Shown here: in pieces, positions 1 through 64,000 of the stretch
Layout of the letters: every line of letters starts with the position of its first letter
How positions within the stretch are numbered: position 1 is the stretch's first letter
Origin: Pseudomonas fluorescens
Lineage (GTDB): Bacteria; Pseudomonadota; Gammaproteobacteria; Pseudomonadales; Pseudomonadaceae
Assembly (NCBI RefSeq): GCF_019212185.1
Contig: NZ_CP078138.1
Span: 186,001-250,000 of the forward strand
Reading direction: 5' to 3'
Length of the DNA stretch: 64,000 bases
The notes under the pieces: model-generated
Told to the model about the DNA's origin: nothing
Seen by the model: only the letters and a program-made list of their open reading frames with translations
Database searches by the model: none
Made by a program: the position numbers and the translations under genes

Positions 1-847
1 AGTACTTCTGGTTGTCCTGCATGGTGGTAATCAGGGCTTCTTGCGGCACATCGAGGAAGCGTTCCTCGAACGAGCACACCAGCGGCACCGGCCACTCGAC
101 CAGCGCGGTCACTTCGTCCAGCAGGTTGGCCGGAACGATAGCCGTGCCTTCCTGGCGGGTCGCCAGTTCTTCGGTGCGCTTGCTGATGATCTCGCGACGC
201 TCGTTGGCGTCGGCCAGCACATAGGCGGCCCGCAGGTCGGCCAGGTAGCTGGATGGCGAACCGATGCGCACGCTTTGCGGGTGATGGAAGCGGTGGCCAC
301 GGGAATCGCGACCGGCTTTCTGCGCCAGGATGGTGCAGTCGATGACTTGGTCACCCAGCAGCATCACCAGCCATTGCGTTGGACGAACGAATTCTTCCTT
401 GCGCGCGCCCCAACGCATGCGTTTCGGGATCGGCAGGTCATTCAGGGAGTCTTCGACGATGGTCGGCAACAGGCTGGCGGTCGGCTTGCCGGCGATGTTC
501 TGGCTGTAGCGCAGCTTTGGACCGCTCTGATCGATTTCGCTCAGGTCGACGCCGCACTTCTTGGCAAAGCCCAGCGCCGCTTGGGTCGGGTTGCCTTCGG
601 CATCGAACGCGGCCTGACGTGGCGGGCCGTCGAGGTTGATGCTGCGATCCGGTTGCTGGGTGGCCAGTGCAGTGATCAGCACGGCCAGGCGGCGCGGGGC
701 GGCATAAACGGTTTTGGTTTCGTAGTTCAGGCCGGCAGCTTGCAGGCCCTTGTCGATACCGGCGAGGAACGCCTCAGCCAAGGTGTTCAGGGCTTTGGGT
801 GGCAGTTCTTCAGTGCCCAGTTCAACCAGAAAATCCAGAGCACTCAT
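1..847 (-). CDS. glyS: Glycyl-tRNA synthetase beta subunit (5' part, runs off the window)
   Basis: Beta chain of the bacterial alpha2beta2 glycyl-tRNA synthetase, which charges tRNA-Gly in the cytoplasm. The translation begins [17 protein letters not shown], the typical GlyS N-terminus. Only about 282 of some 684 residues lie in the window; the C-terminal part is beyond base 1. The ATG at 847-845 overlaps the TGA of glyQ (844-846) in an ATGA junction, so the two subunits are translationally coupled, as is usual for glyQS. The frame is open throughout the visible part. Confidence 0.95.
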
Positions 848-1797
848 TGTGCAGCCTCCAGCTTGGCCAGTACTTCATCACGCAGGTCCGGGGTCGCCAT
901 CGGGAAGCCCAGCTTGGCGCGAGCCAGCAGGTAGGCTTGCGCAACGGAACGCGCCAGGGTGCGCACACGCAGAATGTATTGCTGACGCGCGGTCACCGAG
1001 ATCGCTCGGCGCGCATCCAGCAGGTTGAAGGTGTGCGAAGCCTTCAGCACCATTTCATAGCTTGGCAGCGGCAGCGGTTGATCCAGCTCGATCAGACGCT
1101 TGGCTTCGCTTTCGTAGAAATCGAACAGTTCGAACAGTTTTTCGACGTTGGCGTGCTCGAAGTTGTAGGTCGACTGCTCCACTTCGTTCTGGTGGAACAC
1201 GTCGCCGTAGGTAACCTTGCCCATCGGGCCGTCAGCCCAGACCAGGTCGTAGACCGAGTCCACGCCCTGCAGGTACATGGCCAGGCGTTCCAGGCCGTAG
1301 GTGATTTCGCCGGTCACCGGATAGCACTCGATGCCGCCCGCTTGCTGGAAGTAAGTGAATTGGGTCACTTCCATGCCGTTGAGCCAGACTTCCCAGCCCA
1401 GGCCCCAGGCGCCCAGGGTCGGCGATTCCCAGTTGTCTTCGACGAAACGGATATCGTGCACCAGCGGGTCGAGGCCCACGTGCTTGAGGGAACCCAGGTA
1501 CAGCTCCTGGAAGTTGTCCGGGTTCGGCTTCAGAACTACCTGGAACTGGTAGTAGTGCTGCAGACGGTTAGGGTTTTCGCCGTAGCGGCCGTCAGTCGGG
1601 CGACGACTGGGCTGCACATAAGCGGCGTTCCAGGTTTCCGGGCCGATGGCGCGCAGGAACGTGGCGGTATGGAAAGTGCCGGCGCCTACTTCCATATCGT
1701 AGGGCTGAAGTACCACACAACCTTGCTCGGCCCAGTATTGCTGGAGGGCGAGGATCAAGTCTTGGAAGGTACGCACGGCTGGCGTAGGCTGGCTCAC
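844..1797 (-). CDS. glyQ: Glycyl-tRNA synthetase alpha subunit
   Basis: Catalytic alpha chain of the tetrameric glycyl-tRNA synthetase, a class II enzyme that forms glycyl-adenylate. The protein reads [18 protein letters not shown] at the N-terminus and holds the family motif [17 protein letters not shown] chose the GTG at 1797, which gives 317 residues, the normal family length. The open frame continues upstream to 1929, but that extension lies over the tag leader and is not GlyQ-like. It is followed by glyS with a 4-base overlap. It diverges from tag. Confidence 0.95.
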
Positions 1798-1878
1798 GAA
1801 ATTCACCTGTTTCTTGGGCTGCGATTTAAAGAGCGGGAGTATACCCGATTCGTTCGTGCGCACGCCCCCTGGAGCCTT

Positions 1879-2436
1879 ATGCCACGCTGCTTTTGGTGTT
1901 CCGAAGATCCGCTGTACATGGCTTATCACGATCAGGAGTGGGGCGTGCCGCTACGCGACGCGCAGCGCTTGTTCGAGTTGCTTTTGCTCGAAGGGTTCCA
2001 GGCCGGTCTGTCCTGGATCACCGTGCTGAAGAAGCGCGAGCGCTATCGGGAAGTGTTGTACGGCTTCGATGTGCAACGTGTGGCGCAGATGAGCGATGCT
2101 GAAATCGACGATCTGATGCTCGACCCCGGGATCATCCGCAACCGCCTGAAGCTCAAGGCCGCGCGCCGCAACGCCCAGGCCTGGTTGGCGCTGGAGGATC
2201 CGGTGGAGTTTCTCTGGTCGTTTGTTGGCGGGGTGCCGACGGTCAATCATTTCCAGGACCGCACCCAGGTACCGGCCGTCACCCCGGTCGCCGTGGAAAT
2301 GAGTCGCGGGCTGAAAAAGGCCGGCTTCACCTTCGTCGGTCCGACCATCTGTTATGCCCTGATGCAGGCCTCGGGCATGGTCATGGACCACACGCTCGAT
2401 TGTGATCGTTACGCCGAGTTGGCGGCGGGCGGTTAG
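1879..2436 (+). CDS. tag: DNA-3-methyladenine glycosylase I
   Basis: Base-excision repair glycosylase that removes 3-methyladenine from alkylated DNA. The 185-residue product starts [22 protein letters not shown] and ends with a HTLDCDRY segment. Cys4 and His17, with the C-terminal His and Cys, are the zinc-snap ligands known in this family. The helix-hairpin-helix region and the aromatic pocket are in the middle. The ATG at 1879 sits 82 bases from the divergent glyQ start. The longer open frame upstream (from 799) is antisense to glyQ and is not coding. Confidence 0.95.
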
Positions 2437-2478
2437 AATAGTCGGCTCGCAACAGGATTCAGACAACAGGAGTGACCT

Positions 2479-3366
2479 GTGGATAAGTTTAAAGGCGCCT
2501 TGCTGGTGGGCGCTCTGCGGTTGTTTGCCCTGCTTCCGTGGCGGGCCGTGCAGGCGGTCGGTTCGGCGATTGGCTGGGTGATGTGGAAAACCCCCAACCG
2601 TTCCCGCGACGTGGTGCGCATCAACCTCGCCAAATGTTTTCCCGAGATGGACCCCGCCGAGCGTGAGCGTCTGGTGGGCCAAAGCCTCAAGGACATCGGC
2701 AAATCCCTGACCGAAAGTGCCTGTGCGTGGATCTGGCCGGCCCAGCGTTCGATTGACCTGGTGCGTGAAGTCGAAGGCCTGGACGTGCTCAAGGACGCCT
2801 TGGCGTCGGGTAAAGGCGTGGTGGGCATCACCAGTCACCTGGGCAACTGGGAAGTGCTCAATCACTTCTATTGCAGCCAGTGCAAGCCGATCATTTTCTA
2901 CCGTCCGCCCAAGCTCAAGGCGGTGGATGAACTGCTGCGCAAGCAGCGGGTGCAGTTGGGCAATCGGGTGGCAGCGTCCACCAAGGAAGGTATTCTCAGC
3001 GTGATCAAGGAAGTGCGCAAAGGTGGCGCCGTGGGTATTCCGGCTGATCCGGAGCCGGCCGAGTCCGCCGGGATCTTCGTGCCCTTCTTCGCCACCCAGG
3101 CCCTGACCAGCAAGTTCGTGCCGAACATGCTGGCCGGTGGCAAGGCGGTCGGGGTGTTCCTGCATGCCCTGCGCCTGCCCGACGGCTCAGGCTACAAAGT
3201 GATCCTCGAAGCGGCCCCCGAAGACATGTACAGCACCGATACCGAGACGTCCTGTGCCGCGATGAGCAAGGTGGTTGAGCGTTATGTGCGGGCCTATCCG
3301 AGCCAGTACATGTGGAGCATGAAGCGCTTCAAGAAGCGTCCGCCGGGTGAAGAACGCTGGTACTGA
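2479..3366 (+). CDS. htrB: Lipid A late acyltransferase (HtrB/LpxL family)
   Basis: Inner-membrane acyltransferase that adds a secondary acyl chain to lipid A. It has 295 residues with an N-terminal hydrophobic anchor (about residues 7-35) and the HxxxxE catalytic motif in TSHLGNWE near residue 112. Further family blocks are FYRPPK and GIPADPEPAESAGIFVPFF. It starts at GTG 2479 (MDKFKGALL) behind the Shine-Dalgarno-like CAGGAGTGACC. It lies 42 bases after tag in the same direction, and is convergent with the TPR gene 9 bases on. A perfect DnaA 9-mer overlaps its start codon. Which acyl chain it transfers cannot be told from the sequence. Confidence 0.9.
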   Translation: MDKFKGALLVGALRLFALLPWRAVQAVGSAIGWVMWKTPNRSRDVVRINLAKCFPEMDPAERERLVGQSLKDIGKSLTESACAWIWPAQRSIDLVREVEGLDVLKDALASGKGVVGITSHLGNWEVLNHFYCSQCKPIIFYRPPKLKAVDELLRKQRVQLGNRVAASTKEGILSVIKEVRKGGAVGIPADPEPAESAGIFVPFFATQALTSKFVPNMLAGGKAVGVFLHALRLPDGSGYKVILEAAPEDMYSTDTETSCAAMSKVVERYVRAYPSQYMWSMKRFKKRPPGEERWY

Positions 3367-3375
3367 AATCAGTGC

Positions 3376-3687
3376 CTAGAGGTGGCGGTCGAGTTTCTTG
3401 AGGAACACCGCCATCTCTTTCTCTGCCTGCTTGTCACCGTGGGCCTGCGCCGCGCTGATCCCCTGCTCCCAGGCCCGGCGCGCCGCCGCATGATCTTCCA
3501 AGCCCAGCAACGCCTTGCCCAGCAGCTTCCACGCCGCCGAATATTTCGGATCGAACTCGACGCACTTGCGCAGATGTTCGGCGGCCTTGGTGTAGTCCTT
3601 CAGGTCCAGATAACCCTTACCCAGACCGAAGCGCAGCAGGGAGTTATCCACACCCTTGGCAAGCATCTTTTCCAGCGACTCCAGCAT
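3376..3687 (-). CDS. Small tetratricopeptide-repeat protein
   Basis: A 103-residue soluble protein made of about two TPR units: the segments around LRFGLGKGYLDLKDYTKAAE and WKLLGKALLGLEDHAAAR match the helix-turn-helix TPR pattern. TPR proteins serve as protein-protein scaffolds; the partner is unknown. No signal peptide is seen. It lies 21 bases downstream of trkA in the same direction and probably shares its transcript. Related small TPR genes occupy this position in other pseudomonads. Confidence 0.85.
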   Translation of the reverse strand: MLESLEKMLAKGVDNSLLRFGLGKGYLDLKDYTKAAEHLRKCVEFDPKYSAAWKLLGKALLGLEDHAAARRAWEQGISAAQAHGDKQAEKEMAVFLKKLDRHL

Positions 3688-3708
3688 CTGAAAACCTCCT
3701 GGTGATTG

Positions 3709-5082
3709 TCAGAAAAAGCTCAAGCCCACGTGGAACAGCTTCTCCACATCGCGGATGTGCTTTTTATCCACAAGGAACAGAATCACGTGATCGCCGGCTT
3801 CGATCACCGTGTCGTCGTGGGCGATCAGCACTTCTTCGTCACGAATGATCGCGCCGATGGTGGCACCCGGCGGCAATGCGATGTTTTCGATGGCCTTGCC
3901 GATCACCTTGCTGGACTTCGCGTCGCCGTGAGCAATCGCCTCGATGGCCTCAGCCGCGCCGCGGCGCAATGAGTGCACGCTGACGATATCGCCGCGGCGT
4001 ACGTGTGCCAACAGGGTGCCGATGGTCGCCAGTTGCGGGCTGATGGCGATATCGATATCGCCGCCTTGGATCAGGTCGACATAGGCAGGGTTGTTGATGA
4101 TGGTCATCACCTTCTTCGCTCCCAGGCGCTTGGCCAGCAGCGACGACATGATGTTGGCTTCATCGTCGTTGGTCAGTGCAAGGAAGATATCGGCGTCGGC
4201 AATGTTCTCTTCCAGCAGCAAGTCACGGTCCGACGCGCTGCCCTGTAATACCACGGTGCTGTCGAGGGTGTCCGACAGGTAGCGGCAACGCGCCGGGCTC
4301 ATCTCGATTATCTTGACCTGGTAGCGACTCTCGATGGCCTCGGCCAGGCGCTCGCCAATCTGTCCACCGCCGGCAATGACGATGCGCTTGTAGCTTTCGT
4401 CGAGGCGGCGCATTTCGCTCATGACTGCGCGAATATTCGCTTTGGCAGCGATGAAGAATACTTCGTCGTCCGCTTCGATCACCGTATCGCCTTGCGGCAG
4501 GATCGGCCGGTCGCGACGGAAGATCGCGGCAACCCGAGTGTCGACGTTGGGCATGTGTTCGCGCAACTGACGCAATTGCTGACCTACCAGCGGCCCGCCG
4601 TAATAGGCCTTGACCGCCACCAACTGCGCCTTGCCTTCGGCGAAGTCGATGACCTGCAGGGCGCCGGGGTGTTGGATCAGACGCTTGATGTAGTTGGTCA
4701 CGACCTGTTCCGGGCTGATCAGCACGTCCACTGGAATCGCGTCGTTGTCGAACAGGTCAGCGCGGGTCAGGTAGGACGCTTCGCGGACCCGGGCGATCTT
4801 GGTCGGGGTGTGGAACAGGGTGTGGGCCACCTGGCAGGCGACCATGTTGGTTTCGTCGCTGTTGGTCACCGCCACCAGCATGTCGGCGTCGTCGGCACCG
4901 GCCGAGCGCAACACGGTAGGCAGCGATCCGCGACCTTGCACGGTGCGGATGTCGAGGCGATCGCCGAGGTCGCGCAGGCGTTCGCCGTCGGTGTCGACCA
5001 CAGTAATGTCATTGGCTTCGCTGGCCAGATGCTCCGCCAGCGATCCGCCCACCTGCCCTGCGCCGAGGATGATGATTTTCAT
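3709..5082 (-). CDS. trkA: Trk potassium uptake system, NAD-binding peripheral subunit
   Basis: Cytoplasmic regulatory subunit that gates the TrkH/TrkG potassium channel in response to NAD(H) or nucleotides. The 457 residues hold two repeats of a Rossmann (TrkA-N) domain followed by a TrkA-C domain. The first nucleotide loop is [16 protein letters not shown] at the N-terminus and the second is [16 protein letters not shown] near residue 235. Length is normal for the full two-repeat form. It follows rsmB by 22 bases, giving the usual fmt-rsmB-trkA order. Confidence 0.96.
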
Positions 5083-5104
5083 CCAGTCACTCCCTTGGAA
5101 TCGT

Positions 5105-6415
5105 TTAACCGCGCGCGGCGGCGATCTTGATCAGCTTGGCGTAATAGAACCCGTCATGACCACCCTCTTGTGCCAGCAACTGGCGACCATGGGGCTGCTT
5201 GATACCGGCCTGGCTGGCGATATCCAGCTCGCGGGCACCCGGGGTGCGGGCGAGAAACGCCTCGATCACTTCGGTGTTTTCGGTGGGCAGCGTCGAGCAG
5301 GTGGCGTACAGCAGGATGCCGCCCACCTCGAGAGTCTTCCACATGGCGTCGAGCAACTCGCCCTGCAGAGTGGCCAGCGCGGCGATGTCGTCGGGTTGGC
5401 GAGTCAGCTTGATGTCCGGGTGACGGCGAATCACCCCGGTGGCCGAGCACGGCGCATCGAGCAGGATCCGCTGGAACGGTTTGCCGTCCCACCAGGCCTG
5501 AGTGTCGCGGCCGTCGGCGGCGATCAGCTCGGCATCCAGGCGTAGGCGATCGAGGTTTTCCCGTACCCGCAGCAGGCGTTTGGCTTCGAGGTCCACTGCC
5601 ACCACGCCGGCCAGCGCCGGTTCAACTTCAAGAATATGGCAGGTCTTGCCGCCCGGGGCGCAGCAGGCATCCAGCACGCGTTGGCCGGGTGCCAGATCGA
5701 GCAGATCGGCCGCCAGTTGCGCGGCTTCGTCTTGCACACTGATCCAGCCTTCGCTGAAGCCCGGCAGGCTGCGCACGTCGCCTGGCGTGTCGAGGACGAT
5801 GCCGTCCTGGCTGAATACGCAGGGTTGTGCGGCAACACCGGCCTGGTTCAACAGGGCGAGGTAAGCGTCGCGGGAATGATGGCGACGATTGACCCGCAAA
5901 ATCATCGGCGGGTGCGCATTGTTGGCCGCGCAGATGGCCTCCCATTGCTGGGGCCAGAAGGCCTTGAGCGACTTCTGCAGCCAGCGCGGATGGGCGGTGC
6001 GCACTACCGGATCGTGCTCCAGTTCTGCCAACAGCGCTTCACTCTCACGTTGGGCGCGGCGCAGGACGGCGTTGATCAGGGCTTTTGCCCACGGTTTTTT
6101 CAGCTTGTCGGCGCAGCCAACCGTTTCGCCGATGGCGGCATGGGCCGGAACACGGGTGTAGAGCAACTGATACAAGCCGACCAGCAGTAGCGCCTCGACA
6201 TCGGTATCAGCGGCCTTGAAGGGCTTTTGCAGCAGCTTGGCCGCCAGCGCCGACAGGCGTGGCTGCCAGCGCGCGGTGCCGAAAGCGAGGTCCTGGGTGA
6301 AACCGCGATCGCGGTCTTCGACCTTGTCCAGCTGGGTCGGCAGCGAACTGTTGAGCGAAGCTTTGCCGTTGAGCACGGCAGTCAGTGCCTTGGCGGCGGC
6401 CAGACGCGGGTTCAT
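5105..6415 (-). CDS. rsmB: 16S rRNA (cytosine-967-C5)-methyltransferase
   Basis: Methylates C967 of 16S rRNA using S-adenosylmethionine. The 436-residue product has an N-terminal NusB-like RNA-binding domain (about 1-140) and a C-terminal Rossmann methyltransferase. The SAM loop is [16 protein letters not shown]. The two catalytic cysteines lie in [11 protein letters not shown] and [12 protein letters not shown]. The ATG at 6415 ([17 protein letters not shown]) overlaps the fmt stop by 4 bases. The open frame extends further upstream to 6673, but that part is antisense-like sequence over fmt. Confidence 0.95.
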
Positions 6416-7359
6416 TGCGCGTCCACCGCTTGGCCAAGGACGGTGCCGACAGCGAATTTTTCGCGCCGGCTGTTGAACAGGTCGCTGAAGTTCAGGGCCT
6501 TGCCGCCGGGCAGTTGCAGGCGAGTCAGGCACAGCGCCTGTTCGCCGCAGGCAACCAGCAGGCCGTCCTTGCTGGCGCCGATGATTTCGCCGGGGGTGCC
6601 TTTGCCGTCGGCCAAGGTGGCGGCGAGCACTTTCAACGCTTCGCCGTTGAGTGTGCTGTGGCAGATCGGCCATGGATTGAAAGCCCGGACCAGTCGCTCC
6701 AGCTCGACGGCCGGACGGCTCCAGTCAATGCGCGCTTCGTCCTTGTTCAATTTGTGGGCGTAGGTGGCCAGGCTATCGTCCTGCACTTCACCTTGCAGGG
6801 TGCCGGCAGCCAGCCCGGCAATTGCCTGGAGCACAGCTGGCGGGCCCATTTCGGCGAGGCGGTCGTGCAAGCTGCCGCCAGTGTCTTGGGCAGTAATTGG
6901 GGTGTGGACCTTGAGCAGCATCGGCCCAGTGTCCAGACCGGCTTCCATGCGCATCACGGTGACGCCACTTTCTGCGTCACCGGCTTCGACGGCGCGCTGG
7001 ATCGGCGCCGCACCGCGCCAGCGTGGCAGCAGCGAGGCGTGGCTGTTGATGCAGCCCAGGCGCGGAATATCCAGCACCACTTGCGGCAGGATCAGGCCGT
7101 AGGCCACCACCACCATCAAGTCGGGCTTGAGCGCAGCCAGTTCGGCCTGGGCATCGGCGTTGCGCAGGGTCGGCGGCTGCAGCACCGGAATATTGTTTTC
7201 CAGCGCCAGTTGCTTGACCGGGCTTGGCATCAGCTTTTGCCCGCGACCCGCCGGGCGATCCGGTTGGGTGTAGACCGCGACGATTTCGTACGGGCTGTCG
7301 AGCAGGGCCTTGAGGTGTTCGGCGGCGAATTCGGGGGTGCCGGCAAAAACGATGCGCAT
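6412..7359 (-). CDS. fmt: Methionyl-tRNA formyltransferase
   Basis: Formylates initiator Met-tRNA with 10-formyl-tetrahydrofolate. The 315 residues start [20 protein letters not shown] and include the signature [17 protein letters not shown], with the catalytic Asn-His-Asp region (INSHASLLP and, later, DTGPML). A C-terminal OB-fold domain follows. It lies between def and rsmB in the conserved def-fmt-rsmB order. The 56-base gap from def holds an intrinsic-terminator-like hairpin, so fmt may have its own promoter or depend on read-through. Confidence 0.96.
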
Positions 7360-7379
7360 CGGGGGATCTCACAAAAGAA

Positions 7380-7403
7380 AAAGGCTTGCCGCAGCAAGCC
7401 TTT
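7380..7403 (-). terminator. Intrinsic terminator-like hairpin between def and fmt
   Basis: Read on the minus strand, a perfect 10-bp stem (AAAGGCTTGC with GCAAGCCTTT, 4-base loop) is followed at once by a T-rich tract. It sits downstream of def and upstream of fmt, so it could attenuate transcription between them. Confidence 0.7.
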
Positions 7404-7415
7404 GGAAGAAAGGAG

Positions 7416-7922
7416 TCAAGCGTTCTGGCGGTGGAGCTTTTCCAGCTTCTTCTTGATCCGGTCGCGTTTGAGCGTGGATAGGTAGTCGACGAACAACTTG
7501 CCGTTGAGGTGGTCGCATTCGTGCTGGATGCACACCGCCAGCAGGCCTTCGGCAATCAGCTCGTAGGGCTTTCCGTCGCGATCCAGAGCCTTGATCTTGA
7601 CCTTTTGCGGACGGTCGACGTTTTCGTAAAAGCCCGGTACCGAAAGGCAGCCTTCCTGGTACTGCTCCATCTCGTCGGTCAGGGTTTCGAACTCGGGGTT
7701 GATGAACACCATCGGTTCGCTGCGATCTTCGGACAGGTCCATGACCACGATGCGCTTGTGCACGTTGATCTGGGTCGCCGCGAGGCCGATGCCCGGAGCT
7801 TCATACATTGTTTCAAACATGTCATCGACCAACTGCCGCACTTCATCGTCCACTACGGCCACCGGTTTGGCGATCGTTCGCAGGCGCGGGTCGGGAAATT
7901 CGAGGATGTTCAAAATGGCCAT
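7416..7922 (-). CDS. def: Peptide deformylase
   Basis: Metalloenzyme that removes the formyl group from nascent protein N-termini. All three active-site motifs are present: GIGLAATQ (about residue 45), EGCLSVPG with the metal-binding Cys (about 91), and HECDHLNG with the two His ligands and catalytic Glu (about 133). Length is 168 residues, typical of the Gram-negative form. It starts at ATG 7922, diverges from dprA, and is followed by fmt. Confidence 0.97.
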
Positions 7923-8187
7923 AAGCGTAATAGCTGCACGTGTGAAGTTGGGTCAGGGCCGAGGCCACCGTTATAAAACGTCGCCCCCGACAGGAGCGAG
8001 CCCGGCGGGCCCTGGCGTTTTATGCGAACGGACATGATAAAGGGATTCACTGCATGAGTGAATCATTAGTCGCCCTGCGGCTTTGTACCTGGCGGCATTC
8101 GCGGTAAAGCCCTCAACAAGTTACCAACAGAGTTATCCACAGCTTATTCCTGCTAAAGCGGGACCACTTACGATCAAGGATGATCCT
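7923..8187. other. def-dprA divergent intergenic region with a DnaA box
   Basis: 265 bases with no gene that I can support. It holds an inverted repeat (ATAAAACG near 7974 and CGTTTTAT near 8015) around a GC-rich loop, and a perfect DnaA 9-mer TTATCCACA at 8133-8141. In P. aeruginosa a LysM-domain gene lies between def and dprA; no trace of it is recognisable here. Confidence 0.6.
8133..8141 (+). promoter_or_regulatory. Perfect DnaA box upstream of dprA
   Basis: TTATCCACA matches the consensus DnaA 9-mer exactly. Another perfect copy lies inside dprA at 8751-8759. Their role away from oriC is unknown; they could titrate DnaA. Confidence 0.5.
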
Positions 8188-8873
8188 ATGCCCTGCCCTG
8201 AAAATTCGCCGATATCCCCGGCCGAACTTGAAGCTCGCCTGCGTTTGCATTGCCTGCCGGAACTGGGGCAGCGACGTTATCTCAAACTGTTCGAAGCCTT
8301 CGGTTCAGCATCCAAAGCCCTCAGTGCGCCGGCCAATGCCTGGCGATCCCTGGGCCTGCCGGCATGTTGCGCCGAGGCCCGACGTAGTCCGCTGGTGCGC
8401 GACAGCGCCCAGCATGCCCTGGCCTGGCTTGAGCGCGAAGGCCAGCATTTACTGATGTTCGACCAGCCCGGTTACCCCGCATTGCTGGCCGAAATCAGCG
8501 ATCCGCCGCCGTTGTTGTTCGTCGCTGGCGATCCGACCATCCTGGAAAAACCGCAACTGGCGATGGTCGGCAGTCGACGCGCGTCCAGGCCGGGCATGGA
8601 TACCGCCGCGGCGTTTTCCCGCAGTCTGGCGGGTGCCGGTTTTGTCATCACCAGCGGCTTGGCCCTGGGGATTGATGCGGCAGCGCATCAAGCCGCGCTG
8701 GATGTGGGCGGTCAAACGATTGGGGTGCTGGGCACCGGCCTGGAAAAATTTTATCCACAGCGTAATCGGCGTCTGGCCGAGATGATGATCGCCCAAGGCA
8801 GTGCAGTGATTTCCGAATTCCCGCTCGATGCTGGGCCGCATGCCGGCAACTTCCCTCGGCGCAACCGGATCAT
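8188..8873 (+). pseudogene. dprA: dprA, 5' fragment (interrupted by an integrative element)
   Basis: DprA loads RecA on single-stranded DNA taken up during natural transformation. This fragment codes MPCPENSPISPAELEARL and about 229 residues in all. It has the N-terminal helical (SAM-like) domain and most of the Rossmann domain, including GSRRASRPG, TSGLALGIDAAAH and FPRRNRII. At 8873 homology stops within the conserved block RNRIISGLSLG. The frame continues about 34 codons into the element and ends at 8976. The remainder of the gene resumes at 13697. The ATG at 8188 was chosen because homology begins there. Confidence 0.93.
8865..8873 (+). repeat. Left attachment core (attL)
   Basis: CCGGATCAT, identical to 13693-13701. 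The bases before it are dprA and the bases after it are element. The element-side arm at 8893-8899 (CCGAGTG) mirrors the right arm. Confidence 0.85.
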
Positions 8874-8917
8874 AATCCCATGGTATATTTCTCCGAGTGA
8901 AATTTGGAGTCACCTTG

Positions 8918-10588
8918 ATGCCCGCCGCCTACGCCTACATACGCTATTCCAGAGCAGTCCAGCAGACTGGCGATAGCGAAGATCGTCAATTCACGGCCCT
9001 TGAATTGTTCGAGCACACCATAGGCATGGCCATTGCCGAAGTGGTCTACGACCGTGGCAAGTCTGCGTTCCGGGGCGACAATGCGAAGACAGGCAAGTTT
9101 AAGGAGATCCTCAACCGTATCGAGCAAGGGGGCATCCAGAAGGGTGATTACCTTGTCGTCGAATCTATCGACCGGATCACCCGGCAACGGGTGCTGGACG
9201 GCGTGGAATTGCTTCAAGGCATCTTGAAGAAAGGGATCAATATCTACACCACCACCGACCAGAAAACCTACTCCTACAACGACCCATCAAAAGACTTTGA
9301 AAACCTTTTGATGATTAGTCTTATCGCTAAGCGAGCAAATGAGGAAAGCGAAACCAAATCGAACCGCCTCTTATCATCGTGGAAGAAACGCCGCGAAAAG
9401 GCCAAAAGCGGTGGAATAATTATTACGAAAGGGAACTCAATTCCTTATGGGCTTCGCGTTGTAAATGGTCAGTTTACTATTGACGAAGATGAGCAAAAAG
9501 AAATCAACAGGCTCTTTGAATCTCTTTTGATTTACGGCCTGAATACCGCAGTTAAAAAAGTCAATCAGTACTCGAAGAAAGTGTGGCACAACGCCACTGT
9601 TACTAAACTAATTTCCAGCAAATCAGTTATTGGCTGCCTTGCCACTAATAGAATGGAATATATAAATGGGAAAGCCAAGAAAATTCCCACCGGTTTTATT
9701 GAAAATTATTATCCTCAACTGATATCTCCGGCTCTCTTTTATCAAGTAATCGACAAGATGAAGGAGCGTAAAGCAAAAAATTATAATGGAAGAAGAACCG
9801 AGCAGGATTTCAATATCTTCAAAAATCAGATTTTTTGTTTTTCTTGTGGCGGTAAACTCTATTATGACCACAGAGGTAGCCGCTACAAAGGAAAGATTTA
9901 CCCGTATTTCAAATGTAATACTAAACGGTTAAATCCAAGAGAATGTGGCACTGATAACATTCGCTTTGAGTATATTTTCGGACTACTTCTGAAAGGTCTT
10001 GAAAAGCTTAAAAAAGTGTCAGATGTTTGGAGCCTTTTAGATATTGATGAGGGGGAGGCAGGAAAAAATAACCGCCTAAATGTTCAATTTAGTGGTTTAT
10101 TGAGGCGACCTTCTTCGATTGATACCAATGCTCAAGTTGAGCAAAAGTCAGCCGAATTAGGGCAACTTAGGACGACCTACGAAAATTTATCTATCAGTAT
10201 TAGGGCTTTCAGTGGGAAAATTCCACTCCCAGTGATGCAACAGCTTTCCGAGGTCGAGACCAAAATAGAAGAACTTACCCAAGAAATCGAAGCCTTAGAA
10301 GCGGCCAGCCCTAGTGCTGCTATAAACATTGACGACTATAAGACTATCATCGATTTGTTCATGACTGAGGAAGGTAGAGCCAAAATCAATACTTTCTTTA
10401 AGGAAAATGATATCGTCTTTTATGCCGAGCATCATAAGCAGTCAACCCTCAGTCAGTTGAAAATCGCAAGAGTTGTTGGCGACACCAACGAGGAGTTAAT
10501 CCATACAAGTGCATTTTTACCTAAAAAACAGATTTTAAAAGCGTGGAACTTAACCGACCTACAAGATATGTTTGATTTGTCAGTATAA
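8918..10588 (+). CDS. Large serine recombinase (site-specific integrase)
   Basis: Catalyses integration into dprA and probably excision through a phosphoserine intermediate. The 556-residue protein has an N-terminal resolvase domain with YAYIRYSR (Ser11 nucleophile, Arg9) and the second active-site block ESIDRITRQR. Next comes the recombinase domain. A zinc ribbon follows, about residues 306-350: FCFSCGGKLYYD, then paired cysteines in KCNTKRLNPRECG. A coiled coil rich in Glu/Leu spans about residues 405-465. ATG 8918 follows GGAG at 8906-8909 with good spacing; an in-frame GTG at 8897 is an alternative. The gene sits directly inside attL, usual for integrases. Codon use turns AT-rich after about 9290. 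A TATATT -10-like box is at 8884-8889. Confidence 0.94.
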   Translation: MPAAYAYIRYSRAVQQTGDSEDRQFTALELFEHTIGMAIAEVVYDRGKSAFRGDNAKTGKFKEILNRIEQGGIQKGDYLVVESIDRITRQRVLDGVELLQGILKKGINIYTTTDQKTYSYNDPSKDFENLLMISLIAKRANEESETKSNRLLSSWKKRREKAKSGGIIITKGNSIPYGLRVVNGQFTIDEDEQKEINRLFESLLIYGLNTAVKKVNQYSKKVWHNATVTKLISSKSVIGCLATNRMEYINGKAKKIPTGFIENYYPQLISPALFYQVIDKMKERKAKNYNGRRTEQDFNIFKNQIFCFSCGGKLYYDHRGSRYKGKIYPYFKCNTKRLNPRECGTDNIRFEYIFGLLLKGLEKLKKVSDVWSLLDIDEGEAGKNNRLNVQFSGLLRRPSSIDTNAQVEQKSAELGQLRTTYENLSISIRAFSGKIPLPVMQQLSEVETKIEELTQEIEALEAASPSAAINIDDYKTIIDLFMTEEGRAKINTFFKENDIVFYAEHHKQSTLSQLKIARVVGDTNEELIHTSAFLPKKQILKAWNLTDLQDMFDLSV

Positions 10589-10594
10589 AATTGG

Positions 10595-11644
10595 TCACAA
10601 GGTGTATTTTCTTTTTCTTCGCACCTTGCTTGATATGGGCTTATTTTCAGCCGTATAAGGCTCAGCCTCTACCTCAGCCTGCTCTATCGAACTAAACATA
10701 ACCATTTCTATTTCATCGTCATACGTCGGGTGTTTTTGAATATTTTCAGCTCGTTCGATAACCTCGACTTTATTCAGCTCCTCCATAATAGGGTCATCGG
10801 TCTTAATGCTTTTAATCCACTCGGTTAATGATATTTTAAATTGAGTAAACAATCCTTTCATCTCATTCAAGAGTGAGATCGAGCGATCAGCATCAGCCTT
10901 GGCCATTCTAGCGGTTGCTGTGGCTTCCTGTGCTGAAATTCTGGATTGCTGGGCCAGCAATATCTGGCTGGCGGCTTCCTGAGCCGCACCAGCAGCCTCT
11001 GTTTTTAATTTGATGGACTTTTCCTGTTCGTCTCTAAGTTTTTGCTGTTCAAGCTTCCAGCTTTCCAATCTTTTGCCACGGCTTGTATTCACCGGCTTAT
11101 AATTATCATAGTTGATACTACAATGCTTCATAACAGACGCATTAAATTCTTGTTTTAACGCCACTATCATTCCCTTTTTATCCAGCTTATCTAGTCTTTC
11201 CCCCTTGTATATGCGTGGAATTAAAAGGTTCATATGGGGTTTATTTTGGTCGTGTAGGTTTGAAAAACAATTCCTGCCAAAGTCATTAACAGGTTCATCA
11301 GGTTTTAAGTGCTTATGAGCTGCCCTAATCATATCAGCCGAAATTTTCTTCCATTGTTCATCGGTGGGTTTTCGCACTGTATCAGGCAAACCCAGCACAA
11401 AGCTTTGTGCATATGATTCAACCTTTCTACCACCCTTTTTATTGGACATATCAAAGTCCAATGTTTCACATATGGCACCTTTCACAAACTCACTAATTTT
11501 GCCATGCAATGGCACTATACGGGTTTCATTTTTTGCATGGTTCTTATGCTTTTCATCCAGCAAGTATTTTGAATAAGCAACTAATCCGTCTTGTCTTTCT
11601 TTAACTCGTTGCGATATCACTGTCCAGTTTTTGATTTTTGCCAT
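10595..11644 (-). CDS. Relaxase-like mobilization protein (MobV/Pre-like, divergent HUH motif)
   Basis: 349 residues. The segment HDQNKPHMNLLIPRIYKG (about residues 131-148) resembles the motif of MobV/Pre relaxases, which read H-x-D-E-x-x-P-H-x-H. Here the last His of the pair is Asn (PHMN). Tyrosines at about 24 and 27 (VAYSKYLL) are candidate nucleophiles. Residues about 190-260 form an Ala/Gln/Glu-rich coiled coil and the C-terminus is basic (VRRKRKYTL). It is convergent with the recombinase (6-base gap), and its start faces a hairpin cluster that could be oriT. The family assignment rests on one motif; a replication initiator or other HUH-type nuclease is possible. Confidence 0.6.
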   Translation of the reverse strand: MAKIKNWTVISQRVKERQDGLVAYSKYLLDEKHKNHAKNETRIVPLHGKISEFVKGAICETLDFDMSNKKGGRKVESYAQSFVLGLPDTVRKPTDEQWKKISADMIRAAHKHLKPDEPVNDFGRNCFSNLHDQNKPHMNLLIPRIYKGERLDKLDKKGMIVALKQEFNASVMKHCSINYDNYKPVNTSRGKRLESWKLEQQKLRDEQEKSIKLKTEAAGAAQEAASQILLAQQSRISAQEATATARMAKADADRSISLLNEMKGLFTQFKISLTEWIKSIKTDDPIMEELNKVEVIERAENIQKHPTYDDEIEMVMFSSIEQAEVEAEPYTAENKPISSKVRRKRKYTL

Positions 11645-11934
11645 GATAAAATGTACTGTTGATATGTATGTTTTACCACGAATTTAAATAACTTCAACTA
11701 CTCTGGTTATTATAAGGTATTCAAGATAGGACAACCCTTCGGGTTGACGGCTTCGCCTTCCTACTTGTTAGGGGGATACCCCCTAATACCCCAGCCCTGA
11801 CGGGCTTAAAAGCAAGAGCAAAAGCAAAGCAAGAAATAAGAAAAAAGCCATCCTGATAATTCTTTCGTTTTAGCCCTTGAAAATCGAAAAATACATGGTA
11901 TTGGTATTATGGATACTAAAATGGAGGAATCATT
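11645..11934. promoter_or_regulatory. Candidate oriT: hairpin cluster upstream of the relaxase-like gene
   Basis: This non-coding stretch separates two divergent genes. It contains three tight inverted repeats in a row: CAACCC-TTC-GGGTTG (11732-11746), TTAGGGGG-ATA-CCCCCTAA (11768-11786) and AGCCC-TGAC-GGGCT (11793-11806). Such repeats beside a relaxase gene are the usual layout of a transfer origin; no nick site can be assigned by eye. The remaining bases are AT-rich, with A-rich direct repeats after 11808. Confidence 0.5.
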
Positions 11935-12138
11935 ATGGCCTATGAAGAAATAAAAATTGATTGGAGTAACGTTGAGCAGGTTAAAGTGGCAAGAAATATT
12001 GAGGTCTTATATTTCACAAAAATAGTTAAGCCTCTTTATAAAAAAGGGGAGTTGCCACGGGAGGAATATGACGAGGTACGTAATAACGCAATAAGGCTAA
12101 ATACCCTGTATGAAAATCTTATAGCTAACCCGCAATAA
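11935..12138 (+). CDS. Small acidic hypothetical protein (67 residues)
   Basis: MAYEEIKIDWSNVEQVKVAR and onward; largely helical by appearance, charged, with no membrane segment or known motif that I recognise. It is supported as a gene by a strong ribosome site (GGAGG at about 11922), an intrinsic terminator right after the stop, and a single-cistron layout. It lies between the candidate oriT and the structured RNA. It could be an accessory relaxosome or regulatory protein, but nothing in the sequence shows this. Confidence 0.7.
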   Translation: MAYEEIKIDWSNVEQVKVARNIEVLYFTKIVKPLYKKGELPREEYDEVRNNAIRLNTLYENLIANPQ

Positions 12139-12140
12139 AT

Positions 12141-12163
12141 AACCCGCCATAGAGCGGGTTTTT
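12141..12163 (+). terminator. Intrinsic terminator of the 67-residue gene
   Basis: AACCCGC and GCGGGTT pair in a perfect 7-bp stem with a 6-base loop, followed by a T run. It begins three bases after the stop codon. Confidence 0.85.
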
Positions 12164-12175
12164 ATTGTCTTTAAT

Positions 12176-12203
12176 TTGACATTACGGAATTAAATGGTAG
12201 CTT
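12176..12203 (+). promoter_or_regulatory. Sigma-70-type promoter for the structured RNA
   Basis: A perfect -35 box TTGACA (12176-12181) is followed after 16 bases by TAGCTT (12198-12203), a -10 with T, A and final T conserved. The predicted start is about 12209-12212, just before the first hairpin. No ribosome site or open frame follows. Confidence 0.6.
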
Positions 12204-12210
12204 GTAAAAA

Positions 12211-12703
12211 GGTGAACCCCAAATGTAGTTAGCATTTAGAGTTCGGCGTTGACACTGATGACAGCAGTATCAACTTGTAATTAAAGTTATATCATATAAT
12301 TTTAACTCTTCAAGTCCCTTCTGCTGTAAAAACTCAATAACTATAAGAAAATCAGTATTAACTCCTGTAAGCAATGTTGGAAATTCAAGAGATTGTTCCG
12401 TTGCGTAGCCTAAGAGGAATAGAATGGGGATACTGGAAATTCTTCGACCCGCCAGCCATATAGCGATATATGTTGAACAGGGTTCCAGTGTGGCGATGAT
12501 AGCTTGTTAGCCACTATAGTGTTCAAAGCTTAAACTGAGTATCACTGAATTTAAGCCCTGAGAAAGTAGCAAATCAGGTCAGGCTTTACTTGTTTTTTTT
12601 GATAAAAACGAGGAAGACCAGATTTGCCTGAGAAGATCAAAGGCGTAGCCTTCTTCGAAGGCAATTCTGGAATTAAAAAGCGAGAAAAGCCCAAAGGCTT
12701 TTT
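12211..12703 (+). ncRNA. Candidate large structured non-coding RNA (about 490 nt)
   Basis: No open frame of size exists on either strand here, yet the region is full of inverted repeats that suit an RNA read on the plus strand. H1: GAAC/GTTC with AAATG/CATTT (12214-12244). H2: 10 bp with one mismatch (12248-12274). H4: ACTGG/CCAGT, GACCC/GGGTT and CATATA/TATATG closed by a GCGA tetraloop (12432-12489). H5: GTGGC/GCCAC (12490-12514). H6: GCTTAAA/TTTAAGC (12528-12556). H7: 12 bp with one mismatch plus an inner 9-bp stem (12569-12627). H8: GCCTTC-TTC-GAAGGC (12648-12662). It starts behind a consensus-like promoter and ends in a terminator. I do not recognise the family. No reverse transcriptase, Cas or TnpB gene is near. 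Confidence 0.6.
12685..12703. terminator. Terminator ending the structured RNA unit
   Basis: AAAAGCC, loop CAAA, GGCTTTTT. It has a T run on the plus strand and a T-containing run on the minus strand, so it could also serve the convergent orphan genes at 12780-13530. Confidence 0.75.
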
Positions 12704-12779
12704 GAGTAAATAAAGAAGATATCTTTATAGTAAGAAGACACACGTACCCACCCGCGATTCTTCCCTAGAACCACATTAA

Positions 12780-13184
12780 TCAGCTAATAAAGTCAATCGC
12801 CGAAACCTTTCCAGCAATTGCTATAAACCAATCCGATTCAATCTCTATCAACTCTCCCCCTAGAAATAAATCATCCTTATTGAAGCTTAGAATTTCCCTT
12901 GGCGTCGCGTTGGAGTTTTTTGCGAGACACATTACCATATAGCACTTAGCTCCCCCCTTAATAAGCTCAATATGGCTAAGACGCTCCATATAACCGAGGT
13001 TGTCCTGACCCTCACCGTATTTTTGCAAGTGCGAGAGCTGCATATAATGGGTGGTGTCACGCTTTACTTTTCTATCCTGCCATACACGTAGAATAACTGC
13101 TCCATCGTCGCGTATTCCGCCCCAAGACCACCGAGGGTTTTTAAGTGGCGAACCAAGTATTTTAAAGAATTGCGTCAAGTTCAT
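12780..13184 (-). CDS. Hypothetical protein (134 residues), element cargo
   Basis: A soluble protein beginning MNLTQFFKILGSPLKNPRWS, followed by WGGIRDDGAVILRVWQD and later AKCYMVMCLAKN. The aromatic-rich N-terminal block reminds me of unnamed domains found in proteins near restriction or nuclease genes, but I cannot name a family. No signal peptide or membrane segment is visible. The ribosome site GGAGG lies four bases before the ATG. It is downstream of the 106-residue gene in the same direction (25-base gap), so the two probably form an operon near attR. Confidence 0.7.
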   Translation of the reverse strand: MNLTQFFKILGSPLKNPRWSWGGIRDDGAVILRVWQDRKVKRDTTHYMQLSHLQKYGEGQDNLGYMERLSHIELIKGGAKCYMVMCLAKNSNATPREILSFNKDDLFLGGELIEIESDWFIAIAGKVSAIDFIS

Positions 13185-13209
13185 ATGGCCTCCAATATGC
13201 TGAATTCCA

Positions 13210-13530
13210 TTACTTAGTTTTATACGGGGTTAATATAACAGGATAGCACAAGTCATAAATAGTACGAGCCAGAGTCTGGTCATAGTCTATCCAGCATCCT
13301 GTTACAACCACACCCTCACTACTCCAAACACCTCCGTCAGATGAGTCAGAGTAAATCCACCAGATTGATTTATTTTCCAATATGGCAAACCAGTTTGAAT
13401 ACCCGGATGGGAGATGCTGCCGTAGTAATCCTTTTCTTTCACTCTCTGCTGCACTTTCCCAAGATCGGAAACGGCTGACCGTTGTGCCGTTCTTAACTAT
13501 GTATAGCCGGATGCTTTCTCTGGTGTCCAT
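13210..13530 (-). CDS. Hypothetical protein (106 residues), element cargo
   Basis: Starts MDTRESIRLYIVKNGTTVSR and is rich in Trp and Ser in its middle (ENKSIWWIYSDSSDGGVW). I recognise no family. It is probably cytoplasmic, since no signal peptide is seen. It is the last gene before attR and probably the first of a two-gene operon with the 134-residue protein. Such right-end cargo is often accessory (defence, toxin or immunity), but that is inference from position only. Confidence 0.65.
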   Translation of the reverse strand: MDTRESIRLYIVKNGTTVSRFRSWESAAESERKGLLRQHLPSGYSNWFAILENKSIWWIYSDSSDGGVWSSEGVVVTGCWIDYDQTLARTIYDLCYPVILTPYKTK

Positions 13531-13692
13531 AGTGAGCCTTTTTTCTGCGATAGCCCAAATATACCAAACGAATGGAATCCCGCTCTAAAAGGACATATCC
13601 GTGGCCGGTTGCCCTTCTGCTCCCCAAAGGCACGGGTACAAGTCCCCGAACCTTCGGCGACCTCGATCAAAAATCACTTGGTAAAACGTATG

Positions 13693-13701
13693 CCGGATCA
13701 T
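13693..13701 (+). repeat. Right attachment core (attR)
   Basis: CCGGATCAT, identical to attL. The left side is element and the right side resumes dprA. CACTTGG at 13675-13681 in the element arm is the mirror of CCGAGTG at 8893-8899. Confidence 0.85.
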
Positions 13702-14119
13702 CAGTGGTTTGTCCCTCGGGGTGCTGGTGGTGGAGGCCAGTGTCGCCAGTGGTTCTTTGATTACTGCACGGCTTGCTGCTGAACAGGGGCGCGAGGTCTA
13801 CGCCATCCCGGGCTCCATCCATCACCCGGTCGCCCGAGGCTGTCACCAGCTAATTCGTGATGGCGCGGTGCTGGTGGAAACCATCGAGCACATTCTCGAA
13901 GGGCTACGGGGCTGGCAAAACCTGGCGGTGCCCGCGCAACCGGCCGTGGCTCTCGATCATCCCCTGCTCTGTTTGCTGATTGCTGCACCGCATACCAGCG
14001 AAGCCTTGGCTGACGCCTGCGGCTGGACATTGCCGAAAGTGCTGGCGGCCCTGACCGAGCTTGAGATGGATGGGCGCGCCGTGTGTGAAGGCGGACGCTG
14101 GTTTGCCCGCCTAAGCTAG
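13697..14119 (+). pseudogene. dprA: dprA, 3' fragment
   Basis: Resumes DprA exactly where the 5' fragment stops: IISGLSLGVLVVEASVASG, then AIPGSIHHPVARGCHQLIRDGA and the C-terminal winged-helix DprA domain ending FARLS. About 140 codons. A TTG at 13709 could in principle start an isolated fragment, but no ribosome site is evident. Excision of the element would rebuild an intact gene of about 369 codons. Confidence 0.93.
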
Positions 14120-14186
14120 GTTCAGACGCTGGGCTTTACAGGGAAGATGGGTAAACTGCGCACAGCCTTAATTTGGAGAGTCGATC

Positions 14187-14744
14187 ATGGTCAACAGGTG
14201 GCGTGTGCAGCAAGCCGCACGAGGAATTCGCGCAGGGGCGGTGATTGCCTATCCAACGGAAGCTGTCTGGGGGCTGGGTTGCGACCCCTGGGACGAAGAA
14301 GCGGTCTATCGTCTGCTGGCGATCAAGGGGCGCTCGGTTGAAAAGGGCTTGATCCTGGTGGCCGATAATATCCGTCAGTTCGATTTCCTGTTCGAGGATT
14401 TCCCTGAACTGTGGATGGATCGCATGGCCAGCACCTGGCCAGGCCCCAACACCTGGTTGGTCCCGCATCAGAACATGCTGCCGCAATGGATCACGGGTGT
14501 GCACGAAACCGTCGCCTTGCGCGTCAGCGATCACCCGCAGGTGCGCGACCTGTGTTCGCTGGTCGGGCCGCTGGTATCGACTTCCGCCAACCCGCAGGGC
14601 CGTCCGGCGGCGCGCACGCGTCTGCGGGTCGAGCAGTACTTCCGTGGTGAAGTCGACCTGGTGCTGGGCGGCAGCCTCGGTGGGCGCAAGAATCCGAGCG
14701 TGATTCGCGACCTGGCCACCGGGCACGTGGTGCGCCCGGATTGA
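14187..14744 (+). CDS. tsaC: Threonylcarbamoyl-AMP synthase
   Basis: Makes threonylcarbamoyl-AMP from threonine, bicarbonate and ATP for the t6A37 tRNA modification. The 185-residue Sua5/YciO/YrdC-family protein includes [14 protein letters not shown], the [12 protein letters not shown] nucleotide-binding block and [14 protein letters not shown]. This is the short bacterial TsaC form, without the Sua5 C-terminal domain. It is 67 bases after dprA in the same direction, the usual neighbour. Confidence 0.94.
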
Positions 14745-14752
14745 CACCGCTT

Positions 14753-14791
14753 GCCGCTCTTCGCTGGCAGGTGAGCGCCAGCGAAAGCGGC
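14753..14791. terminator. Hairpin between convergent tsaC and qor
   Basis: A stem of about 15 bp with one bulge (GCCGCTCTTCGCTGGC with GCCAGCGAAAGCGGC) and an 8-base loop. The T tract is short, so termination efficiency is uncertain. Confidence 0.55.
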
Positions 14792-14796
14792 TTATT

Positions 14797-15774
14797 TCAG
14801 GGCAGGAGAATGGTCGAGCCGGTAGTGCGCCGCGCCGACAACTCTGCCTGCGCCTTGGCCGCGTCGGCCAGCGAATAGCGCTGGCTGATATCCACCTTCA
14901 GTTGGCCACTGATGATCATCTCGAACAGCTCATCGGCCATGCGCTGCAGGTTGTCGGCGTTGTTGGCGTAGGTCGCCAGCGTCGGGCGAGTGACGTACAG
15001 CGAGCCTTTGGCCGCCAGAATCCCCAGGTTAACGCCGTCAACGGCACCGGAGGCATTGCCGAAGCTCACCAGCAGGCCACGGGGCGCAGTGCTGTCGAGG
15101 GAGGTCAGCCAGGTGTCTTTGCCGACACCGTCGTAAACTACCGGGCATTTCTGCCCATCGGTCAGTTCCAGCACTCGTTGTGCAACGTTTTCGTGGCTGT
15201 AGTCGATGGTCGCCCAAGCGCCGTTGGCCTTGGCCAGTGCGGCCTTTTCCGGCGAGCTGACGGTGCCGATCAGTTTCACCCCGAGCGCCTTGGCCCATTG
15301 GCAGGCCAGCGAGCCGACGCCCCCGGCTGCGGCGTGGAACAGGATGGTTTCGCCGCCCTTGAGTTCATAAGTCTGACGCAACAGGTACTGCACCGTCAGG
15401 CCCTTGAGCATCACCCCGGCGGCCTGCTCGAAACTGATAGCGTCCGGCAGATGCACCAGGTTGGCTTCGGGTAGCACGTGTACATCGCTGTAGGCGCCCA
15501 GCGGGCCGCTGCCATAAGCCACGCGATCACCGACCTTGAACCGGGTGACTTCGCTGCCCACCGCCTGGACCACGCCGGCGCCTTCCGCACCGAGGCCCGA
15601 CGGCAAGGCCGGAGGCGCATAGAGACCGCTGCGGAAATAGGTGTCGATGAAGTTCAGGCCGATCGCCTTGTTACTCACCCGGACTTGATGCGGGCCTGGC
15701 TCGGCGGGCTGATAATCCACGTACTCAAGTACTTCGGGGCCGCCATGGGCGCTGAACTGGATACGTTTGGCCAT
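14797..15774 (-). CDS. qor: NADPH:quinone oxidoreductase (zeta-crystallin type)
   Basis: Medium-chain dehydrogenase/reductase without structural zinc; reduces quinones with NADPH. 325 residues, starting MAKRIQFSAHGGPEVLEYVD. The NADPH Rossmann loop is HAAAGGVGSLACQWAKALG (about residue 150). The ATG at 15774 has AGGAG seven bases upstream; the GTG two codons earlier lies too close to it. Convergent with tsaC, divergent from hemF. Confidence 0.94.
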   Translation of the reverse strand: MAKRIQFSAHGGPEVLEYVDYQPAEPGPHQVRVSNKAIGLNFIDTYFRSGLYAPPALPSGLGAEGAGVVQAVGSEVTRFKVGDRVAYGSGPLGAYSDVHVLPEANLVHLPDAISFEQAAGVMLKGLTVQYLLRQTYELKGGETILFHAAAGGVGSLACQWAKALGVKLIGTVSSPEKAALAKANGAWATIDYSHENVAQRVLELTDGQKCPVVYDGVGKDTWLTSLDSTAPRGLLVSFGNASGAVDGVNLGILAAKGSLYVTRPTLATYANNADNLQRMADELFEMIISGQLKVDISQRYSLADAAKAQAELSARRTTGSTILLP

Positions 15775-15915
15775 CTGCACTCTCCTTGGGTGGTTTTGCG
15801 TAGGGGGTCTATCGGACTCCTAAGCTTGACCTTCGTCAACTGCGGCAGGTGTGGGTGCAGTGGTATGCTACGCGCCCATTTGCGTTGGCCGCCGCTCCGT
15901 GCGGGCGCCACGTAG

Positions 15916-16857
<942 letters not shown>

Positions 16858-16893
16858 TAGCGAACCTGAAGGCGCTTACCCAGAGGTTGTGAG

Positions 16894-17709
16894 ATGGATC
16901 AGTACGTAGTTTTCGGTAACCCGATTGGCCATAGCAAGTCGCCATTGATCCATCGCCTGTTCGCCGAGCAGACCGCCCAGCAACTCGATTACCAGACCTT
17001 GCTGGCGCCACTGGATGATTTTTCCGGCTGTGCCCGGGCATTTTTCCGCGAAGGTCGCGGCGCCAACGTGACGGTGCCATTCAAGGAAGAAGCCTATCGC
17101 CTGGCCGATCAGCTGACCCCTCGCGCGCAACGGGCAGGTGCGGTCAACACCTTGAGCAAGCAAGCGGACGGCAGCCTGTTGGGCGATAACACCGACGGCG
17201 CTGGACTGGTCCGTGACCTGACGGTCAACGCTGGATTCAGCCTGCGCGGCAAACGCATCCTGTTGCTGGGGGCTGGCGGTGCGGTGCGGGGTGCGCTGGA
17301 GCCACTGCTGGCCGAACAACCGGCGTCGGTGATCATCGCCAACCGCACGGTGGAAAAAGCCGAATTGTTGTGTGAATTGTTCACTGATCTCGGCCCGGTG
17401 TCGGCGAGTGGTTTCGGTTGGCTGCGTGAGCCGGTGGACCTGATTGTCAACGCCACGTCGGCCAGTCTGTCGGGCGATGTACCGCCGATTGCCGGCAGCC
17501 TGATCGAACCGGGCAAGACCCTGTGCTACGACATGATGTACGGCAAGGAGCCGACCTCGTTCTGTCGCTGGGCGGCCGATCAGGGCGGCGTGACGATGGA
17601 CGGCCTGGGCATGCTCGCCGAGCAGGCTGGCGAAGCGTTCTTCCTGTGGCGCGGCGTGCGTCCGGACACCGCGCCAGTGCTTGCCGAACTACGCCGGCTG
17701 CTCGCCTAG
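16894..17709 (+). CDS. aroE: Shikimate 5-dehydrogenase
   Basis: NADPH-dependent reduction of 3-dehydroshikimate to shikimate in aromatic amino acid synthesis. 271 residues. The shikimate site shows [13 protein letters not shown] near the N-terminus, [11 protein letters not shown] with the catalytic Lys, and NTDGAGL with the catalytic Asp. The NADP loop is [13 protein letters not shown]. It overlaps the convergent sulfate transporter by 4 bases at the 3' ends. Confidence 0.96.
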
Positions 17710-19274
17710 TCTTCGAATCGTATCGGGCACTTCTCCAGCCCTTCGAGTTTGCGCAGTTCCTCGATTACATGAACCCGCGCCCGGCGCAGGGTCAGGCTGC
17801 GCTTCTGTCTGAGCAGGCGACGGGCCTCTTGATGGAGCATCTCCACGCCCGAGTAATCGATGAAGTTGATGTACTGCGCCTCGATCACCACCTTCAGGCC
17901 CTGGGTGCGTTGCAGGCGCACTTGCAGGTAATGGCTGGCGCCGAAAAAGATCGAGCCGCCGACCCGCAGGATTTCCTCGTCACCTTCGCGCCACTGCTGC
18001 ACTCGCGGCTGCGAGGTGCGTTTCAGATAAAAGAACAGCGAGGCCAGCACGCCGGCGTAGATCGCGGTCTGCAACTCCAACAGCAGTGTGGCGACACAGG
18101 TCAGCGCCATCACCACGAACTCGGCACGGCTGACCCGGAACAGCGAGCGAATCCCGCGATGGTCCACCAGGCCCCAGCAAATCAGGAGGATGCTGCCGGC
18201 CATAGCCGGAATCGGAATGTGCGCGATCAGCGCCGCGCCGCTCACCGCAAACAGCGCCACCCAGAGCGCCGAGAACACACCGGCCAGCGGCGAACAAGCG
18301 CCCGCCTCATAGCTCAACCCGGAACGAGTAAAGGAGCCGGCCGACAGCGAGCCGGAGAAAAAACTGCCGACAATGTTCGACAGCCCCTGGGCGCGGACTT
18401 CCTGATTGGCATCGAGCAACTGCTGCGAGCGCGCCGACAACGAGCGGGCAATCGACAGGCTGGTGACCAGGCCGAGCATGCCGACGGCCACCGCACTCGG
18501 CAGCAGGCGCAGCACCAATTCCAGATCCAGCGGCAACGGGCTAAATGGCGGCAGGCGTCCAACAAATGCGCTGACCAGCGCCACATGACCGAACATCGAT
18601 GGCCACAGCCATACCAGCAGGCTGCCGGCGATCAGGCTGATCAACAGGCTCGGCCAACGCGGTCGCCACAACTTGATCAGAATGCCCAGTGCCAGGGTGC
18701 CGAGGCCCAGCGCCAACGACGGTTTATCCACGGCGTCGAGATGGTTGACCAGTGACAGCAGACTATTGAGCGCGGTTGCCTGGCTCGGCAGGTCCAGCCC
18801 CAGCAGGTTCGGCAACTGTCCGAGGGCGATAACGACGGCGGCGCCCAGGGTGAATCCCAGTACCACCGAGTGCGAGACGAAATTCACCAGGGCGCCGAAG
18901 CGCAGAAGTCCCAATAGCCATTGGAAGACCCCGGCGAGGAAGGTCAGCAACAGGATCAGGGTGATGTAGTCCTGCGACGCCGGGACGGCCAGAGGGCTGA
19001 CGCTGGCATAGAGAACAATGGATATGGCTGCTGTAGGACCGCAGATCAAATGCCAGGAAGAACCCCAGAGGCAGGCGATTAGCACCGGGATGATGGCGGC
19101 GTACAAGCCGTATTCCGGGGGAAGGCCGGCGATCAATGCGTAGGCGATGGATTGTGGCAACGCCAGAATGGCGCCGCTCAGGCCCACCAACAGGTCGCGG
19201 CCGACGCTAGCGCGGGTTTGCCGGGGCAGCCATTTGAGAAAGGGAAAGAGCGAATGGCGACTGGGGATTGCCAT
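17706..19274 (-). CDS. SulP-family sulfate permease
   Basis: Inner-membrane anion transporter of 522 residues: about 10-12 hydrophobic segments (about 25-400) followed by a cytoplasmic STAS domain (about 430-520). The SLC26/SulP signature region is [20 protein letters not shown]. It lies next to the choline-sulfatase genes, in the same direction, so sulfate handling is a reasonable role, but the substrate is not provable from sequence. It is 94 bases downstream of the choX stop. Confidence 0.88.
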
Positions 19275-19367
19275 GAATCCTCGCGATTGGGGTGTTTGCC
19301 AAAGAGTATCAGGGCCCGGGCGAATGTTCCCGCGCTGCTGGCAGGAACAGACCCGGGTCGAGCAGAT

Positions 19368-20288
19368 TTAGAGCTTGGCTTGCACCGCCGGCAGCGCGTC
19401 TTTGCCATCCGCCGTCTTGACCCCGTCCAGCCATTTTTCCAGTACCGCCGGGTTGGCTTTGATCCAGGCTTTTGCGGCATCGGCGTTGCTGACCTTCTTA
19501 TTCACCACCTCGGCCATGATGCTGTTCTCCATGTCCTGGGTGAAGCTCAGGTTGGTCAGCAGCTTGCCGACATTCGGGCAGGCCTGCGCATAACCCTTGC
19601 GAGTCAGGGTGTACACGCTGCCGGTGTCGCCGAAATATTTCTCGCCGCCCTTGAGGTAGTGCATTTTCAATTGCACGTTCATTGGGTGCGGAGTCCAGCC
19701 AAGGAAGGTCACGAACTTCTGCTTTTTCACTGCTCGCGAGACTTCGGCGAGCATTGCCTGCTCACTGGACTCCACCAGTTTCCATTGACCCATTTCGAAG
19801 TCATTCTTCTTGATGATTTCCTGCAGCGAGAGGTTGGCCGGCGCGCCGGAGCCGATGCCATAGATTTTCCGGTCGAACTTGTCGGCGTACTTGTTCAGGT
19901 CGGCAAAATTCCGCACCCCGGCGTCCCACACATAGTCCGGTACAGCCAGGGTGAACTCGGTGCCATCGAGGTTCTTGGCCAACTGGGTGACATCTCCAGT
20001 GGCGACGAACTTGTCATAGAAGCCCTGCTGCGCCGGCATCCAGTTGCCGAGGAAGACATCGACCTGACCGTCCTTGAGTCCGCCAAAGGTGATCGGCACG
20101 GCGAGGGTATCGACCTTGGCCTTGTAACCCATGCCATCGAGCAGGAAGCCAGTGATCGCATTGGTCGCGGCAATATCGCTCCAGCCGGGGTCGGCCATCT
20201 TTACGGTGGCGCAGCTGGTGTCGTCGGCCCAGGCCGGAACGCAGATCACCAGCAGGCCCGCGCTCAATACGGTGGATAACCTTTGCAT
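19368..20288 (-). CDS. choX: Choline ABC transporter substrate-binding protein
   Basis: Periplasmic binding protein of the OpuAC/ProX type, 306 residues with a clear signal peptide (about 1-21, ending PAWADD). Blocks typical of choline-binding ChoX are MADPGWSDIAATNAITG, FLGNWMPAQQGFY and FLGWTPHPMN; their aromatic residues form a cage for the quaternary amine. No permease or ATPase gene is adjacent, so it probably works with a distant choline ABC system. It follows betC by 18 bases and is likely co-transcribed. Confidence 0.9.
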   Translation of the reverse strand: MQRLSTVLSAGLLVICVPAWADDTSCATVKMADPGWSDIAATNAITGFLLDGMGYKAKVDTLAVPITFGGLKDGQVDVFLGNWMPAQQGFYDKFVATGDVTQLAKNLDGTEFTLAVPDYVWDAGVRNFADLNKYADKFDRKIYGIGSGAPANLSLQEIIKKNDFEMGQWKLVESSEQAMLAEVSRAVKKQKFVTFLGWTPHPMNVQLKMHYLKGGEKYFGDTGSVYTLTRKGYAQACPNVGKLLTNLSFTQDMENSIMAEVVNKKVSNADAAKAWIKANPAVLEKWLDGVKTADGKDALPAVQAKL

Positions 20289-20306
20289 GCTCTTCTTCCC
20301 CTTACG

Positions 20307-21821
20307 TTATTGGTTTTGGCAGGGTTGTGGATAACGAGCCTTGCGCTCCAGATCATCGAGGTCGATGTGGTTGCGCATGTACTGCTGACTGGCGTCGACC
20401 ATTGGCTGGTGATCCCAGCTCTTGAGCTTGCCCAGGGTCAGCGCGTCGGCGACGAAGCGGCGGCGGCGCTGGCTGGCAAGGACTTGGTTGTGAATGGTTG
20501 GAATGTCCCACTTGGCGCGTGCTTCGGCGAGGAACGCGGCGAACAGTTCCCGGTGGTCCGCTGACTGGCTGAGCTCTTCGCGCTCCAGCGGGTCGTTGCT
20601 CACGTCGTACAGCAGGCAGGGATCGCTTTCACTGTAGATAAATTTGTACGGCCCGCGTCGGATCATCATCAGTGGGCTGACGGTGCCTTCGGCCATGTAT
20701 TCGCCAAACACTTCGTCATGCCCGCCCTGCCCTTGCAGATGCGGCAACAACGAGCGACCGTCCAGTGGCAGACCTGGCTCCAGTTGGCCGCCGGCGAGCG
20801 CGACGAAAGTCGGCAGCAGGTCGGCGGTAGAGACTGCGGCACTCACACGCCCGGCTGCGAACTGTCCCGGTGCGCTGATCAGCAGCGGTACCCGGGCCGC
20901 CATTTCGAACCAGTGCATTTTGTACCAGAGGCCGCGCTCGCCCAGCATGTCCCCGTGGTCGCCGGAGAAGACGATGATGGTGTCGTCGATCAGACCGGTC
21001 TCTTCAAGTGTTTGCATGAGCTTGCCGACATTGGCGTCGATGTAGCTGCACGCACCAAAATAGGCGCGGCGCGCATCGCGGATTTTCTCCACCGGCAATG
21101 GCTTGTTCCACAGGTCGTAGACCTTGAGCAGGCGCTGGGAGTGCGGATCGAGGTCGGACTGATCGGGAGTTTCCGGCAGCGGGATGTCCTGGTCGTCGTA
21201 TAGGTCCCAGAATGCCTTGGGAATGGTGTACGGGTCGTGAGGGTGGGTCATCGAGACCGTCAGGCAAAACGGTTGATCGCCGTCTTCACGAATGTGATCG
21301 AACAGATACTGCTGCGCCTTGAACACCACCTCTTCATCAAAATCCAGCTGGTTGGTGCGCACACATGGGCCGGCTTGCAGCACCGATGACATGTTGTGAT
21401 ACCAGCTTGGGCGCACGTCCGGCTCATCCCAATTCACGGCCCAGCCATAGTCCGCCGGGTAGATGTCGCTGGTCAGGCGTTCTTCATAACCGTGAAGTTG
21501 GTCCGGCCCGCAGAAGTGCATCTTCCCCGAGAGTGCGGTGCGATAGCCGAGCCGGCGCAGATAATGGGCATAGGTCGGGACGTCGGCGGGGAAGTCCGCC
21601 GCATTGTCGTAGGCGCCGATTTTGCTCGGTAACTGACCGCTGACCAGGGTGAAGCGTGAAGGCGCGCACAACGGACTGTTGCAGTAGGCGGCTTCGAACA
21701 CCACGCCTTCGGCAGCGAGACGGCTCAGGTTGGGCAGCTTGATCGGTGATGAACCGTAGAACGGCAACAGTGGCGCGGCCATTTGATCGGCCATGATGAA
21801 AAGAATGTTCTTGCGCTTCAT
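20307..21821 (-). CDS. betC: Choline-sulfatase
   Basis: Hydrolyses choline-O-sulfate to choline and sulfate. The 504-residue type I sulfatase carries the CxPxR signature in NSPLCAPSRFTLVSG; Cys52 is expected to become formylglycine. The N-terminal metal site is FIMADQMAAP and the later FSGDHGDMLGERG block supplies metal ligands. I chose ATG 21821 (MKRKNILFIMADQ), the family start, although the frame extends six codons upstream. The divergent LysR gene begins 115 bases away and is its likely regulator. Confidence 0.95.
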   Translation of the reverse strand: MKRKNILFIMADQMAAPLLPFYGSSPIKLPNLSRLAAEGVVFEAAYCNSPLCAPSRFTLVSGQLPSKIGAYDNAADFPADVPTYAHYLRRLGYRTALSGKMHFCGPDQLHGYEERLTSDIYPADYGWAVNWDEPDVRPSWYHNMSSVLQAGPCVRTNQLDFDEEVVFKAQQYLFDHIREDGDQPFCLTVSMTHPHDPYTIPKAFWDLYDDQDIPLPETPDQSDLDPHSQRLLKVYDLWNKPLPVEKIRDARRAYFGACSYIDANVGKLMQTLEETGLIDDTIIVFSGDHGDMLGERGLWYKMHWFEMAARVPLLISAPGQFAAGRVSAAVSTADLLPTFVALAGGQLEPGLPLDGRSLLPHLQGQGGHDEVFGEYMAEGTVSPLMMIRRGPYKFIYSESDPCLLYDVSNDPLEREELSQSADHRELFAAFLAEARAKWDIPTIHNQVLASQRRRRFVADALTLGKLKSWDHQPMVDASQQYMRNHIDLDDLERKARYPQPCQNQ

Positions 21822-21935
21822 GTGATCGCGGCATTCCATAGTGAGCAGTTATGCGAAAGTGCTGCGATCGAGAATGGAGTCCGCTCACTTCGTGGTAAAG
21901 CCCATGGCCGGCAATGACTAGGATAACGACAGCTT

Positions 21936-22886
21936 ATGTATGACGCCCTTGGTGAGTTATCGCTGGATCTGCTGCGTACCTTTGAAGCGGCGGCGCGCCA
22001 TCGCAGTTTCACCGCTGCGGCAGTTGAACTGGGAACCACTCAACCTGCGGTCAGTCAGCAGCTCAAACGGCTGGAGGAGCAACTCGATACGCGCCTGTTC
22101 GACCGCATTTATCGGGGCATCGAATTGACGGAAGCCGGGACCATTCTGTTCGAGCATGTACAGGCCGGCTTGCAGGGCATCGATGATGGCCTGAATGCAA
22201 TCAGCGCCCAGCACCAGCACGAGGTGTTGCAAGTGGCCACCGACTTCGCCTTTGCCGCCTACTGGCTGATGCCACGGTTGCATCGCTTTCACCAGGCCAA
22301 TCCCCAGGTGGATGTGAGCCTGGTCACCAGCGAACGCAGTCACAACATGCTGCGTACCGACATTGATGTAGCGGTGCTGTTTGGCGATGGGCGCTTCAAG
22401 CAGGGCGAAAGTCATTGGTTGTTCAGTGAAGAGGTGTTTCCAGTTTGCAGCCCTTTGCTACTCAAGGACCGACCTGCTCCCCTTCCCGCCCAGGCACTCA
22501 TGGAGCTGCCCTTGCTTCATCTGCGCGGCGAGAACCGCAGTCACTGGTTTGATTGGAGCGGCGTGTTCCGCAGTCTGGGGATCGGCACTTCGCCCGCACC
22601 GGGGCAACTGCGCTTTGATAACTACACGCTGTTGATTCAGGCGGCGATTGGCGGCCAAGGGGTGGCCATCGGTTGGCGTCATCTGGTTGATAACCTGCTG
22701 ACGCAAGGCTTGCTGGTGCGCCCGATCAACGAGACGGCGCTGTCGAGCTTTGGCTACTACGTGGTATTGCCTCAGCGCAAAAGGCGGCGCGCGTTGATCC
22801 AGCAGTTCGTCGACTGGTTGATGAGTGAGCAGGCCAGTAGTGCTGAATCGCTGACAGGCTTGGCCCTGCCATCAATTGCGGTGTAG
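21936..22886 (+). CDS. LysR-family regulator of choline-sulfate use
   Basis: 316 residues. An N-terminal winged helix-turn-helix (LDLLRTFEAAARHRSFTAAA, then QPAVSQQLKRLEEQL) is followed by a LysR substrate domain. Position and divergence from betC match the choline-sulfate utilization regulator of pseudomonads. The shared 115-base gap with betC probably holds its operator. Effector choline or choline-sulfate is inference. Confidence 0.88.
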   Translation: MYDALGELSLDLLRTFEAAARHRSFTAAAVELGTTQPAVSQQLKRLEEQLDTRLFDRIYRGIELTEAGTILFEHVQAGLQGIDDGLNAISAQHQHEVLQVATDFAFAAYWLMPRLHRFHQANPQVDVSLVTSERSHNMLRTDIDVAVLFGDGRFKQGESHWLFSEEVFPVCSPLLLKDRPAPLPAQALMELPLLHLRGENRSHWFDWSGVFRSLGIGTSPAPGQLRFDNYTLLIQAAIGGQGVAIGWRHLVDNLLTQGLLVRPINETALSSFGYYVVLPQRKRRRALIQQFVDWLMSEQASSAESLTGLALPSIAV

Positions 22887-22913
22887 CTTGATCATTTGCG
22901 CCACGAGAATGAT

Positions 22914-23240
22914 ATGCAACGGATCAAGGGCTATCACGCCCACGTTTATTTTGATGCGACCACTATCGACCAGGCCCGGGCTTTGTGTGAGCAGGCTGCT
23001 CAGACATTCAAACTGCGGATGGGGCGGGTCCACGAGCGGCCGGTCGGCCCCCATCCCGACTGGAGTTGTCAGTTGGCGTTCGAGCCGGAATTGATTGGCG
23101 TGGTGCTGCCATGGTTGGCGCTTAATCGAAACGGCTTGGTGGTGTTCCTGCACCCGGAAACCGGTAATGACCTGCTGGACCACACCGATCACGCAATCTG
23201 GATGGGCGCTATTCGGCCGCTGGATCTGTCGAATTTCTAG
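22914..23240 (+). CDS. DOPA 4,5-dioxygenase family protein
   Basis: A 108-residue protein with the compact DOPA dioxygenase-like fold: GYHAHVYFD near the N-terminus, RVHERPVGPHPDWSCQLAF in the middle and VVFLHPETGNDLLDHTDHA near the end. The conserved His residues are candidate metal ligands. I chose ATG 22914; an in-frame TTG at 22896 precedes it. It follows the LysR gene by 27 bases and may be co-transcribed. The physiological substrate is unknown. Confidence 0.85.
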   Translation: MQRIKGYHAHVYFDATTIDQARALCEQAAQTFKLRMGRVHERPVGPHPDWSCQLAFEPELIGVVLPWLALNRNGLVVFLHPETGNDLLDHTDHAIWMGAIRPLDLSNF

Positions 23241-23252
23241 ATGCGCATAAAA

Positions 23253-23279
23253 AAGGCCCAGGGCAAAAACCTGAGCCTT
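23253..23279. terminator. Bidirectional terminator between the dioxygenase gene and trpA
   Basis: A 10-bp stem with one mismatch (AAGGCCCAGG with CCTGAGCCTT) and a 7-base loop. On the minus strand it is followed by a T run of six, a good trpBA terminator. Confidence 0.8.
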
Positions 23280-23298
23280 CGATGCCGCTTTTAGATAC

Positions 23299-24110
23299 TC
23301 AAGCAGTGCGCGCGTTACGCACACCTTGTGACAGCGCCGAGCACAGGCTCAACACGCCATCGATGGCTTGCTCGGATGTCGTCGCGTTGGCGATGTGATC
23401 GATCAGGGCCGAACCCACCACCACGCCGTCCGCTAGGCGAGCAATCGCAGCCGCCTGCTCCGGAGTGCGGATACCGAAGCCGATGCTGATTGGCAAATCG
23501 GTGTGTCGACGCAGACGAGCGACGGCTTCCTCGACATGCTCCAAGGTGGCCGCGCCGGCACCGGTCACACCGGCAACCGACACGTAATAGACGAAGCCCG
23601 AGCTGCCGTTGAGTACGGTCGGCAGGCGTGCGTCGTCAGTGGTCGGGGTGGTCAGGCGGATAAAGTCCAGACCTGCCGCTTGAGCCGGATCACAGAGTTC
23701 GCCGTTATGTTCAGGCGGCATATCCACCACGATCAGACCATCGACGCCGGCCTCCTTGGCATCGGCGATGAAGCGTGGAACGCCGTAGTAGTGAATCGGA
23801 TTGAAGTAACCCATCAGCACCAGCGGGGTGTCGTTGTTCTCGGCACGGAACTCGCGAACCATCTGCAGGGTTTTCGCCAGGTTCTGTTTGGCACCCAGCG
23901 CCCGGATGTTGGCCAACTGGATCGCCGGGCCATCGGCCATTGGGTCGGTGAAGGGCATGCCGAGTTCGATCACGTCCGCCCCCGCCGCTGGCAGGCCCTT
24001 GAGGATCGCCAGGGAGGTGTCGTAGTTCGGGTCGCCAGCGGTGATGAAGGTCACTAGGGCCGCACGGTTCTGCTCTTTGAGTTCGGTGAAACGAGTCTGC
24101 AGGCGGCTCA

Positions 24111-24111
<1 letters not shown>
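23299..24111 (-). CDS. trpA: Tryptophan synthase alpha chain
   Basis: Cleaves indole-glycerol phosphate to indole and glyceraldehyde 3-phosphate within the TrpA2B2 complex. The 270-residue TIM barrel has [30 protein letters not shown] (catalytic Glu and Asp) and [10 protein letters not shown]. Its start overlaps the trpB stop by one base, giving tight coupling. Confidence 0.97.
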
Positions 24112-25442
<1,331 letters not shown>

Positions 25443-26336
25443 ATGAGCCACGACCTGCCCCCTCTCAACGCCCTGCGCGCCTTCGAAGCCACTGCTCGCC
25501 TGAATAGCGTCAGTCAGGCGGCGGAGCAATTACACGTGACTCATGGGGCCGTGAGCCGGCAACTGAAAGTCCTCGAAGAACACTTGGGCATCAGCCTGTT
25601 CGTCAAAGATGGCCGCGGCATTAAACTCACAGATGCCGGCGTACGTCTGCGCGATGCCAGTGCCGATGCTTTTGAGCGACTACGCAGCGTTTGCGCTGAG
25701 CTGACGCAGGGTCACGCCGATGCGCCCTTTGTGCTCGGCTGCTCTGGCAGTTTGTTGGCGCGCTGGTTTATTCCGCGCCTGGGACGATTGAATGCCGATC
25801 TCCCGGACCTGCGCTTGCATTTGTCGGCGGGCGAAGGTGATCTCGATCCGCGCCGCCCTGGACTGGACGCCCTGCTGGTTTTCGCCGAGCCGCCGTGGCC
25901 AGCGGACATGCACGTCTATGAACTGGCCAGTGAATGCATCGGCCCGGTGCTCAGCCCACGTTGCGCCGCATACGAAACATTACGTGCGGCGCCGGCCAGC
26001 GCCCTGCTCGAGCAAGCCCTGTTGCACACAACCTCACGCCCGCAAGCCTGGCCCAGTTGGGCGCAACACAATCACCTCGACCCGCATGCCTTGAAGTTCG
26101 GCCAGGGTTTCGAGCATTTGTATTATCTGTTGGAGGCGGCGGTTGCCGGTTTGGGAGTGGCTATCGCTCCACAGCCGCTGGTGGCTGAGGATTTGAAGGC
26201 GGGTCGCCTGATTGCGCCGTGGGGCTTTTCGCAAACCCCGGCGCAACTGGCGTTGTGGTTACCCAAGCGCGCCGCGGACGGGCGCGCTCGGCAACTGGCG
26301 CAGTGGCTGAAAAACGAACTGCGCCAGGCGGATTAG
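25443..26336 (+). CDS. trpI: LysR-family activator of trpBA
   Basis: 297 residues. The N-terminal winged HTH reads [20 protein letters not shown] then [19 protein letters not shown]. The remainder is a LysR effector domain with [20 protein letters not shown]. Divergent placement beside trpBA is the classical Pseudomonas arrangement; the known co-inducer is indole-glycerol phosphate. The stop overlaps the convergent DUF883 gene by 4 bases. Confidence 0.94.
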
Positions 26337-26659
26337 TCGCCGCGTTTGCACAACAGATACGCCGCCAACAGGCCCAGGGCACCGACTGCGACACCCGCCG
26401 TGGTCCACGGGTGCTCCTGCGCGTAGTCGCGGGTGGCGATCCCGGTCTCGCGGGTTTTCACTTTGACTTCTTCGTACGCGTCGCTGAGCAGGCTGCGCGA
26501 GTGTTTGAGCGCGCTCTCGGCATTGCCTTTCAAGGTTTTCAGGGTTTTCAGCGACTCGTCAGAGGCATCGCTTTTCAAGCTTTCCAACGACTTGAGCAGA
26601 CTCTCGATCTCGGCTTCCATGCTTTGCAATGAAGCTTTGCGCAACGAGGTGTTGGCCAT
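26333..26659 (-). CDS. DUF883 (ElaB/YqjD-like) membrane-anchored protein
   Basis: 108 residues. A helical, charged N-terminal part (about 1-80, [20 protein letters not shown] onward) and a C-terminal hydrophobic segment ([18 protein letters not shown]) match the C-tail-anchored ElaB/YqjD family, some of which bind ribosomes in stationary phase. ATG 26659 follows GGAGAGTCACC. Function here is unproven. Confidence 0.85.
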
Positions 26660-26813
26660 GGTGACTCTCCTGCATTGATTGAGTGGCATGTGTTGGTTCC
26701 GACTCCGGCGCTTCGCGAAAGTGCCGAAAAATCTGAACCTTCTCTGAGGAAATGCACACAGAAGAAATACGAAAAATCACTGCTAGTCTGTATTAACACT
26801 TAAGGAGATCGCC

Positions 26814-27029
26814 ATGACTGACCATCACACTTACAAGAAAGTTGAACTGGTGGGCTCATCCCCTACCAGCATCGAAGATGCGATCAACAATGCGCTGGCC
26901 GAAGCCAGCAAAAGCATCAAACACCTGGAGTGGTTCGAGGTGGTCGATACCCGCGGGCACATCAAGGACGGCAAGGCGGCGCATTTTCAAGTGACGCTCA
27001 AGGTGGGCTTTCGGATCGCCAATAGTTGA
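26814..27029 (+). CDS. Dodecin
   Basis: A 71-residue dodecamer-forming flavin-binding protein. The hallmark blocks are [33 protein letters not shown] (the Trp stacks on flavin) and [12 protein letters not shown]. It stores or buffers FMN/riboflavin. It stands alone behind an AAGGAG ribosome site. Confidence 0.93.
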
Positions 27030-27160
27030 GGGTGATCGCAGGCTAATGAACTCGTTCGCTGGCTGATTGCCATAGGAAGTGGCAAAGCGCTATTTAGACT
27101 CGGACACTGGAGTCTTGGACTTTATTTATAACCTTTTGATTCGACCAAGGAATGTGACCG

Positions 27161-27382
27161 ATGAAGAAATTGATTCTGGCTTTGGGCTTGCTGAGCATTG
27201 CGGGTACAGCGCTGGCGGCGGGTAAGCCGTGTGAGGAACTCAAGACGGAAATTGCAGCGAAGCTCGACGCCAAGGGCGTCTCCGGGTACACGCTGGAAAT
27301 CGTCGACAAAAACGCTTCGACAGGCGGACAAGTTGTGGGCACCTGCGAAGGTGGCTCCAAGGAAATCGTCTACAAAAAGTGA
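27161..27382 (+). CDS. DUF1161 periplasmic protein (copy 1)
   Basis: 73 residues with a signal peptide (about 1-19, LSIAGTALAAG) and the DUF1161 core KPCEELKTEIAAKLDAKGV and GTCEGGSKEIVY. The two cysteines probably form a disulfide. Function is unknown. A second copy lies at 29247. A strong terminator follows. Confidence 0.85.
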   Translation: MKKLILALGLLSIAGTALAAGKPCEELKTEIAAKLDAKGVSGYTLEIVDKNASTGGQVVGTCEGGSKEIVYKK

Positions 27383-27397
27383 CCCATTCCACACAAG

Positions 27398-27425
27398 AAA
27401 GCCGACGCTCAGGCGTCGGCTTTTT
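27398..27425. terminator. Intrinsic terminator after DUF1161 copy 1
   Basis: A perfect stem AAAGCCGACGC with GCGTCGGCTTT, loop TCAG, then a T run. It also has A/T symmetry that could end the convergent monooxygenase gene. Confidence 0.9.
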
Positions 27426-27445
27426 CATGGGTGCTCACAGGGTAT

Positions 27446-28447
27446 TCAACCCTTCATGACCTGCGCCAGCAACTCGTAGGAGTGCAGGCGGTCAGCATGC
27501 TCATACAGGTCGCAGGTAAAGATCAGTTCATCGGCCTGGGTCTGCTCGATCAGCACCTCGAGCTTGCCGCGGATCTTCGCCGGACTACCGACCATGGCCA
27601 GTCCGAGGAAATCGCCGACAGCCTGTTTCTCATGCGGCAGCCACAAACCGTCCATGGATTTCACTGGTGGGCGCTGCACCAGGCTCTGGCCACGCATCAA
27701 CGCCAGGATCCGCTGATAGACCGACGTCGCTAGGTAGTCGGCCTGGTCGTCAGTGTCGGCAGCTACCAGTGGCACGCCCAGCATCACGTAGGGTTTATCC
27801 AGCACGGCTGAAGGCTTGAAGTGGTTGCGATAGACGCGAATCGCTTCGTGCATGTAACGCGGTGCGAAATGTGAGGCAAAGGCGTAGGGTAAGCCGCGCT
27901 CCCCTGCCAGTTGTGCACTAAACAGGCTGGAACCCAGCAGCCAGATCGGTACGTTGGTCCCGGTGCCGGGCATAGCAATGATGCGTTGGTCTGGCGTGCG
28001 TGGACCGAGGTAGCGCACCAGCTCTGCGACGTCTTCCGGGAAGTCGTCGGCGCTGCCCGAGCGCTCGCGGCGCAAGGCACGGGCGGTCAGTTGGTCGGAG
28101 CCAGGGGCGCGCCCCAGGCCCAAGTCGATGCGCCCGGGATACAGGCTTTCCAGTGTGCCGAATTGTTCGGCAATCACCAGCGGCGCATGGTTGGGCAGCA
28201 TCACCCCGCCGGAACCCACGCGAATGTTCTTCGTGCCGCCGGCCAGATAGCCCAGCAGCACCGAGGTGGCAGAACTGGCGATGCCGTCCATGTTGTGGTG
28301 TTCGGCCACCCAAAAACGGTTGTAGCCCCATTGTTCGACGTGTTGCGCCAAATCCAGTGAGTTACGCAGCGATTGCGCAGGGCTACCGTTCTCCCGGACG
28401 GGCACCAGGTCCAGGGTCGAAAACTTGATATCGGACAGCTGTTTCAT
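27446..28447 (-). CDS. LLM-class flavin-dependent oxidoreductase
   Basis: Luciferase-like monooxygenase of 333 residues, a TIM-barrel protein that uses reduced flavin. Typical blocks are [40 protein letters not shown] and [13 protein letters not shown]. This matches the YhbW-like single-component group. The substrate is unknown. It is transcribed away from the OsmC-like gene, with a 246-base gap between them. Confidence 0.9.
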
Positions 28448-28693
28448 AAGCCTGCTTCTCCAAAAGGGGGGCGGTGCAGGCTTTTCTCACCAACGAAAAC
28501 CTGCCGAATGTATAAGCCTGTTCTATGCAATGTGGGCATATACCCGAGTTTCAATAGCAGGCTTGAAATTGCCTACCGGATAGTCGGTCTTATCCGACAA
28601 TGTGAACTTTGTCCTGCGATCTATCCTCAGAAACCTTGGGAAGCGAAAACCATCAAGGCGCGAACCCTCGCGCCGGATTCTGAGGAGGCACAG

Positions 28694-29125
28694 ATGAGCA
28701 TCATCAAGAAAGCATCGGCGCATTGGGCAGGTGATCTGAAAACCGGTATTGGCTCGATATCCACGGAAACCGGTGTGCTGCGCGAGGCGCCTTACGGCTT
28801 CAAAGCGCGCTTCGAGGGCGGCAAGGGCACTAACCCGGAAGAACTGATTGGGGCCGCACATGCGGGTTGTTTTTCCATGGCCTTTTCCATGATTCTCGGC
28901 GAGGCAGGACTTACGGCTGAGAGCATTGATACCCAGGCCGAAGTCACCCTGGATCAGGTTGACGGCGGTTTTGCGATTACCGCAGTTCACTTGGTCCTCA
29001 AGGCAAAAATACCTGGCGCCAGCCAGCAGCAATTTGAAGAGCTGAGCAAAAAGGCCAAGGAAGGATGCCCGGTATCCAAGGTGTTGAACGCGAAAATCAG
29101 CCTGGACGGTCAGCTCATCACCTGA
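28694..29125 (+). CDS. OsmC-family peroxiredoxin
   Basis: Thiol peroxidase of the OsmC type that reduces organic hydroperoxides. 143 residues, with the two catalytic cysteines in AAHAGCFSMAFS and KEGCPVSKVL. ATG 28694 follows GAGGAGG with good spacing. The open frame extends upstream through the intergenic region but lacks homology there. The closest match is the OsmC rather than Ohr subgroup, judged by the HAGCFSMA block. Confidence 0.92.
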   Translation: MSIIKKASAHWAGDLKTGIGSISTETGVLREAPYGFKARFEGGKGTNPEELIGAAHAGCFSMAFSMILGEAGLTAESIDTQAEVTLDQVDGGFAITAVHLVLKAKIPGASQQQFEELSKKAKEGCPVSKVLNAKISLDGQLIT

Positions 29126-29246
29126 GCCCTCCCCTGCTGGAGATGGAGGCAGCGCAACGCAGAACTCGTCTGGCACAATGATGGTCGAATTAATGACAGC
29201 AGCTTGAGCACACGCCCGTGTGCGCTGCTTAGAGGGAGCTTCAACC

Positions 29247-29480
29247 ATGAAACGTTTTGCCTTGGCGGTAATCTGCGCTGCGCTGACCACATCGGCCCTG
29301 GCGGCGCCCAAGCCGTGCGAAGAGCTCAAGGCCGAGATCGAAGCCAAGATTCAGGCCAACAACGTCTCTTCCTACACCCTGGAAATTGTCAGCAACGATG
29401 AAGTGCACGACCAGAACATGGTGGTCGGCAGTTGCGAAAATGGCAGCAAGAAAATCATCTACCAGAAGAACGATCGATAA
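29247..29480 (+). CDS. DUF1161 periplasmic protein (copy 2)
   Basis: 77 residues, signal peptide about 1-19 (AALTTSALAAP), then KPCEELKAEIEAKIQANNV and GSCENGSKKIIYQK. Clearly a paralogue of the protein at 27161. Start ATG 29247 lies behind AGAGGGAG. Function unknown. Confidence 0.85.
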   Translation: MKRFALAVICAALTTSALAAPKPCEELKAEIEAKIQANNVSSYTLEIVSNDEVHDQNMVVGSCENGSKKIIYQKNDR

Positions 29481-29486
29481 GTCGCC

Positions 29487-29912
29487 TCAGGGTACGCAAT
29501 TGATCTGACGTTCTTCGGCGACGATCTGACGCTTGGCGTCGTACAGTCGAGCGCTGGGCGTGAAGGCCAGCGAGCGGGCTTCAAGGCGATAGCGCTGGCC
29601 CGCCTGGAAATGGTCGTAAGAGAGGGTCATGTAGCACAACCGCTCCTGCGGATCGGTGTTCATGCCGCCCATGCCGCCGCCAAAAACTTCAAAATCAAAG
29701 CGCACCATCAGTTCATGGTGACCGGGCGTGACCTGGAAAAAACGGCCGTCGGTCAGGCGTTGATTGTCCAGGCGCTCGGCCATCAGCACTTTGCCGCCCG
29801 GCGACGGCATGGCGAAATCGACCCAGGCCATTTTCGGATCGACCGTTGGCAAGGGTGACGTGGTGCAGCCCGAGAGTGCGGTGAGGGCGAGAAGCAGCAA
29901 ATACCTGTGCAT
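29487..29912 (-). CDS. Small lipoprotein (paralogue A)
   Basis: 141 residues with a lipoprotein signal and lipobox LSGC (Cys16). The mature part includes MAWVDFAMPSPGGKVLMAE, FFQVTPGHHELMVRFDFEV and RLYDAKRQIV. It is similar along its length to the next gene (29953). Probably a periplasm-facing lipoprotein; function unknown. Confidence 0.8.
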   Translation of the reverse strand: MHRYLLLLALTALSGCTTSPLPTVDPKMAWVDFAMPSPGGKVLMAERLDNQRLTDGRFFQVTPGHHELMVRFDFEVFGGGMGGMNTDPQERLCYMTLSYDHFQAGQRYRLEARSLAFTPSARLYDAKRQIVAEERQINCVP

Positions 29913-29952
29913 GATTTATTTCCGTGCGGTCAGGTATTAAGCATAGCGCCGA

Positions 29953-30369
29953 TCAGGTGCCCTGGCAGCCTGTCGGACGGGCCTGACCGACGACTTTTCG
30001 CTGCTCATCGTAGAGTTTGGCCCAGGGCCGAAAACCGATATTTCCCGCCTGCAGTTGATAGCGACCGCCGGCGTTGAAATCGGTGTATTTCACGCTCAAT
30101 TGGCAATCACGCCACAGTGTTTGCGCATCGGGGCCGATGTTGCTCGGCTCGACGGCAAACTGATAGCGCACCGTCAGCTCATGGCTGCCGGGGGGGACTT
30201 CGAAGTAACGTTTATCGAGGGTGGCCTTTTCATCGACTTCCAGCGCCTGCAGCGCGGTGTCCTTGGCATGGGGTGTGAGATCAATCCAGGCTTGTGTTGG
30301 GTCAGGTTGTGGCAATCCGGCACAGCCGGCTAGCGTCAGCAGGCCTCCACTCAGTATTAATGCGCGCAT
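29953..30369 (-). CDS. Small lipoprotein (paralogue B)
   Basis: 138 residues, lipobox LAGC (Cys16). Shares with paralogue A the blocks AWIDLT, YFEVPPGSHELTVRYQFAV and KLYDEQRKVV, and a C-terminal Cys. The two genes arose by tandem duplication and lie 40 bases apart in one direction. Divergent from the aminopeptidase gene. Confidence 0.8.
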   Translation of the reverse strand: MRALILSGGLLTLAGCAGLPQPDPTQAWIDLTPHAKDTALQALEVDEKATLDKRYFEVPPGSHELTVRYQFAVEPSNIGPDAQTLWRDCQLSVKYTDFNAGGRYQLQAGNIGFRPWAKLYDEQRKVVGQARPTGCQGT

Positions 30370-30428
30370 GGCGAAGCTCCAGTCAGGCGAGATAGTCTTG
30401 CAGGCAGACTCCCCAAGGATGATTCGAT

Positions 30429-31502
30429 GTGATCAGGCTGCTTGCGAGCCATCGGTTACTTGATCGCGTTTTGCGCGTTTTGTTTCCGAGTGTGATGTTT
30501 TTGCTGCTGAACGGTTGTGCCAGCGTCAGTTACTACAGCCAGTTGGCCAGTGGTCAATTGCAGTTGTTAAACGCTCGTGTTCCGGTCAGCCAGGTCATTG
30601 CCGACCCGGCCAGTGACGCGAAACTGCGCGCACACCTGGAGCAATCGCAACGGGCCCGGGACTTCGCTAGCCAGCACCTGCACCTGCCGGATAACCAGAG
30701 TTACCGCCTCTACGCAGACATTGGCCGCTCCTACGTGGTGTGGAATGTGTTTGTCACTCCGGAATTTTCCCTCCGTCCGCAGAACTATTGCTTCCCGATT
30801 GCCGGCTGTGTGGCCTACCGCGGTTATTACCAGCAGGGTGCCGCGCGCGGTGAGGCGGCTCTCCAGCGCCAGCAGGGCATGGACGTGGCGATCGGCGGCG
30901 TCGAGGCCTATTCAACCCTGGGCTGGTTCGATGATCCGATCATGAATTCAATGCTGGGTTGGGGCGACGAGCGGCTGGCGACCCTGATCTTTCATGAGCT
31001 GGCGCACCAACGCCTTTATGTGAAAGACGACACTGAGTTCAACGAGTCCTTCGCCAGCTTTGTCGAGCAGGAAGGCACGCGCCAGTGGCGCGCGGCGCGC
31101 AACCTGCCTGCGCTGAATGATGCGCAGGAGCGACAGCGCGACCAGTTCATTCAGTTGTTGCTGGACACCCGTGCGCGGTTGGAAAAACTGTATGCCCTGC
31201 CCCTGGCGAGCGACGAAATGCGTCGGCGCAAGGCCGCTGAATTCACGCGCTTGCGCGCTGACTACCAGACCCTGCGCGACAGCCAATGGGCTGGCAGCCG
31301 ACGCTTTGATGCGTGGATCGACGCGCCGATGAACAACGCCCGGCTACTGCCGTTCGGCCTGTATGACCAATGGGTGCCAGCATTCGCCGAGCTGTTCAGG
31401 CAGGCGGGCGGCGACTGGCAGAAGTTTTACTTGGCGGCGGAGCGAGTGGGCGCGCTGGCGCCCGCGCAACGCAAACGGGCGCTGATGTCATTGGACGACT
31501 GA
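30429..31502 (+). CDS. Putative zinc aminopeptidase lipoprotein
   Basis: 357 residues of the family annotated as predicted aminopeptidase (COG4324 type). The zinc motif HELAH lies in LIFHELAHQRLYVKDDTEFN, with a conserved FNESFASFVEQEG block after it supplying a further Glu. The N-terminus has a hydrophobic segment and a lipobox-like LLNGC (Cys29). GTG 30429 is chosen because the internal ATG at 30495 would leave too short a signal. Peptidase activity is predicted only. Confidence 0.82.
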   Translation: MIRLLASHRLLDRVLRVLFPSVMFLLLNGCASVSYYSQLASGQLQLLNARVPVSQVIADPASDAKLRAHLEQSQRARDFASQHLHLPDNQSYRLYADIGRSYVVWNVFVTPEFSLRPQNYCFPIAGCVAYRGYYQQGAARGEAALQRQQGMDVAIGGVEAYSTLGWFDDPIMNSMLGWGDERLATLIFHELAHQRLYVKDDTEFNESFASFVEQEGTRQWRAARNLPALNDAQERQRDQFIQLLLDTRARLEKLYALPLASDEMRRRKAAEFTRLRADYQTLRDSQWAGSRRFDAWIDAPMNNARLLPFGLYDQWVPAFAELFRQAGGDWQKFYLAAERVGALAPAQRKRALMSLDD

Positions 31503-31524
31503 GTACACCCGGGCGGAAAGCAGA

Positions 31525-32175
31525 CTACCCGCGCAAGAAGGCCTGATGCAGGTCTGCCAGGGTCTCGAAGTGATAGGCCGGTTGTTCCGCGCTCAACTCT
31601 TCGTGGCTGCCGAACCCATAACCCACGGCGGCAGCATCCAGGCCATTGCGGCGGGCGCCAATCAGGTCGTGCTTGCGATCGCCGATCATCAGCGTAGTGG
31701 AGGGGTCCAGGCCTTCTTCGCCGATCAGGTGGGCAATCAGTTCGACCTTGTCGGTGCGGGTGCCGTCGAGTTCGCTACCGTAAATCACCTTGAAGTGCCG
31801 GTCGAAGTCGAAATGTCGGGCAATTTCCCGGGCAAACACCCAGGGTTTGGACGTCGCGATATACAGCTGCCGGCCCTGTACGCTCAGTGTCTCCAGTAAT
31901 GGCGTGACGCCATCAAACACACGGTTTTCGTACAGGCCGGTGACCTTGAAGCGTTCGCGATAGAAATTCACCGCCTGCCACGCCTTGGCTTCGTCGAAGC
32001 CGTAGAACTGCATGAAAGCCTGCAGCAACGGCGGGCCGATGAAGTGTTCCAGTTTGCCCAGGTCCGGCTCGTCGATCCCCAGGTTGCTCAGGGCATATTG
32101 GATAGAGCGGGTAATGCCCTCGCGCGGGTCTGTCAGGGTGCCATCAAGGTCGAACAAAACAGTTTGGTAATGCAT
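31525..32175 (-). CDS. HAD-family phosphatase
   Basis: 216 residues with the haloacid dehalogenase motifs: VLFDLDGTLTDP (nucleophile Asp9), ATSKPW, and MIGDRKHDLIGARRNG. The cap domain is helical, as in phosphoglycolate phosphatase-like enzymes (Gph/PpaX group). Substrate not determined. It lies 19 bases downstream of the gamma-carbonic anhydrase gene and probably shares its transcript. Confidence 0.88.
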   Translation of the reverse strand: MHYQTVLFDLDGTLTDPREGITRSIQYALSNLGIDEPDLGKLEHFIGPPLLQAFMQFYGFDEAKAWQAVNFYRERFKVTGLYENRVFDGVTPLLETLSVQGRQLYIATSKPWVFAREIARHFDFDRHFKVIYGSELDGTRTDKVELIAHLIGEEGLDPSTTLMIGDRKHDLIGARRNGLDAAAVGYGFGSHEELSAEQPAYHFETLADLHQAFLRG

Positions 32176-32194
32176 GAAATGTCCCGAATAAGAG

Positions 32195-32740
32195 TCAGAG
32201 CTGGTCGTAGCCTTCGGCCAGATGCAGGTCTTTGAGCTTGACGTAGTTGCCGGCGCTATAGGTAAAAAATGCGCGCTCCTTGTCAGTCAATGGGCGAACT
32301 TGCTTTACCGGACTGCCCACGTACAGGTAGCCACTTTCCAGGCGTTTGCCCGGTGGCACCAGGCTGCCGGCGCCGATGATGACCTCGTCCTCGACAATGG
32401 CGCCATCCATCACGATGCTGCCCATGCCGATCAAAATCCGGCTACCGATGTTACAGCCGTGCAGCATGACCTTGTGAGCGATGGTCACGTCATCGCCGAT
32501 CAGCAGAGGGAAACCGTCGGGGTTGAATGGGCCGGCATGGGTGATGTGCAGGACACAGCCATCCTGCACGCTGGTGCGTTGGCCAATGCGGATGCGGTGC
32601 ATGTCACCGCGGATCACGGTCAGCGGCCATACCGAGCTGTCGGCGCCGATCTCGACGTCGCCGATGACCACCGCCGAGCCGTCGACGAACGCGCCGTTGC
32701 CGAGTACGGGGGTGTGGTTCTGGTACTTGCGAAGGGACAC
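32195..32740 (-). CDS. Gamma-class carbonic anhydrase family protein
   Basis: 181 residues folding as a left-handed beta helix with hexapeptide repeats. Metal-binding His residues are in VLHITHAGPF and IAHKVMLHGCNIG. Start is GTG 32740 (SLRKYQNHTPVLGNGAF), since upstream codons lack homology. Some family members hydrate CO2; others have no detectable activity. Divergent from prlC. Confidence 0.9.
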   Translation of the reverse strand: MSLRKYQNHTPVLGNGAFVDGSAVVIGDVEIGADSSVWPLTVIRGDMHRIRIGQRTSVQDGCVLHITHAGPFNPDGFPLLIGDDVTIAHKVMLHGCNIGSRILIGMGSIVMDGAIVEDEVIIGAGSLVPPGKRLESGYLYVGSPVKQVRPLTDKERAFFTYSAGNYVKLKDLHLAEGYDQL

Positions 32741-32829
32741 GATAGGCTCTCTCTCTTTTGCTGATAGCTGCGGTGAGCGTCGATTGTAATTAAGATGGCC
32801 CCATGTTTCTTCCAGCCAAGGTGCCAACC

Positions 32830-34881
32830 GTGAGCGTGAACAACCCTCTTTTGCAGCCCTACGACCTACCGCCGTTCTCGGCGATCCGCGCCGAACACGT
32901 GCAGCCGGCCATCGAACAGATCCTCGCCGACAACCGCGCCGCCATTGCCGAGATCCTCAAGACCCAGGGCCAACAACCGACCTGGGCCGGCCTGGTGCTG
33001 GCGATGGACGAGCTCAACGACCGCCTGGGCGCTGCCTGGAGCCCAGTCAGCCACCTCAATGCCGTGTGCAACAGCGCCGAACTGCGAGAGGCCTATGAGT
33101 CCTGCCTGCCGGCCCTGAGCGCCTACTCCACTGAACTGGGGCAGAACCGCGAACTGTTCCAGGCGTTCGAAGCCCTGGCCAACAGCCCTGAAGCCAGCGG
33201 CTTCGACGTTGCGCAAAAAACCATCATCGAGCACTCGCTGCGCGACTTCCGTCTGTCGGGTATCGACCTGCCAGAGGCTGAGCAGCAGCGCTACGCCGAA
33301 GTGCAGAGCAAGTTGTCTGAACTGGGCAGCCGCTTCTCCAACCAGTTGCTCGATGCCACCCAGGCCTGGACCAAACACGTCAGTGATGAGGCGGCGCTGG
33401 CCGGCCTGACCGATTCGGCCAAGGCACAGATGGCTGCGGCCGCACAGGCCAAGGGCCTCGATGGCTGGCTGATCAGCCTGGAGTTTCCGAGCTACTACGC
33501 GGTGATGACCTACGCCCACGACCGTGCTTTGCGTGAAGAAGTCTACGCTGCTTACTGCACTCGTGCGTCAGACCAAGGCCCGAACGCCGGTCAGAATGAT
33601 AACGGCCCGGTCATGGAAGAGATCCTCGACTTGCGTCAGGAATTGGCCAAGTTGTTGGGTTTCTCGAGTTTTTCGGAACTGAGTCTGGCGACCAAGATGG
33701 CCGAGTCCACTGATCAGGTGCTGAGCTTCCTGCGCGACCTTGCCAAGCGCAGCAAACCATTCGCCGCCCAGGATCTGCAACAGCTCAAGGCCTATGCCGC
33801 TGAGCAGGGTTGTGCGGACCTGCAAAGCTGGGACAGCGGGTTTTATGGCGAAAAACTCCGTGAGCAGCGTTACAGCGTCTCCCAGGAAGCGCTGCGCGCG
33901 TACTTCCCGATCGACAAAGTGCTGGGCGGGTTGTTCGCGATTGTCCAGCGCCTGTATGGCATCGAGATCGTCGAGCAAAAAGGTTTCGATACCTGGCATC
34001 CCGATGTTCGCCTGTTCGAAATCAGTGAAAACGGCCAGCACGTAGGGCGTTTCTTCTTCGATCTGTACGCACGCGCCAACAAGCGTGGCGGTGCGTGGAT
34101 GGATGGCGCCCGTGACCGTCGCCGCACCGCCGAGGGCGCGTTGCAGAGCCCGGTGGCCAATCTGGTGTGCAACTTCACCCCGGCTGACAGCGGCAAGCCG
34201 GCTCTGCTGACCCACGATGAAGTGACCACCTTGTTCCACGAGTTCGGTCACGGCCTGCACCATCTGCTGACCCGCGTCGATCACGCCGGTGTCTCCGGGA
34301 TCAATGGCGTGGCCTGGGATGCGGTCGAGTTGCCGAGCCAGTTCATGGAAAACTGGTGCTGGGAGCCCGAAGGCCTGGCGCTGATTTCCGGTCACTATGA
34401 AAGTGGCGAACCGCTGCCGCAGGACCTGCTGCAGAAAATGCTCGCGGCTAAGAATTTCCAGTCCGGGCTGATGATGGTGCGCCAGCTGGAGTTTTCCCTG
34501 TTCGATTTCGAATTGCATGCCACCCACGGTGATGGCCGCAGCGTTGCACAGGTGCTCGAGGGCGTGCGTGACGAGGTGTCGGTGATGCGTCCGCCTGCCT
34601 ACAACCGCTTCCCCAACAGCTTTGCGCACATCTTTGCCGGTGGTTACGCCGCAGGCTATTACAGCTACAAATGGGCTGAAGTGCTGTCGGCCGATGCGTT
34701 CTCGAAGTTTGAGGAAGAAGGCGTACTCAACGCAGCGACGGGTCGTGCCTTCCGTGAAGCGATCCTGGCGCGTGGCGGTTCTCAGGAGCCGATGGTGCTG
34801 TTCGTCGATTTCCGCGGACGGGCGCCGTCGATTGACGCACTCCTGCGTCACAGCGGCCTGAATGAGGACGTAGCAGCATGA
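32830..34881 (+). CDS. prlC: Oligopeptidase A
   Basis: Cytoplasmic M3 zinc metallopeptidase that degrades oligopeptides and cleaved signal peptides. 683 residues. The zinc site HEFGHGLHHLLT carries the HExxH motif near residue 470, with the downstream Glu of the third ligand. GTG 32830 (MSVNNPLLQPYDLP) with AAGGTG upstream is preferred to the earlier in-frame ATG at 32803. Its stop overlaps yheV by 4 bases. Confidence 0.96.
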   Translation: MSVNNPLLQPYDLPPFSAIRAEHVQPAIEQILADNRAAIAEILKTQGQQPTWAGLVLAMDELNDRLGAAWSPVSHLNAVCNSAELREAYESCLPALSAYSTELGQNRELFQAFEALANSPEASGFDVAQKTIIEHSLRDFRLSGIDLPEAEQQRYAEVQSKLSELGSRFSNQLLDATQAWTKHVSDEAALAGLTDSAKAQMAAAAQAKGLDGWLISLEFPSYYAVMTYAHDRALREEVYAAYCTRASDQGPNAGQNDNGPVMEEILDLRQELAKLLGFSSFSELSLATKMAESTDQVLSFLRDLAKRSKPFAAQDLQQLKAYAAEQGCADLQSWDSGFYGEKLREQRYSVSQEALRAYFPIDKVLGGLFAIVQRLYGIEIVEQKGFDTWHPDVRLFEISENGQHVGRFFFDLYARANKRGGAWMDGARDRRRTAEGALQSPVANLVCNFTPADSGKPALLTHDEVTTLFHEFGHGLHHLLTRVDHAGVSGINGVAWDAVELPSQFMENWCWEPEGLALISGHYESGEPLPQDLLQKMLAAKNFQSGLMMVRQLEFSLFDFELHATHGDGRSVAQVLEGVRDEVSVMRPPAYNRFPNSFAHIFAGGYAAGYYSYKWAEVLSADAFSKFEEEGVLNAATGRAFREAILARGGSQEPMVLFVDFRGRAPSIDALLRHSGLNEDVAA

Positions 34882-35165
34882 GTGATGGGCCTGTGAGCAA
34901 AACCAAGAAACGCTTTATCGCCGGAGCCGTGTGCCCGGCGTGCAGCGAGCCGGACAAGTTGATGATGTGGAGCGAAGACGATGTTCCGCATCGCGAATGC
35001 GTGGCTTGCGGTTACAGCGATACGCTCAACGAGCAGGGTCTGTCGGTACCCAAGGAGTTGGGTACGCGGGTCAACACCAGTGCGGTGAAGGTTGCGGACG
35101 CCAAGGTCCAGACCGTGCAATTTTTCGTCAATCCAAAGCTGAAGAAAAAAACCGACGACGCCTGA
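34878..35165 (+). CDS. yheV: YheV-family putative zinc-ribbon protein
   Basis: 95 residues. CPACSEPDKLMMW and later HRECVACGYSD give two CxxC pairs, a zinc ribbon. The YheV family is conserved next to prlC; its function is unknown. It overlaps prlC by 4 bases (ATGA), so it is co-translated. Confidence 0.9.
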   Translation: MSDGPVSKTKKRFIAGAVCPACSEPDKLMMWSEDDVPHRECVACGYSDTLNEQGLSVPKELGTRVNTSAVKVADAKVQTVQFFVNPKLKKKTDDA

Positions 35166-35171
35166 TTGCGC

Positions 35172-35200
35172 GGCCGGCTCCTCTCCTCCGGGAGCCGGCC
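35172..35200. terminator. Strong hairpin after yheV
   Basis: A perfect 10-bp GC-rich stem (GGCCGGCTCC with GGAGCCGGCC) and a 9-base loop. There is no T tract, so it may be a stability or weak-terminator hairpin between convergent genes. Confidence 0.5.
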
Positions 35201-35209
35201 CGAAGGCGT

Positions 35210-35866
35210 CTATAGCGCCGACTTACCCTCGCTGACGGATTTGAACCAGCTCTTCATTGAGCATGTGGCAAATACGCTGGTGCTGCATTCCCCATTGGCC
35301 AGAGCCGCGCGCAGCTTATCGATATCGGCATGCATCATGTAGCGTATGCCGTCCTTGAAATGATGACTGTCGCCGAATCCGCCTTCGGTCATTTCCTGCA
35401 GTGCACCCTCCTTGCTCCAACCCTGTACGACCACTCGGTACATTGCCGCAATCAGGCCTGTGCGGTCCGAGCCGTGCTTGCAATGCATCAGTACCGGGCC
35501 TTTGCTCTGGCCAGTCTCTATCGCCCGCAGGGCACTCAAGACCAGGCTGTCGTCGACATGGTTGGTCCTGTAGGGAATCTGCACCAGATTGATTCCGGGA
35601 GCGGTTAGCCACTGCGCATCGGACTGCGGCAGAAAGGTGATCACTGTGCGCACCTTGAGCCTGTCGAGCAGGGGCAGGACGCCGTCATCCGGCAGTGCAC
35701 TGCGGTAGAGCGTTGGCGACATCTGAAAGAGGTCGTACTGCGCTTCGATGGGTTGCGCCCATTCGCCGGGGCGCAAGAATGACGTTGATGCGGCTTGAGC
35801 CGGATGAATCGAAAAAAACGCCATGAACGATAAGTACAGTACGAACAGCAAGCGTTGATTCGACAT
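35210..35866 (-). CDS. Secreted/periplasmic tyrosine-type phosphatase
   Basis: 218 residues. The N-terminus has a signal peptide (LLFVLYLSFMAFFSIHPAQA). The active site HCKHGSDRTG matches the HCxxGxxR loop of Cys-dependent protein or lipid phosphatases. Start ATG 35866 gives a good signal sequence; the open frame continues 30 codons upstream. It resembles the dual-specificity/DUF-type phosphatases of bacterial envelopes. Substrate unknown. Confidence 0.85.
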   Translation of the reverse strand: MSNQRLLFVLYLSFMAFFSIHPAQAASTSFLRPGEWAQPIEAQYDLFQMSPTLYRSALPDDGVLPLLDRLKVRTVITFLPQSDAQWLTAPGINLVQIPYRTNHVDDSLVLSALRAIETGQSKGPVLMHCKHGSDRTGLIAAMYRVVVQGWSKEGALQEMTEGGFGDSHHFKDGIRYMMHADIDKLRAALANGECSTSVFATCSMKSWFKSVSEGKSAL

Positions 35867-35986
35867 GAGCTGGGTAAACCGTGAAGGATGACAGCTTGCT
35901 AGCGTGGGCGTTTGGCAGTCAAAGGTCCGTGAGGGGCTTGTCAAAGATTTGTTCAATGATCAAGCCCCTCAACGAACGGCATTCAC

Positions 35987-36511
35987 CTACAGCTTCATGC
36001 TGATGAATGCCCTGAGCAGGGGCGCCAGATTGGAAGCCTCGTGTGGCTGACTGCCGCTATGAGGATTCACTCTGTCCAGCTGGAAGTTAATCCCGTTATC
36101 GACCGACGTAGCCGTATAAGAGTAATCGTAAGGAAAAAGTTTCTCTTCATCCTCAACCCGTTCGAACAAGGAAACTTTTACTCGAAGCACGTCCGCAGGA
36201 TTGTTAAGCACCGTGAGAAATACTACAAGTTCTGGATCGATGGTCGATTGACGGTAAAAAGTCACTGCAAGTTTGCGGATAGCTTCAATGTCTTTTTCAT
36301 CAATGCTGCCGTCAGGGACAACGTTAATGTCGGACCAAGGGTCGAAGTCGAACGTGGTGCTGTTGTCCTGCTTGTCGATATGCAAGGTTAAGTGGGTGGT
36401 AGCGCAAACAGAGGAGTCGCTATTACTTCTGGACAATGTAATAAGAATTTTGACGGTGTCTGCGTCATCCACTCTTTGCAGAAATACGCCACTGGCAGTG
36501 CATGGAAACAT
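35987..36511 (-). CDS. Hypothetical protein with dockerin-like segment (174 residues)
   Basis: I do not recognise the family. The N-terminal part (GVFLQRVDDADTVKILITLS) resembles the N-terminus of the next gene (GIFLQLMQPGPSEPN). In the middle, VPDGSIDEKDIEAIRKLAVT resembles a degenerate calcium-binding dockerin/EF-hand loop plus helix. No signal peptide. It is probably in one operon with the 100-residue gene (16-base gap). GC looks lower than in the flanking genes, suggesting more recent acquisition. Confidence 0.7.
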   Translation of the reverse strand: MFPCTASGVFLQRVDDADTVKILITLSRSNSDSSVCATTHLTLHIDKQDNSTTFDFDPWSDINVVPDGSIDEKDIEAIRKLAVTFYRQSTIDPELVVFLTVLNNPADVLRVKVSLFERVEDEEKLFPYDYSYTATSVDNGINFQLDRVNPHSGSQPHEASNLAPLLRAFISMKL

Positions 36512-36527
36512 ACAGTACCTACCGTGC

Positions 36528-36830
36528 TTAAGGGCTGACGATGCTGGCGTAGGCTTTGGCGAGTGCTTTTAGTTTGTCTTCGTCGGCGGCATCCAAATCA
36601 CCGTCGCCGTCCACATCTTTTTTCAGTCCGCTGAGGGTGAAGGTGTTTCCATTATCGCGGGATATTGCGGTGACAAAGATCGAGTCGACCAGGGTTTCCG
36701 TTTGGGTTTCATTTTCCGCATTCCACCCCATTTCCTTTCGAGAAAGTTGCATCGACACCCAGGTGTTGGGTTCCGATGGGCCGGGTTGCATGAGTTGCAG
36801 GAATATACCGCGTTGATTGAAATAAGACAT
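36528..36830 (-). CDS. Hypothetical protein with dockerin/EF-hand-like loop (100 residues)
   Basis: Starts MSYFNQRGIFLQLMQPGPSE. The C-terminal KKDVDGDGDLDAADEDKLKA is a good Asp-rich calcium loop of the DxDxDGxxD type, followed by a helix ending SIVSP. No signal peptide is evident. It lies just upstream of the 174-residue gene, with which it shares N-terminal similarity and the loop-helix unit. Calcium binding is inferred from the motif only. Confidence 0.75.
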   Translation of the reverse strand: MSYFNQRGIFLQLMQPGPSEPNTWVSMQLSRKEMGWNAENETQTETLVDSIFVTAISRDNGNTFTLSGLKKDVDGDGDLDAADEDKLKALAKAYASIVSP

Positions 36831-37035
36831 GACTTAGTCCTTTAGGTTGATGTCGAGTGCAAATTATTTGCGGAGTGAAAACTAAAGCTAAAAACCCAGG
36901 CCAAGCCAATAACTATGTAGGTCAAAAGTTACTAATTATTAATTACTTGATTAATCAATGTAGTTGATTGCCATCTCTCCGCACGGCCGATCGGCATGCC
37001 GAACGGTACTCGTCGGCGCACGGCCTGTTGGAGTA
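36831..37035. other. AT-rich intergenic region before the SOS gene
   Basis: 205 bases separating the divergent orphan pair and the radical SAM gene. The first part (36840-36960) is AT-rich and probably holds the orphan-gene promoter. I see no gene. Confidence 0.5.
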
Positions 37036-37051
37036 CTGTATGAATATACAG
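37036..37051. promoter_or_regulatory. LexA box (SOS operator)
   Basis: CTGTATGAATATACAG is a palindromic CTG-N10-CAG site with the AT-rich centre of the gamma-proteobacterial LexA consensus. It lies 17 bases before the start of the radical SAM gene, so LexA would block its transcription until DNA damage. Confidence 0.9.
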
Positions 37052-37067
37052 ATAAAGGATGAGTTCG

Positions 37068-38126
37068 ATGATCAGTTCCCTGCCACCTCGCGGGCGAGGT
37101 ACCGCAGCCAATCCGCATAATCGCTTTGCACCCAGTCGTTCGGTCGCCGAGGACGACGGTTGGTATCAGGAAGTGCCGCTGACCCAAGGCACAGAGGTGC
37201 GCATGGAGACGGCGAAAACCATCATTACCCGCAACAACTCACCGGACCTGCCGTTCGATCGTTCGATCAACCCCTACAGGGGCTGCGAACACGGATGCAT
37301 CTACTGTTACGCCAGGCCTAGCCACGCCTACTGGGACCTCTCCCCCGGGCTCGACTTCGAGACTCGCCTGATTGCTAAAACCAACGCGGCCGACGTGCTT
37401 GAGCAGCAACTCAGCAAGCGTGGCTATCAATGTGCGCCAATCAATCTGGGTTCCAACACCGACCCCTACCAGCCCATCGAGCGCGAACAAAAAATCACCC
37501 GGCGAATTTTGCAGGTGCTCCTACGCTACCGGCATCCGGTGACTATCATCACTAAGGGCTCGCTGATCCTTCGCGACCTGGATTTGTTGAGCGAATTGGC
37601 CGAGCAACGGCTGGTGGCGGTGATGATCAGCCTGACCAGTCTGGATGATGAGCTCAAACGCATACTCGAACCTCGCACGGCGGCCCCCAAGGCACGGTTA
37701 CGGGCGATTCGGGTGATGCGCGAGGTGGGTATTCCGGTGGGCGTGCTGTGTTCGCCGATGATTCCGATGGTCAACGACAGCGAGCTGGAAAGCCTGCTCA
37801 CGGCAGCCCACGCCGCCGGGGCTCAAAGTGCGGCGTACATGATGCTCAGGCTGCCGTTGGAAGTCGCTCCGCTATTTGAAGAGTGGCTGGCGGCCCACTA
37901 CCCGCAGCGTGCAGCTCACGTATTGAGCCTGATTCGCCAAAGTCGCGGCGGCGAGCTGTACGACAGTCGATTTGGCGTGCGCATGCGTGGCGAAGGGCCA
38001 TTTGCCGACCTGTTGGCGCAGCGGTTTGCCAAGACCCTCAAGCGCCTTGGGCTGAATCAGCGTGAGGGGTTCAACCTGGATTGCAGTGCCTTTTGCCCTC
38101 CGGGTGCGCAAATGTCGTTGTTATAG
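37068..38126 (+). CDS. SOS-controlled radical SAM protein (PA0069 family)
   Basis: 352 residues, related to the SplB/spore photoproduct lyase-like radical SAM group. The [4Fe-4S] ligands are in CEHGCIYCYA (CxxxCxxC, about residue 80). Other blocks are NLGSNTDPYQPIE and IITKGSLILRD. ATG 37068 is preferred, since AAAGG at 37054-37058 is nine bases upstream; ATG 37059 in frame is too close. The perfect LexA box before it agrees with the known damage induction of PA0069 in P. aeruginosa. The repair substrate is unknown. Confidence 0.92.
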   Translation: MISSLPPRGRGTAANPHNRFAPSRSVAEDDGWYQEVPLTQGTEVRMETAKTIITRNNSPDLPFDRSINPYRGCEHGCIYCYARPSHAYWDLSPGLDFETRLIAKTNAADVLEQQLSKRGYQCAPINLGSNTDPYQPIEREQKITRRILQVLLRYRHPVTIITKGSLILRDLDLLSELAEQRLVAVMISLTSLDDELKRILEPRTAAPKARLRAIRVMREVGIPVGVLCSPMIPMVNDSELESLLTAAHAAGAQSAAYMMLRLPLEVAPLFEEWLAAHYPQRAAHVLSLIRQSRGGELYDSRFGVRMRGEGPFADLLAQRFAKTLKRLGLNQREGFNLDCSAFCPPGAQMSLL

Positions 38127-38357
38127 CCTACGAATTAATAGTGTTTATAGTGCTATGTAATACGTACCACGGTATGAAATATCTGCAGTAATCCTTTAAA
38201 TGTGCGGTTTAGAGCCACTGATTCAGTTTGAGTTAAGTTTTGCTGGTTACGGTGCTCATCGAGTGACCGGCTGGTCACGGATTTGTTTTTCGGCCAGCCG
38301 TTGGCTCTGTCCCAGGTAAAACGGGAAGATTCGCTAACTCGTCAAAGAGGATGATCC
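38127..38357. other. Intergenic region before the beta-carbonic anhydrase
   Basis: 231 bases with no open frame I can support. It is AT-rich at its 5' end and probably holds the carbonic anhydrase promoter. The ribosome site AGAGGATG is at about 38345. Confidence 0.5.
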
Positions 38358-39089
38358 ATGAGTGACCAGGATAAACAGCCGCCGGCTGCATTGGTTTCGG
38401 CCCCTCCCGGGGCCGAAACCGCAGATGCAGCGCTGCAACATATCGTCGATGGCTTTCTGCATTTTCATCATGAAGTCTTCCCGCAGCAGGAAGAGCTGTT
38501 CAAGAAGCTCGCCACGGCGCAACGGCCGCGAGCGATGTTCATTGCATGTGCCGACTCACGCATCGTTCCCGAATTGATTACCCAAAGCGCCCCAGGCGAT
38601 CTGTTTGTCACCCGTAATGTCGGCAACGTCGTTCCGCCCTATGGGCAAATGAACGGTGGTGTTTCCACGGCGATCGAATACGCCGTTCTGGCCCTGGGTG
38701 TGCAGCACATCATTATTTGCGGGCACTCCGATTGCGGTGCCATGCGCGCTGTACTCAATCCGCAAAGCCTGGAGAGGATGCCCACCGTCAAGGCCTGGTT
38801 GCGTCACGCCGAAGTGGCGAAAACCATGGTCCAGGAGAACTGCCAGTGCGCTGACGAACACGAAGGCATGCAGGTGCTGACCGAAGAAAACGTCATCGCA
38901 CAATTGCAGCACCTGCGTACCCATCCTTCCGTGGCTTCGCGCATGGCCAACGGGCAACTGTTTATCCATGGCTGGGTCTACAGCATCGAAACCAGCGAAA
39001 TCAAAGCTTATGACGCGGATAAGGGCTGCTTCTTGCCGCTGGATGGTCAACATCCGATTCCCATGGCGACGCCCAAGGCGCGCTTCTAG
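38358..39089 (+). CDS. Beta-class carbonic anhydrase
   Basis: Hydrates CO2 to bicarbonate. 243 residues. The zinc ligands are in IACADSRIVPE (Cys, Asp-Arg dyad) and ICGHSDCGAMRA (His and Cys). An N-terminal extension of about 35 residues precedes the catalytic domain. It is followed 89 bases on by a SulP transporter; in P. aeruginosa this pair is PA0102 (psCA1) and PA0103. The transporter may move bicarbonate. Confidence 0.94.
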   Translation: MSDQDKQPPAALVSAPPGAETADAALQHIVDGFLHFHHEVFPQQEELFKKLATAQRPRAMFIACADSRIVPELITQSAPGDLFVTRNVGNVVPPYGQMNGGVSTAIEYAVLALGVQHIIICGHSDCGAMRAVLNPQSLERMPTVKAWLRHAEVAKTMVQENCQCADEHEGMQVLTEENVIAQLQHLRTHPSVASRMANGQLFIHGWVYSIETSEIKAYDADKGCFLPLDGQHPIPMATPKARF

Positions 39090-39178
39090 AAACGCCTAAA
39101 CACCTCGTCTGGCCCGGTCGTGGCTGCTGAAAAAGCAGTCAGGCCTTGTCACGCCTGTAAAAAATCGGGAGACGCGCT

Positions 39179-40699
39179 ATGCGTACTGCGCAATTGAGAG
39201 CTGTTTTGCCACGGGAGCTAATGGCTTCGGTGGTGGTATTTCTGGTCGCCCTGCCGTTGTGCATGGGCATTGCCATTGCGTCCGGGATGCCCCCGGCCAA
39301 GGGCCTGATCACCGGAATCATCGGCGGGCTGGTGGTGGGTTGGCTCGCGGGGGCGCCGCTGCAAGTCAGCGGGCCGGCGGCGGGGTTGGCGGTATTGGTG
39401 TTCGAATTGGTACGCCAGCATGGTGTGGCGATGCTGGGCCCGATCCTGCTGCTGGCCGGTTTGTTGCAATTGCTTGCCGGTCGTCTGCGACTCGGCTGCT
39501 GGTTTCGGGTGACGGCACCGGCAGTGGTGTATGGAATGTTGGCGGGGATTGGCGTGTTGATCGTGCTGTCGCAGGTGCATGTGCTGTTTGACGGGGTACC
39601 CAAACCCTCGGGTCTGGAAAACCTTATCGGTTTCCCGGCGACTGTGGCGCAGGCGCTCGACGGTGCAGTGGGCTGGCAGGCCGGTTTGTTGGGGCTATCC
39701 ACCATCGCCGTGATGGGGCTCTGGGAGAAGTTGCGTCCGCCAGCTCTGCGCTTTATCCCCGGGGCTCTGCTCGGCGTCGCGTTGGCGACCATCACCAGCT
39801 TGCTCCTGGTGTTGGACGTCAAACGAGTCGAGGTTCCAGCCAATCTAGCCGAGGCCATCGACTGGTTGAAACCTGCGGACTTGCTGAACCTGGCCGACCC
39901 CAACCTGTTGATTGCCGCGTTTGCAGTAGCGTTTATTGCCAGCGCGGAAACCTTGTTGTCAGCAGCCGCCGTGGATCGAATGCACAGTGGCGCGCGGGCT
40001 GATTTCGACCGTGAATTGTCTGCTCAGGGCGTGGGCAACATGCTCTGCGGTCTGCTGGGCGCCTTGCCGATGACCGGAGTGATCGTGCGCAGTTCGGCCA
40101 ACGTTCAGGCGGGAGCCAAAACGCGTCTGTCGGCCATTTTGCATGGCGTCTGGTTGCTGGGATTTGTGCTGCTGCTCTCCAGCGTCCTGCAAAGCATCCC
40201 GGTAGCCAGTCTTGCGGGGGTGTTGGTGTATACGGGGATCAAGCTGGTCGATCTCAAGGCGTTTCGTGGCCTGCAGCGCTATGGTCGGTTGCCGATGCTG
40301 ACTTACGCCGTCACTGCACTGGCGATCATCTTCAGCGACTTGTTGACGGGAGTGCTGATCGGCTTTGGCCTGACCCTGGTGAAACTGGCCTGGAAGGCAT
40401 CCCGCCTGAAAATCAGTCTGGTCGATCTGGCGCCGCAGGGAGAAATGGAATTGCGGCTGACTGGCGCTGCGACCTTTCTCAAGGTGCCAGCGTTGTCGCG
40501 GGCATTGCAGGCCATTCCGGCGGGTGCAACGGTGCATGTGCCACTGAACAACCTCAGTTACATCGACCATGCCTGCCTGGAATTGCTGGAGGAATGGGAT
40601 CGGGCCAATCAGAGCAAGGGATCGCGGTTGGTGATCGAGGCGCGTGGATTGAAACGTCGACTGGAGGGGCGATTGCGGACTACGGTGGGGCTTGGTTAA
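39179..40699 (+). CDS. SulP-family anion (probably bicarbonate) transporter
   Basis: 506 residues with about 10-12 membrane helices (about 15-390) and a C-terminal STAS domain (about 415-500). The SulP core block is ELMASVVVFLVALPLCMGIA. The STAS block is NNLSYIDHACLELLEEWD. Linkage to a beta-carbonic anhydrase suggests bicarbonate or CO2-related anion transport; this is inference from neighbourhood. A ribosome site CGGGAGA precedes the ATG, with no terminator between the genes. Confidence 0.87.
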   Translation: MRTAQLRAVLPRELMASVVVFLVALPLCMGIAIASGMPPAKGLITGIIGGLVVGWLAGAPLQVSGPAAGLAVLVFELVRQHGVAMLGPILLLAGLLQLLAGRLRLGCWFRVTAPAVVYGMLAGIGVLIVLSQVHVLFDGVPKPSGLENLIGFPATVAQALDGAVGWQAGLLGLSTIAVMGLWEKLRPPALRFIPGALLGVALATITSLLLVLDVKRVEVPANLAEAIDWLKPADLLNLADPNLLIAAFAVAFIASAETLLSAAAVDRMHSGARADFDRELSAQGVGNMLCGLLGALPMTGVIVRSSANVQAGAKTRLSAILHGVWLLGFVLLLSSVLQSIPVASLAGVLVYTGIKLVDLKAFRGLQRYGRLPMLTYAVTALAIIFSDLLTGVLIGFGLTLVKLAWKASRLKISLVDLAPQGEMELRLTGAATFLKVPALSRALQAIPAGATVHVPLNNLSYIDHACLELLEEWDRANQSKGSRLVIEARGLKRRLEGRLRTTVGLG

Positions 40700-40705
40700 A
40701 GCGAA

Positions 40706-40743
40706 AGATCGCAGTCTGCAGGGATTTCTGCTGGCTGCGATCT
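40706..40743. repeat. Pseudomonas palindromic repeat between convergent genes
   Basis: AGATCGCAG and CTGCGATCT form a 9-bp stem around an inner CTGCAG-containing loop. This palindrome type is dispersed between genes in fluorescent pseudomonads and may also terminate transcription. Confidence 0.6.
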
Positions 40744-40755
40744 CTCAAAAAGGGG

Positions 40756-41406
40756 TCAAGCTGCCGGTTGATCCAGTTCCAGACCAACACCCAACTGGCG
40801 GGACAGGCACGGCCAGCGTTTCCAGGCAGCACCGGTGTCCGGGCTGTTGAGTTTTTCCCGGTAGGCTTCGACCGATTCCAGGGCGAAGCTGTCTTCGTCG
40901 AGCATTTCGTCGACGGCATGATGAACCGCCTCATCCAGTTGATTGGCGAAATCTTCGCCGATCAACTGGTGGGCAATCAGGTTGGCGACAGTCATGTCCA
41001 AGGGGATCAGTGGCTGGCCAAAATGCTTGATGTACAGGTCATTCACTTCCTCTACCAGGCGATGTGCGAGGTAGGCTTCGTCCAGCAGACAGTCGAGGCC
41101 GACATGGCCCTGCATGATTTCCGGTGGCTGGATGAAGAACTGTTCGGCGATCTTCAATACCGGTTTGATCTGCGATTCGATACCGGCTTCTCGCGCGACT
41201 TCATTGGCCGCGTCCAGCAGGTCGGGTACCTGGTCGATGTAAGCAGCAACAAAACGGGTCATCGCGCCGTTGGCGTCGACCTCGGGTAACTTGATGGCGT
41301 CATGCAGGTGAGGCAGTTGGTCTTCCAGCTGACGGCTCAGCTGACCGGTTTCGGACTCATGTTGCTGTGCACGTTGAATCTGCTCGCGCAATGCGGCGGT
41401 GTTCAT
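40756..41406 (-). CDS. Conserved hypothetical protein (216 residues)
   Basis: A soluble, mostly helical, acidic protein starting MNTAALREQIQRAQQHESET. No motif, signal or membrane segment is evident. The Glu/Asp-rich C-terminal half and Trp/Cys near the end are all that stand out. Equivalent genes lie between the SulP transporter and the cox cluster in other pseudomonads (P. aeruginosa PA0104 position). Function unknown. ATG 41406 follows a CAGGAG ribosome site. Confidence 0.78.
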   Translation of the reverse strand: MNTAALREQIQRAQQHESETGQLSRQLEDQLPHLHDAIKLPEVDANGAMTRFVAAYIDQVPDLLDAANEVAREAGIESQIKPVLKIAEQFFIQPPEIMQGHVGLDCLLDEAYLAHRLVEEVNDLYIKHFGQPLIPLDMTVANLIAHQLIGEDFANQLDEAVHHAVDEMLDEDSFALESVEAYREKLNSPDTGAAWKRWPCLSRQLGVGLELDQPAA

Positions 41407-41779
41407 GAAAACTCCAGGAAACGAAGGCAGGAAAATAGGGGAAGACATAAGTTAGCTTGCTTATGAAAACCCTTAAGACGTATTTGTCATAATTATTTCA
41501 CCTTTGATGCGTATAGGTTATATCCATTTGCCATCATCCACCCCACATCCTTCTCCATCCGTGGCCCATGGCGCAAGTCTAGGGTGTTTCAGCTGATTTA
41601 CGCCGTCGCGTTGCGAGGTCGTACTCCCTGTCTATACTCGGTTTTGTATGAAGTTAGCTGATGACGCCCGACTGCATGTGCAGCAAGGCTTGGCGGTTTA
41701 AGTTCGTAGTCTAGGTAGCCGCTCCCTTGGACGCAGGTGAAAGCCGGCGGGATAACAAGAACGATAAGGGGAACCCGCA
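41407..41779. other. Promoter region of the cox cluster
   Basis: 373 bases without a supported gene. The right part holds the cox promoter (41611-41638) and a leader of about 135 bases. The left part is AT-rich and may carry the promoter of the divergent 216-residue gene. Confidence 0.6.
41611..41638 (+). promoter_or_regulatory. Candidate sigma-70/sigma-S promoter for coxB
   Basis: TTGCGA (41611-41616), 16-base spacer, TATACT (41633-41638) preceded by C as in sigma-S -10 boxes (CTATACT). The P. aeruginosa aa3 oxidase is known to be RpoS-dependent, which fits. The transcription start would be near 41645. Confidence 0.55.
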
Positions 41780-42907
41780 ATGATGCGACATCCACAAGTC
41801 TGGATGGGCCTCCTGTTGTGGTCGGTTTTCAGTCAGGCGCAAGCCGCCTGGACTGTGAATATGGCGCCTGGGGCTACTGAAATCAGTCACGCAGTGTTCG
41901 ACCTGCACATGACCATCTTCTGGATCTGTGTAGTGATCGGCATCATCGTCTTTGGGGCGATGTTCTGGTCGATGATCATGCATCGGCGCTCCACCGGACA
42001 GGAAGCCGCCAAATTCCATGAAAGCACGACGGTCGAGATTCTCTGGACCATCGTGCCTTTCATCATCCTGGTCGCCATGGCTGTTCCGGCGACCGCCACC
42101 CTGATCAAGATGTACGACAGCAGTGAGCCGGATATCGATATCCAGGTCACCGGCTATCAGTGGAAGTGGCACTACAAATACCTGGGCCAGGACGTCGAGT
42201 TCTTCAGCAACCTGGCCACGCCTCAAGAACAGATCCACAACAAGAGCGCCAAGAGCGAGCATTACCTGTTGGAAGTCGACCAGCCGCTGGTGCTGCCGGT
42301 GGGGGCCAAGGTGCGCTTCCTGGTGACCTCGGCCGACGTTATCCACTCGTGGTGGGTGCCGGCATTCGCGGTCAAGCGTGATGCGATTCCCGGGTTCGTC
42401 AACGAGGCCTGGACTCGCGTCGACAAGCCCGGCCTCTACCGTGGGCAGTGCGCCGAGTTGTGCGGCAAGGACCACGGCTTCATGCCGATCGTGGTCGACG
42501 TCAAAACCAAGGCCGACTACGACACCTGGCTCGCCGAACGCAAGGCCGAAGCCGCCAAGCTCAAGGAGCTGACCAGCAAGGAATGGACGCTGGACGAGCT
42601 CAAGGAGCGCGGCGACAAGATCTATCACACCACCTGCGTGGCCTGTCACCAGGCCGAAGGCCAGGGTCTGCCGCCGATGTTCCCGGCACTCAAGGGCTCG
42701 AAAATCGCCACCGGTCCGAAGGACGCTCACCTGAGCATCGTCTTCCACGGCAAACCGGGAACCGCCATGGCGGCGTTCGGCAAGCAGCTGTCGGAAGTCG
42801 ATATCGCCGCCGTCGTTACCTACGAGCGTAACGCCTGGGGTAACAACAAAGGCGATATGGTCACGCCGAAAGACGTGCTGGCCCTGAAACAGGCGGAAAG
42901 CAAATGA
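41780..42907 (+). CDS. coxB: Cytochrome c oxidase subunit II with fused cytochrome c domain
   Basis: 375 residues. Signal peptide (about 1-22) and two membrane helices (about 40-110) come first. The CuA cupredoxin domain follows, with the copper ligands in GQCAELCGKDHGFMPI. A C-terminal cytochrome c domain carries the heme motif CVACHQ (about residue 292). This caa3-like fused subunit is normal for the Pseudomonas aa3 oxidase. ATG 41780 follows AAGGGGA. First gene of the cox cluster. Confidence 0.96.
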   Translation: MMRHPQVWMGLLLWSVFSQAQAAWTVNMAPGATEISHAVFDLHMTIFWICVVIGIIVFGAMFWSMIMHRRSTGQEAAKFHESTTVEILWTIVPFIILVAMAVPATATLIKMYDSSEPDIDIQVTGYQWKWHYKYLGQDVEFFSNLATPQEQIHNKSAKSEHYLLEVDQPLVLPVGAKVRFLVTSADVIHSWWVPAFAVKRDAIPGFVNEAWTRVDKPGLYRGQCAELCGKDHGFMPIVVDVKTKADYDTWLAERKAEAAKLKELTSKEWTLDELKERGDKIYHTTCVACHQAEGQGLPPMFPALKGSKIATGPKDAHLSIVFHGKPGTAMAAFGKQLSEVDIAAVVTYERNAWGNNKGDMVTPKDVLALKQAESK

Positions 42908-42989
42908 GCCGCTCGATTGCATGTTCCCGTGAACGCCTGGGGCTCAACCCCCCAGGCCGCCCAGCCCATTGGTTTGCAGGAGAAAGGAC

Positions 42990-44582
42990 ATGAGCGCAGT
43001 GATCGATGACCATGGTCATGCCGGCCATGACCACGCCCATGGTCCCGCCAAGGGCTTGATGCGCTGGGTGCTGACCACCAACCACAAGGACATCGGCACC
43101 CTGTACCTGTGGTTCAGTTTCATGATGTTCCTGCTGGGCGGATCGTTTGCCATGGTGATCCGCGCCGAGCTGTTCCAGCCCGGGCTGCAGATTGTCGAAC
43201 CGGCCTTCTTCAACCAGATGACCACCATGCATGGCCTGGTGATGGTCTTCGGTGCGGTGATGCCGGCGTTTGTCGGCCTGGCCAACTGGATGATTCCGCT
43301 GATGATCGGGGCGCCGGACATGGCCCTGCCGCGGATGAACAACTTCAGTTTCTGGCTGCTGCCGGCAGCCTTCCTGATGCTGGTCTCGACCTTGTTCATG
43401 CCCGGTGGCGGACCGAACTTCGGTTGGACCTTCTACGCACCGCTGTCCACCACCTACGCCCCGGAAAGCGTGACCTTTTTCATCTTCGCCATCCACCTGA
43501 TGGGTATCAGTTCGATCATGGGCGCGATTAACGTCATCGCGACCATCCTCAACCTGCGCGCCCCGGGCATGACCTTGATGAAGATGCCGCTGTTCGTCTG
43601 GACCTGGCTGATCACCGCCTTCCTGCTGATCGCGGTGATGCCGGTACTGGCCGGTTGCGTGACGATGATGCTGATGGACATCCACTTCGGCACCAGCTTC
43701 TTCAGTGCCGCCGGTGGCGGTGACCCGGTGTTGTTCCAGCACGTGTTCTGGTTCTTCGGTCACCCCGAGGTGTACATCATGATTCTGCCGGCGTTCGGCG
43801 CCGTCAGCTCGATCATTCCGACCTTTTCGCGCAAGCCGCTGTTCGGCTACACCTCGATGGTCTATGCGACGGCGAGCATCGCTTTCCTGTCGTTCATCGT
43901 CTGGGCGCACCACATGTTCGTGGTGGGCATCCCGTTGGTGGGTGAGCTGTTCTTCATGTACGCCACGTTGCTGATCGCGGTGCCCACTGGGGTAAAGGTG
44001 TTTAACTGGGCCAGTACCATGTGGCAGGGATCGCTGACGTTCGAGACGCCCATGCTGTTCGCCGTGGCGTTCGTGATTCTGTTCTCGATCGGTGGCTTTT
44101 CGGGGTTGATGCTGGCGATCGCTCCGGCGGACTTCCAGTATCAGGACACCTACTTCGTGGTGGCGCACTTTCACTACGTGCTGGTGCCGGGCGCAATCTT
44201 CGGGATCTTCGCCTCGGCCTACTACTGGATGCCGAAGTGGACCGGCCACATGTATGACGAGACCCTCGGCAAGCTGCATTTCTGGCTGTCCTTCATCGGC
44301 ATGAACATGGCGTTCTTCCCGATGCACTTCGTCGGGCTGGCGGGCATGCCGCGGCGGATCCCGGACTACAACCTGCAGTTCGCCGACTTCAACATGGTCT
44401 CGTCGATTGGCGCGTTCATGTTCGGCGCCACGCAGATTTTCTTCCTGTTCATTGTGATCAAGACCATTCGCGGTGGCCCACCCGCCCCAGCGAAACCCTG
44501 GGATGGTGCCGAAGGCCTGGAGTGGGAAATTCCATCGCCAGCGCCGTATCACACCTTCACTACACCGCCAGATGTGAAGTGA
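42990..44582 (+). CDS. coxA: Cytochrome c oxidase subunit I (aa3)
   Basis: 530 residues, 12 membrane helices. Catalytic heme-copper subunit that reduces O2. The low-spin heme His is in MTTMHGLVMVFG; CuB ligands are in FWFFGHPEVYIMILP and WAHHMFV; the two heme His residues are in VVAHFHYVLVPG. ATG 42990 follows AGGAGAAAGG. The Glu of the D/K proton path is present in GHPEVY. It lies 82 bases after coxB. Confidence 0.97.
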   Translation: MSAVIDDHGHAGHDHAHGPAKGLMRWVLTTNHKDIGTLYLWFSFMMFLLGGSFAMVIRAELFQPGLQIVEPAFFNQMTTMHGLVMVFGAVMPAFVGLANWMIPLMIGAPDMALPRMNNFSFWLLPAAFLMLVSTLFMPGGGPNFGWTFYAPLSTTYAPESVTFFIFAIHLMGISSIMGAINVIATILNLRAPGMTLMKMPLFVWTWLITAFLLIAVMPVLAGCVTMMLMDIHFGTSFFSAAGGGDPVLFQHVFWFFGHPEVYIMILPAFGAVSSIIPTFSRKPLFGYTSMVYATASIAFLSFIVWAHHMFVVGIPLVGELFFMYATLLIAVPTGVKVFNWASTMWQGSLTFETPMLFAVAFVILFSIGGFSGLMLAIAPADFQYQDTYFVVAHFHYVLVPGAIFGIFASAYYWMPKWTGHMYDETLGKLHFWLSFIGMNMAFFPMHFVGLAGMPRRIPDYNLQFADFNMVSSIGAFMFGATQIFFLFIVIKTIRGGPPAPAKPWDGAEGLEWEIPSPAPYHTFTTPPDVK

Positions 44583-44603
44583 ACGGCGCGGAGGATCGAC
44601 ACC

Positions 44604-45161
44604 ATGGCTGACTCGATCTCGATGAAAAAACTAGTCACCCGGCTGTTGCTGGTGGTGGTGGCGATGTTTGTCTTTGGTTTTGCCCTGGTGCCGATTTACG
44701 ACGTGATGTGCAAGGCGTTGGGCATCAATGGCAAGACCGGTGGCCAGTACACGGGTGAGCAGCAGGTGGATGCTTCGCGCCAGGTGCGGGTGCAGTTCCT
44801 GTCGACCAATGCCATCGACATGGTCTGGGATTTCTATCCCAAATCCGATGACATCGTGGTCCATCCGGGGGCGGTGAACGAGATGATCTTCATCGCGCGT
44901 AATCCCAGTGACCACCCCATGAGCGCCCAGGCGGTGCCGAGCATTTCGCCCAGCGCTGCGGCGATGTACTTCCACAAGACCGAATGCTTCTGCTTTACCC
45001 AGCAAGTGCTGCAGCCCGGTCAGCAGATCGAGATGCCGGTACGTTTCATCGTTGACCGCGATATGCCCAAGGATGTGAAGCACCTGACGCTGGCTTACAC
45101 GCTGTTCGATATCACTGCACGTCATCCGCCCGTGGCCGTCGCCGAGAAGACCGGTGGCTAG
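44604..45161 (+). CDS. ctaG: Cytochrome c oxidase assembly factor CtaG/Cox11
   Basis: Delivers copper to the CuB centre of subunit I. 185 residues with one N-terminal membrane helix (about 11-33) and a periplasmic copper-binding domain with the KTECFCFTQQ motif. It lies in the normal coxA-ctaG-coxC order. The extracytoplasmic orientation fits its role. Confidence 0.95.
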   Translation: MADSISMKKLVTRLLLVVVAMFVFGFALVPIYDVMCKALGINGKTGGQYTGEQQVDASRQVRVQFLSTNAIDMVWDFYPKSDDIVVHPGAVNEMIFIARNPSDHPMSAQAVPSISPSAAAMYFHKTECFCFTQQVLQPGQQIEMPVRFIVDRDMPKDVKHLTLAYTLFDITARHPPVAVAEKTGG

Positions 45162-45194
45162 ACGTTCAAGCGTGCCCGATAAGGAGAACAATAA

Positions 45195-46082
45195 ATGGCA
45201 ACTCATGAGCACTATTACGTACCCGCCCAGAGCAAATGGCCGATCATCGCCACCATCGGCATGTTCGTCACGGTGTTCGGCCTGGGCACCTGGTTCAACG
45301 ACCTCAAGGCGGCGCGCCCGGAATCCCACGGCCCGCTGATCTTTTTCGTCGGCGGTCTGCTACTGGCCTACATGCTGTTTGGCTGGTTCGGCGCGGTGAT
45401 CAAGGAGAGTCGTGCGGGGTTGTACAGTGCGCAACTCGATCGCTCATTCCGCTGGGGCATGAGCTGGTTTATCTTCTCCGAAGTGATGTTCTTCATCGCC
45501 TTCTTTGGCGCGCTGTTCTACGTGCGCCATGTCTCGGGTCCGGCGTTGGGTGGTGAAGGCACCAAAGGCATCGCCCACATGCTCTGGCCGAACTTCCAGT
45601 TCGTCTGGCCGCTGCTGGAAAACCCGGACTCCAAACTGTTCCCGCCACCCAAGGACGTCATCAGCCCCTGGGGCTTGCCGCTGCTCAATACAGTCATTCT
45701 GGTGACGTCCAGTATCACCGTGACCATCGCCCACCATGCTCTGAAAAAAGGCCATCGCGGCGCGCTGAAAATCTGGTTGGCCCTGACCGTATTGCTGGGC
45801 TGCGCGTTCCTCGGCTTCCAGGCTGAAGAGTATATCCACGCTTATAAAGAGCTGGGCCTGACCCTCGGTTCGGGCATCTACGGCGCGACTTTCTTCATGC
45901 TCACCGGTTTCCATGGCGCCCACGTGACCATCGGCACCCTGATTCTGTTCGTGATGCTGATGCGGGTCCTGCGCGGGCATTTCGATGCCGAGCACCAATT
46001 CGGCTTCGAAGCCGCGAGCTGGTACTGGCACTTTGTGGACGTGGTGTGGATCGGCTTGTTTGTCTTCGTCTACGTGCTTTGA
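45195..46082 (+). CDS. coxC: Cytochrome c oxidase subunit III
   Basis: 295 residues with seven membrane helices, stabilising the subunit I active site. The blocks WFIFSEVMFFIAFFGALFY and FHGAHVTIGTLILF, with the conserved Glu and His, are typical. It is preceded by AGGAG (45182). The DUF2909 gene lies convergently after it. Confidence 0.96.
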   Translation: MATHEHYYVPAQSKWPIIATIGMFVTVFGLGTWFNDLKAARPESHGPLIFFVGGLLLAYMLFGWFGAVIKESRAGLYSAQLDRSFRWGMSWFIFSEVMFFIAFFGALFYVRHVSGPALGGEGTKGIAHMLWPNFQFVWPLLENPDSKLFPPPKDVISPWGLPLLNTVILVTSSITVTIAHHALKKGHRGALKIWLALTVLLGCAFLGFQAEEYIHAYKELGLTLGSGIYGATFFMLTGFHGAHVTIGTLILFVMLMRVLRGHFDAEHQFGFEAASWYWHFVDVVWIGLFVFVYVL

Positions 46083-46088
46083 GGCCGT

Positions 46089-46292
46089 TTACCAGGGGGC
46101 ATGAGAGACCAGCTGGCCGCTGAAGAAGCCCCAGGCGATCAGGCCGACGGTGACGGCGGCCAGGCCAACGCGAACACTCAGGGCGATCACCAGGCGATGT
46201 GAGCTGCTGTCGTCCTTGACCAGAAAAAACAGGCCGCTGAACAGGCTGACAACCGTGGCAATCAGCATCAGGACGATGGCTGCTTTGAGCAT
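46089..46292 (-). CDS. DUF2909 twin-transmembrane protein
   Basis: 67 residues with two hydrophobic helices (about 4-24 and 40-62) and a short charged loop, KDDSSSHR. This is a small conserved inner-membrane protein found inside the cox cluster, on the opposite strand. Start ATG 46292 (MLKAAIVLML) is preferred over the upstream in-frame ATG at 46322. Function unknown; a role in oxidase assembly is only suggested by position. Confidence 0.8.
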   Translation of the reverse strand: MLKAAIVLMLIATVVSLFSGLFFLVKDDSSSHRLVIALSVRVGLAAVTVGLIAWGFFSGQLVSHAPW

Positions 46293-46363
46293 GGGGACAC
46301 TCCGGGGGAAACGCGTATGCATTTGAGTATAGCCAGCTCGCCCGCTGACTTTCTGGCGCGGCC

Positions 46364-47104
46364 ATGAAGCATTTCCGCCCGGGTCTCGTGCCGAGCCTGG
46401 TGGTGGCGCTGTTGCTGCCGCTGCTGGTCTCGCTCGGCTTCTGGCAACTGGCCCGTGGCGAGCAAAAAAAGCTGCTCATGGACAGTTACGCCGAACGCCG
46501 GGCGGGCGAGCCAGTGGCCGTCGCTGAGTTGCTGCACAGCTCTGATCCGGCCTTCAGGCGGGTCAGCCTACACGGCCATTTCGACGTCGAACACAGCGTG
46601 CTGCTGGACAACCGGCAGCGCGATGGCAAGGTCGGCGTCGAGTTGCTGCAGCCATTTCTCGATCAGGCCAGCGGCCAATGGCTGTTGGTCAATCGCGGTT
46701 GGTTGCCGTGGCCGGACCGGCGCACACCGCCGGCATTCAGCACACCCGAGCAGGCATTGAGCCTGACCGCGTGGGTCTATGTCGCTCCCGGTACCACCTT
46801 TCAACTGCATGCCGATCCCCTTCAGGCCAACTGGCCGCGGCTGGTGACGGCGATCGCCCCGCAAAAGCTCTGGGACGAACTGGGTCGCAGCGGTTTCGCC
46901 TACGAAATTCGCACAGAAGCCGGGCCTGCGGCCTACCAGGCCGACTGGCCAGTGGTGTCCATGGGCCCGGAAAAACACCTCGGTTATGCCGTGCAGTGGT
47001 TCGCCATGGCGCTCGCACTGTTCGGCCTCTATCTCTACCTCGGATGGCACAACGCAAGGGAGAAAAACCATGGGAGCGGCCATGAATCCACCCAACATGT
47101 CTAA
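46364..47104 (+). CDS. SURF1-family oxidase assembly protein
   Basis: 246 residues. Two membrane helices at the ends (about 7-27 and 210-232) bracket a periplasmic domain with LLVNRGWLPWPDRR, the typical SURF1 block. It promotes insertion of heme a into subunit I. It overlaps the next gene by 35 bases, an unusually long overlap. Confidence 0.93.
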   Translation: MKHFRPGLVPSLVVALLLPLLVSLGFWQLARGEQKKLLMDSYAERRAGEPVAVAELLHSSDPAFRRVSLHGHFDVEHSVLLDNRQRDGKVGVELLQPFLDQASGQWLLVNRGWLPWPDRRTPPAFSTPEQALSLTAWVYVAPGTTFQLHADPLQANWPRLVTAIAPQKLWDELGRSGFAYEIRTEAGPAAYQADWPVVSMGPEKHLGYAVQWFAMALALFGLYLYLGWHNAREKNHGSGHESTQHV

Positions 47105-47660
47105 TGCACAGGCGCCTCAACGGCGGCGTGGACGTTGGCAGTTGATCCTGATTGTGCTGATGGTGATCGGTCCGATGATCCTCGCCACCGGCATGTACAA
47201 ATTGCAGTTCTGGGTGCCGGACGGGCGCAGCTATCACGGCGAACTGATCGGCAATGGCCAGGGGCGCGCCGACCTGGGGGTGCAGGCGGACGAGCAGCGC
47301 TGGCAGATGCTGGTGACGGCGCCGAAGGAGTGTTCGGTCGATTGCCAGCAACTGGTGTACCTCGCCCGGCAGATCCAGGTCGGCCTGAACCGTGATGCTG
47401 CCCGCGCCAGTCACGCCCTGGCGGTCGCCCAGCCGTTGAGTGCCGATTACGACGCCAAGCTCAAGCGCGAGTACCCACAACTGCAGCGCTATCCGCTGGA
47501 CCTTGGGACCTACAACAAAGCCGTGGAAGGCAAAAGTGCGGCGCAACTGTGGATCATCGATCCCCACGGCAACCTGGTGCTGCGCTACGGCCCCACCGTC
47601 AAAGGCAAGGACCTGCTCAACGACCTGCGCCACCTGCTGAAACTGTCGAATATCGGATAA
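47070..47660 (+). CDS. Membrane-anchored hypothetical protein in the cox cluster
   Basis: 196 residues. One N-terminal helix (LILIVLMVIGPMILATGMY) follows a basic RRRGRW patch. The periplasmic part has a CSVDC pair and LWIIDPHGNLVLRYG, a thioredoxin-like signature as in Sco-type proteins. ATG 47070 has AAGGGAG seven bases upstream. It is conserved between surf1 and ctaA in pseudomonads (PA0111 position). A thiol or copper-handling role in oxidase assembly is plausible. Confidence 0.82.
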   Translation: MGAAMNPPNMSNAQAPQRRRGRWQLILIVLMVIGPMILATGMYKLQFWVPDGRSYHGELIGNGQGRADLGVQADEQRWQMLVTAPKECSVDCQQLVYLARQIQVGLNRDAARASHALAVAQPLSADYDAKLKREYPQLQRYPLDLGTYNKAVEGKSAAQLWIIDPHGNLVLRYGPTVKGKDLLNDLRHLLKLSNIG

Positions 47661-47670
47661 GGGCATCGTC

Positions 47671-48750
47671 ATGGCCAAACCTGGATTTCGCCTCGCGCTG
47701 TTTGCCACCTTGCTGGCGCTGATTGTCGTGTTGCTGGGGGCCTACACTCGGCTGACCCATGCCGGCCTTGGCTGTCCGGACTGGCCGGGGTGCTATGGGT
47801 TTATCAGCGTACCGAAAAGCGAAGCCCAACTGGCCCATGCCGAATTGCACTTTCCAGATACCCCGGTCGAGGCCCACAAGGGCTGGAACGAGATGATCCA
47901 CCGTTATTTCGCCGGGACCCTGGGCCTGCTGATCGTGTTGCTGGCGGCGCGTGCCTGGACTCACCGCAAGCATCCCGATCAACCGCTGAAACTGCCGTTG
48001 TTCCTGATGGCGGTGGTGTTCGCCCAAGCGGCGTTCGGCATGTGGACCGTGACCCTCAAACTGTGGCCGCAGGTGGTGACCGGGCATTTGCTCGGCGGCT
48101 TCGCCACCCTGAGCCTGTTGTTCCTGTTGACCCTGAGGTTGTCTGGCGTGTTGCCGGCGCTGATCGTGCCGCGCCGCTTGCAGTATTGGGCAACTGCTGG
48201 TCTGTTGCTGGTGATCGGTCAGATCGCCCTGGGTGGCTGGGTCAGTTCCAATTATGCGGCGGTGGCGTGCATTGATTTCCCGACCTGCCATGGTCAATGG
48301 CTGCCACCGGCGGACTTCGCCAACGGCTTTCATCTGACCCAGCATATCGGCCCCAATTACCTCGGCGGACAGCTCGACAGTGATGCGCGCACCGCCATCC
48401 ACCTGACCCACCGCATCGGCGCCTTGCTGGTGACCCTGGTGTTGCTGGGCCTGGCCTGGCAACTGAAAGTGGTCGGCATGACTCGCCTGGCCGGCCTGGT
48501 GTTGCTGGCGCTGGCCACGCAGATCACGCTGGGCATCAGCAATGTGCTGTTTCACCTGCCCCTGCCGGTGGCCGTGGCACACAACGCCGGAGGCGCGGCG
48601 CTGTTGCTGACCCTGGTGCTGGTCAACTACCACGCCCGCACCAGCCTGGTCCGGGTCGAGCAACAGGCGCTCGGACGCTGGCGCTTCAGCCCGCGTAAAC
48701 ATGCGGCTGGGCCGATAACCATAAAAGGAGAAATGCCATGGCGACTCTGA
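47671..48750 (+). CDS. ctaA: Heme A synthase (Cox15/CtaA)
   Basis: Oxidises heme O to heme A. 359 residues with eight membrane helices. The heme-ligand blocks are [29 protein letters not shown] and [10 protein letters not shown], plus a later [10 protein letters not shown]. The Cys pairs are typical of the family. It overlaps cyoE by 13 bases. Confidence 0.95.
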
Positions 48751-49637
48751 TCGGCGAACGGCCCCGGCAGGCAATCTGGCGTGACTACCTGGAGCTGACC
48801 AAGCCCAAGGTGGTGGTGCTGATGCTGATCACTTCGCTGGTCGGCATGTTCCTCGCGACCCGGGCCGGCGTGCCGTGGACGGTATTGATATTCGGCAACC
48901 TGGGCATCGCCTTGTGTGCCGGCGGCGCGGCGGCGGTCAATCATGTGGTAGATCGGCGAATCGACGCCGTCATGGCCCGCACCCACAAACGGCCATTGGC
49001 CGAAGGCCGGGTCTCACCGTTCGGGGCCTTGACCTTTGCCCTGGTGCTGGCACTCAGTGGGCAAGCCCTGCTGCTGGCCTTCACCAATCCGCTGACGGCT
49101 TGGCTGACCCTGGCTTCGCTGTTGGGCTACGCGGTGATCTACACCGGCTTCCTCAAGCGCGCCACCCCGCAGAACATCGTGATCGGCGGGCTGGCCGGTG
49201 CTGCCCCGCCTTTGCTGGGCTGGGTCGCCGTCACCGGGCACCTCAGCGCTGAGCCGCTGCTGCTGGTGCTGATCATTTTCGCCTGGACCCCGCCACACTT
49301 CTGGGCGCTGGCGATTCACCGCAAGGAGGAGTACGCCAAGGCCGATATCCCGATGCTGCCGGTGACCCATGGCGAGCACTACACCAAGGTGCACATCCTG
49401 CTCTACACCTGCGCCCTGCTGGCAGTGAGCCTGATGCCCTATGTGATCCATATGAGCGGCCTGTTGTACCTGGCCTGTGCACTGGGGCTGGGAGCGAGGT
49501 TTCTGCAATGGGCCGTGGTGCTGTACCGTGGCACTCGGCCGCACGCGGCGATCAACACCTTCAAGTACTCTATTTACTACTTGTTCCTGCTGTTTATCGC
49601 CCTGCTCGTAGACCACTATCTGATGTTGAACCTATGA
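48738..49637 (+). CDS. cyoE: Heme O synthase (protoheme IX farnesyltransferase)
   Basis: Adds a farnesyl group to heme B, the first step towards heme A. 299 residues, about nine membrane helices. UbiA-family motifs are [20 protein letters not shown] (DxxxD substrate site) and a later [12 protein letters not shown]. It overlaps both ctaA (13 bases) and sco (4 bases). Confidence 0.95.
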
Positions 49638-50269
49638 CCCGAACCCAGAAAACTGTCTTCATCCTTGTTGCCCTGATTGCCCTTGTCCTCGGGCTGACCA
49701 TCAACAAGGTCCTGTCCGGCAAGGGCCAGGGAGATCCGACCGCGCTGATCGATGCCGGGATCATCCTGCTCCCGCAAAGCCGCAACCTGCCGGACGTGCA
49801 GATGACCAACCAGGACGGCCAGCCGGTCACCATCAATGAGTTGAAAGGCAAGTGGAGCCTGCTGTTCTTCGGCTACACCTTCTGCCCGGACATCTGCCCG
49901 ACCACCCTTGCCCAACTGCGTCAGATCAAGAGCGAGCTGCCGGCGGATGCGGGCGACAAGCTGCAGATCATCTTGGTCAGCGTCGACCCTCATCGCGACA
50001 CACCGCAGCAGCTCAAGCAATATCTGGGTTACTTCGATCCACAGTTCATCGGGCTGGCGCCGAAATCGGTCGAAGAACTGCAGACCGTGGCCAACGCGCT
50101 GAGCATCCCGTTCATTCCGGCGGATACCAGCAAGCCCAACTACACCGTCGATCACAGCGGCAATTTGGCGGTGATCGGCCCGGATGGCACCCAGCGCGGA
50201 TTCATCCGTGCGCCCTTGAACAACGTCAAGCTGGTGGCGCAGTTGCCTGTGATGGTCAGCCGTCAGTAA
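49634..50269 (+). CDS. SCO1/SenC copper chaperone
   Basis: 211 residues with an N-terminal membrane helix (about 7-26) and a periplasmic thioredoxin-fold domain. The copper motif CPDICPT (CxxxC) is near residue 85, with a conserved His near residue 175 (VDHSGN). It loads CuA of subunit II. It starts at ATG 49634, overlapping cyoE (ATGA), and ends the cox cluster. Confidence 0.94.
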
Positions 50270-50290
50270 TCGAGTCGTTTATCAGGCACA

Positions 50291-50322
50291 AAAAAGGGGC
50301 GCATTGAATGCGCCCCTTTTTA
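50291..50322. terminator. Bidirectional terminator between sco and metQ
   Basis: AAAAAGGGGCGC pairs with GCGCCCCTTTTT around ATTGAAT. It has a T run on both strands, so it serves both convergent transcripts. Confidence 0.93.
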
Positions 50323-50337
50323 GTTGTATCGCTCAGA

Positions 50338-51111
50338 TCAGAACGCCGGCACTACCGCACCTTTGTACTTCTCCAGGATGAACGCTTTGACTTCCGGGCT
50401 GTGCAGGGCAGCTACCAGTTTCTTCATGGCGTCGCTGTCCTTGTCGTCCGGGCGGGCAACCAGGATGTTCACGTAAGGCGAGTCCTTGCCTTCGATGACC
50501 AGCGCATCCTTGGACGGATCCAGTTTGGCTTCCAGCGCGTAGTTGGTGTTGATCAGCGCCAGGTCAACCTGGGTCAGCACGCGCGGGATAGTGGCGGCTT
50601 CCAGCTCGCGGAATTTCAGGCCCTTGGTGTTCTCGGCGATGTCCTTGACGGTCGCCAAGATATTCTTCGAGTCCTTGAGCTTGATCACGCCGGCGTGGTC
50701 CAGCAGCAGCAGGGCACGGCCGCCGTTGGTGGCGTCGTTCGGAATGACCACGGTGGCGCCACCTGGCAACTCGGCCAGCGACTTGTACTTGCTGGAGTAT
50801 GCACCCAGGGGCTCGATGTGCACGCCGGCCACGCTCACCAGGTTGGTGTTCTTGGCCTTGTTGAATTCATCGAGGTACGGCTGGTGCTGGAAGAAGTTGG
50901 CATCCAGGCGCTTTTCCGCGACCTGAACGTTCGGCTGCACGTAGTCGGTGAAGACCTTGACCTTGAGGTCCACGCCCTCTTTGGCCAAGGCCGGTTTCAC
51001 GAACTCAAGGATTTCTGCGTGCGGTACCGGGGTGGCGGCAACGGTTAGGGTTTCTGCAGCCTGGGCGGAGAACGCAGCAACGGCTGCGAACGCGACGAGT
51101 AGTTTTTTCAT
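50338..51111 (-). CDS. metQ: D/L-methionine ABC transporter substrate-binding protein
   Basis: 257 residues with a signal peptide (about 1-18, AAVAAFSAQAAE), of the NlpA/MetQ type but without an obvious lipobox. Blocks are ATPVPHAEILEFVKPALAKE and NANFFQHQPYLDEFN. It captures methionine in the periplasm. A GCGCCC-TTTC-GGGCGC hairpin (51131-51146) lies between metI and metQ; it may stabilise metQ mRNA to give more binding protein than permease. Confidence 0.94.
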   Translation of the reverse strand: MKKLLVAFAAVAAFSAQAAETLTVAATPVPHAEILEFVKPALAKEGVDLKVKVFTDYVQPNVQVAEKRLDANFFQHQPYLDEFNKAKNTNLVSVAGVHIEPLGAYSSKYKSLAELPGGATVVIPNDATNGGRALLLLDHAGVIKLKDSKNILATVKDIAENTKGLKFRELEAATIPRVLTQVDLALINTNYALEAKLDPSKDALVIEGKDSPYVNILVARPDDKDSDAMKKLVAALHSPEVKAFILEKYKGAVVPAF

Positions 51112-51173
51112 CCAGCAAACTCCTTGTGAAGCGCCCTTTCGGGCGCCTGCCGGCGTAATGCCGACGATTGCAT

Positions 51174-51848
51174 TTATTTTCGGGAAAAGTGCACCACCAG
51201 CTTATCGCCGACGGTTTGCAGTACCTGGACCAACACCAGCAACAACACCACGGTCACCACCATGACGTCGGTCTGGAAGCGCTGATAGCCGAAACGGATG
51301 GCCAGGTCACCCAGGCCTCCGGCGCCGACCACACCGGCCATGGCCGTGTAGGACACCAGCGTGATGGCCGTCACCGTGATCGCCGCGAAGATGCCCGGAC
51401 GGGCTTCCGGCAACAGGGCATTTGTAATGATCTGGCGTGTCGTGGCGCCCATTGCCTGGGTCGCCTCGATGATGCCGCGATCGACTTCGCGCAGGGCGGT
51501 TTCCACCAAGCGGGCAAAGAACGGTGTAGCACCGACCACCAGTGGCGGAATCGCCCCGCCGACGCCCAGCGAGGTGCCGGTGATCAGTACGGTGAACGGA
51601 ATCATCACGATCAGCAAAATGATGAACGGCAGCGAGCGCAGAATGTTCACGATCAGCGACAGCAGCGCGTAGACACCCTTGGCTTCAAGCAATTGGCGTG
51701 GGCTGCAGAGGAACAGCAGCACACCCAGTGGCAGTCCGAGTAATACGGTGAACAGCAGCGAGCCGCCGAGCATCAGCAAGGTGTCGCCGGTGGCCAGCCA
51801 GATTTCGTACCAGTCGATATTGGCGAAGAAACTTGTCAGCAGTTCCAT
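51174..51848 (-). CDS. metI: Methionine ABC transporter permease
   Basis: 224 residues with about five membrane helices. The EAA loop towards the ATPase is EATQAMGATTRQIITNALLPEARPG. Inner-membrane part of MetNIQ. It overlaps the metN stop by one base. Confidence 0.95.
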   Translation of the reverse strand: MELLTSFFANIDWYEIWLATGDTLLMLGGSLLFTVLLGLPLGVLLFLCSPRQLLEAKGVYALLSLIVNILRSLPFIILLIVMIPFTVLITGTSLGVGGAIPPLVVGATPFFARLVETALREVDRGIIEATQAMGATTRQIITNALLPEARPGIFAAITVTAITLVSYTAMAGVVGAGGLGDLAIRFGYQRFQTDVMVVTVVLLLVLVQVLQTVGDKLVVHFSRK

Positions 51849-52855
51849 TAGCGCAGCACCTCCATATGGACTTCGGCCGCAGCAAAGAGGGCGAACGCCG
51901 CTTCCATGTCACCCCCGGTGATGGCCAGGGTCAGTTGCCCGTAAGGGACGTCTTTGATGCGGTCGATGCGACCGGCGAGGATGCTGTAGTCGACCCCCGT
52001 TTCGCGGGCGATGGTGCCCAGCAGCGGCGCATAGGTGGCATCACCCTGGAAGGTCAGGCGCACGATACGCCCCGGCACGTGAGCGAAATCATCGCGCTGT
52101 TCGCCTTCGTCGACCTGCTCGTCTTCCTGGACGAAGCGCTTGGTAGTCGCATGCTTGGGATGCAGGAACACTTCGGCCACCGGGCCCTGTTCGACGATCC
52201 GGCCGGCGTCCATTACCGCAACTTGGTCGCAGACCCGGCGAATCACGTCCATTTCATGGGTGATCAGCACGATGGTCAGTTTCAACTCGCGGTTGATCTC
52301 CGCCAGCAGTTGCAGGACGGATGCAGTGGTTTGCGGGTCGAGGGCGCTGGTGGCTTCGTCGCACAGCAGGATTTTCGGTTTGGTCGCCAAGGCGCGGGCG
52401 ATACCGACGCGCTGCTTTTGACCGCCGGACAGTTGCGCCGGGTATTTTTTGGCGTGGTCGGACAAACCAACTCGCGCCAGCAACTCGGCCACACGGCGGT
52501 CGATGTCGCTGCGCGAGAGTTCGCCGGCCAGGGTCAGTGGCAACGCGACGTTGTCGGCAACCGTCTTGGAGGCCAGCAAGTTGAAGTGCTGGAAAATCAT
52601 CCCGACTTGCTGGCGGAAACGGCGCAGGGCCGTGGCGTCGAGCGCAGTGATTTCTTCGCCGTCGACGGTGATTTTGCCGCCACTGGAGTCTTCCAGGCGG
52701 TTGATCAGGCGCAGCAGGGTGCTTTTCCCGGCGCCGGAGTGGCCGATCAGGCCAAACACCTGACCGTTATCAATCGTCAGACTGGTCGGATGCAGGGCGG
52801 GAATATCCTTACCGGCGACGCGGTAGGTTTTATGGACGTTTTGAAACTCGATCAC
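51848..52855 (-). CDS. metN: Methionine ABC transporter ATP-binding protein
   Basis: 335 residues. Walker [10 protein letters not shown] (about residue 38), signature [15 protein letters not shown] and Walker [14 protein letters not shown] are intact. The C-terminal domain (about 260-335) is the regulatory NIL domain, which binds methionine and inhibits transport. First gene of metNIQ. The 232-base region to katE is divergent; I see no S-box or other riboswitch in it. Confidence 0.96.
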
Positions 52856-53087
52856 GTAGCGAACCTTGTGGGGCGCGTTGGAAAAGGATCAGCGGTTAGC
52901 CGGGGGGCGCATTTTAGCCTGTCCGTATAGAGGTTCTTAGCATTTATTTCGTAAACAACCTTTCATTTGGCGATAACGCGATCAAAGGTCATAAAAAAGG
53001 AACGGTGCCGAAGCCCGTCAGTCACTACTTCAGCAACTGAAAAACGCCCGCTGTCGACGGGCATCCCAATCGAGGAGTTCAGGACTG
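52856..53087. other. metN-katE divergent intergenic region
   Basis: 232 bases without a gene. It contains a small hairpin GCCCG-CTGTCGA-CGGGC (53046-53062) just before katE, in its leader. The promoters of both genes must lie here, but I cannot assign boxes with confidence. Confidence 0.5.
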
Positions 53088-55226
53088 ATGAGTAGTAAAA
53101 AACCGGGTGCCGACCAAAGCCAGCTGGCGGGTACCCATACCCCGGATCGCGCCAACAGCAATGCCAAGCTGCAAAGCTTGGAAACCTTCCGCTCTGATGC
53201 CACCGAGCAGGCTCTGCGTACTAATCAGGGGGTCAAGGTCGCCGATAACCAGAATAGCTTGAAGGCCGGCGCACGCGGGCCGTCGTTGCTCGAAGACTTC
53301 ATCATGCGTGAGAAGATCACCCATTTTGACCATGAGCGAATCCCCGAACGCATCGTGCATGCCCGCGGCACAGGCGCCCACGGCGTCTTTCAGTGCTACG
53401 AGAACCATGCTGAATTGACCAAGGCCGGTTTCCTGCAGGACCCAGGACAAAAAACGCCGGTGTTCGTGCGCTTTTCCACGGTGCAGGGGCCGCGCGGGTC
53501 CGGCGATACGGTGCGCGATGTCCGGGGCTTTGCGGTGAAGTTCTTCACCAAGCAAGGTAACTTCGACCTGGTCGGCAACAACATGCCGGTGTTTTTCATT
53601 CAGGATGCGATCAAGTTTCCTGACTTCGTCCATGCGGTAAAACCCGAGCCGCACAACGAAATTCCTACGGGTGGCTCGGCTCACGATACCTTTTGGGATT
53701 TCGTATCGTTGCAGCCGGAGTCGGCGCACATGGTGATCTGGGCCATGTCCGACCGGGCTATCCCGAAAAGCCTGCGCAGCATGCAGGGCTTTGGCGTGCA
53801 CACCTTTCGCCTGATCAATGCCGAGGGCAAGGCGCGCTTCGTCAAGTTCCACTGGCGGCCCACTGCTGGCACCTGCTCGCTGGTCTGGGATGAAGCGCAG
53901 AAGCTCGCCGGCAAGGACACGGACTACCACCGCCGCGACCTCTGGGAAGCCATCGAAATGGGTGATTATCCCGAGTGGGAGTTGGGAGTGCAGGTCATCG
54001 AGGAGGAAAACGAGCACGCCTTCGATTTCGACATCCTCGACCCGACCAAGCTGATCCCCGAGGAGCTGGTGCCAATTACCCCGCTGGGTAAGATGGTGCT
54101 CAACCGCAACCCTGACAACTTTTTTGCCGAAGTCGAGCAGGTCGCGTTCTGCCCGGGCCACATCGTGCCCGGCATCGATTTCTCCAACGACCCGCTGTTG
54201 CAAGGCCGGCTGTTTTCCTACACCGATACCCAGATCAGCCGGCTTGGCGGGCCGAATTTTCATGAGATCCCGATCAATCGGCCAATCACGCCTGTGCATA
54301 ACGGACAGCGTGATGCCCTGCATCGCACCACCATCGACAAGGGGCGCGCCTCCTACGAGCCGAATTCGATTGATGGCGGCTGGCCGAAAGAAACCCCGGC
54401 GGCTGCGGTCGACGGCGGATTCGAGAGTTCTGCCGAACGGATCGATGCGAACAAGATCCGCCAGCGCAGCGAGTCATTTGGCGATCATTTCTCTCAGGCC
54501 CGGTTGTTCTTCAACAGCATGAGCGAGCATGAGAAAGAGCACATCATTGCCGCCTACAGTTTTGAACTGGGCAAGGTCGAACGCGAGTTCATCCGGGCGC
54601 GGCAGGTGAATGAGATCCTGGCCAACATCGATCTGGATCTGGCGGCACGCGTGGCGCAGAACCTAGGGTTACCGGCGCCGAAAACCGGGACTGTCGAGGT
54701 TCGCGAGACTTCGTTGGAGCGCTCGCCGGCGCTGAGTCAGGCCAACCTGTTGCCGGAAACCATCAAGACGCGAAAAGTCGCGATTTTGGCAGCGAACGGA
54801 GTCGATGCGGCGGCGATCAGTGCCATGAAGAAGGCGCTGGAAGCTGAAGGGGCGCACGCCAAACTGTTGGGGCCGACCTCGGCGCCGGTGACTTCGGCGG
54901 ATGGCAAGGCGCTGGCGGTGGATGCGTCGATGGAAGGCATGCCTTCAGTAGCCTTCGATGCGGTGTTCGTCCCGGGTGGTGCGGCGTCGATTAAGGCGTT
55001 GAGCACCAACGGAGTGGCCTTGCACTACGTGCTGGAGGCTTACAAGCACTTGAAGGCCATTGCGCTGCAAGGTGAAGCCAAGCAGTTGCTGGATGTATTG
55101 AAGTTAGAGGTCGATGCCGGGCTGATCGTCGGGGCGGATGCCAAGTTGACCAAGGCATTTTTTGCCGCCATTGGCCAGCATCGGGTCTGGGATCGCGAGG
55201 AGAAGGCCAAGGCCGTTCCCGCCTGA
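53088..55226 (+). CDS. katE: Large-subunit catalase HPII
   Basis: Decomposes hydrogen peroxide. 712 residues, the long clade-2 form. The catalytic His is in [13 protein letters not shown], the conserved Asn in [12 protein letters not shown], and the heme-binding Tyr in [16 protein letters not shown]-terminal DJ-1/PfpI-like domain (about 555-700, [15 protein letters not shown] onward) is present. ATG 53088 follows GAGGAG. In pseudomonads HPII is commonly RpoS-controlled. Confidence 0.95.
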
Positions 55227-55253
55227 CTCAGCCATTGCCCTCGATTGCCACGA

Positions 55254-55964
55254 TTAATCCTTGCGCGGTGTTAACACCATCTGCGCAGGGATGTGGCGCA
55301 GGATCTGCCGCTGGATCTTCAGGTCGAAGTCGGGGTCGAGTTTTTTCACCCGCTTGGTCAGCAGGGTTGCGAGCCACGGGTAATCTTCGGTGCGCGGTGC
55401 CTGAATGCTGACGGCGCATTGATAATTCACCACATCGGCGGCGATCGCGTCCAGTTGTCGCCGAAGTTTTGGGCTATCGGTGATGTTCAGCGCAACGGTG
55501 GTGCTCTCGGCGGTCGGGTCGATGACCTTGGCCTTTGGCTTGGCGGCGGCGGCCTCAAGGGCGGCCTCGGCCTGCTCCAACTCAGCCCTGCGCGCTTCGG
55601 TAATGGCGCCGTTAACACCGCCGGTCAGCGCCGGTGCCTTGGGCATGAGTGCGCGAGCGCGGCTTAGGGCCGTCGCGGCAGCGTTCACATCACCCTTTTG
55701 CAGGACGATCTGACTGCGCTGCAGGTAAGCTTCGGCCAATTGACGCTGATACTGCTCCAGCGAGGGATCGTCGGGTGTCTGCGCTTGCAGTGCCGCCAGT
55801 TGATCTTCGGCAGTCGCCAGCTCACTGCTGGCCAGGCTCTGTTGCAACTGGGCAATCGCCGTCGTCCGAGCGTCCGGGACTTCGGGGGCGGGGGGTGTGC
55901 TCTGGCAGGCGCCCAGAAGTACAAAGGCAACAAGGAGCAGATAACGGGAGGCGAACGGCTTCAT
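55254..55964 (-). CDS. Lipoprotein upstream of or beside znuB (PA5502-like)
   Basis: 236 residues with a lipoprotein signal and lipobox LLGAC (Cys19, LLLVAFVLLGACQSTPP). The middle is TPR-like and Ala/Gln-rich, QRSQIVLQKGDVNAAATA. The C-terminal part is a more conserved domain ending IPAQMVLTPRKD. ATG 55964 is chosen for its good signal sequence. It lies 37 bases after znuB in the same direction. Function unknown. Confidence 0.8.
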   Translation of the reverse strand: MKPFASRYLLLVAFVLLGACQSTPPAPEVPDARTTAIAQLQQSLASSELATAEDQLAALQAQTPDDPSLEQYQRQLAEAYLQRSQIVLQKGDVNAAATALSRARALMPKAPALTGGVNGAITEARRAELEQAEAALEAAAAKPKAKVIDPTAESTTVALNITDSPKLRRQLDAIAADVVNYQCAVSIQAPRTEDYPWLATLLTKRVKKLDPDFDLKIQRQILRHIPAQMVLTPRKD

Positions 55965-56001
55965 TCCTGCGACTCTCTGATTGCGCAAAAAACGAGCAAG
56001 T

Positions 56002-56790
56002 CTACACCCCTCGACGGGGCAGGACAAAACTCAGCAGAAACAGCGCGGCGGCGGCGACCACAATCGACGGGCCGGCCGGCGTGTCCTTGAACCAGGACAA
56101 CGCCAGGCCACCGCAGACCGCGAGTATACCCAGCACGCTCGCACCAAGGGCCATTTGCTCCGGCGAGCGAGCGTGGCGTTGTGCCGCAGCGGCCGGAATG
56201 ATCAGCAAGGACGTGATCAACAGCACTCCGACGATTTTCATCGCGACCGCGATCACCACGGCAATCAGCAGCATCAGGGTCATCCGCAGAGCGGGTACCG
56301 GCAGGCCTTCGACCGTTGCCAGCTCTTCATGCACCGTAATCGCCAGCAGCGGTCGCCACAGCGCGGCCAGCAAAATCAGCACCGCCGCGCTGCCGCCGAG
56401 GATCCATGCCAGATCGTTTGGGCTGATCGCCAGCAAGTCGCCAAACAGATAAGCCATCAGGTCAATCCGCACTTCATGCATGAAGCTTAGTACCACCAGG
56501 CCGAGGGAGAGCGTGCTCGGCGCAAGAATCCCCAGCAAGGTGTCGGAGGCCAGTGGTTGGCGCTGCTGCAGGGTTACCAGCAGGACGGCGAGCAACAGAC
56601 AGCCAACAGTCACCGCAATGGTCGGACTGACATCCAGCAAAAAGCCCAATGCTACGCCCAACAAGGCGGCGTGGGACAGGGTGTCGCCGAAATAGGCCAT
56701 GCGCCGCCAGACCACGAATGATCCCAGCGGGCCGGCAACGATAGCGAGGGCGAGGCCTGCGAGCAGGGCGTACAACAGAAAATCAGCCAT
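56002..56790 (-). CDS. znuB: Zinc ABC transporter permease
   Basis: 262 residues with seven or eight membrane helices (ABC-3 family). Conserved blocks are [20 protein letters not shown] and [20 protein letters not shown]. It moves zinc into the cell with ZnuC and ZnuA. ATG 56790 overlaps znuC by 8 bases. Confidence 0.95.
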
Positions 56791-57568
56791 GCTTGCAGCC
56801 ATCTCCATGAACGTGGGTATGAGCGGCGGGCGCCGCGCTGACGACCGAGCCATGCAGGTCATGGGCGTGGTCGTGATGGTGGTGGTAGATCGCCAGGCTT
56901 GGCGCATTCTTGCCAAACAACTCGACGAATGCCGGGTCGCCGCTGACCTGTTCCGGATGCCCGGAGCAGCACACGTGACGGTTTAGGCAGACCACCTGAT
57001 CGGTGGTGCTCATCACCAGGTGCAAGTCATGGGACACCATCAACACGCCGCAACCGTGGCGATCGCGCAAGCGGGTGATCAGGCTGTACAGCTCGGCCTG
57101 GCCGGCGACGTCGACCCCTTGCACCGGCTCGTCGAGCACTAGCAACTCAGGTTCGCGCAACAGCGCACGGGCCAGCAGCACGCGCTGCATTTCGCCGCCG
57201 GAAATGCTCTGCACCGGGCTATCAATCACCTGCTCGGCACCGACTTCGCCGAGTGCCGCGAGGGCACGCGTGCGGTCGACACCGGGGACCAGGCGCAGAA
57301 AGCGCAGGACTGACAGCGGCAGGGTCGGGTCAACATGGAGTTTTTGTGGCATATAGCCAACCCGTAGCTTTGGCTTGCGCCACACGCTGCCGCTGTCGGG
57401 CTTGAGCAGACCCAGCACGGCGCGCACCAGGGTGGTTTTGCCAGCGCCATTGGGGCCGATCAAGGTCACGATCTGACCTGGCTCGACGCTCAGCTCGATA
57501 TTGTCCAGTACGTTTTGCCCGGCGAAGGTCACTGCAACCTGGTTCAGGCGAATCAATGCAGTGCTCAT
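56783..57568 (-). CDS. znuC: Zinc ABC transporter ATP-binding protein
   Basis: 261 residues. Walker [11 protein letters not shown], signature [16 protein letters not shown], Walker [13 protein letters not shown]. The C-terminus is histidine-rich ([14 protein letters not shown]), as in many zinc ABC proteins. Overlaps the zur stop by one base. Confidence 0.96.
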
Positions 57569-58050
57569 CAGGCCCCCTGGCAACCCGCGCAGAGACCAAC
57601 GACCTCGACGGTCTGGCCTTCGACCACGAAACCGACGTCGCTGGCGCTGTGGATGATCGCGTCGCTGATGGATTTCTGCTCCAGCTCGATGGCTGCATGG
57701 CATTCGCGGCAAATCAGGAACTGGCCCTGATGGGCGTGGCCCGGATGGTTGCAGCCGACAAAGGCGTTGAGCGACGAAATGCGATGCACCAGGCCGTTGT
57801 CCAGCAGGAAATCCAGGGCGCGGTACACAGTGGGCGGCGCGGCGCGGCGGCCGTCCTGCTCGCTGAGTACCGCGAGGATGTCATAGGCGCCCAGCGGCTT
57901 GTGGCTCTGCCAGACCAACTCCAGCACGCGCCGGCGCAAGGCGGTCAGGCGCAGGCCCTGGCGTGCGCAAATGGCATCGGCCTCGGACAGCGCGGTGTGC
58001 ACGCAGTGCGAATGGTCGTGGGGGCGGCTGGCGAGCGGTGTTTTAGGCAT
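57568..58050 (-). CDS. zur: Zinc uptake regulator (Fur family)
   Basis: 160 residues. The winged helix reads [20 protein letters not shown] then [19 protein letters not shown]. Metal sites are in [19 protein letters not shown] (CxxC and His) and a C-terminal CAGC. Zn-bound Zur represses znuA and znuCB. Divergent from znuA, first gene of zur-znuC-znuB. Confidence 0.95.
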
Positions 58051-58076
58051 GAGCGGCGACGAGTTTTGTGAGAGAC

Positions 58077-58089
58077 GTTATTATGTTAC
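58077..58089. promoter_or_regulatory. Candidate Zur operator
   Basis: GTTATTATGTTAC lies between the divergent zur and znuA starts, with the imperfect GTTAT/ATGTTAC symmetry and AT-rich core of known gamma-proteobacterial Zur boxes. The match is only partial. Confidence 0.4.
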
Positions 58090-58116
58090 CCGTTCTCGCC
58101 TCTTTGAGTGGTCATC

Positions 58117-59037
58117 GTGTCCAGACTTTTTGCCATCCTTGTCACATTTACTGCCAGTTTCCTCGCGATCAGTGCCGCGCAGGCCGAGGTCAAGGTGCTG
58201 ACCAGCATCAAGCCGGTACAGTTGATTGCTGCAGCGGTGCAGGATGGCGTCGGCGTTCCCGAGGTGCTGCTGCCACCGGGTGCGTCGCCGCATAATTACG
58301 CCCTGCGACCTTCCGACGTACGGCGCGTGCAGTCGGCTGACCTGCTGTACTGGATCGGCCCGGACATGGAAGGCTTCCTCCCTCGCGTGCTCAAGGGGCG
58401 CAATTTGCCATCGGTTGTGTTGCAGGACCTGCCGGGTCTGAAGTTGCGCCGGTTTGCCGAAGACAGTCATTCCCATGCAGAAGAGGCCGACGACCACGAT
58501 CACGACCATCGTCCGGGAAGTCTCGACGCTCATTTATGGTTATCACCAGTCAATGCGCGGGTAATTGCCGGCAAAATCGCCAACGATCTGAGCGCTGCCG
58601 ATCCGGCCAATGCCGCGCGCTATCAAAGCAACCTCAAGGCCTTCGACGAGCGCCTCGATGCGCTGGACCTGCGGTTGAAGGCGCGTTTGGCAGCCATTGA
58701 AGGCAAACCCTACTTCGTCTTCCACGAAGCTTTTGATTATTTCGAAGACGCCTACGGGCTCAAGCATGCGGGGGTGTTCAGCGTGGCTGCCGAAGTGCAG
58801 CCGGGCGCCCAACATGTGGCGGCGATGCGCGCGCGCCTGCAGGAAGTCGGCAAGACCTGCGTGTTCAGCGAACCGCCATTGCGCCCACGCCTGGCCGAGA
58901 CCCTGGTGGCGGGCTTGCCGGTGAAATTGGCTGAACTGGATGCGCTGGGTGGCTATACCCCGGCGACTGCCCAAGGGTATGAGCAGGTGCTGGAAAAGCT
59001 TGGGAATGATCTGGCGGGGTGTCTGGAGTCGCTATAA
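58117..59037 (+). CDS. znuA: Zinc ABC transporter substrate-binding protein
   Basis: 306 residues with a signal peptide ending AISAAQAE. A histidine-rich loop, HSHAEEADDHDHDH (about residues 115-130), is typical of ZnuA. Zinc ligands are in GASPHNYAL, DAHLWLSP and VFHEAFDYF. GTG 58117 (MSRLFAILV) is preferred, the in-frame GTG at 58108 being an alternative. Divergent from zur. Confidence 0.95.
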   Translation: MSRLFAILVTFTASFLAISAAQAEVKVLTSIKPVQLIAAAVQDGVGVPEVLLPPGASPHNYALRPSDVRRVQSADLLYWIGPDMEGFLPRVLKGRNLPSVVLQDLPGLKLRRFAEDSHSHAEEADDHDHDHRPGSLDAHLWLSPVNARVIAGKIANDLSAADPANAARYQSNLKAFDERLDALDLRLKARLAAIEGKPYFVFHEAFDYFEDAYGLKHAGVFSVAAEVQPGAQHVAAMRARLQEVGKTCVFSEPPLRPRLAETLVAGLPVKLAELDALGGYTPATAQGYEQVLEKLGNDLAGCLESL

Positions 59038-59060
59038 CGCTGGAATCGGCGTCGCCGCAA

Positions 59061-59122
59061 TCGCGAGCAGGCTCGCTCCTACAGGTGATCGACACAACCC
59101 CCTGTAGCGAGCCTGCTCGCGA
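59061..59122. repeat. REP pair (REPIN) between znuA and thrB
   Basis: Two inverted REP units: TCGCGAGCAGGCTCGCTCCT at 59061-59080 with ACA after it, and its inverse CTGTAGCGAGCCTGCTCGCG at 59102-59121. The unit is the common fluorescent-pseudomonad REP with the GCGAGCAGGCTCGC palindromic core. Confidence 0.9.
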
Positions 59123-59127
59123 TGCTT

Positions 59128-60078
59128 TTAGAGGGCAAACGGCAACGGCGTACTGACCTGCTGACGCTGAACTAAACGCTGTTCAAATTCCATCGGGTCG
59201 TGAATCAGCACATCCTGACCGGCAAAAGATTCGGCGGCGATCAGGCGCGACAGCCAGAAGCGCACGCAGGCAACGCGCAGCATGGTCGGCCACAGCTCGG
59301 CCTCGGCCGCAGTGAAGGGTCGCAGCGCGGCATAAGCCCCCAACAAAGCCCGCGCTCGTGGACCATCAATCTGGCCGTCGTCGTCCGAGCACCAGTCATT
59401 CAGGGCGATGGCTACGTCATACAGCATCGGACCCGAGCAGGCGTTATAGAAGTCGATCAGTCCGGTCAGGTGCGTGCCTTCGAACATCGCATTGTCGCGG
59501 AACAGGTCGGCATGGATGTTGGCGCGAGGCAACGCGAGGATTTTGCTCTTCTGCTCGCTGATTTCGTCCAGTGCCCGTTGCAGCAGTTGCCGCGACTCAT
59601 TGCCCAGGTGCGAAAGCAATTGCGTGCCTTCTTGCTGCATCCAGTCCAGGCCGCGGTCGGTCTTGCGTTTGATCATCTTGTCCTGGGTGGCCAGGTGCAG
59701 ATGCGCAAGCAACTCGCCGACTTGGGCGCAATGCTGTGCATTGGCAACCTTGATGTGCTTGCCCGCCAGCCGCGGCTGTAGCAACGCAGGTTTGCCGGCC
59801 AGCGTGCGCAGGGCGACGCCGTCAGTGGTGCGCAGAGCGTAGGGAACGGGCAGATTGGCATCGTGCAGGACATCGAGCAGTTCGATGAAAAACGGCATCT
59901 CCTGCACCGGCCCGCGCTCGACCAGGGTCAGGACAAACTCGCCCTGCTCCAGGCTGATGAAGAAATTGGTGTTTTCACTACCAGCGGCAATCCCCTGGAA
60001 ATCGAGCAGGCGGCCGAGCCCGTACGGGGCGAGAAAGGTTTCCAGCTCGGGCCGAGCCAGGGGGGTGAACACAGACAT
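59128..60078 (-). CDS. thrB: Homoserine kinase
   Basis: 316 residues of the aminoglycoside phosphotransferase-like ThrB family used by pseudomonads, which phosphorylates homoserine for threonine synthesis. Blocks are GIAAGSENTNFFISLEQGE and LPRANIHADLFRDNAMF (catalytic HxDLxxDN), followed by GLIDFYNACSGPM. It follows the DUF2782 gene in the same direction, as in P. aeruginosa. Confidence 0.93.
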   Translation of the reverse strand: MSVFTPLARPELETFLAPYGLGRLLDFQGIAAGSENTNFFISLEQGEFVLTLVERGPVQEMPFFIELLDVLHDANLPVPYALRTTDGVALRTLAGKPALLQPRLAGKHIKVANAQHCAQVGELLAHLHLATQDKMIKRKTDRGLDWMQQEGTQLLSHLGNESRQLLQRALDEISEQKSKILALPRANIHADLFRDNAMFEGTHLTGLIDFYNACSGPMLYDVAIALNDWCSDDDGQIDGPRARALLGAYAALRPFTAAEAELWPTMLRVACVRFWLSRLIAAESFAGQDVLIHDPMEFEQRLVQRQQVSTPLPFAL

Positions 60079-60138
60079 GGTTAAAAACTGCTCAGTTCGG
60101 GCGCGGCGATCAAGCCAGCGCCGATTAAAATTAAGAAA

Positions 60139-60429
60139 CTACTTCCACTCAAAGATCTTCCACGCCGGGATCAGCATATCCGGCTGATCCGAGCGTATGA
60201 AGCTTGCATCCGTGCCGTCCGAGCGCACCAGGAAGTACGGCTTGCCGCCCTTCGGAGTGACCTTGATCGCGTACAGGAAACCGTTTTGGCGGTACTCCTG
60301 AATGGTCTTGTCGCCTTCGGTGCGGATGGTCACTTCCGGATCCGGAGTCGGAGCATCGTCCGCCGCCATGGCGGCCAATGGAATACAACCAAACAAACCA
60401 GCCAGCAACAGGCGATTGAGTGTGCGCAT
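60139..60429 (-). CDS. DUF2782 periplasmic protein
   Basis: 96 residues with a signal peptide (about 1-22, CIPLAAMAADD). The body has VTIRTEGDKTIQEYRQNG and YAIKVTPKGGKPYFLV, the DUF2782 core, ending WKIFEWK. Conserved between polA and thrB in pseudomonads; function unknown. It diverges from polA. Confidence 0.85.
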   Translation of the reverse strand: MRTLNRLLLAGLFGCIPLAAMAADDAPTPDPEVTIRTEGDKTIQEYRQNGFLYAIKVTPKGGKPYFLVRSDGTDASFIRSDQPDMLIPAWKIFEWK

Positions 60430-60503
60430 GATAACCTTGTCCCTTTGTCGTCAACGGTCCCGCTATTCTAGCGCCGGACCCGCCGAAAAGGTTGATCCTG
60501 CTC

Positions 60504-63305
60504 ATGAGCCAAGCGCCCCTCGTCCTGGTGGACGGTTCTTCGTACCTGTACCGCGCCTTTCACGCGCTGCCACCTCTGACCACGTCCAAAGGCCTGCCTA
60601 CCGGCGCGGTGAAGGGCGTGTTGAACATGCTCAAGAGTCTGCGCAAGCAGTACCCGGATAGCCCGTTCGCCGTCGTATTCGATGCCAAGGGTGGGACCTT
60701 TCGCGATGACATGTACGCCGAATACAAGGCCAACCGTCCCAGCATGCCGGACGACATGCGCGTACAAATCGAACCCCTGCACGCCAGCGTCATCGCCATG
60801 GGCTTCCCGCTGCTGTGCGTCGAAGGCGTCGAAGCCGATGACGTGATCGGCACGCTGGCCCGCAGCAGCGCAGCCGCTCAGCGTCCGGTGGTGATCTCCA
60901 CCGGCGACAAGGACATGGCGCAGTTGGTCGACGGGCACATTACCTTGGTCAACACCATGACCGGTAGCGCCATGGATGTGGCTGGCGTGAAGGAGAAATT
61001 CGGCGTCGCTCCCGAGCAGATCATCGACTATCTGGCCTTGATGGGCGATTCCTCCGACAACATCCCCGGCGTTCCGGGTATCGGGCCGAAGACTGCATCG
61101 GGCTTGCTGGTGGGGGTTAACGGCGGCCTGGTCGAGCTGTATGAACAGCTCGATATCGTCCCGACCCTGCCGATTCGTGGGGCGAAAACCCTGCCTGCCA
61201 AGCTCGAGGAACACCGGGAGATGGCGTTCCTTTCCTATCAGTTGGCGACCATCAAGGTCGATGTGCCGCTGGACGTCGGCCTGGACGACCTGCACCTGCG
61301 CGAGCCAGACCGGGAAAAGCTCGCCGAACTCTACGCCCTGCTCGAGTTCAAGAGCTGGCTCGACGAACTGCAGCGCGACGCCAAACGGGTCGAACTCAAG
61401 GCTGCTGCCGAGCCGGCGCCGGTGGCGGATCTGCTGAGTGCGGTGGAGCCCGAAGAGGCGGCACCTGCGCAGGCACAATACGAGACGATCCTCGATCAAG
61501 CGCGTTTCGACGTCTGGCTGGAAAAATTGCGTAACGCCCCGCTGTTCGCCTTCGACACCGAAACCACCGGGATCGATGCCCAGCAGGCGCAATTGGTCGG
61601 CCTGTCGTTTGCGGTCAAGGCCAACGAAGCGGCCTACATTCCGCTGACCCATTCCTACATTGGTGTGCCTGAGCAACTGGACCGCGATACAGTCCTGCGC
61701 GCTCTCAAGCCGCTGCTGGAAGACCCGCAGAAGCTCAAGGTCGGCCAGCATGCCAAGTTCGACATCAACATCCTGGCCAACTGTGCCATCGGTGGCGATC
61801 AGACTTGCGGCATCACGGTACGCGGCGTGGCATTCGACACCATGCTCGAATCCTACGTACTCAATTCCACCGCGACCCGGCACGATATGGACAGCCTGGC
61901 GCAGAAGTACCTGGACCACACCACTGTGAGTTTCCAGGACATCGCCGGCAAGGGCGCCAAGCAGCTGACATTCGACCAGATCGCCCTGGAGCAGGCTGGT
62001 CCGTATGCCGCCGAGGATGCCGATGTGACCCTGCGCCTGCATCAGGCCTTGCACGAAAAACTCACGGCGATTCCTAGCCTGGCCAGCGTGCTCAGCGATA
62101 TTGAAATGCCTCTGGTGCCGGTGCTGGCGCGAATCGAACGCCAGGGCGCACTGGTGGATGACAAACTGCTGGGTGAGCAAAGCGTCGAACTGGGCGAGAA
62201 GATGATTGCCCTGGAGCGTGAGGCCTTTGAAATCGCTGGCGAACCTTTCAATCTCGGCTCGCCCAAGCAGTTGGGGGTGATTCTTTACGAGAAACTCGGC
62301 TACCCGGTGCTGAAGAAAACCGCCAAGGGGCAGCCCTCCACGGCTGAAGAAGTGTTGGCCAAGCTGGCGGAAGAAGACTACCAGCTGCCGAAAGTGCTGA
62401 TGCAGTACCGCTCCATGAGCAAACTCAAAAGCACTTACACCGACCGTCTGCCGGAGCAGATCAACCCGCGTACCGGGCGGATTCATACCTCCTATCACCA
62501 GGCGGTGGCCTCCACCGGGCGCCTGTCGTCCAGCGATCCGAACCTGCAGAACATTCCGGTGCGTACCGCCGAGGGGCGGCGCATTCGCCAGGCATTCGTC
62601 GCGCCAGCGGGCTACAAACTGCTGGCTGCGGACTATTCGCAGATCGAGCTGCGGATCATGGCGCACCTGTCCCGTGACGAAGGGCTGCTCAATGCCTTCC
62701 GCAATAATCTCGACGTGCACACCGCCACTGCCGCCGAAGTCTTCCGGGTCGAGCTCGAGCAGGTCAGCATCGAGCAGCGGCGCAGCGCCAAGGCCATCAA
62801 CTTCGGCCTGATCTACGGCATGGGCGCGCAGAAGCTGGGCAAGGACATCGGCGTCGACACCAAGCAGGCCAAGGCCTACATCGACACCTACTTCGCCCGC
62901 TATCCGGGTGTGCGTGAGTATATGGATCGCACCCGTGCTCAGGCCGCGGACCAGGGCTATGTGGAAACGATTTTCGGACGTCGCCTCTATCTGCCGGAAA
63001 TCAACTCGAACAAGCCGCAGGAACGCGCGGCGGCTGAGCGCACCGCGATCAATGCGCCGATGCAGGGCACGGCAGCCGATATCATCAAAAAGGCCATGGT
63101 GGCTGTGGATAACTGGCTGACCAGTTCCGGCCTGGATGCCAAAGTCATTTTGCAGGTACACGATGAATTGGTGCTGGAAGTGCGCGAGGACCTGGTCGAT
63201 CAGGTTCGCGAGGAAATTCGTGGGCACATGAGCGGTGCGGCGAACCTGGATGTGCCGCTTTTGGTTGAAGTGGGTGTAGGAAACAACTGGGATGAGGCCC
63301 ATTAA
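60504..63305 (+). CDS. polA: DNA polymerase I
   Basis: 933 residues with three domains: 5'-nuclease (about 1-290, [17 protein letters not shown]), 3'-5' exonuclease (about 330-520, [11 protein letters not shown] and later YAAEDADVT), and polymerase (about 530-933). Polymerase motifs [33 protein letters not shown] and [11 protein letters not shown] are intact. ATG 60504 ([13 protein letters not shown]) is the family start. A perfect DnaA 9-mer (63114-63122) lies in the 3' part. Confidence 0.97.
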
Positions 63306-63424
63306 GGGCGTTTTTCAGGGAGTTTTTGCGTGAGTTGCCGCGGCATAGTGTCGCGGTAATGGGCTCGAAAAGGCTTAGTTCGAAAAATTCTTGGGGTTAT
63401 TCCCAATCGATTTTGCCCGCCTGC

Positions 63425-63453
63425 GGAACTAAACCAGTGAATTGCCACTCAGA
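63425..63453 (+). promoter_or_regulatory. AlgU (sigma-22/sigma-E) type promoter for the sRNA
   Basis: GGAACT at 63425-63430, with TCAGA at 63449-63453 after an 18-base spacer (17 if the -35 is read as GAACTA). This fits the AlgU pattern GAACTT-N16/17-TCtgA. ErsA of P. aeruginosa is AlgU-dependent. Confidence 0.6.
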
Positions 63454-63459
63454 GTTACT

Positions 63460-63591
63460 GAATGGGTGGTGAAGCCCTTCGATGCTCCTATGTTGTGTTA
63501 AGTGTTGGCAGATATCTGGACCCCGCCCTAGCGGTCCGGAGTACTTAAACCCCGAACTCTCCCTCCCCATATGAGTTTCGGGGTTTTTTTT
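63460..63591 (+). ncRNA. ersA: ErsA (Spot42-like) small RNA downstream of polA
   Basis: Between polA and engB, the position of Spot42 in E. coli and ErsA in Pseudomonas. The unit from the predicted start (about 63460) to the T run at 63591 is about 132 nt, the known ErsA length. It ends in a strong terminator: AAACCCCGAACTC (63547-63559) pairs with GAGTTTCGGGGTTT (63573-63586), then eight T. A GC-rich hairpin GGACCCCGCCC lies before it. ErsA is an Hfq-dependent regulator of envelope and virulence genes in P. aeruginosa; the same role here is inference. Confidence 0.75.
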
Positions 63592-63615
63592 GCCTGGAAT
63601 TCGACCCTGTTCTCA

Positions 63616-63710
63616 AGGAGCGAGCCTGCTCGCGAAAAACCTGAGGGCGCGTCGCACCTTCAGGATGTCCGCGTTATCGTTTGGCGTTTTTCGCGAGCAG
63701 GCTCGCTCCT
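63616..63710. repeat. REP pair (REPIN) with a perfect 25-bp inverted repeat
   Basis: Bases 63616-63640 are the exact reverse complement of 63686-63710, including the core GCGAGCAGGCTCGC and the adjoining GTTTTTCGC. The 45-base loop is unique sequence. It shares its core with the REP pair at 59061-59122. Confidence 0.92.
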
Positions 63711-63723
63711 ACAGTTGTAGGTG

Positions 63724-64000
63724 TTATTCCGCGCCTTTGTCAGCCAGTTCCATCCAGTCCGCCAATACAGTGTAGGCCTCTTCCAGGCCCAGGCGTTTTG
63801 GTGCTGAAAACAGTTGGATGGTCACGGTTTCGCCCCAGCCTTTGCGGATCTCGGCCTGGACTTTAAGCAGGGTGTTTTTGGCCGCGCCATAGGTCAGCTT
63901 ATCGGCCTTGGTCAGCAGTACATGCATCGGCATGCCGCTGGCTACGGCCCAATCGAGCATCAGCAGGTCGAAGTCGGTCATTGGATGACGGATGTCCATC
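63724..64000 (-). CDS. engB: Ribosome-biogenesis GTPase EngB/YsxC (C-terminal part)
   Basis: The last 91 or more residues of the GTPase, with [17 protein letters not shown], the G4 motif [10 protein letters not shown] and the G5-like [14 protein letters not shown]. It helps assemble the 50S subunit. The N-terminal part with the P-loop lies beyond base 64000. It is convergent with polA and the sRNA. Confidence 0.93.

Follow-up and report, generated by a model that had tools for sequence, protein, structure and literature searches.

A small integrated element that interrupts dprA in Pseudomonas fluorescens carries a region predicted to give rise to a long structured RNA and to a short antisense RNA that covers its start, and this region is likely to be the maintenance module of a group of such elements in Pseudomonadaceae, most likely an RNA-primed origin of the ColE1 kind. 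Comparison of related sequences gives good support to the sense RNA as an evolutionarily conserved and new structure with no match in Rfam, as well as to the pair of sense and antisense RNAs in the aligned members. From these sequences we infer a role of the RNA in replication, and we consider it rather probable that the region acts as an antisense-controlled, RNA-primed origin that maintains the excised element without a Rep protein. Two separate arguments lead to this reading: a long, structured RNA that does not run into a gene and whose start is covered by an antisense RNA is the plan of ColE1, and, independently, the RNA stands where a Replicase gene is found elsewhere. The DNA analysed here (the window) is a 64,000-nt stretch of a host genome that consists of one 6.34-Mb contig.

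The element and its genes

The element divides dprA into two halves (8083-8976 and 13709-14119), both of which match PF02481, and its borders (Table 1) were taken as the longest word common to the two junctions. The 349-aa protein encoded after the integrase has no Pfam model of its own and is, as judged from its sequence, a probable HUH relaxase (type A). The named residues of the stretch H-D-Q-x-x-P-H-x-N, which we take to be the HUH relaxase motif, are invariant in 20 aligned sequences, with the window's protein among them, and the AlphaFold model of the protein is confident (pLDDT 87); PF03432 (Relaxase) is reached by 1 of the 23 members of the relaxase A family that were scanned, with E 0.0038. 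A further relaxase-like family (type B, represented by 5211-6980 of the related locus L034) is likewise devoid of its own Pfam model. Many homologues of the relaxases lie on metagenome contigs of 2.5-3 kb. The two reverse-strand ORFs of 134 and 106 aa (12780-13530), with zero matches in Pfam, NCBIfam and PADLOC, are cargo of the element. Far from it, the window also contains the ErsA (Pseudomon-1) small RNA (63482-63599, 127.7 bits), an ordinary chromosomal feature.

Table 1. Features of the dprA element and of its RNA region, in window coordinates
Feature	Position	Strand	Remarks
Integrated mobile element in dprA	8865-13701	.	4.8 kb; 9-bp direct repeat CCGGATCAT at 8865-8873 and 13693-13701
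Large serine recombinase (integrase)	8897-10588	+	PF00239 7.7e-18, PF07508 4.7e-08
Probable HUH relaxase (type A), 349 aa	10595-11644	-	HDQxxPHxN and N-terminal tyrosines conserved
67-aa ORF, no assigned function	11935-12138	+	Stop 38 nt upstream of the RNA promoter; terminator-like hairpin after the ORF
Sense RNA promoter	12176-12203	+	TTGACA (12176-12181)-N16-TAGCTT (12198-12203); spacing kept in 10/10 aligned members
Antisense RNA (RNA I-like), predicted	12206-12279	-	About 70 nt, two hairpins; ends inferred
Sense structured RNA (RNA II-like), predicted	12210-12680	+	5' end inferred from promoter, 3' end from last conserved helix
SL1, 12 bp, common to both RNAs	12214-12244	.	4 pairs with two-sided changes; on the antisense strand also the terminator stem
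SL2, 10 bp, common to both RNAs	12248-12274	.	
Antisense promoter	12286-12313	-	TTGAAG-N16-TATAAC; TG one base before the -10
Conserved core, model R2	12419-12558	+	GGGG 12426-12429, helices and GNRA hairpin
Core helix	12432-12438/12483-12489	+	Model R2
GNRA hairpin (GCGA in the window)	12457-12472	+	Model R2
Pseudoknot helix	12473-12479 (TTGAACA) with 12520-12526 (TGTTCAA)	+	L007 and L058 show compensatory changes
Core helix	12490-12494/12510-12514	+	Model R2
Core helix	12528-12534/12550-12556	+	Model R2
3' helix	12618-12629 with 12659-12670	+	Two-sided changes, pairing kept
Terminator-like hairpin	12685-12703	+	Absent from half of the aligned members
134-aa ORF, no assigned function	12780-13184	-	Convergent with the sense RNA
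106-aa ORF, no assigned function	13210-13530	-	

Structure and conservation of the sense RNA

A first-pass annotation had described this region as about 490 nt with seven or more densely packed stem-loops behind a promoter of its own, with a GCGA hairpin among the stems, and all of these are present in the sequence. The + strand between 12204 and 12710 has a folding energy of -143.1 kcal/mol, compared with -114.9 +/- 5.2 kcal/mol for 100 dinucleotide shuffles, none of which is as low (z -5.43). Three control stretches of 501 nt from the same element give z of -0.8, -1.8 and +0.6 (60 shuffles each). Ten members could be aligned (the window, L006, L007, L008, L009, L018, L033, L034, L035 and L036), in which the distance from the promoter to the trimmed end of the RNA is 432-527 nt; nine of them have fold z between -4.6 and -8.9, and L009 has -1.5 (60 shuffles each).

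The MAFFT alignment comprises nine sequences and 626 columns, with L009 left out on account of its unalignable 3' part. When the structure drawn for the window is applied to these nine sequences, 85.0% of the cells form pairs, and 30 pairs (53 cells) show changes on both sides, far above the shuffled alignments (14.2 pairs and 17.5 +/- 3.3 cells) and above controls in which the structure was slid along the alignment (at most 11 pairs and 19 cells). The relatives thus preserve the stems while their sequences change, as would be expected if the first-pass annotation was right about a structured RNA. The support is unevenly distributed in the 5' part, where on the sense strand SL2 has no pair with two-sided changes and SL3 has one. 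There SL2 competes with a rival pairing of 12254-12267 with 12321-12327 and 12351-12356, which is partly covarying. For a late alternative fold of three segments, the downstream pairing reaches p<0.05 in 8/9 sequences, the upstream pairing in only 4/9.

The conserved core of the RNA is modelled by R2, a covariance model built from the nine aligned sequences. It found a diverged copy, L058 (E 2.4e-12), from which nothing had been taken for the structure and in which standard pairs make up 33 of the 34 that can be counted. The pseudoknot helix, absent from the R2 model, is nevertheless kept in L058 with a compensatory change. When L058 is added to the core as a tenth sequence, 96.1% of the cells are paired and 46 cells have two-sided changes, compared with 12.4 +/- 2.8 after shuffling, in an alignment that was fitted to the model and so favours these counts, unlike the nine-sequence MAFFT alignment, which was not fitted. 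By eye, the hairpin of the core ends in a GNRA tetraloop (GCGA, GAGA, GTGA or GAAA) in 9/10 core-bearing copies, the loop of L036 being longer. L058 (1330-1965) keeps the core and has a different 5' domain, whereas L009 (6023-6582) keeps the 5' domain and lacks the core, with its low z and no R2 match. Since one copy has only the 5' domain and the other only the core, the RNA seems to be built of two exchangeable modules.

Between the GGGG and the trimmed RNA end there are 220-278 nt in 9/10 members and 351 nt in L009. A 12-bp stem had been proposed at 12569-12627; it can be drawn, with 11 of its 12 pairs by eye, yet the minimum-energy fold does not use it, and the pairing best supported across the relatives joins its 3' arm to a later segment (the 3' helix of Table 1). 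The hairpin that had been taken for the RNA's own terminator is present in the window, but as a terminator it is not conserved, being found by eye in 5/10 aligned members and missing from L033, L034, L035, L036 and L009. Just after the RNA, within about 120 nt downstream, there are tracts of alternating purines and pyrimidines ((CA)n and (TA)n, up to 52 nt), significant at p<0.05 in 8/10 members, the window and L009 being the two that do not reach it.

Neither a gene nor a known RNA family accounts for the region. No ORF of at least 25 aa is common to all ten aligned members, in keeping with the earlier statement that no open frame explains the region. Three ORFs of at least 25 aa have peptide words in at least three other members, with differing lengths, starts and frame; the most widely shared words belong to an ORF on the opposite strand (6/10 members including itself, with differing lengths), and sense-strand words are common to at most 4/10 members, in which lengths and start codons differ. 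By eye, changes in the length of the core shift the frames between close relatives. A coding function was rejected on these grounds. A role as leader of a downstream gene, or as its riboswitch, was also rejected, because the next gene in the window is convergent and the RNA can be no leader there. The search of the whole 64-kb window with Rfam 15 gave nothing at gathering score except ErsA, and a permissive search of 11880-12780 gave matches at chance level only (best E 0.21), so that the region matches no Rfam family. GOLLD, ROOL, HEARO and retron RNAs are large structured non-coding RNAs on mobile DNA, and a resemblance to them had been suggested. The RNA described here differs from them in having an antisense partner and no Rfam match, and no reverse transcriptase was found among the proteins of the window's element scanned against Pfam; the suggested resemblance was rejected on the Rfam result and on the absence of a reverse transcriptase from the scanned proteins.

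The antisense RNA

The first-pass annotation had not noticed the antisense RNA, which is the feature most telling on function. A promoter of the form TTGA[AC]N-N16-TATAAC lies on the opposite strand at a fixed place in 10/10 aligned members, with mean pairwise identity of 0.86 in the -35, 0.56 in the spacer and 1.00 in the -10; two members match the -35 consensus TTGACA perfectly. Such a site occurs in 0-2 of 2000 dinucleotide shuffles per sequence. The predicted transcript would have its start 72-80 nt past the last base of the sense -10, and it folds into two hairpins in 6/6 members for which folding was done, the second hairpin being in the window a terminator stem followed by TTTTT. In L058, with its different 5' domain, no antisense promoter of this kind was found inside the RNA, so that antisense control may not be common to all copies.

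The wobble pairs indicate which strand is selected as structure. In the overlap of the two RNAs (SL1 and SL2), read on the sense strand, there are no G.U and 13 A.C cells, and these 13, of which one column contributes 7, read as G.U on the opposite strand; a further 15 cells in SL2 are neither pairs nor A.C, and are unpaired on either strand. Beyond the overlap, the sense strand has 24 G.U and 3 A.C cells, as well as 26 other mismatches. The asymmetry has a Fisher probability of 0.003 by columns and of 5e-8 by cells, the latter being too small because the sequences are related. The antisense RNA therefore looks selected as structure, and the sense RNA is selected downstream of the overlap.

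Distribution and genetic surroundings

Besides the window, ten further copies were found, every one of them in Pseudomonadaceae. The RNA was detected by blastn in 5/398 genomes of the genus, with its own genome counted, and R1, a covariance model built on the 5' part, gave the same hits. R1 matched 7/398 genomes of the family and, among 369 of the class, only its own genome; R2 matched 5/136 family genomes. The hit sets of blastn, R1 and R2 overlap. A promoter pattern added one member, from P. alcaligenes (genome G435), and the pattern scan of genomes yielded 11 stretches, 3 of them true members and 8 due to chance; one of the chance stretches (L013) has 28 nt of promoter in common with L006. 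Plasmids of PLSDB, searched by blastn with six members (the aligned ones other than L006, L018, L033 and L036) and with L058, include no carrier of the RNA, and the sole match is 39 nt in Monoglobus. Collections of phages and of E. coli gave nothing with the window sequence as query. In viral contigs, the promoter pattern gave L021, which has no blastn match to the members, and the core pattern gave none.

The genes around the RNA vary considerably. An integrase is visible in 9/10 aligned members, the remaining one (L006) beginning at a contig end inside the relaxase gene; the integrases are of the serine type, with a tyrosine integrase in L009 (L034-L036 being assigned by eye). Three kinds of relaxase, without mutual tblastn similarity, occur at the RNA loci: relaxase A in the window and L008, relaxase B in L018, L033, L034, L035 and L036 (weakly in L035, E 2e-6), and the MobP-like relaxase C in L006, L007 and L009. 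The RNA promoter begins no more than 38 nt past the stop codon of a same-strand gene in 8/10 members; in L033 it is 115 nt from the gene, and in L035 the neighbouring gene is oppositely oriented. The element of L034 consists of an integrase, a relaxase and the RNA, with a right border placed by eye only: between 4900 and 7700 each of the other ORFs of at least 40 aa either overlaps the relaxase or falls below 60 aa, and from the integrase to about 7.7 kb no further ORF of at least 60 aa lies outside the relaxase.

Another insertion in dprA is found in L035 (2268-6725, genome G497), with an integrase very similar to that of the window (first 70 residues, by eye), a different relaxase and, as cargo, a restriction-modification pair of the BglII type (PF09195, PF02086). 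The contents of L035 and the window suggest that relaxase and cargo are exchanged around an integrase and an RNA that are kept. In L008, an AbiD/Abi_2 abortive-infection protein is encoded at 4361-5293 (PADLOC PDLC02344, 8.9e-54). It is the cargo of that one element, and four proteins of the window's element (a set outside which the integrase stands) have no PADLOC match, so that a defence system was rejected. The earlier proposal of a new class of RNA in maintenance, copy control or defence thus survives in part: the evidence favours a new structured RNA that is linked to copy control or maintenance of the element, and does not support a role in defence.

Either-or distribution of the RNA and Replicase genes

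The relaxases make it possible to compare loci with and without the RNA. A search with a relaxase B protein (P0158) gave 10/298 family genomes, three of which (G470, G574 and G632) were RNA carriers already found. Among the other seven regions, six have a Replicase gene (PF03090 with PriCT_1), presumably of the ColE2-type Rep family, 0.2-4.1 kb from the relaxase, with no match to R1 or R2; these six were compared as regions around the relaxase rather than as delimited elements. The seventh is L058, in which the RNA core is present and the Replicase queries have no match. There are thus four relaxase B loci with the RNA and without Replicase, and six with Replicase and without the RNA (Fisher p = 0.0048), although these ten are not independent events, because the relaxases of the RNA loci are closer to that of L034 (43-78%) than are the relaxases found beside Replicase (30-33%). 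No Rep gene was found by tblastn with eight Rep queries in the ten RNA-bearing regions, of which L006 is cut by the contig end.

Relaxase A is also found on four PLSDB plasmids of 2.4-4.1 kb. RepL or Replicase is present in 3/3 of those scanned; the fourth, L045, which is close to L044 in size and layout, was outside the scan. The RNA has no credible match on these four plasmids: R2 gave none up to E 1, and the best match of R1 with filters off (E 0.076) is a promoter-like fragment.

Comparison with known systems

The arrangement most similar to that of the element is the control region of ColE1, for which one report places the start of RNA II at -555 and of RNA I at -445 from the origin and describes two alternative folds of RNA II (PMC11012335). 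Both systems have a sense RNA of about 500 nt (here predicted, with a promoter conserved in 10/10 members), overlain in its 5' part by an antisense RNA from an internal promoter (predicted here at about 70 nt, in a range of about 70-110 nt). Hairpins are common to the two RNAs in each case, candidate alternative folds of the sense RNA, partly supported, are seen here, no Rep gene is seen at the RNA loci, and mobilization genes are nearby. Unlike ColE1, the RNA of the element has a core that contains a pseudoknot and a GNRA hairpin, sits in integrated elements with an integrase and is found on no PLSDB plasmid. No similarity to ColE1 sequences was detected by nhmmer, and there was no match to the Rfam family RNAI. 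The likeness is one of plan rather than of demonstrable descent.

A 2021 survey of ColE1 plasmids describes types from Vibrionales and Pasteurellales whose control region has two stem-loops instead of three, and counts two ColE1 plasmids in Pseudomonadales, where it leaves distant variants as a question (PMC8683028). The antisense RNA described here has two hairpins as well, although it lies in chromosomes of Pseudomonadaceae. A 2017 review speaks of an unexplored world with regard to how excised mobilizable elements persist when cells divide; the replication factors in its section 2.2 are all proteins (Rep_3, RepA/RepC and RCR initiators in integrative mobilizable elements with Rep genes), with no RNA-based origin named in that section (PMC5704250). 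Like those elements, the ones described here are small and integrated, with an excised form that needs maintenance; unlike them, they have an RNA in the place of the Rep gene. The titles and abstract openings found in searches of open-access literature, with few subscription papers among it, report neither such an RNA nor the priming of an origin by RNA in integrative mobilizable elements.

Alternative explanations

Conservation of both RNAs, in surroundings where the RNA adjoins different genes and in the window faces a convergent one, would also be expected of a regulatory RNA that acts in trans, is inhibited by its antisense RNA and has no role in replication; its targets would be genes for excision, relaxase or transfer, either in the element itself or in a helper element. 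No common target in trans is evident for such an RNA, because the loci differ in their relaxases (three types, dissimilar by tblastn) and in their integrases (tyrosine and serine), and the either-or pattern with Replicase genes would be left unexplained; we consider this explanation rather unlikely.

That dense hairpins lie on an element with an HUH-like relaxase recalls the single-strand origin sso1 of ICEBs1, a non-coding region which is reported to be important for maintenance and acquisition of that element (PMC4595007), and the region could by analogy be a single-strand origin or a single-stranded promoter in relaxase-driven rolling-circle replication. We, too, propose a non-coding region by which the excised form of an integrative element is maintained, but sso1 acts as single-stranded DNA in rolling-circle replication, whereas the constraint in the present case is at the level of RNA and on both strands. 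The sense-strand wobbles, G.U and not A.C (24:3) and reversed in the overlap (0:13), fit two RNAs and not folded DNA, and two sites for double-stranded promoters are conserved on opposite strands, which makes a single-strand origin quite improbable. Long structured RNA with an overlapping antisense RNA on mobile DNA is, in turn, the layout of hok/sok, and a type I toxin-antitoxin system, in which the long RNA would be a toxin mRNA that kills cells losing the element, would match it; peptide words of a sense-strand ORF in L006 recur in L007, L035 and the window (4/10). As no ORF of at least 25 aa is present in all ten members, sense-strand words never extend beyond these 4/10, and the core is under base-pair constraint, we regard a toxin mRNA as very improbable.

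Proposed mechanism

In the antisense-controlled origin that we favour, a sense RNA of about 470 nt would start at about 12210 in the excised element and fold into the pseudoknotted core with its GNRA hairpin, and its 3' end would stay on the DNA, or return to it, and prime DNA synthesis there. The antisense RNA of about 70 nt, covering the first 70 nt or so of the sense RNA and binding it via the hairpin loops, would tip it into a non-priming fold and thereby set the copy number. The element could in this way outlive cell division while it is excised for transfer, without a Rep gene. We infer transcription, priming and antisense copy control, as well as the participation of host DNA polymerase I and RNase H; the 3' end of the primer and the RNase H site were not located. 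Within the chromosome, an active origin would need tight control, which is assumed here. A fuller formulation, to which we give even chances, is that small integrative and mobilizable elements of Pseudomonadaceae maintain their excised form by a protein-free origin with a pseudoknotted, antisense-controlled primer RNA. This RNA would belong to a new family in which a rapidly exchanged 5' module for copy control recombines with a core that forms the hybrid with DNA, and the family would take the place of Replicase-type Rep genes in elements that are otherwise alike.

Implications

If this reading is true, an RNA origin of about 500 nt, outside Rfam and without detectable similarity to ColE1, changes places with Rep genes in these elements, and it would be a second natural system in which the folding of a primer RNA is under antisense control. 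It would further offer Pseudomonas genetics a candidate replicon that does without Rep. The open questions of how excised elements survive, and of whether distant ColE1-like origins exist in Pseudomonadales, would gain a concrete object that can be tested.
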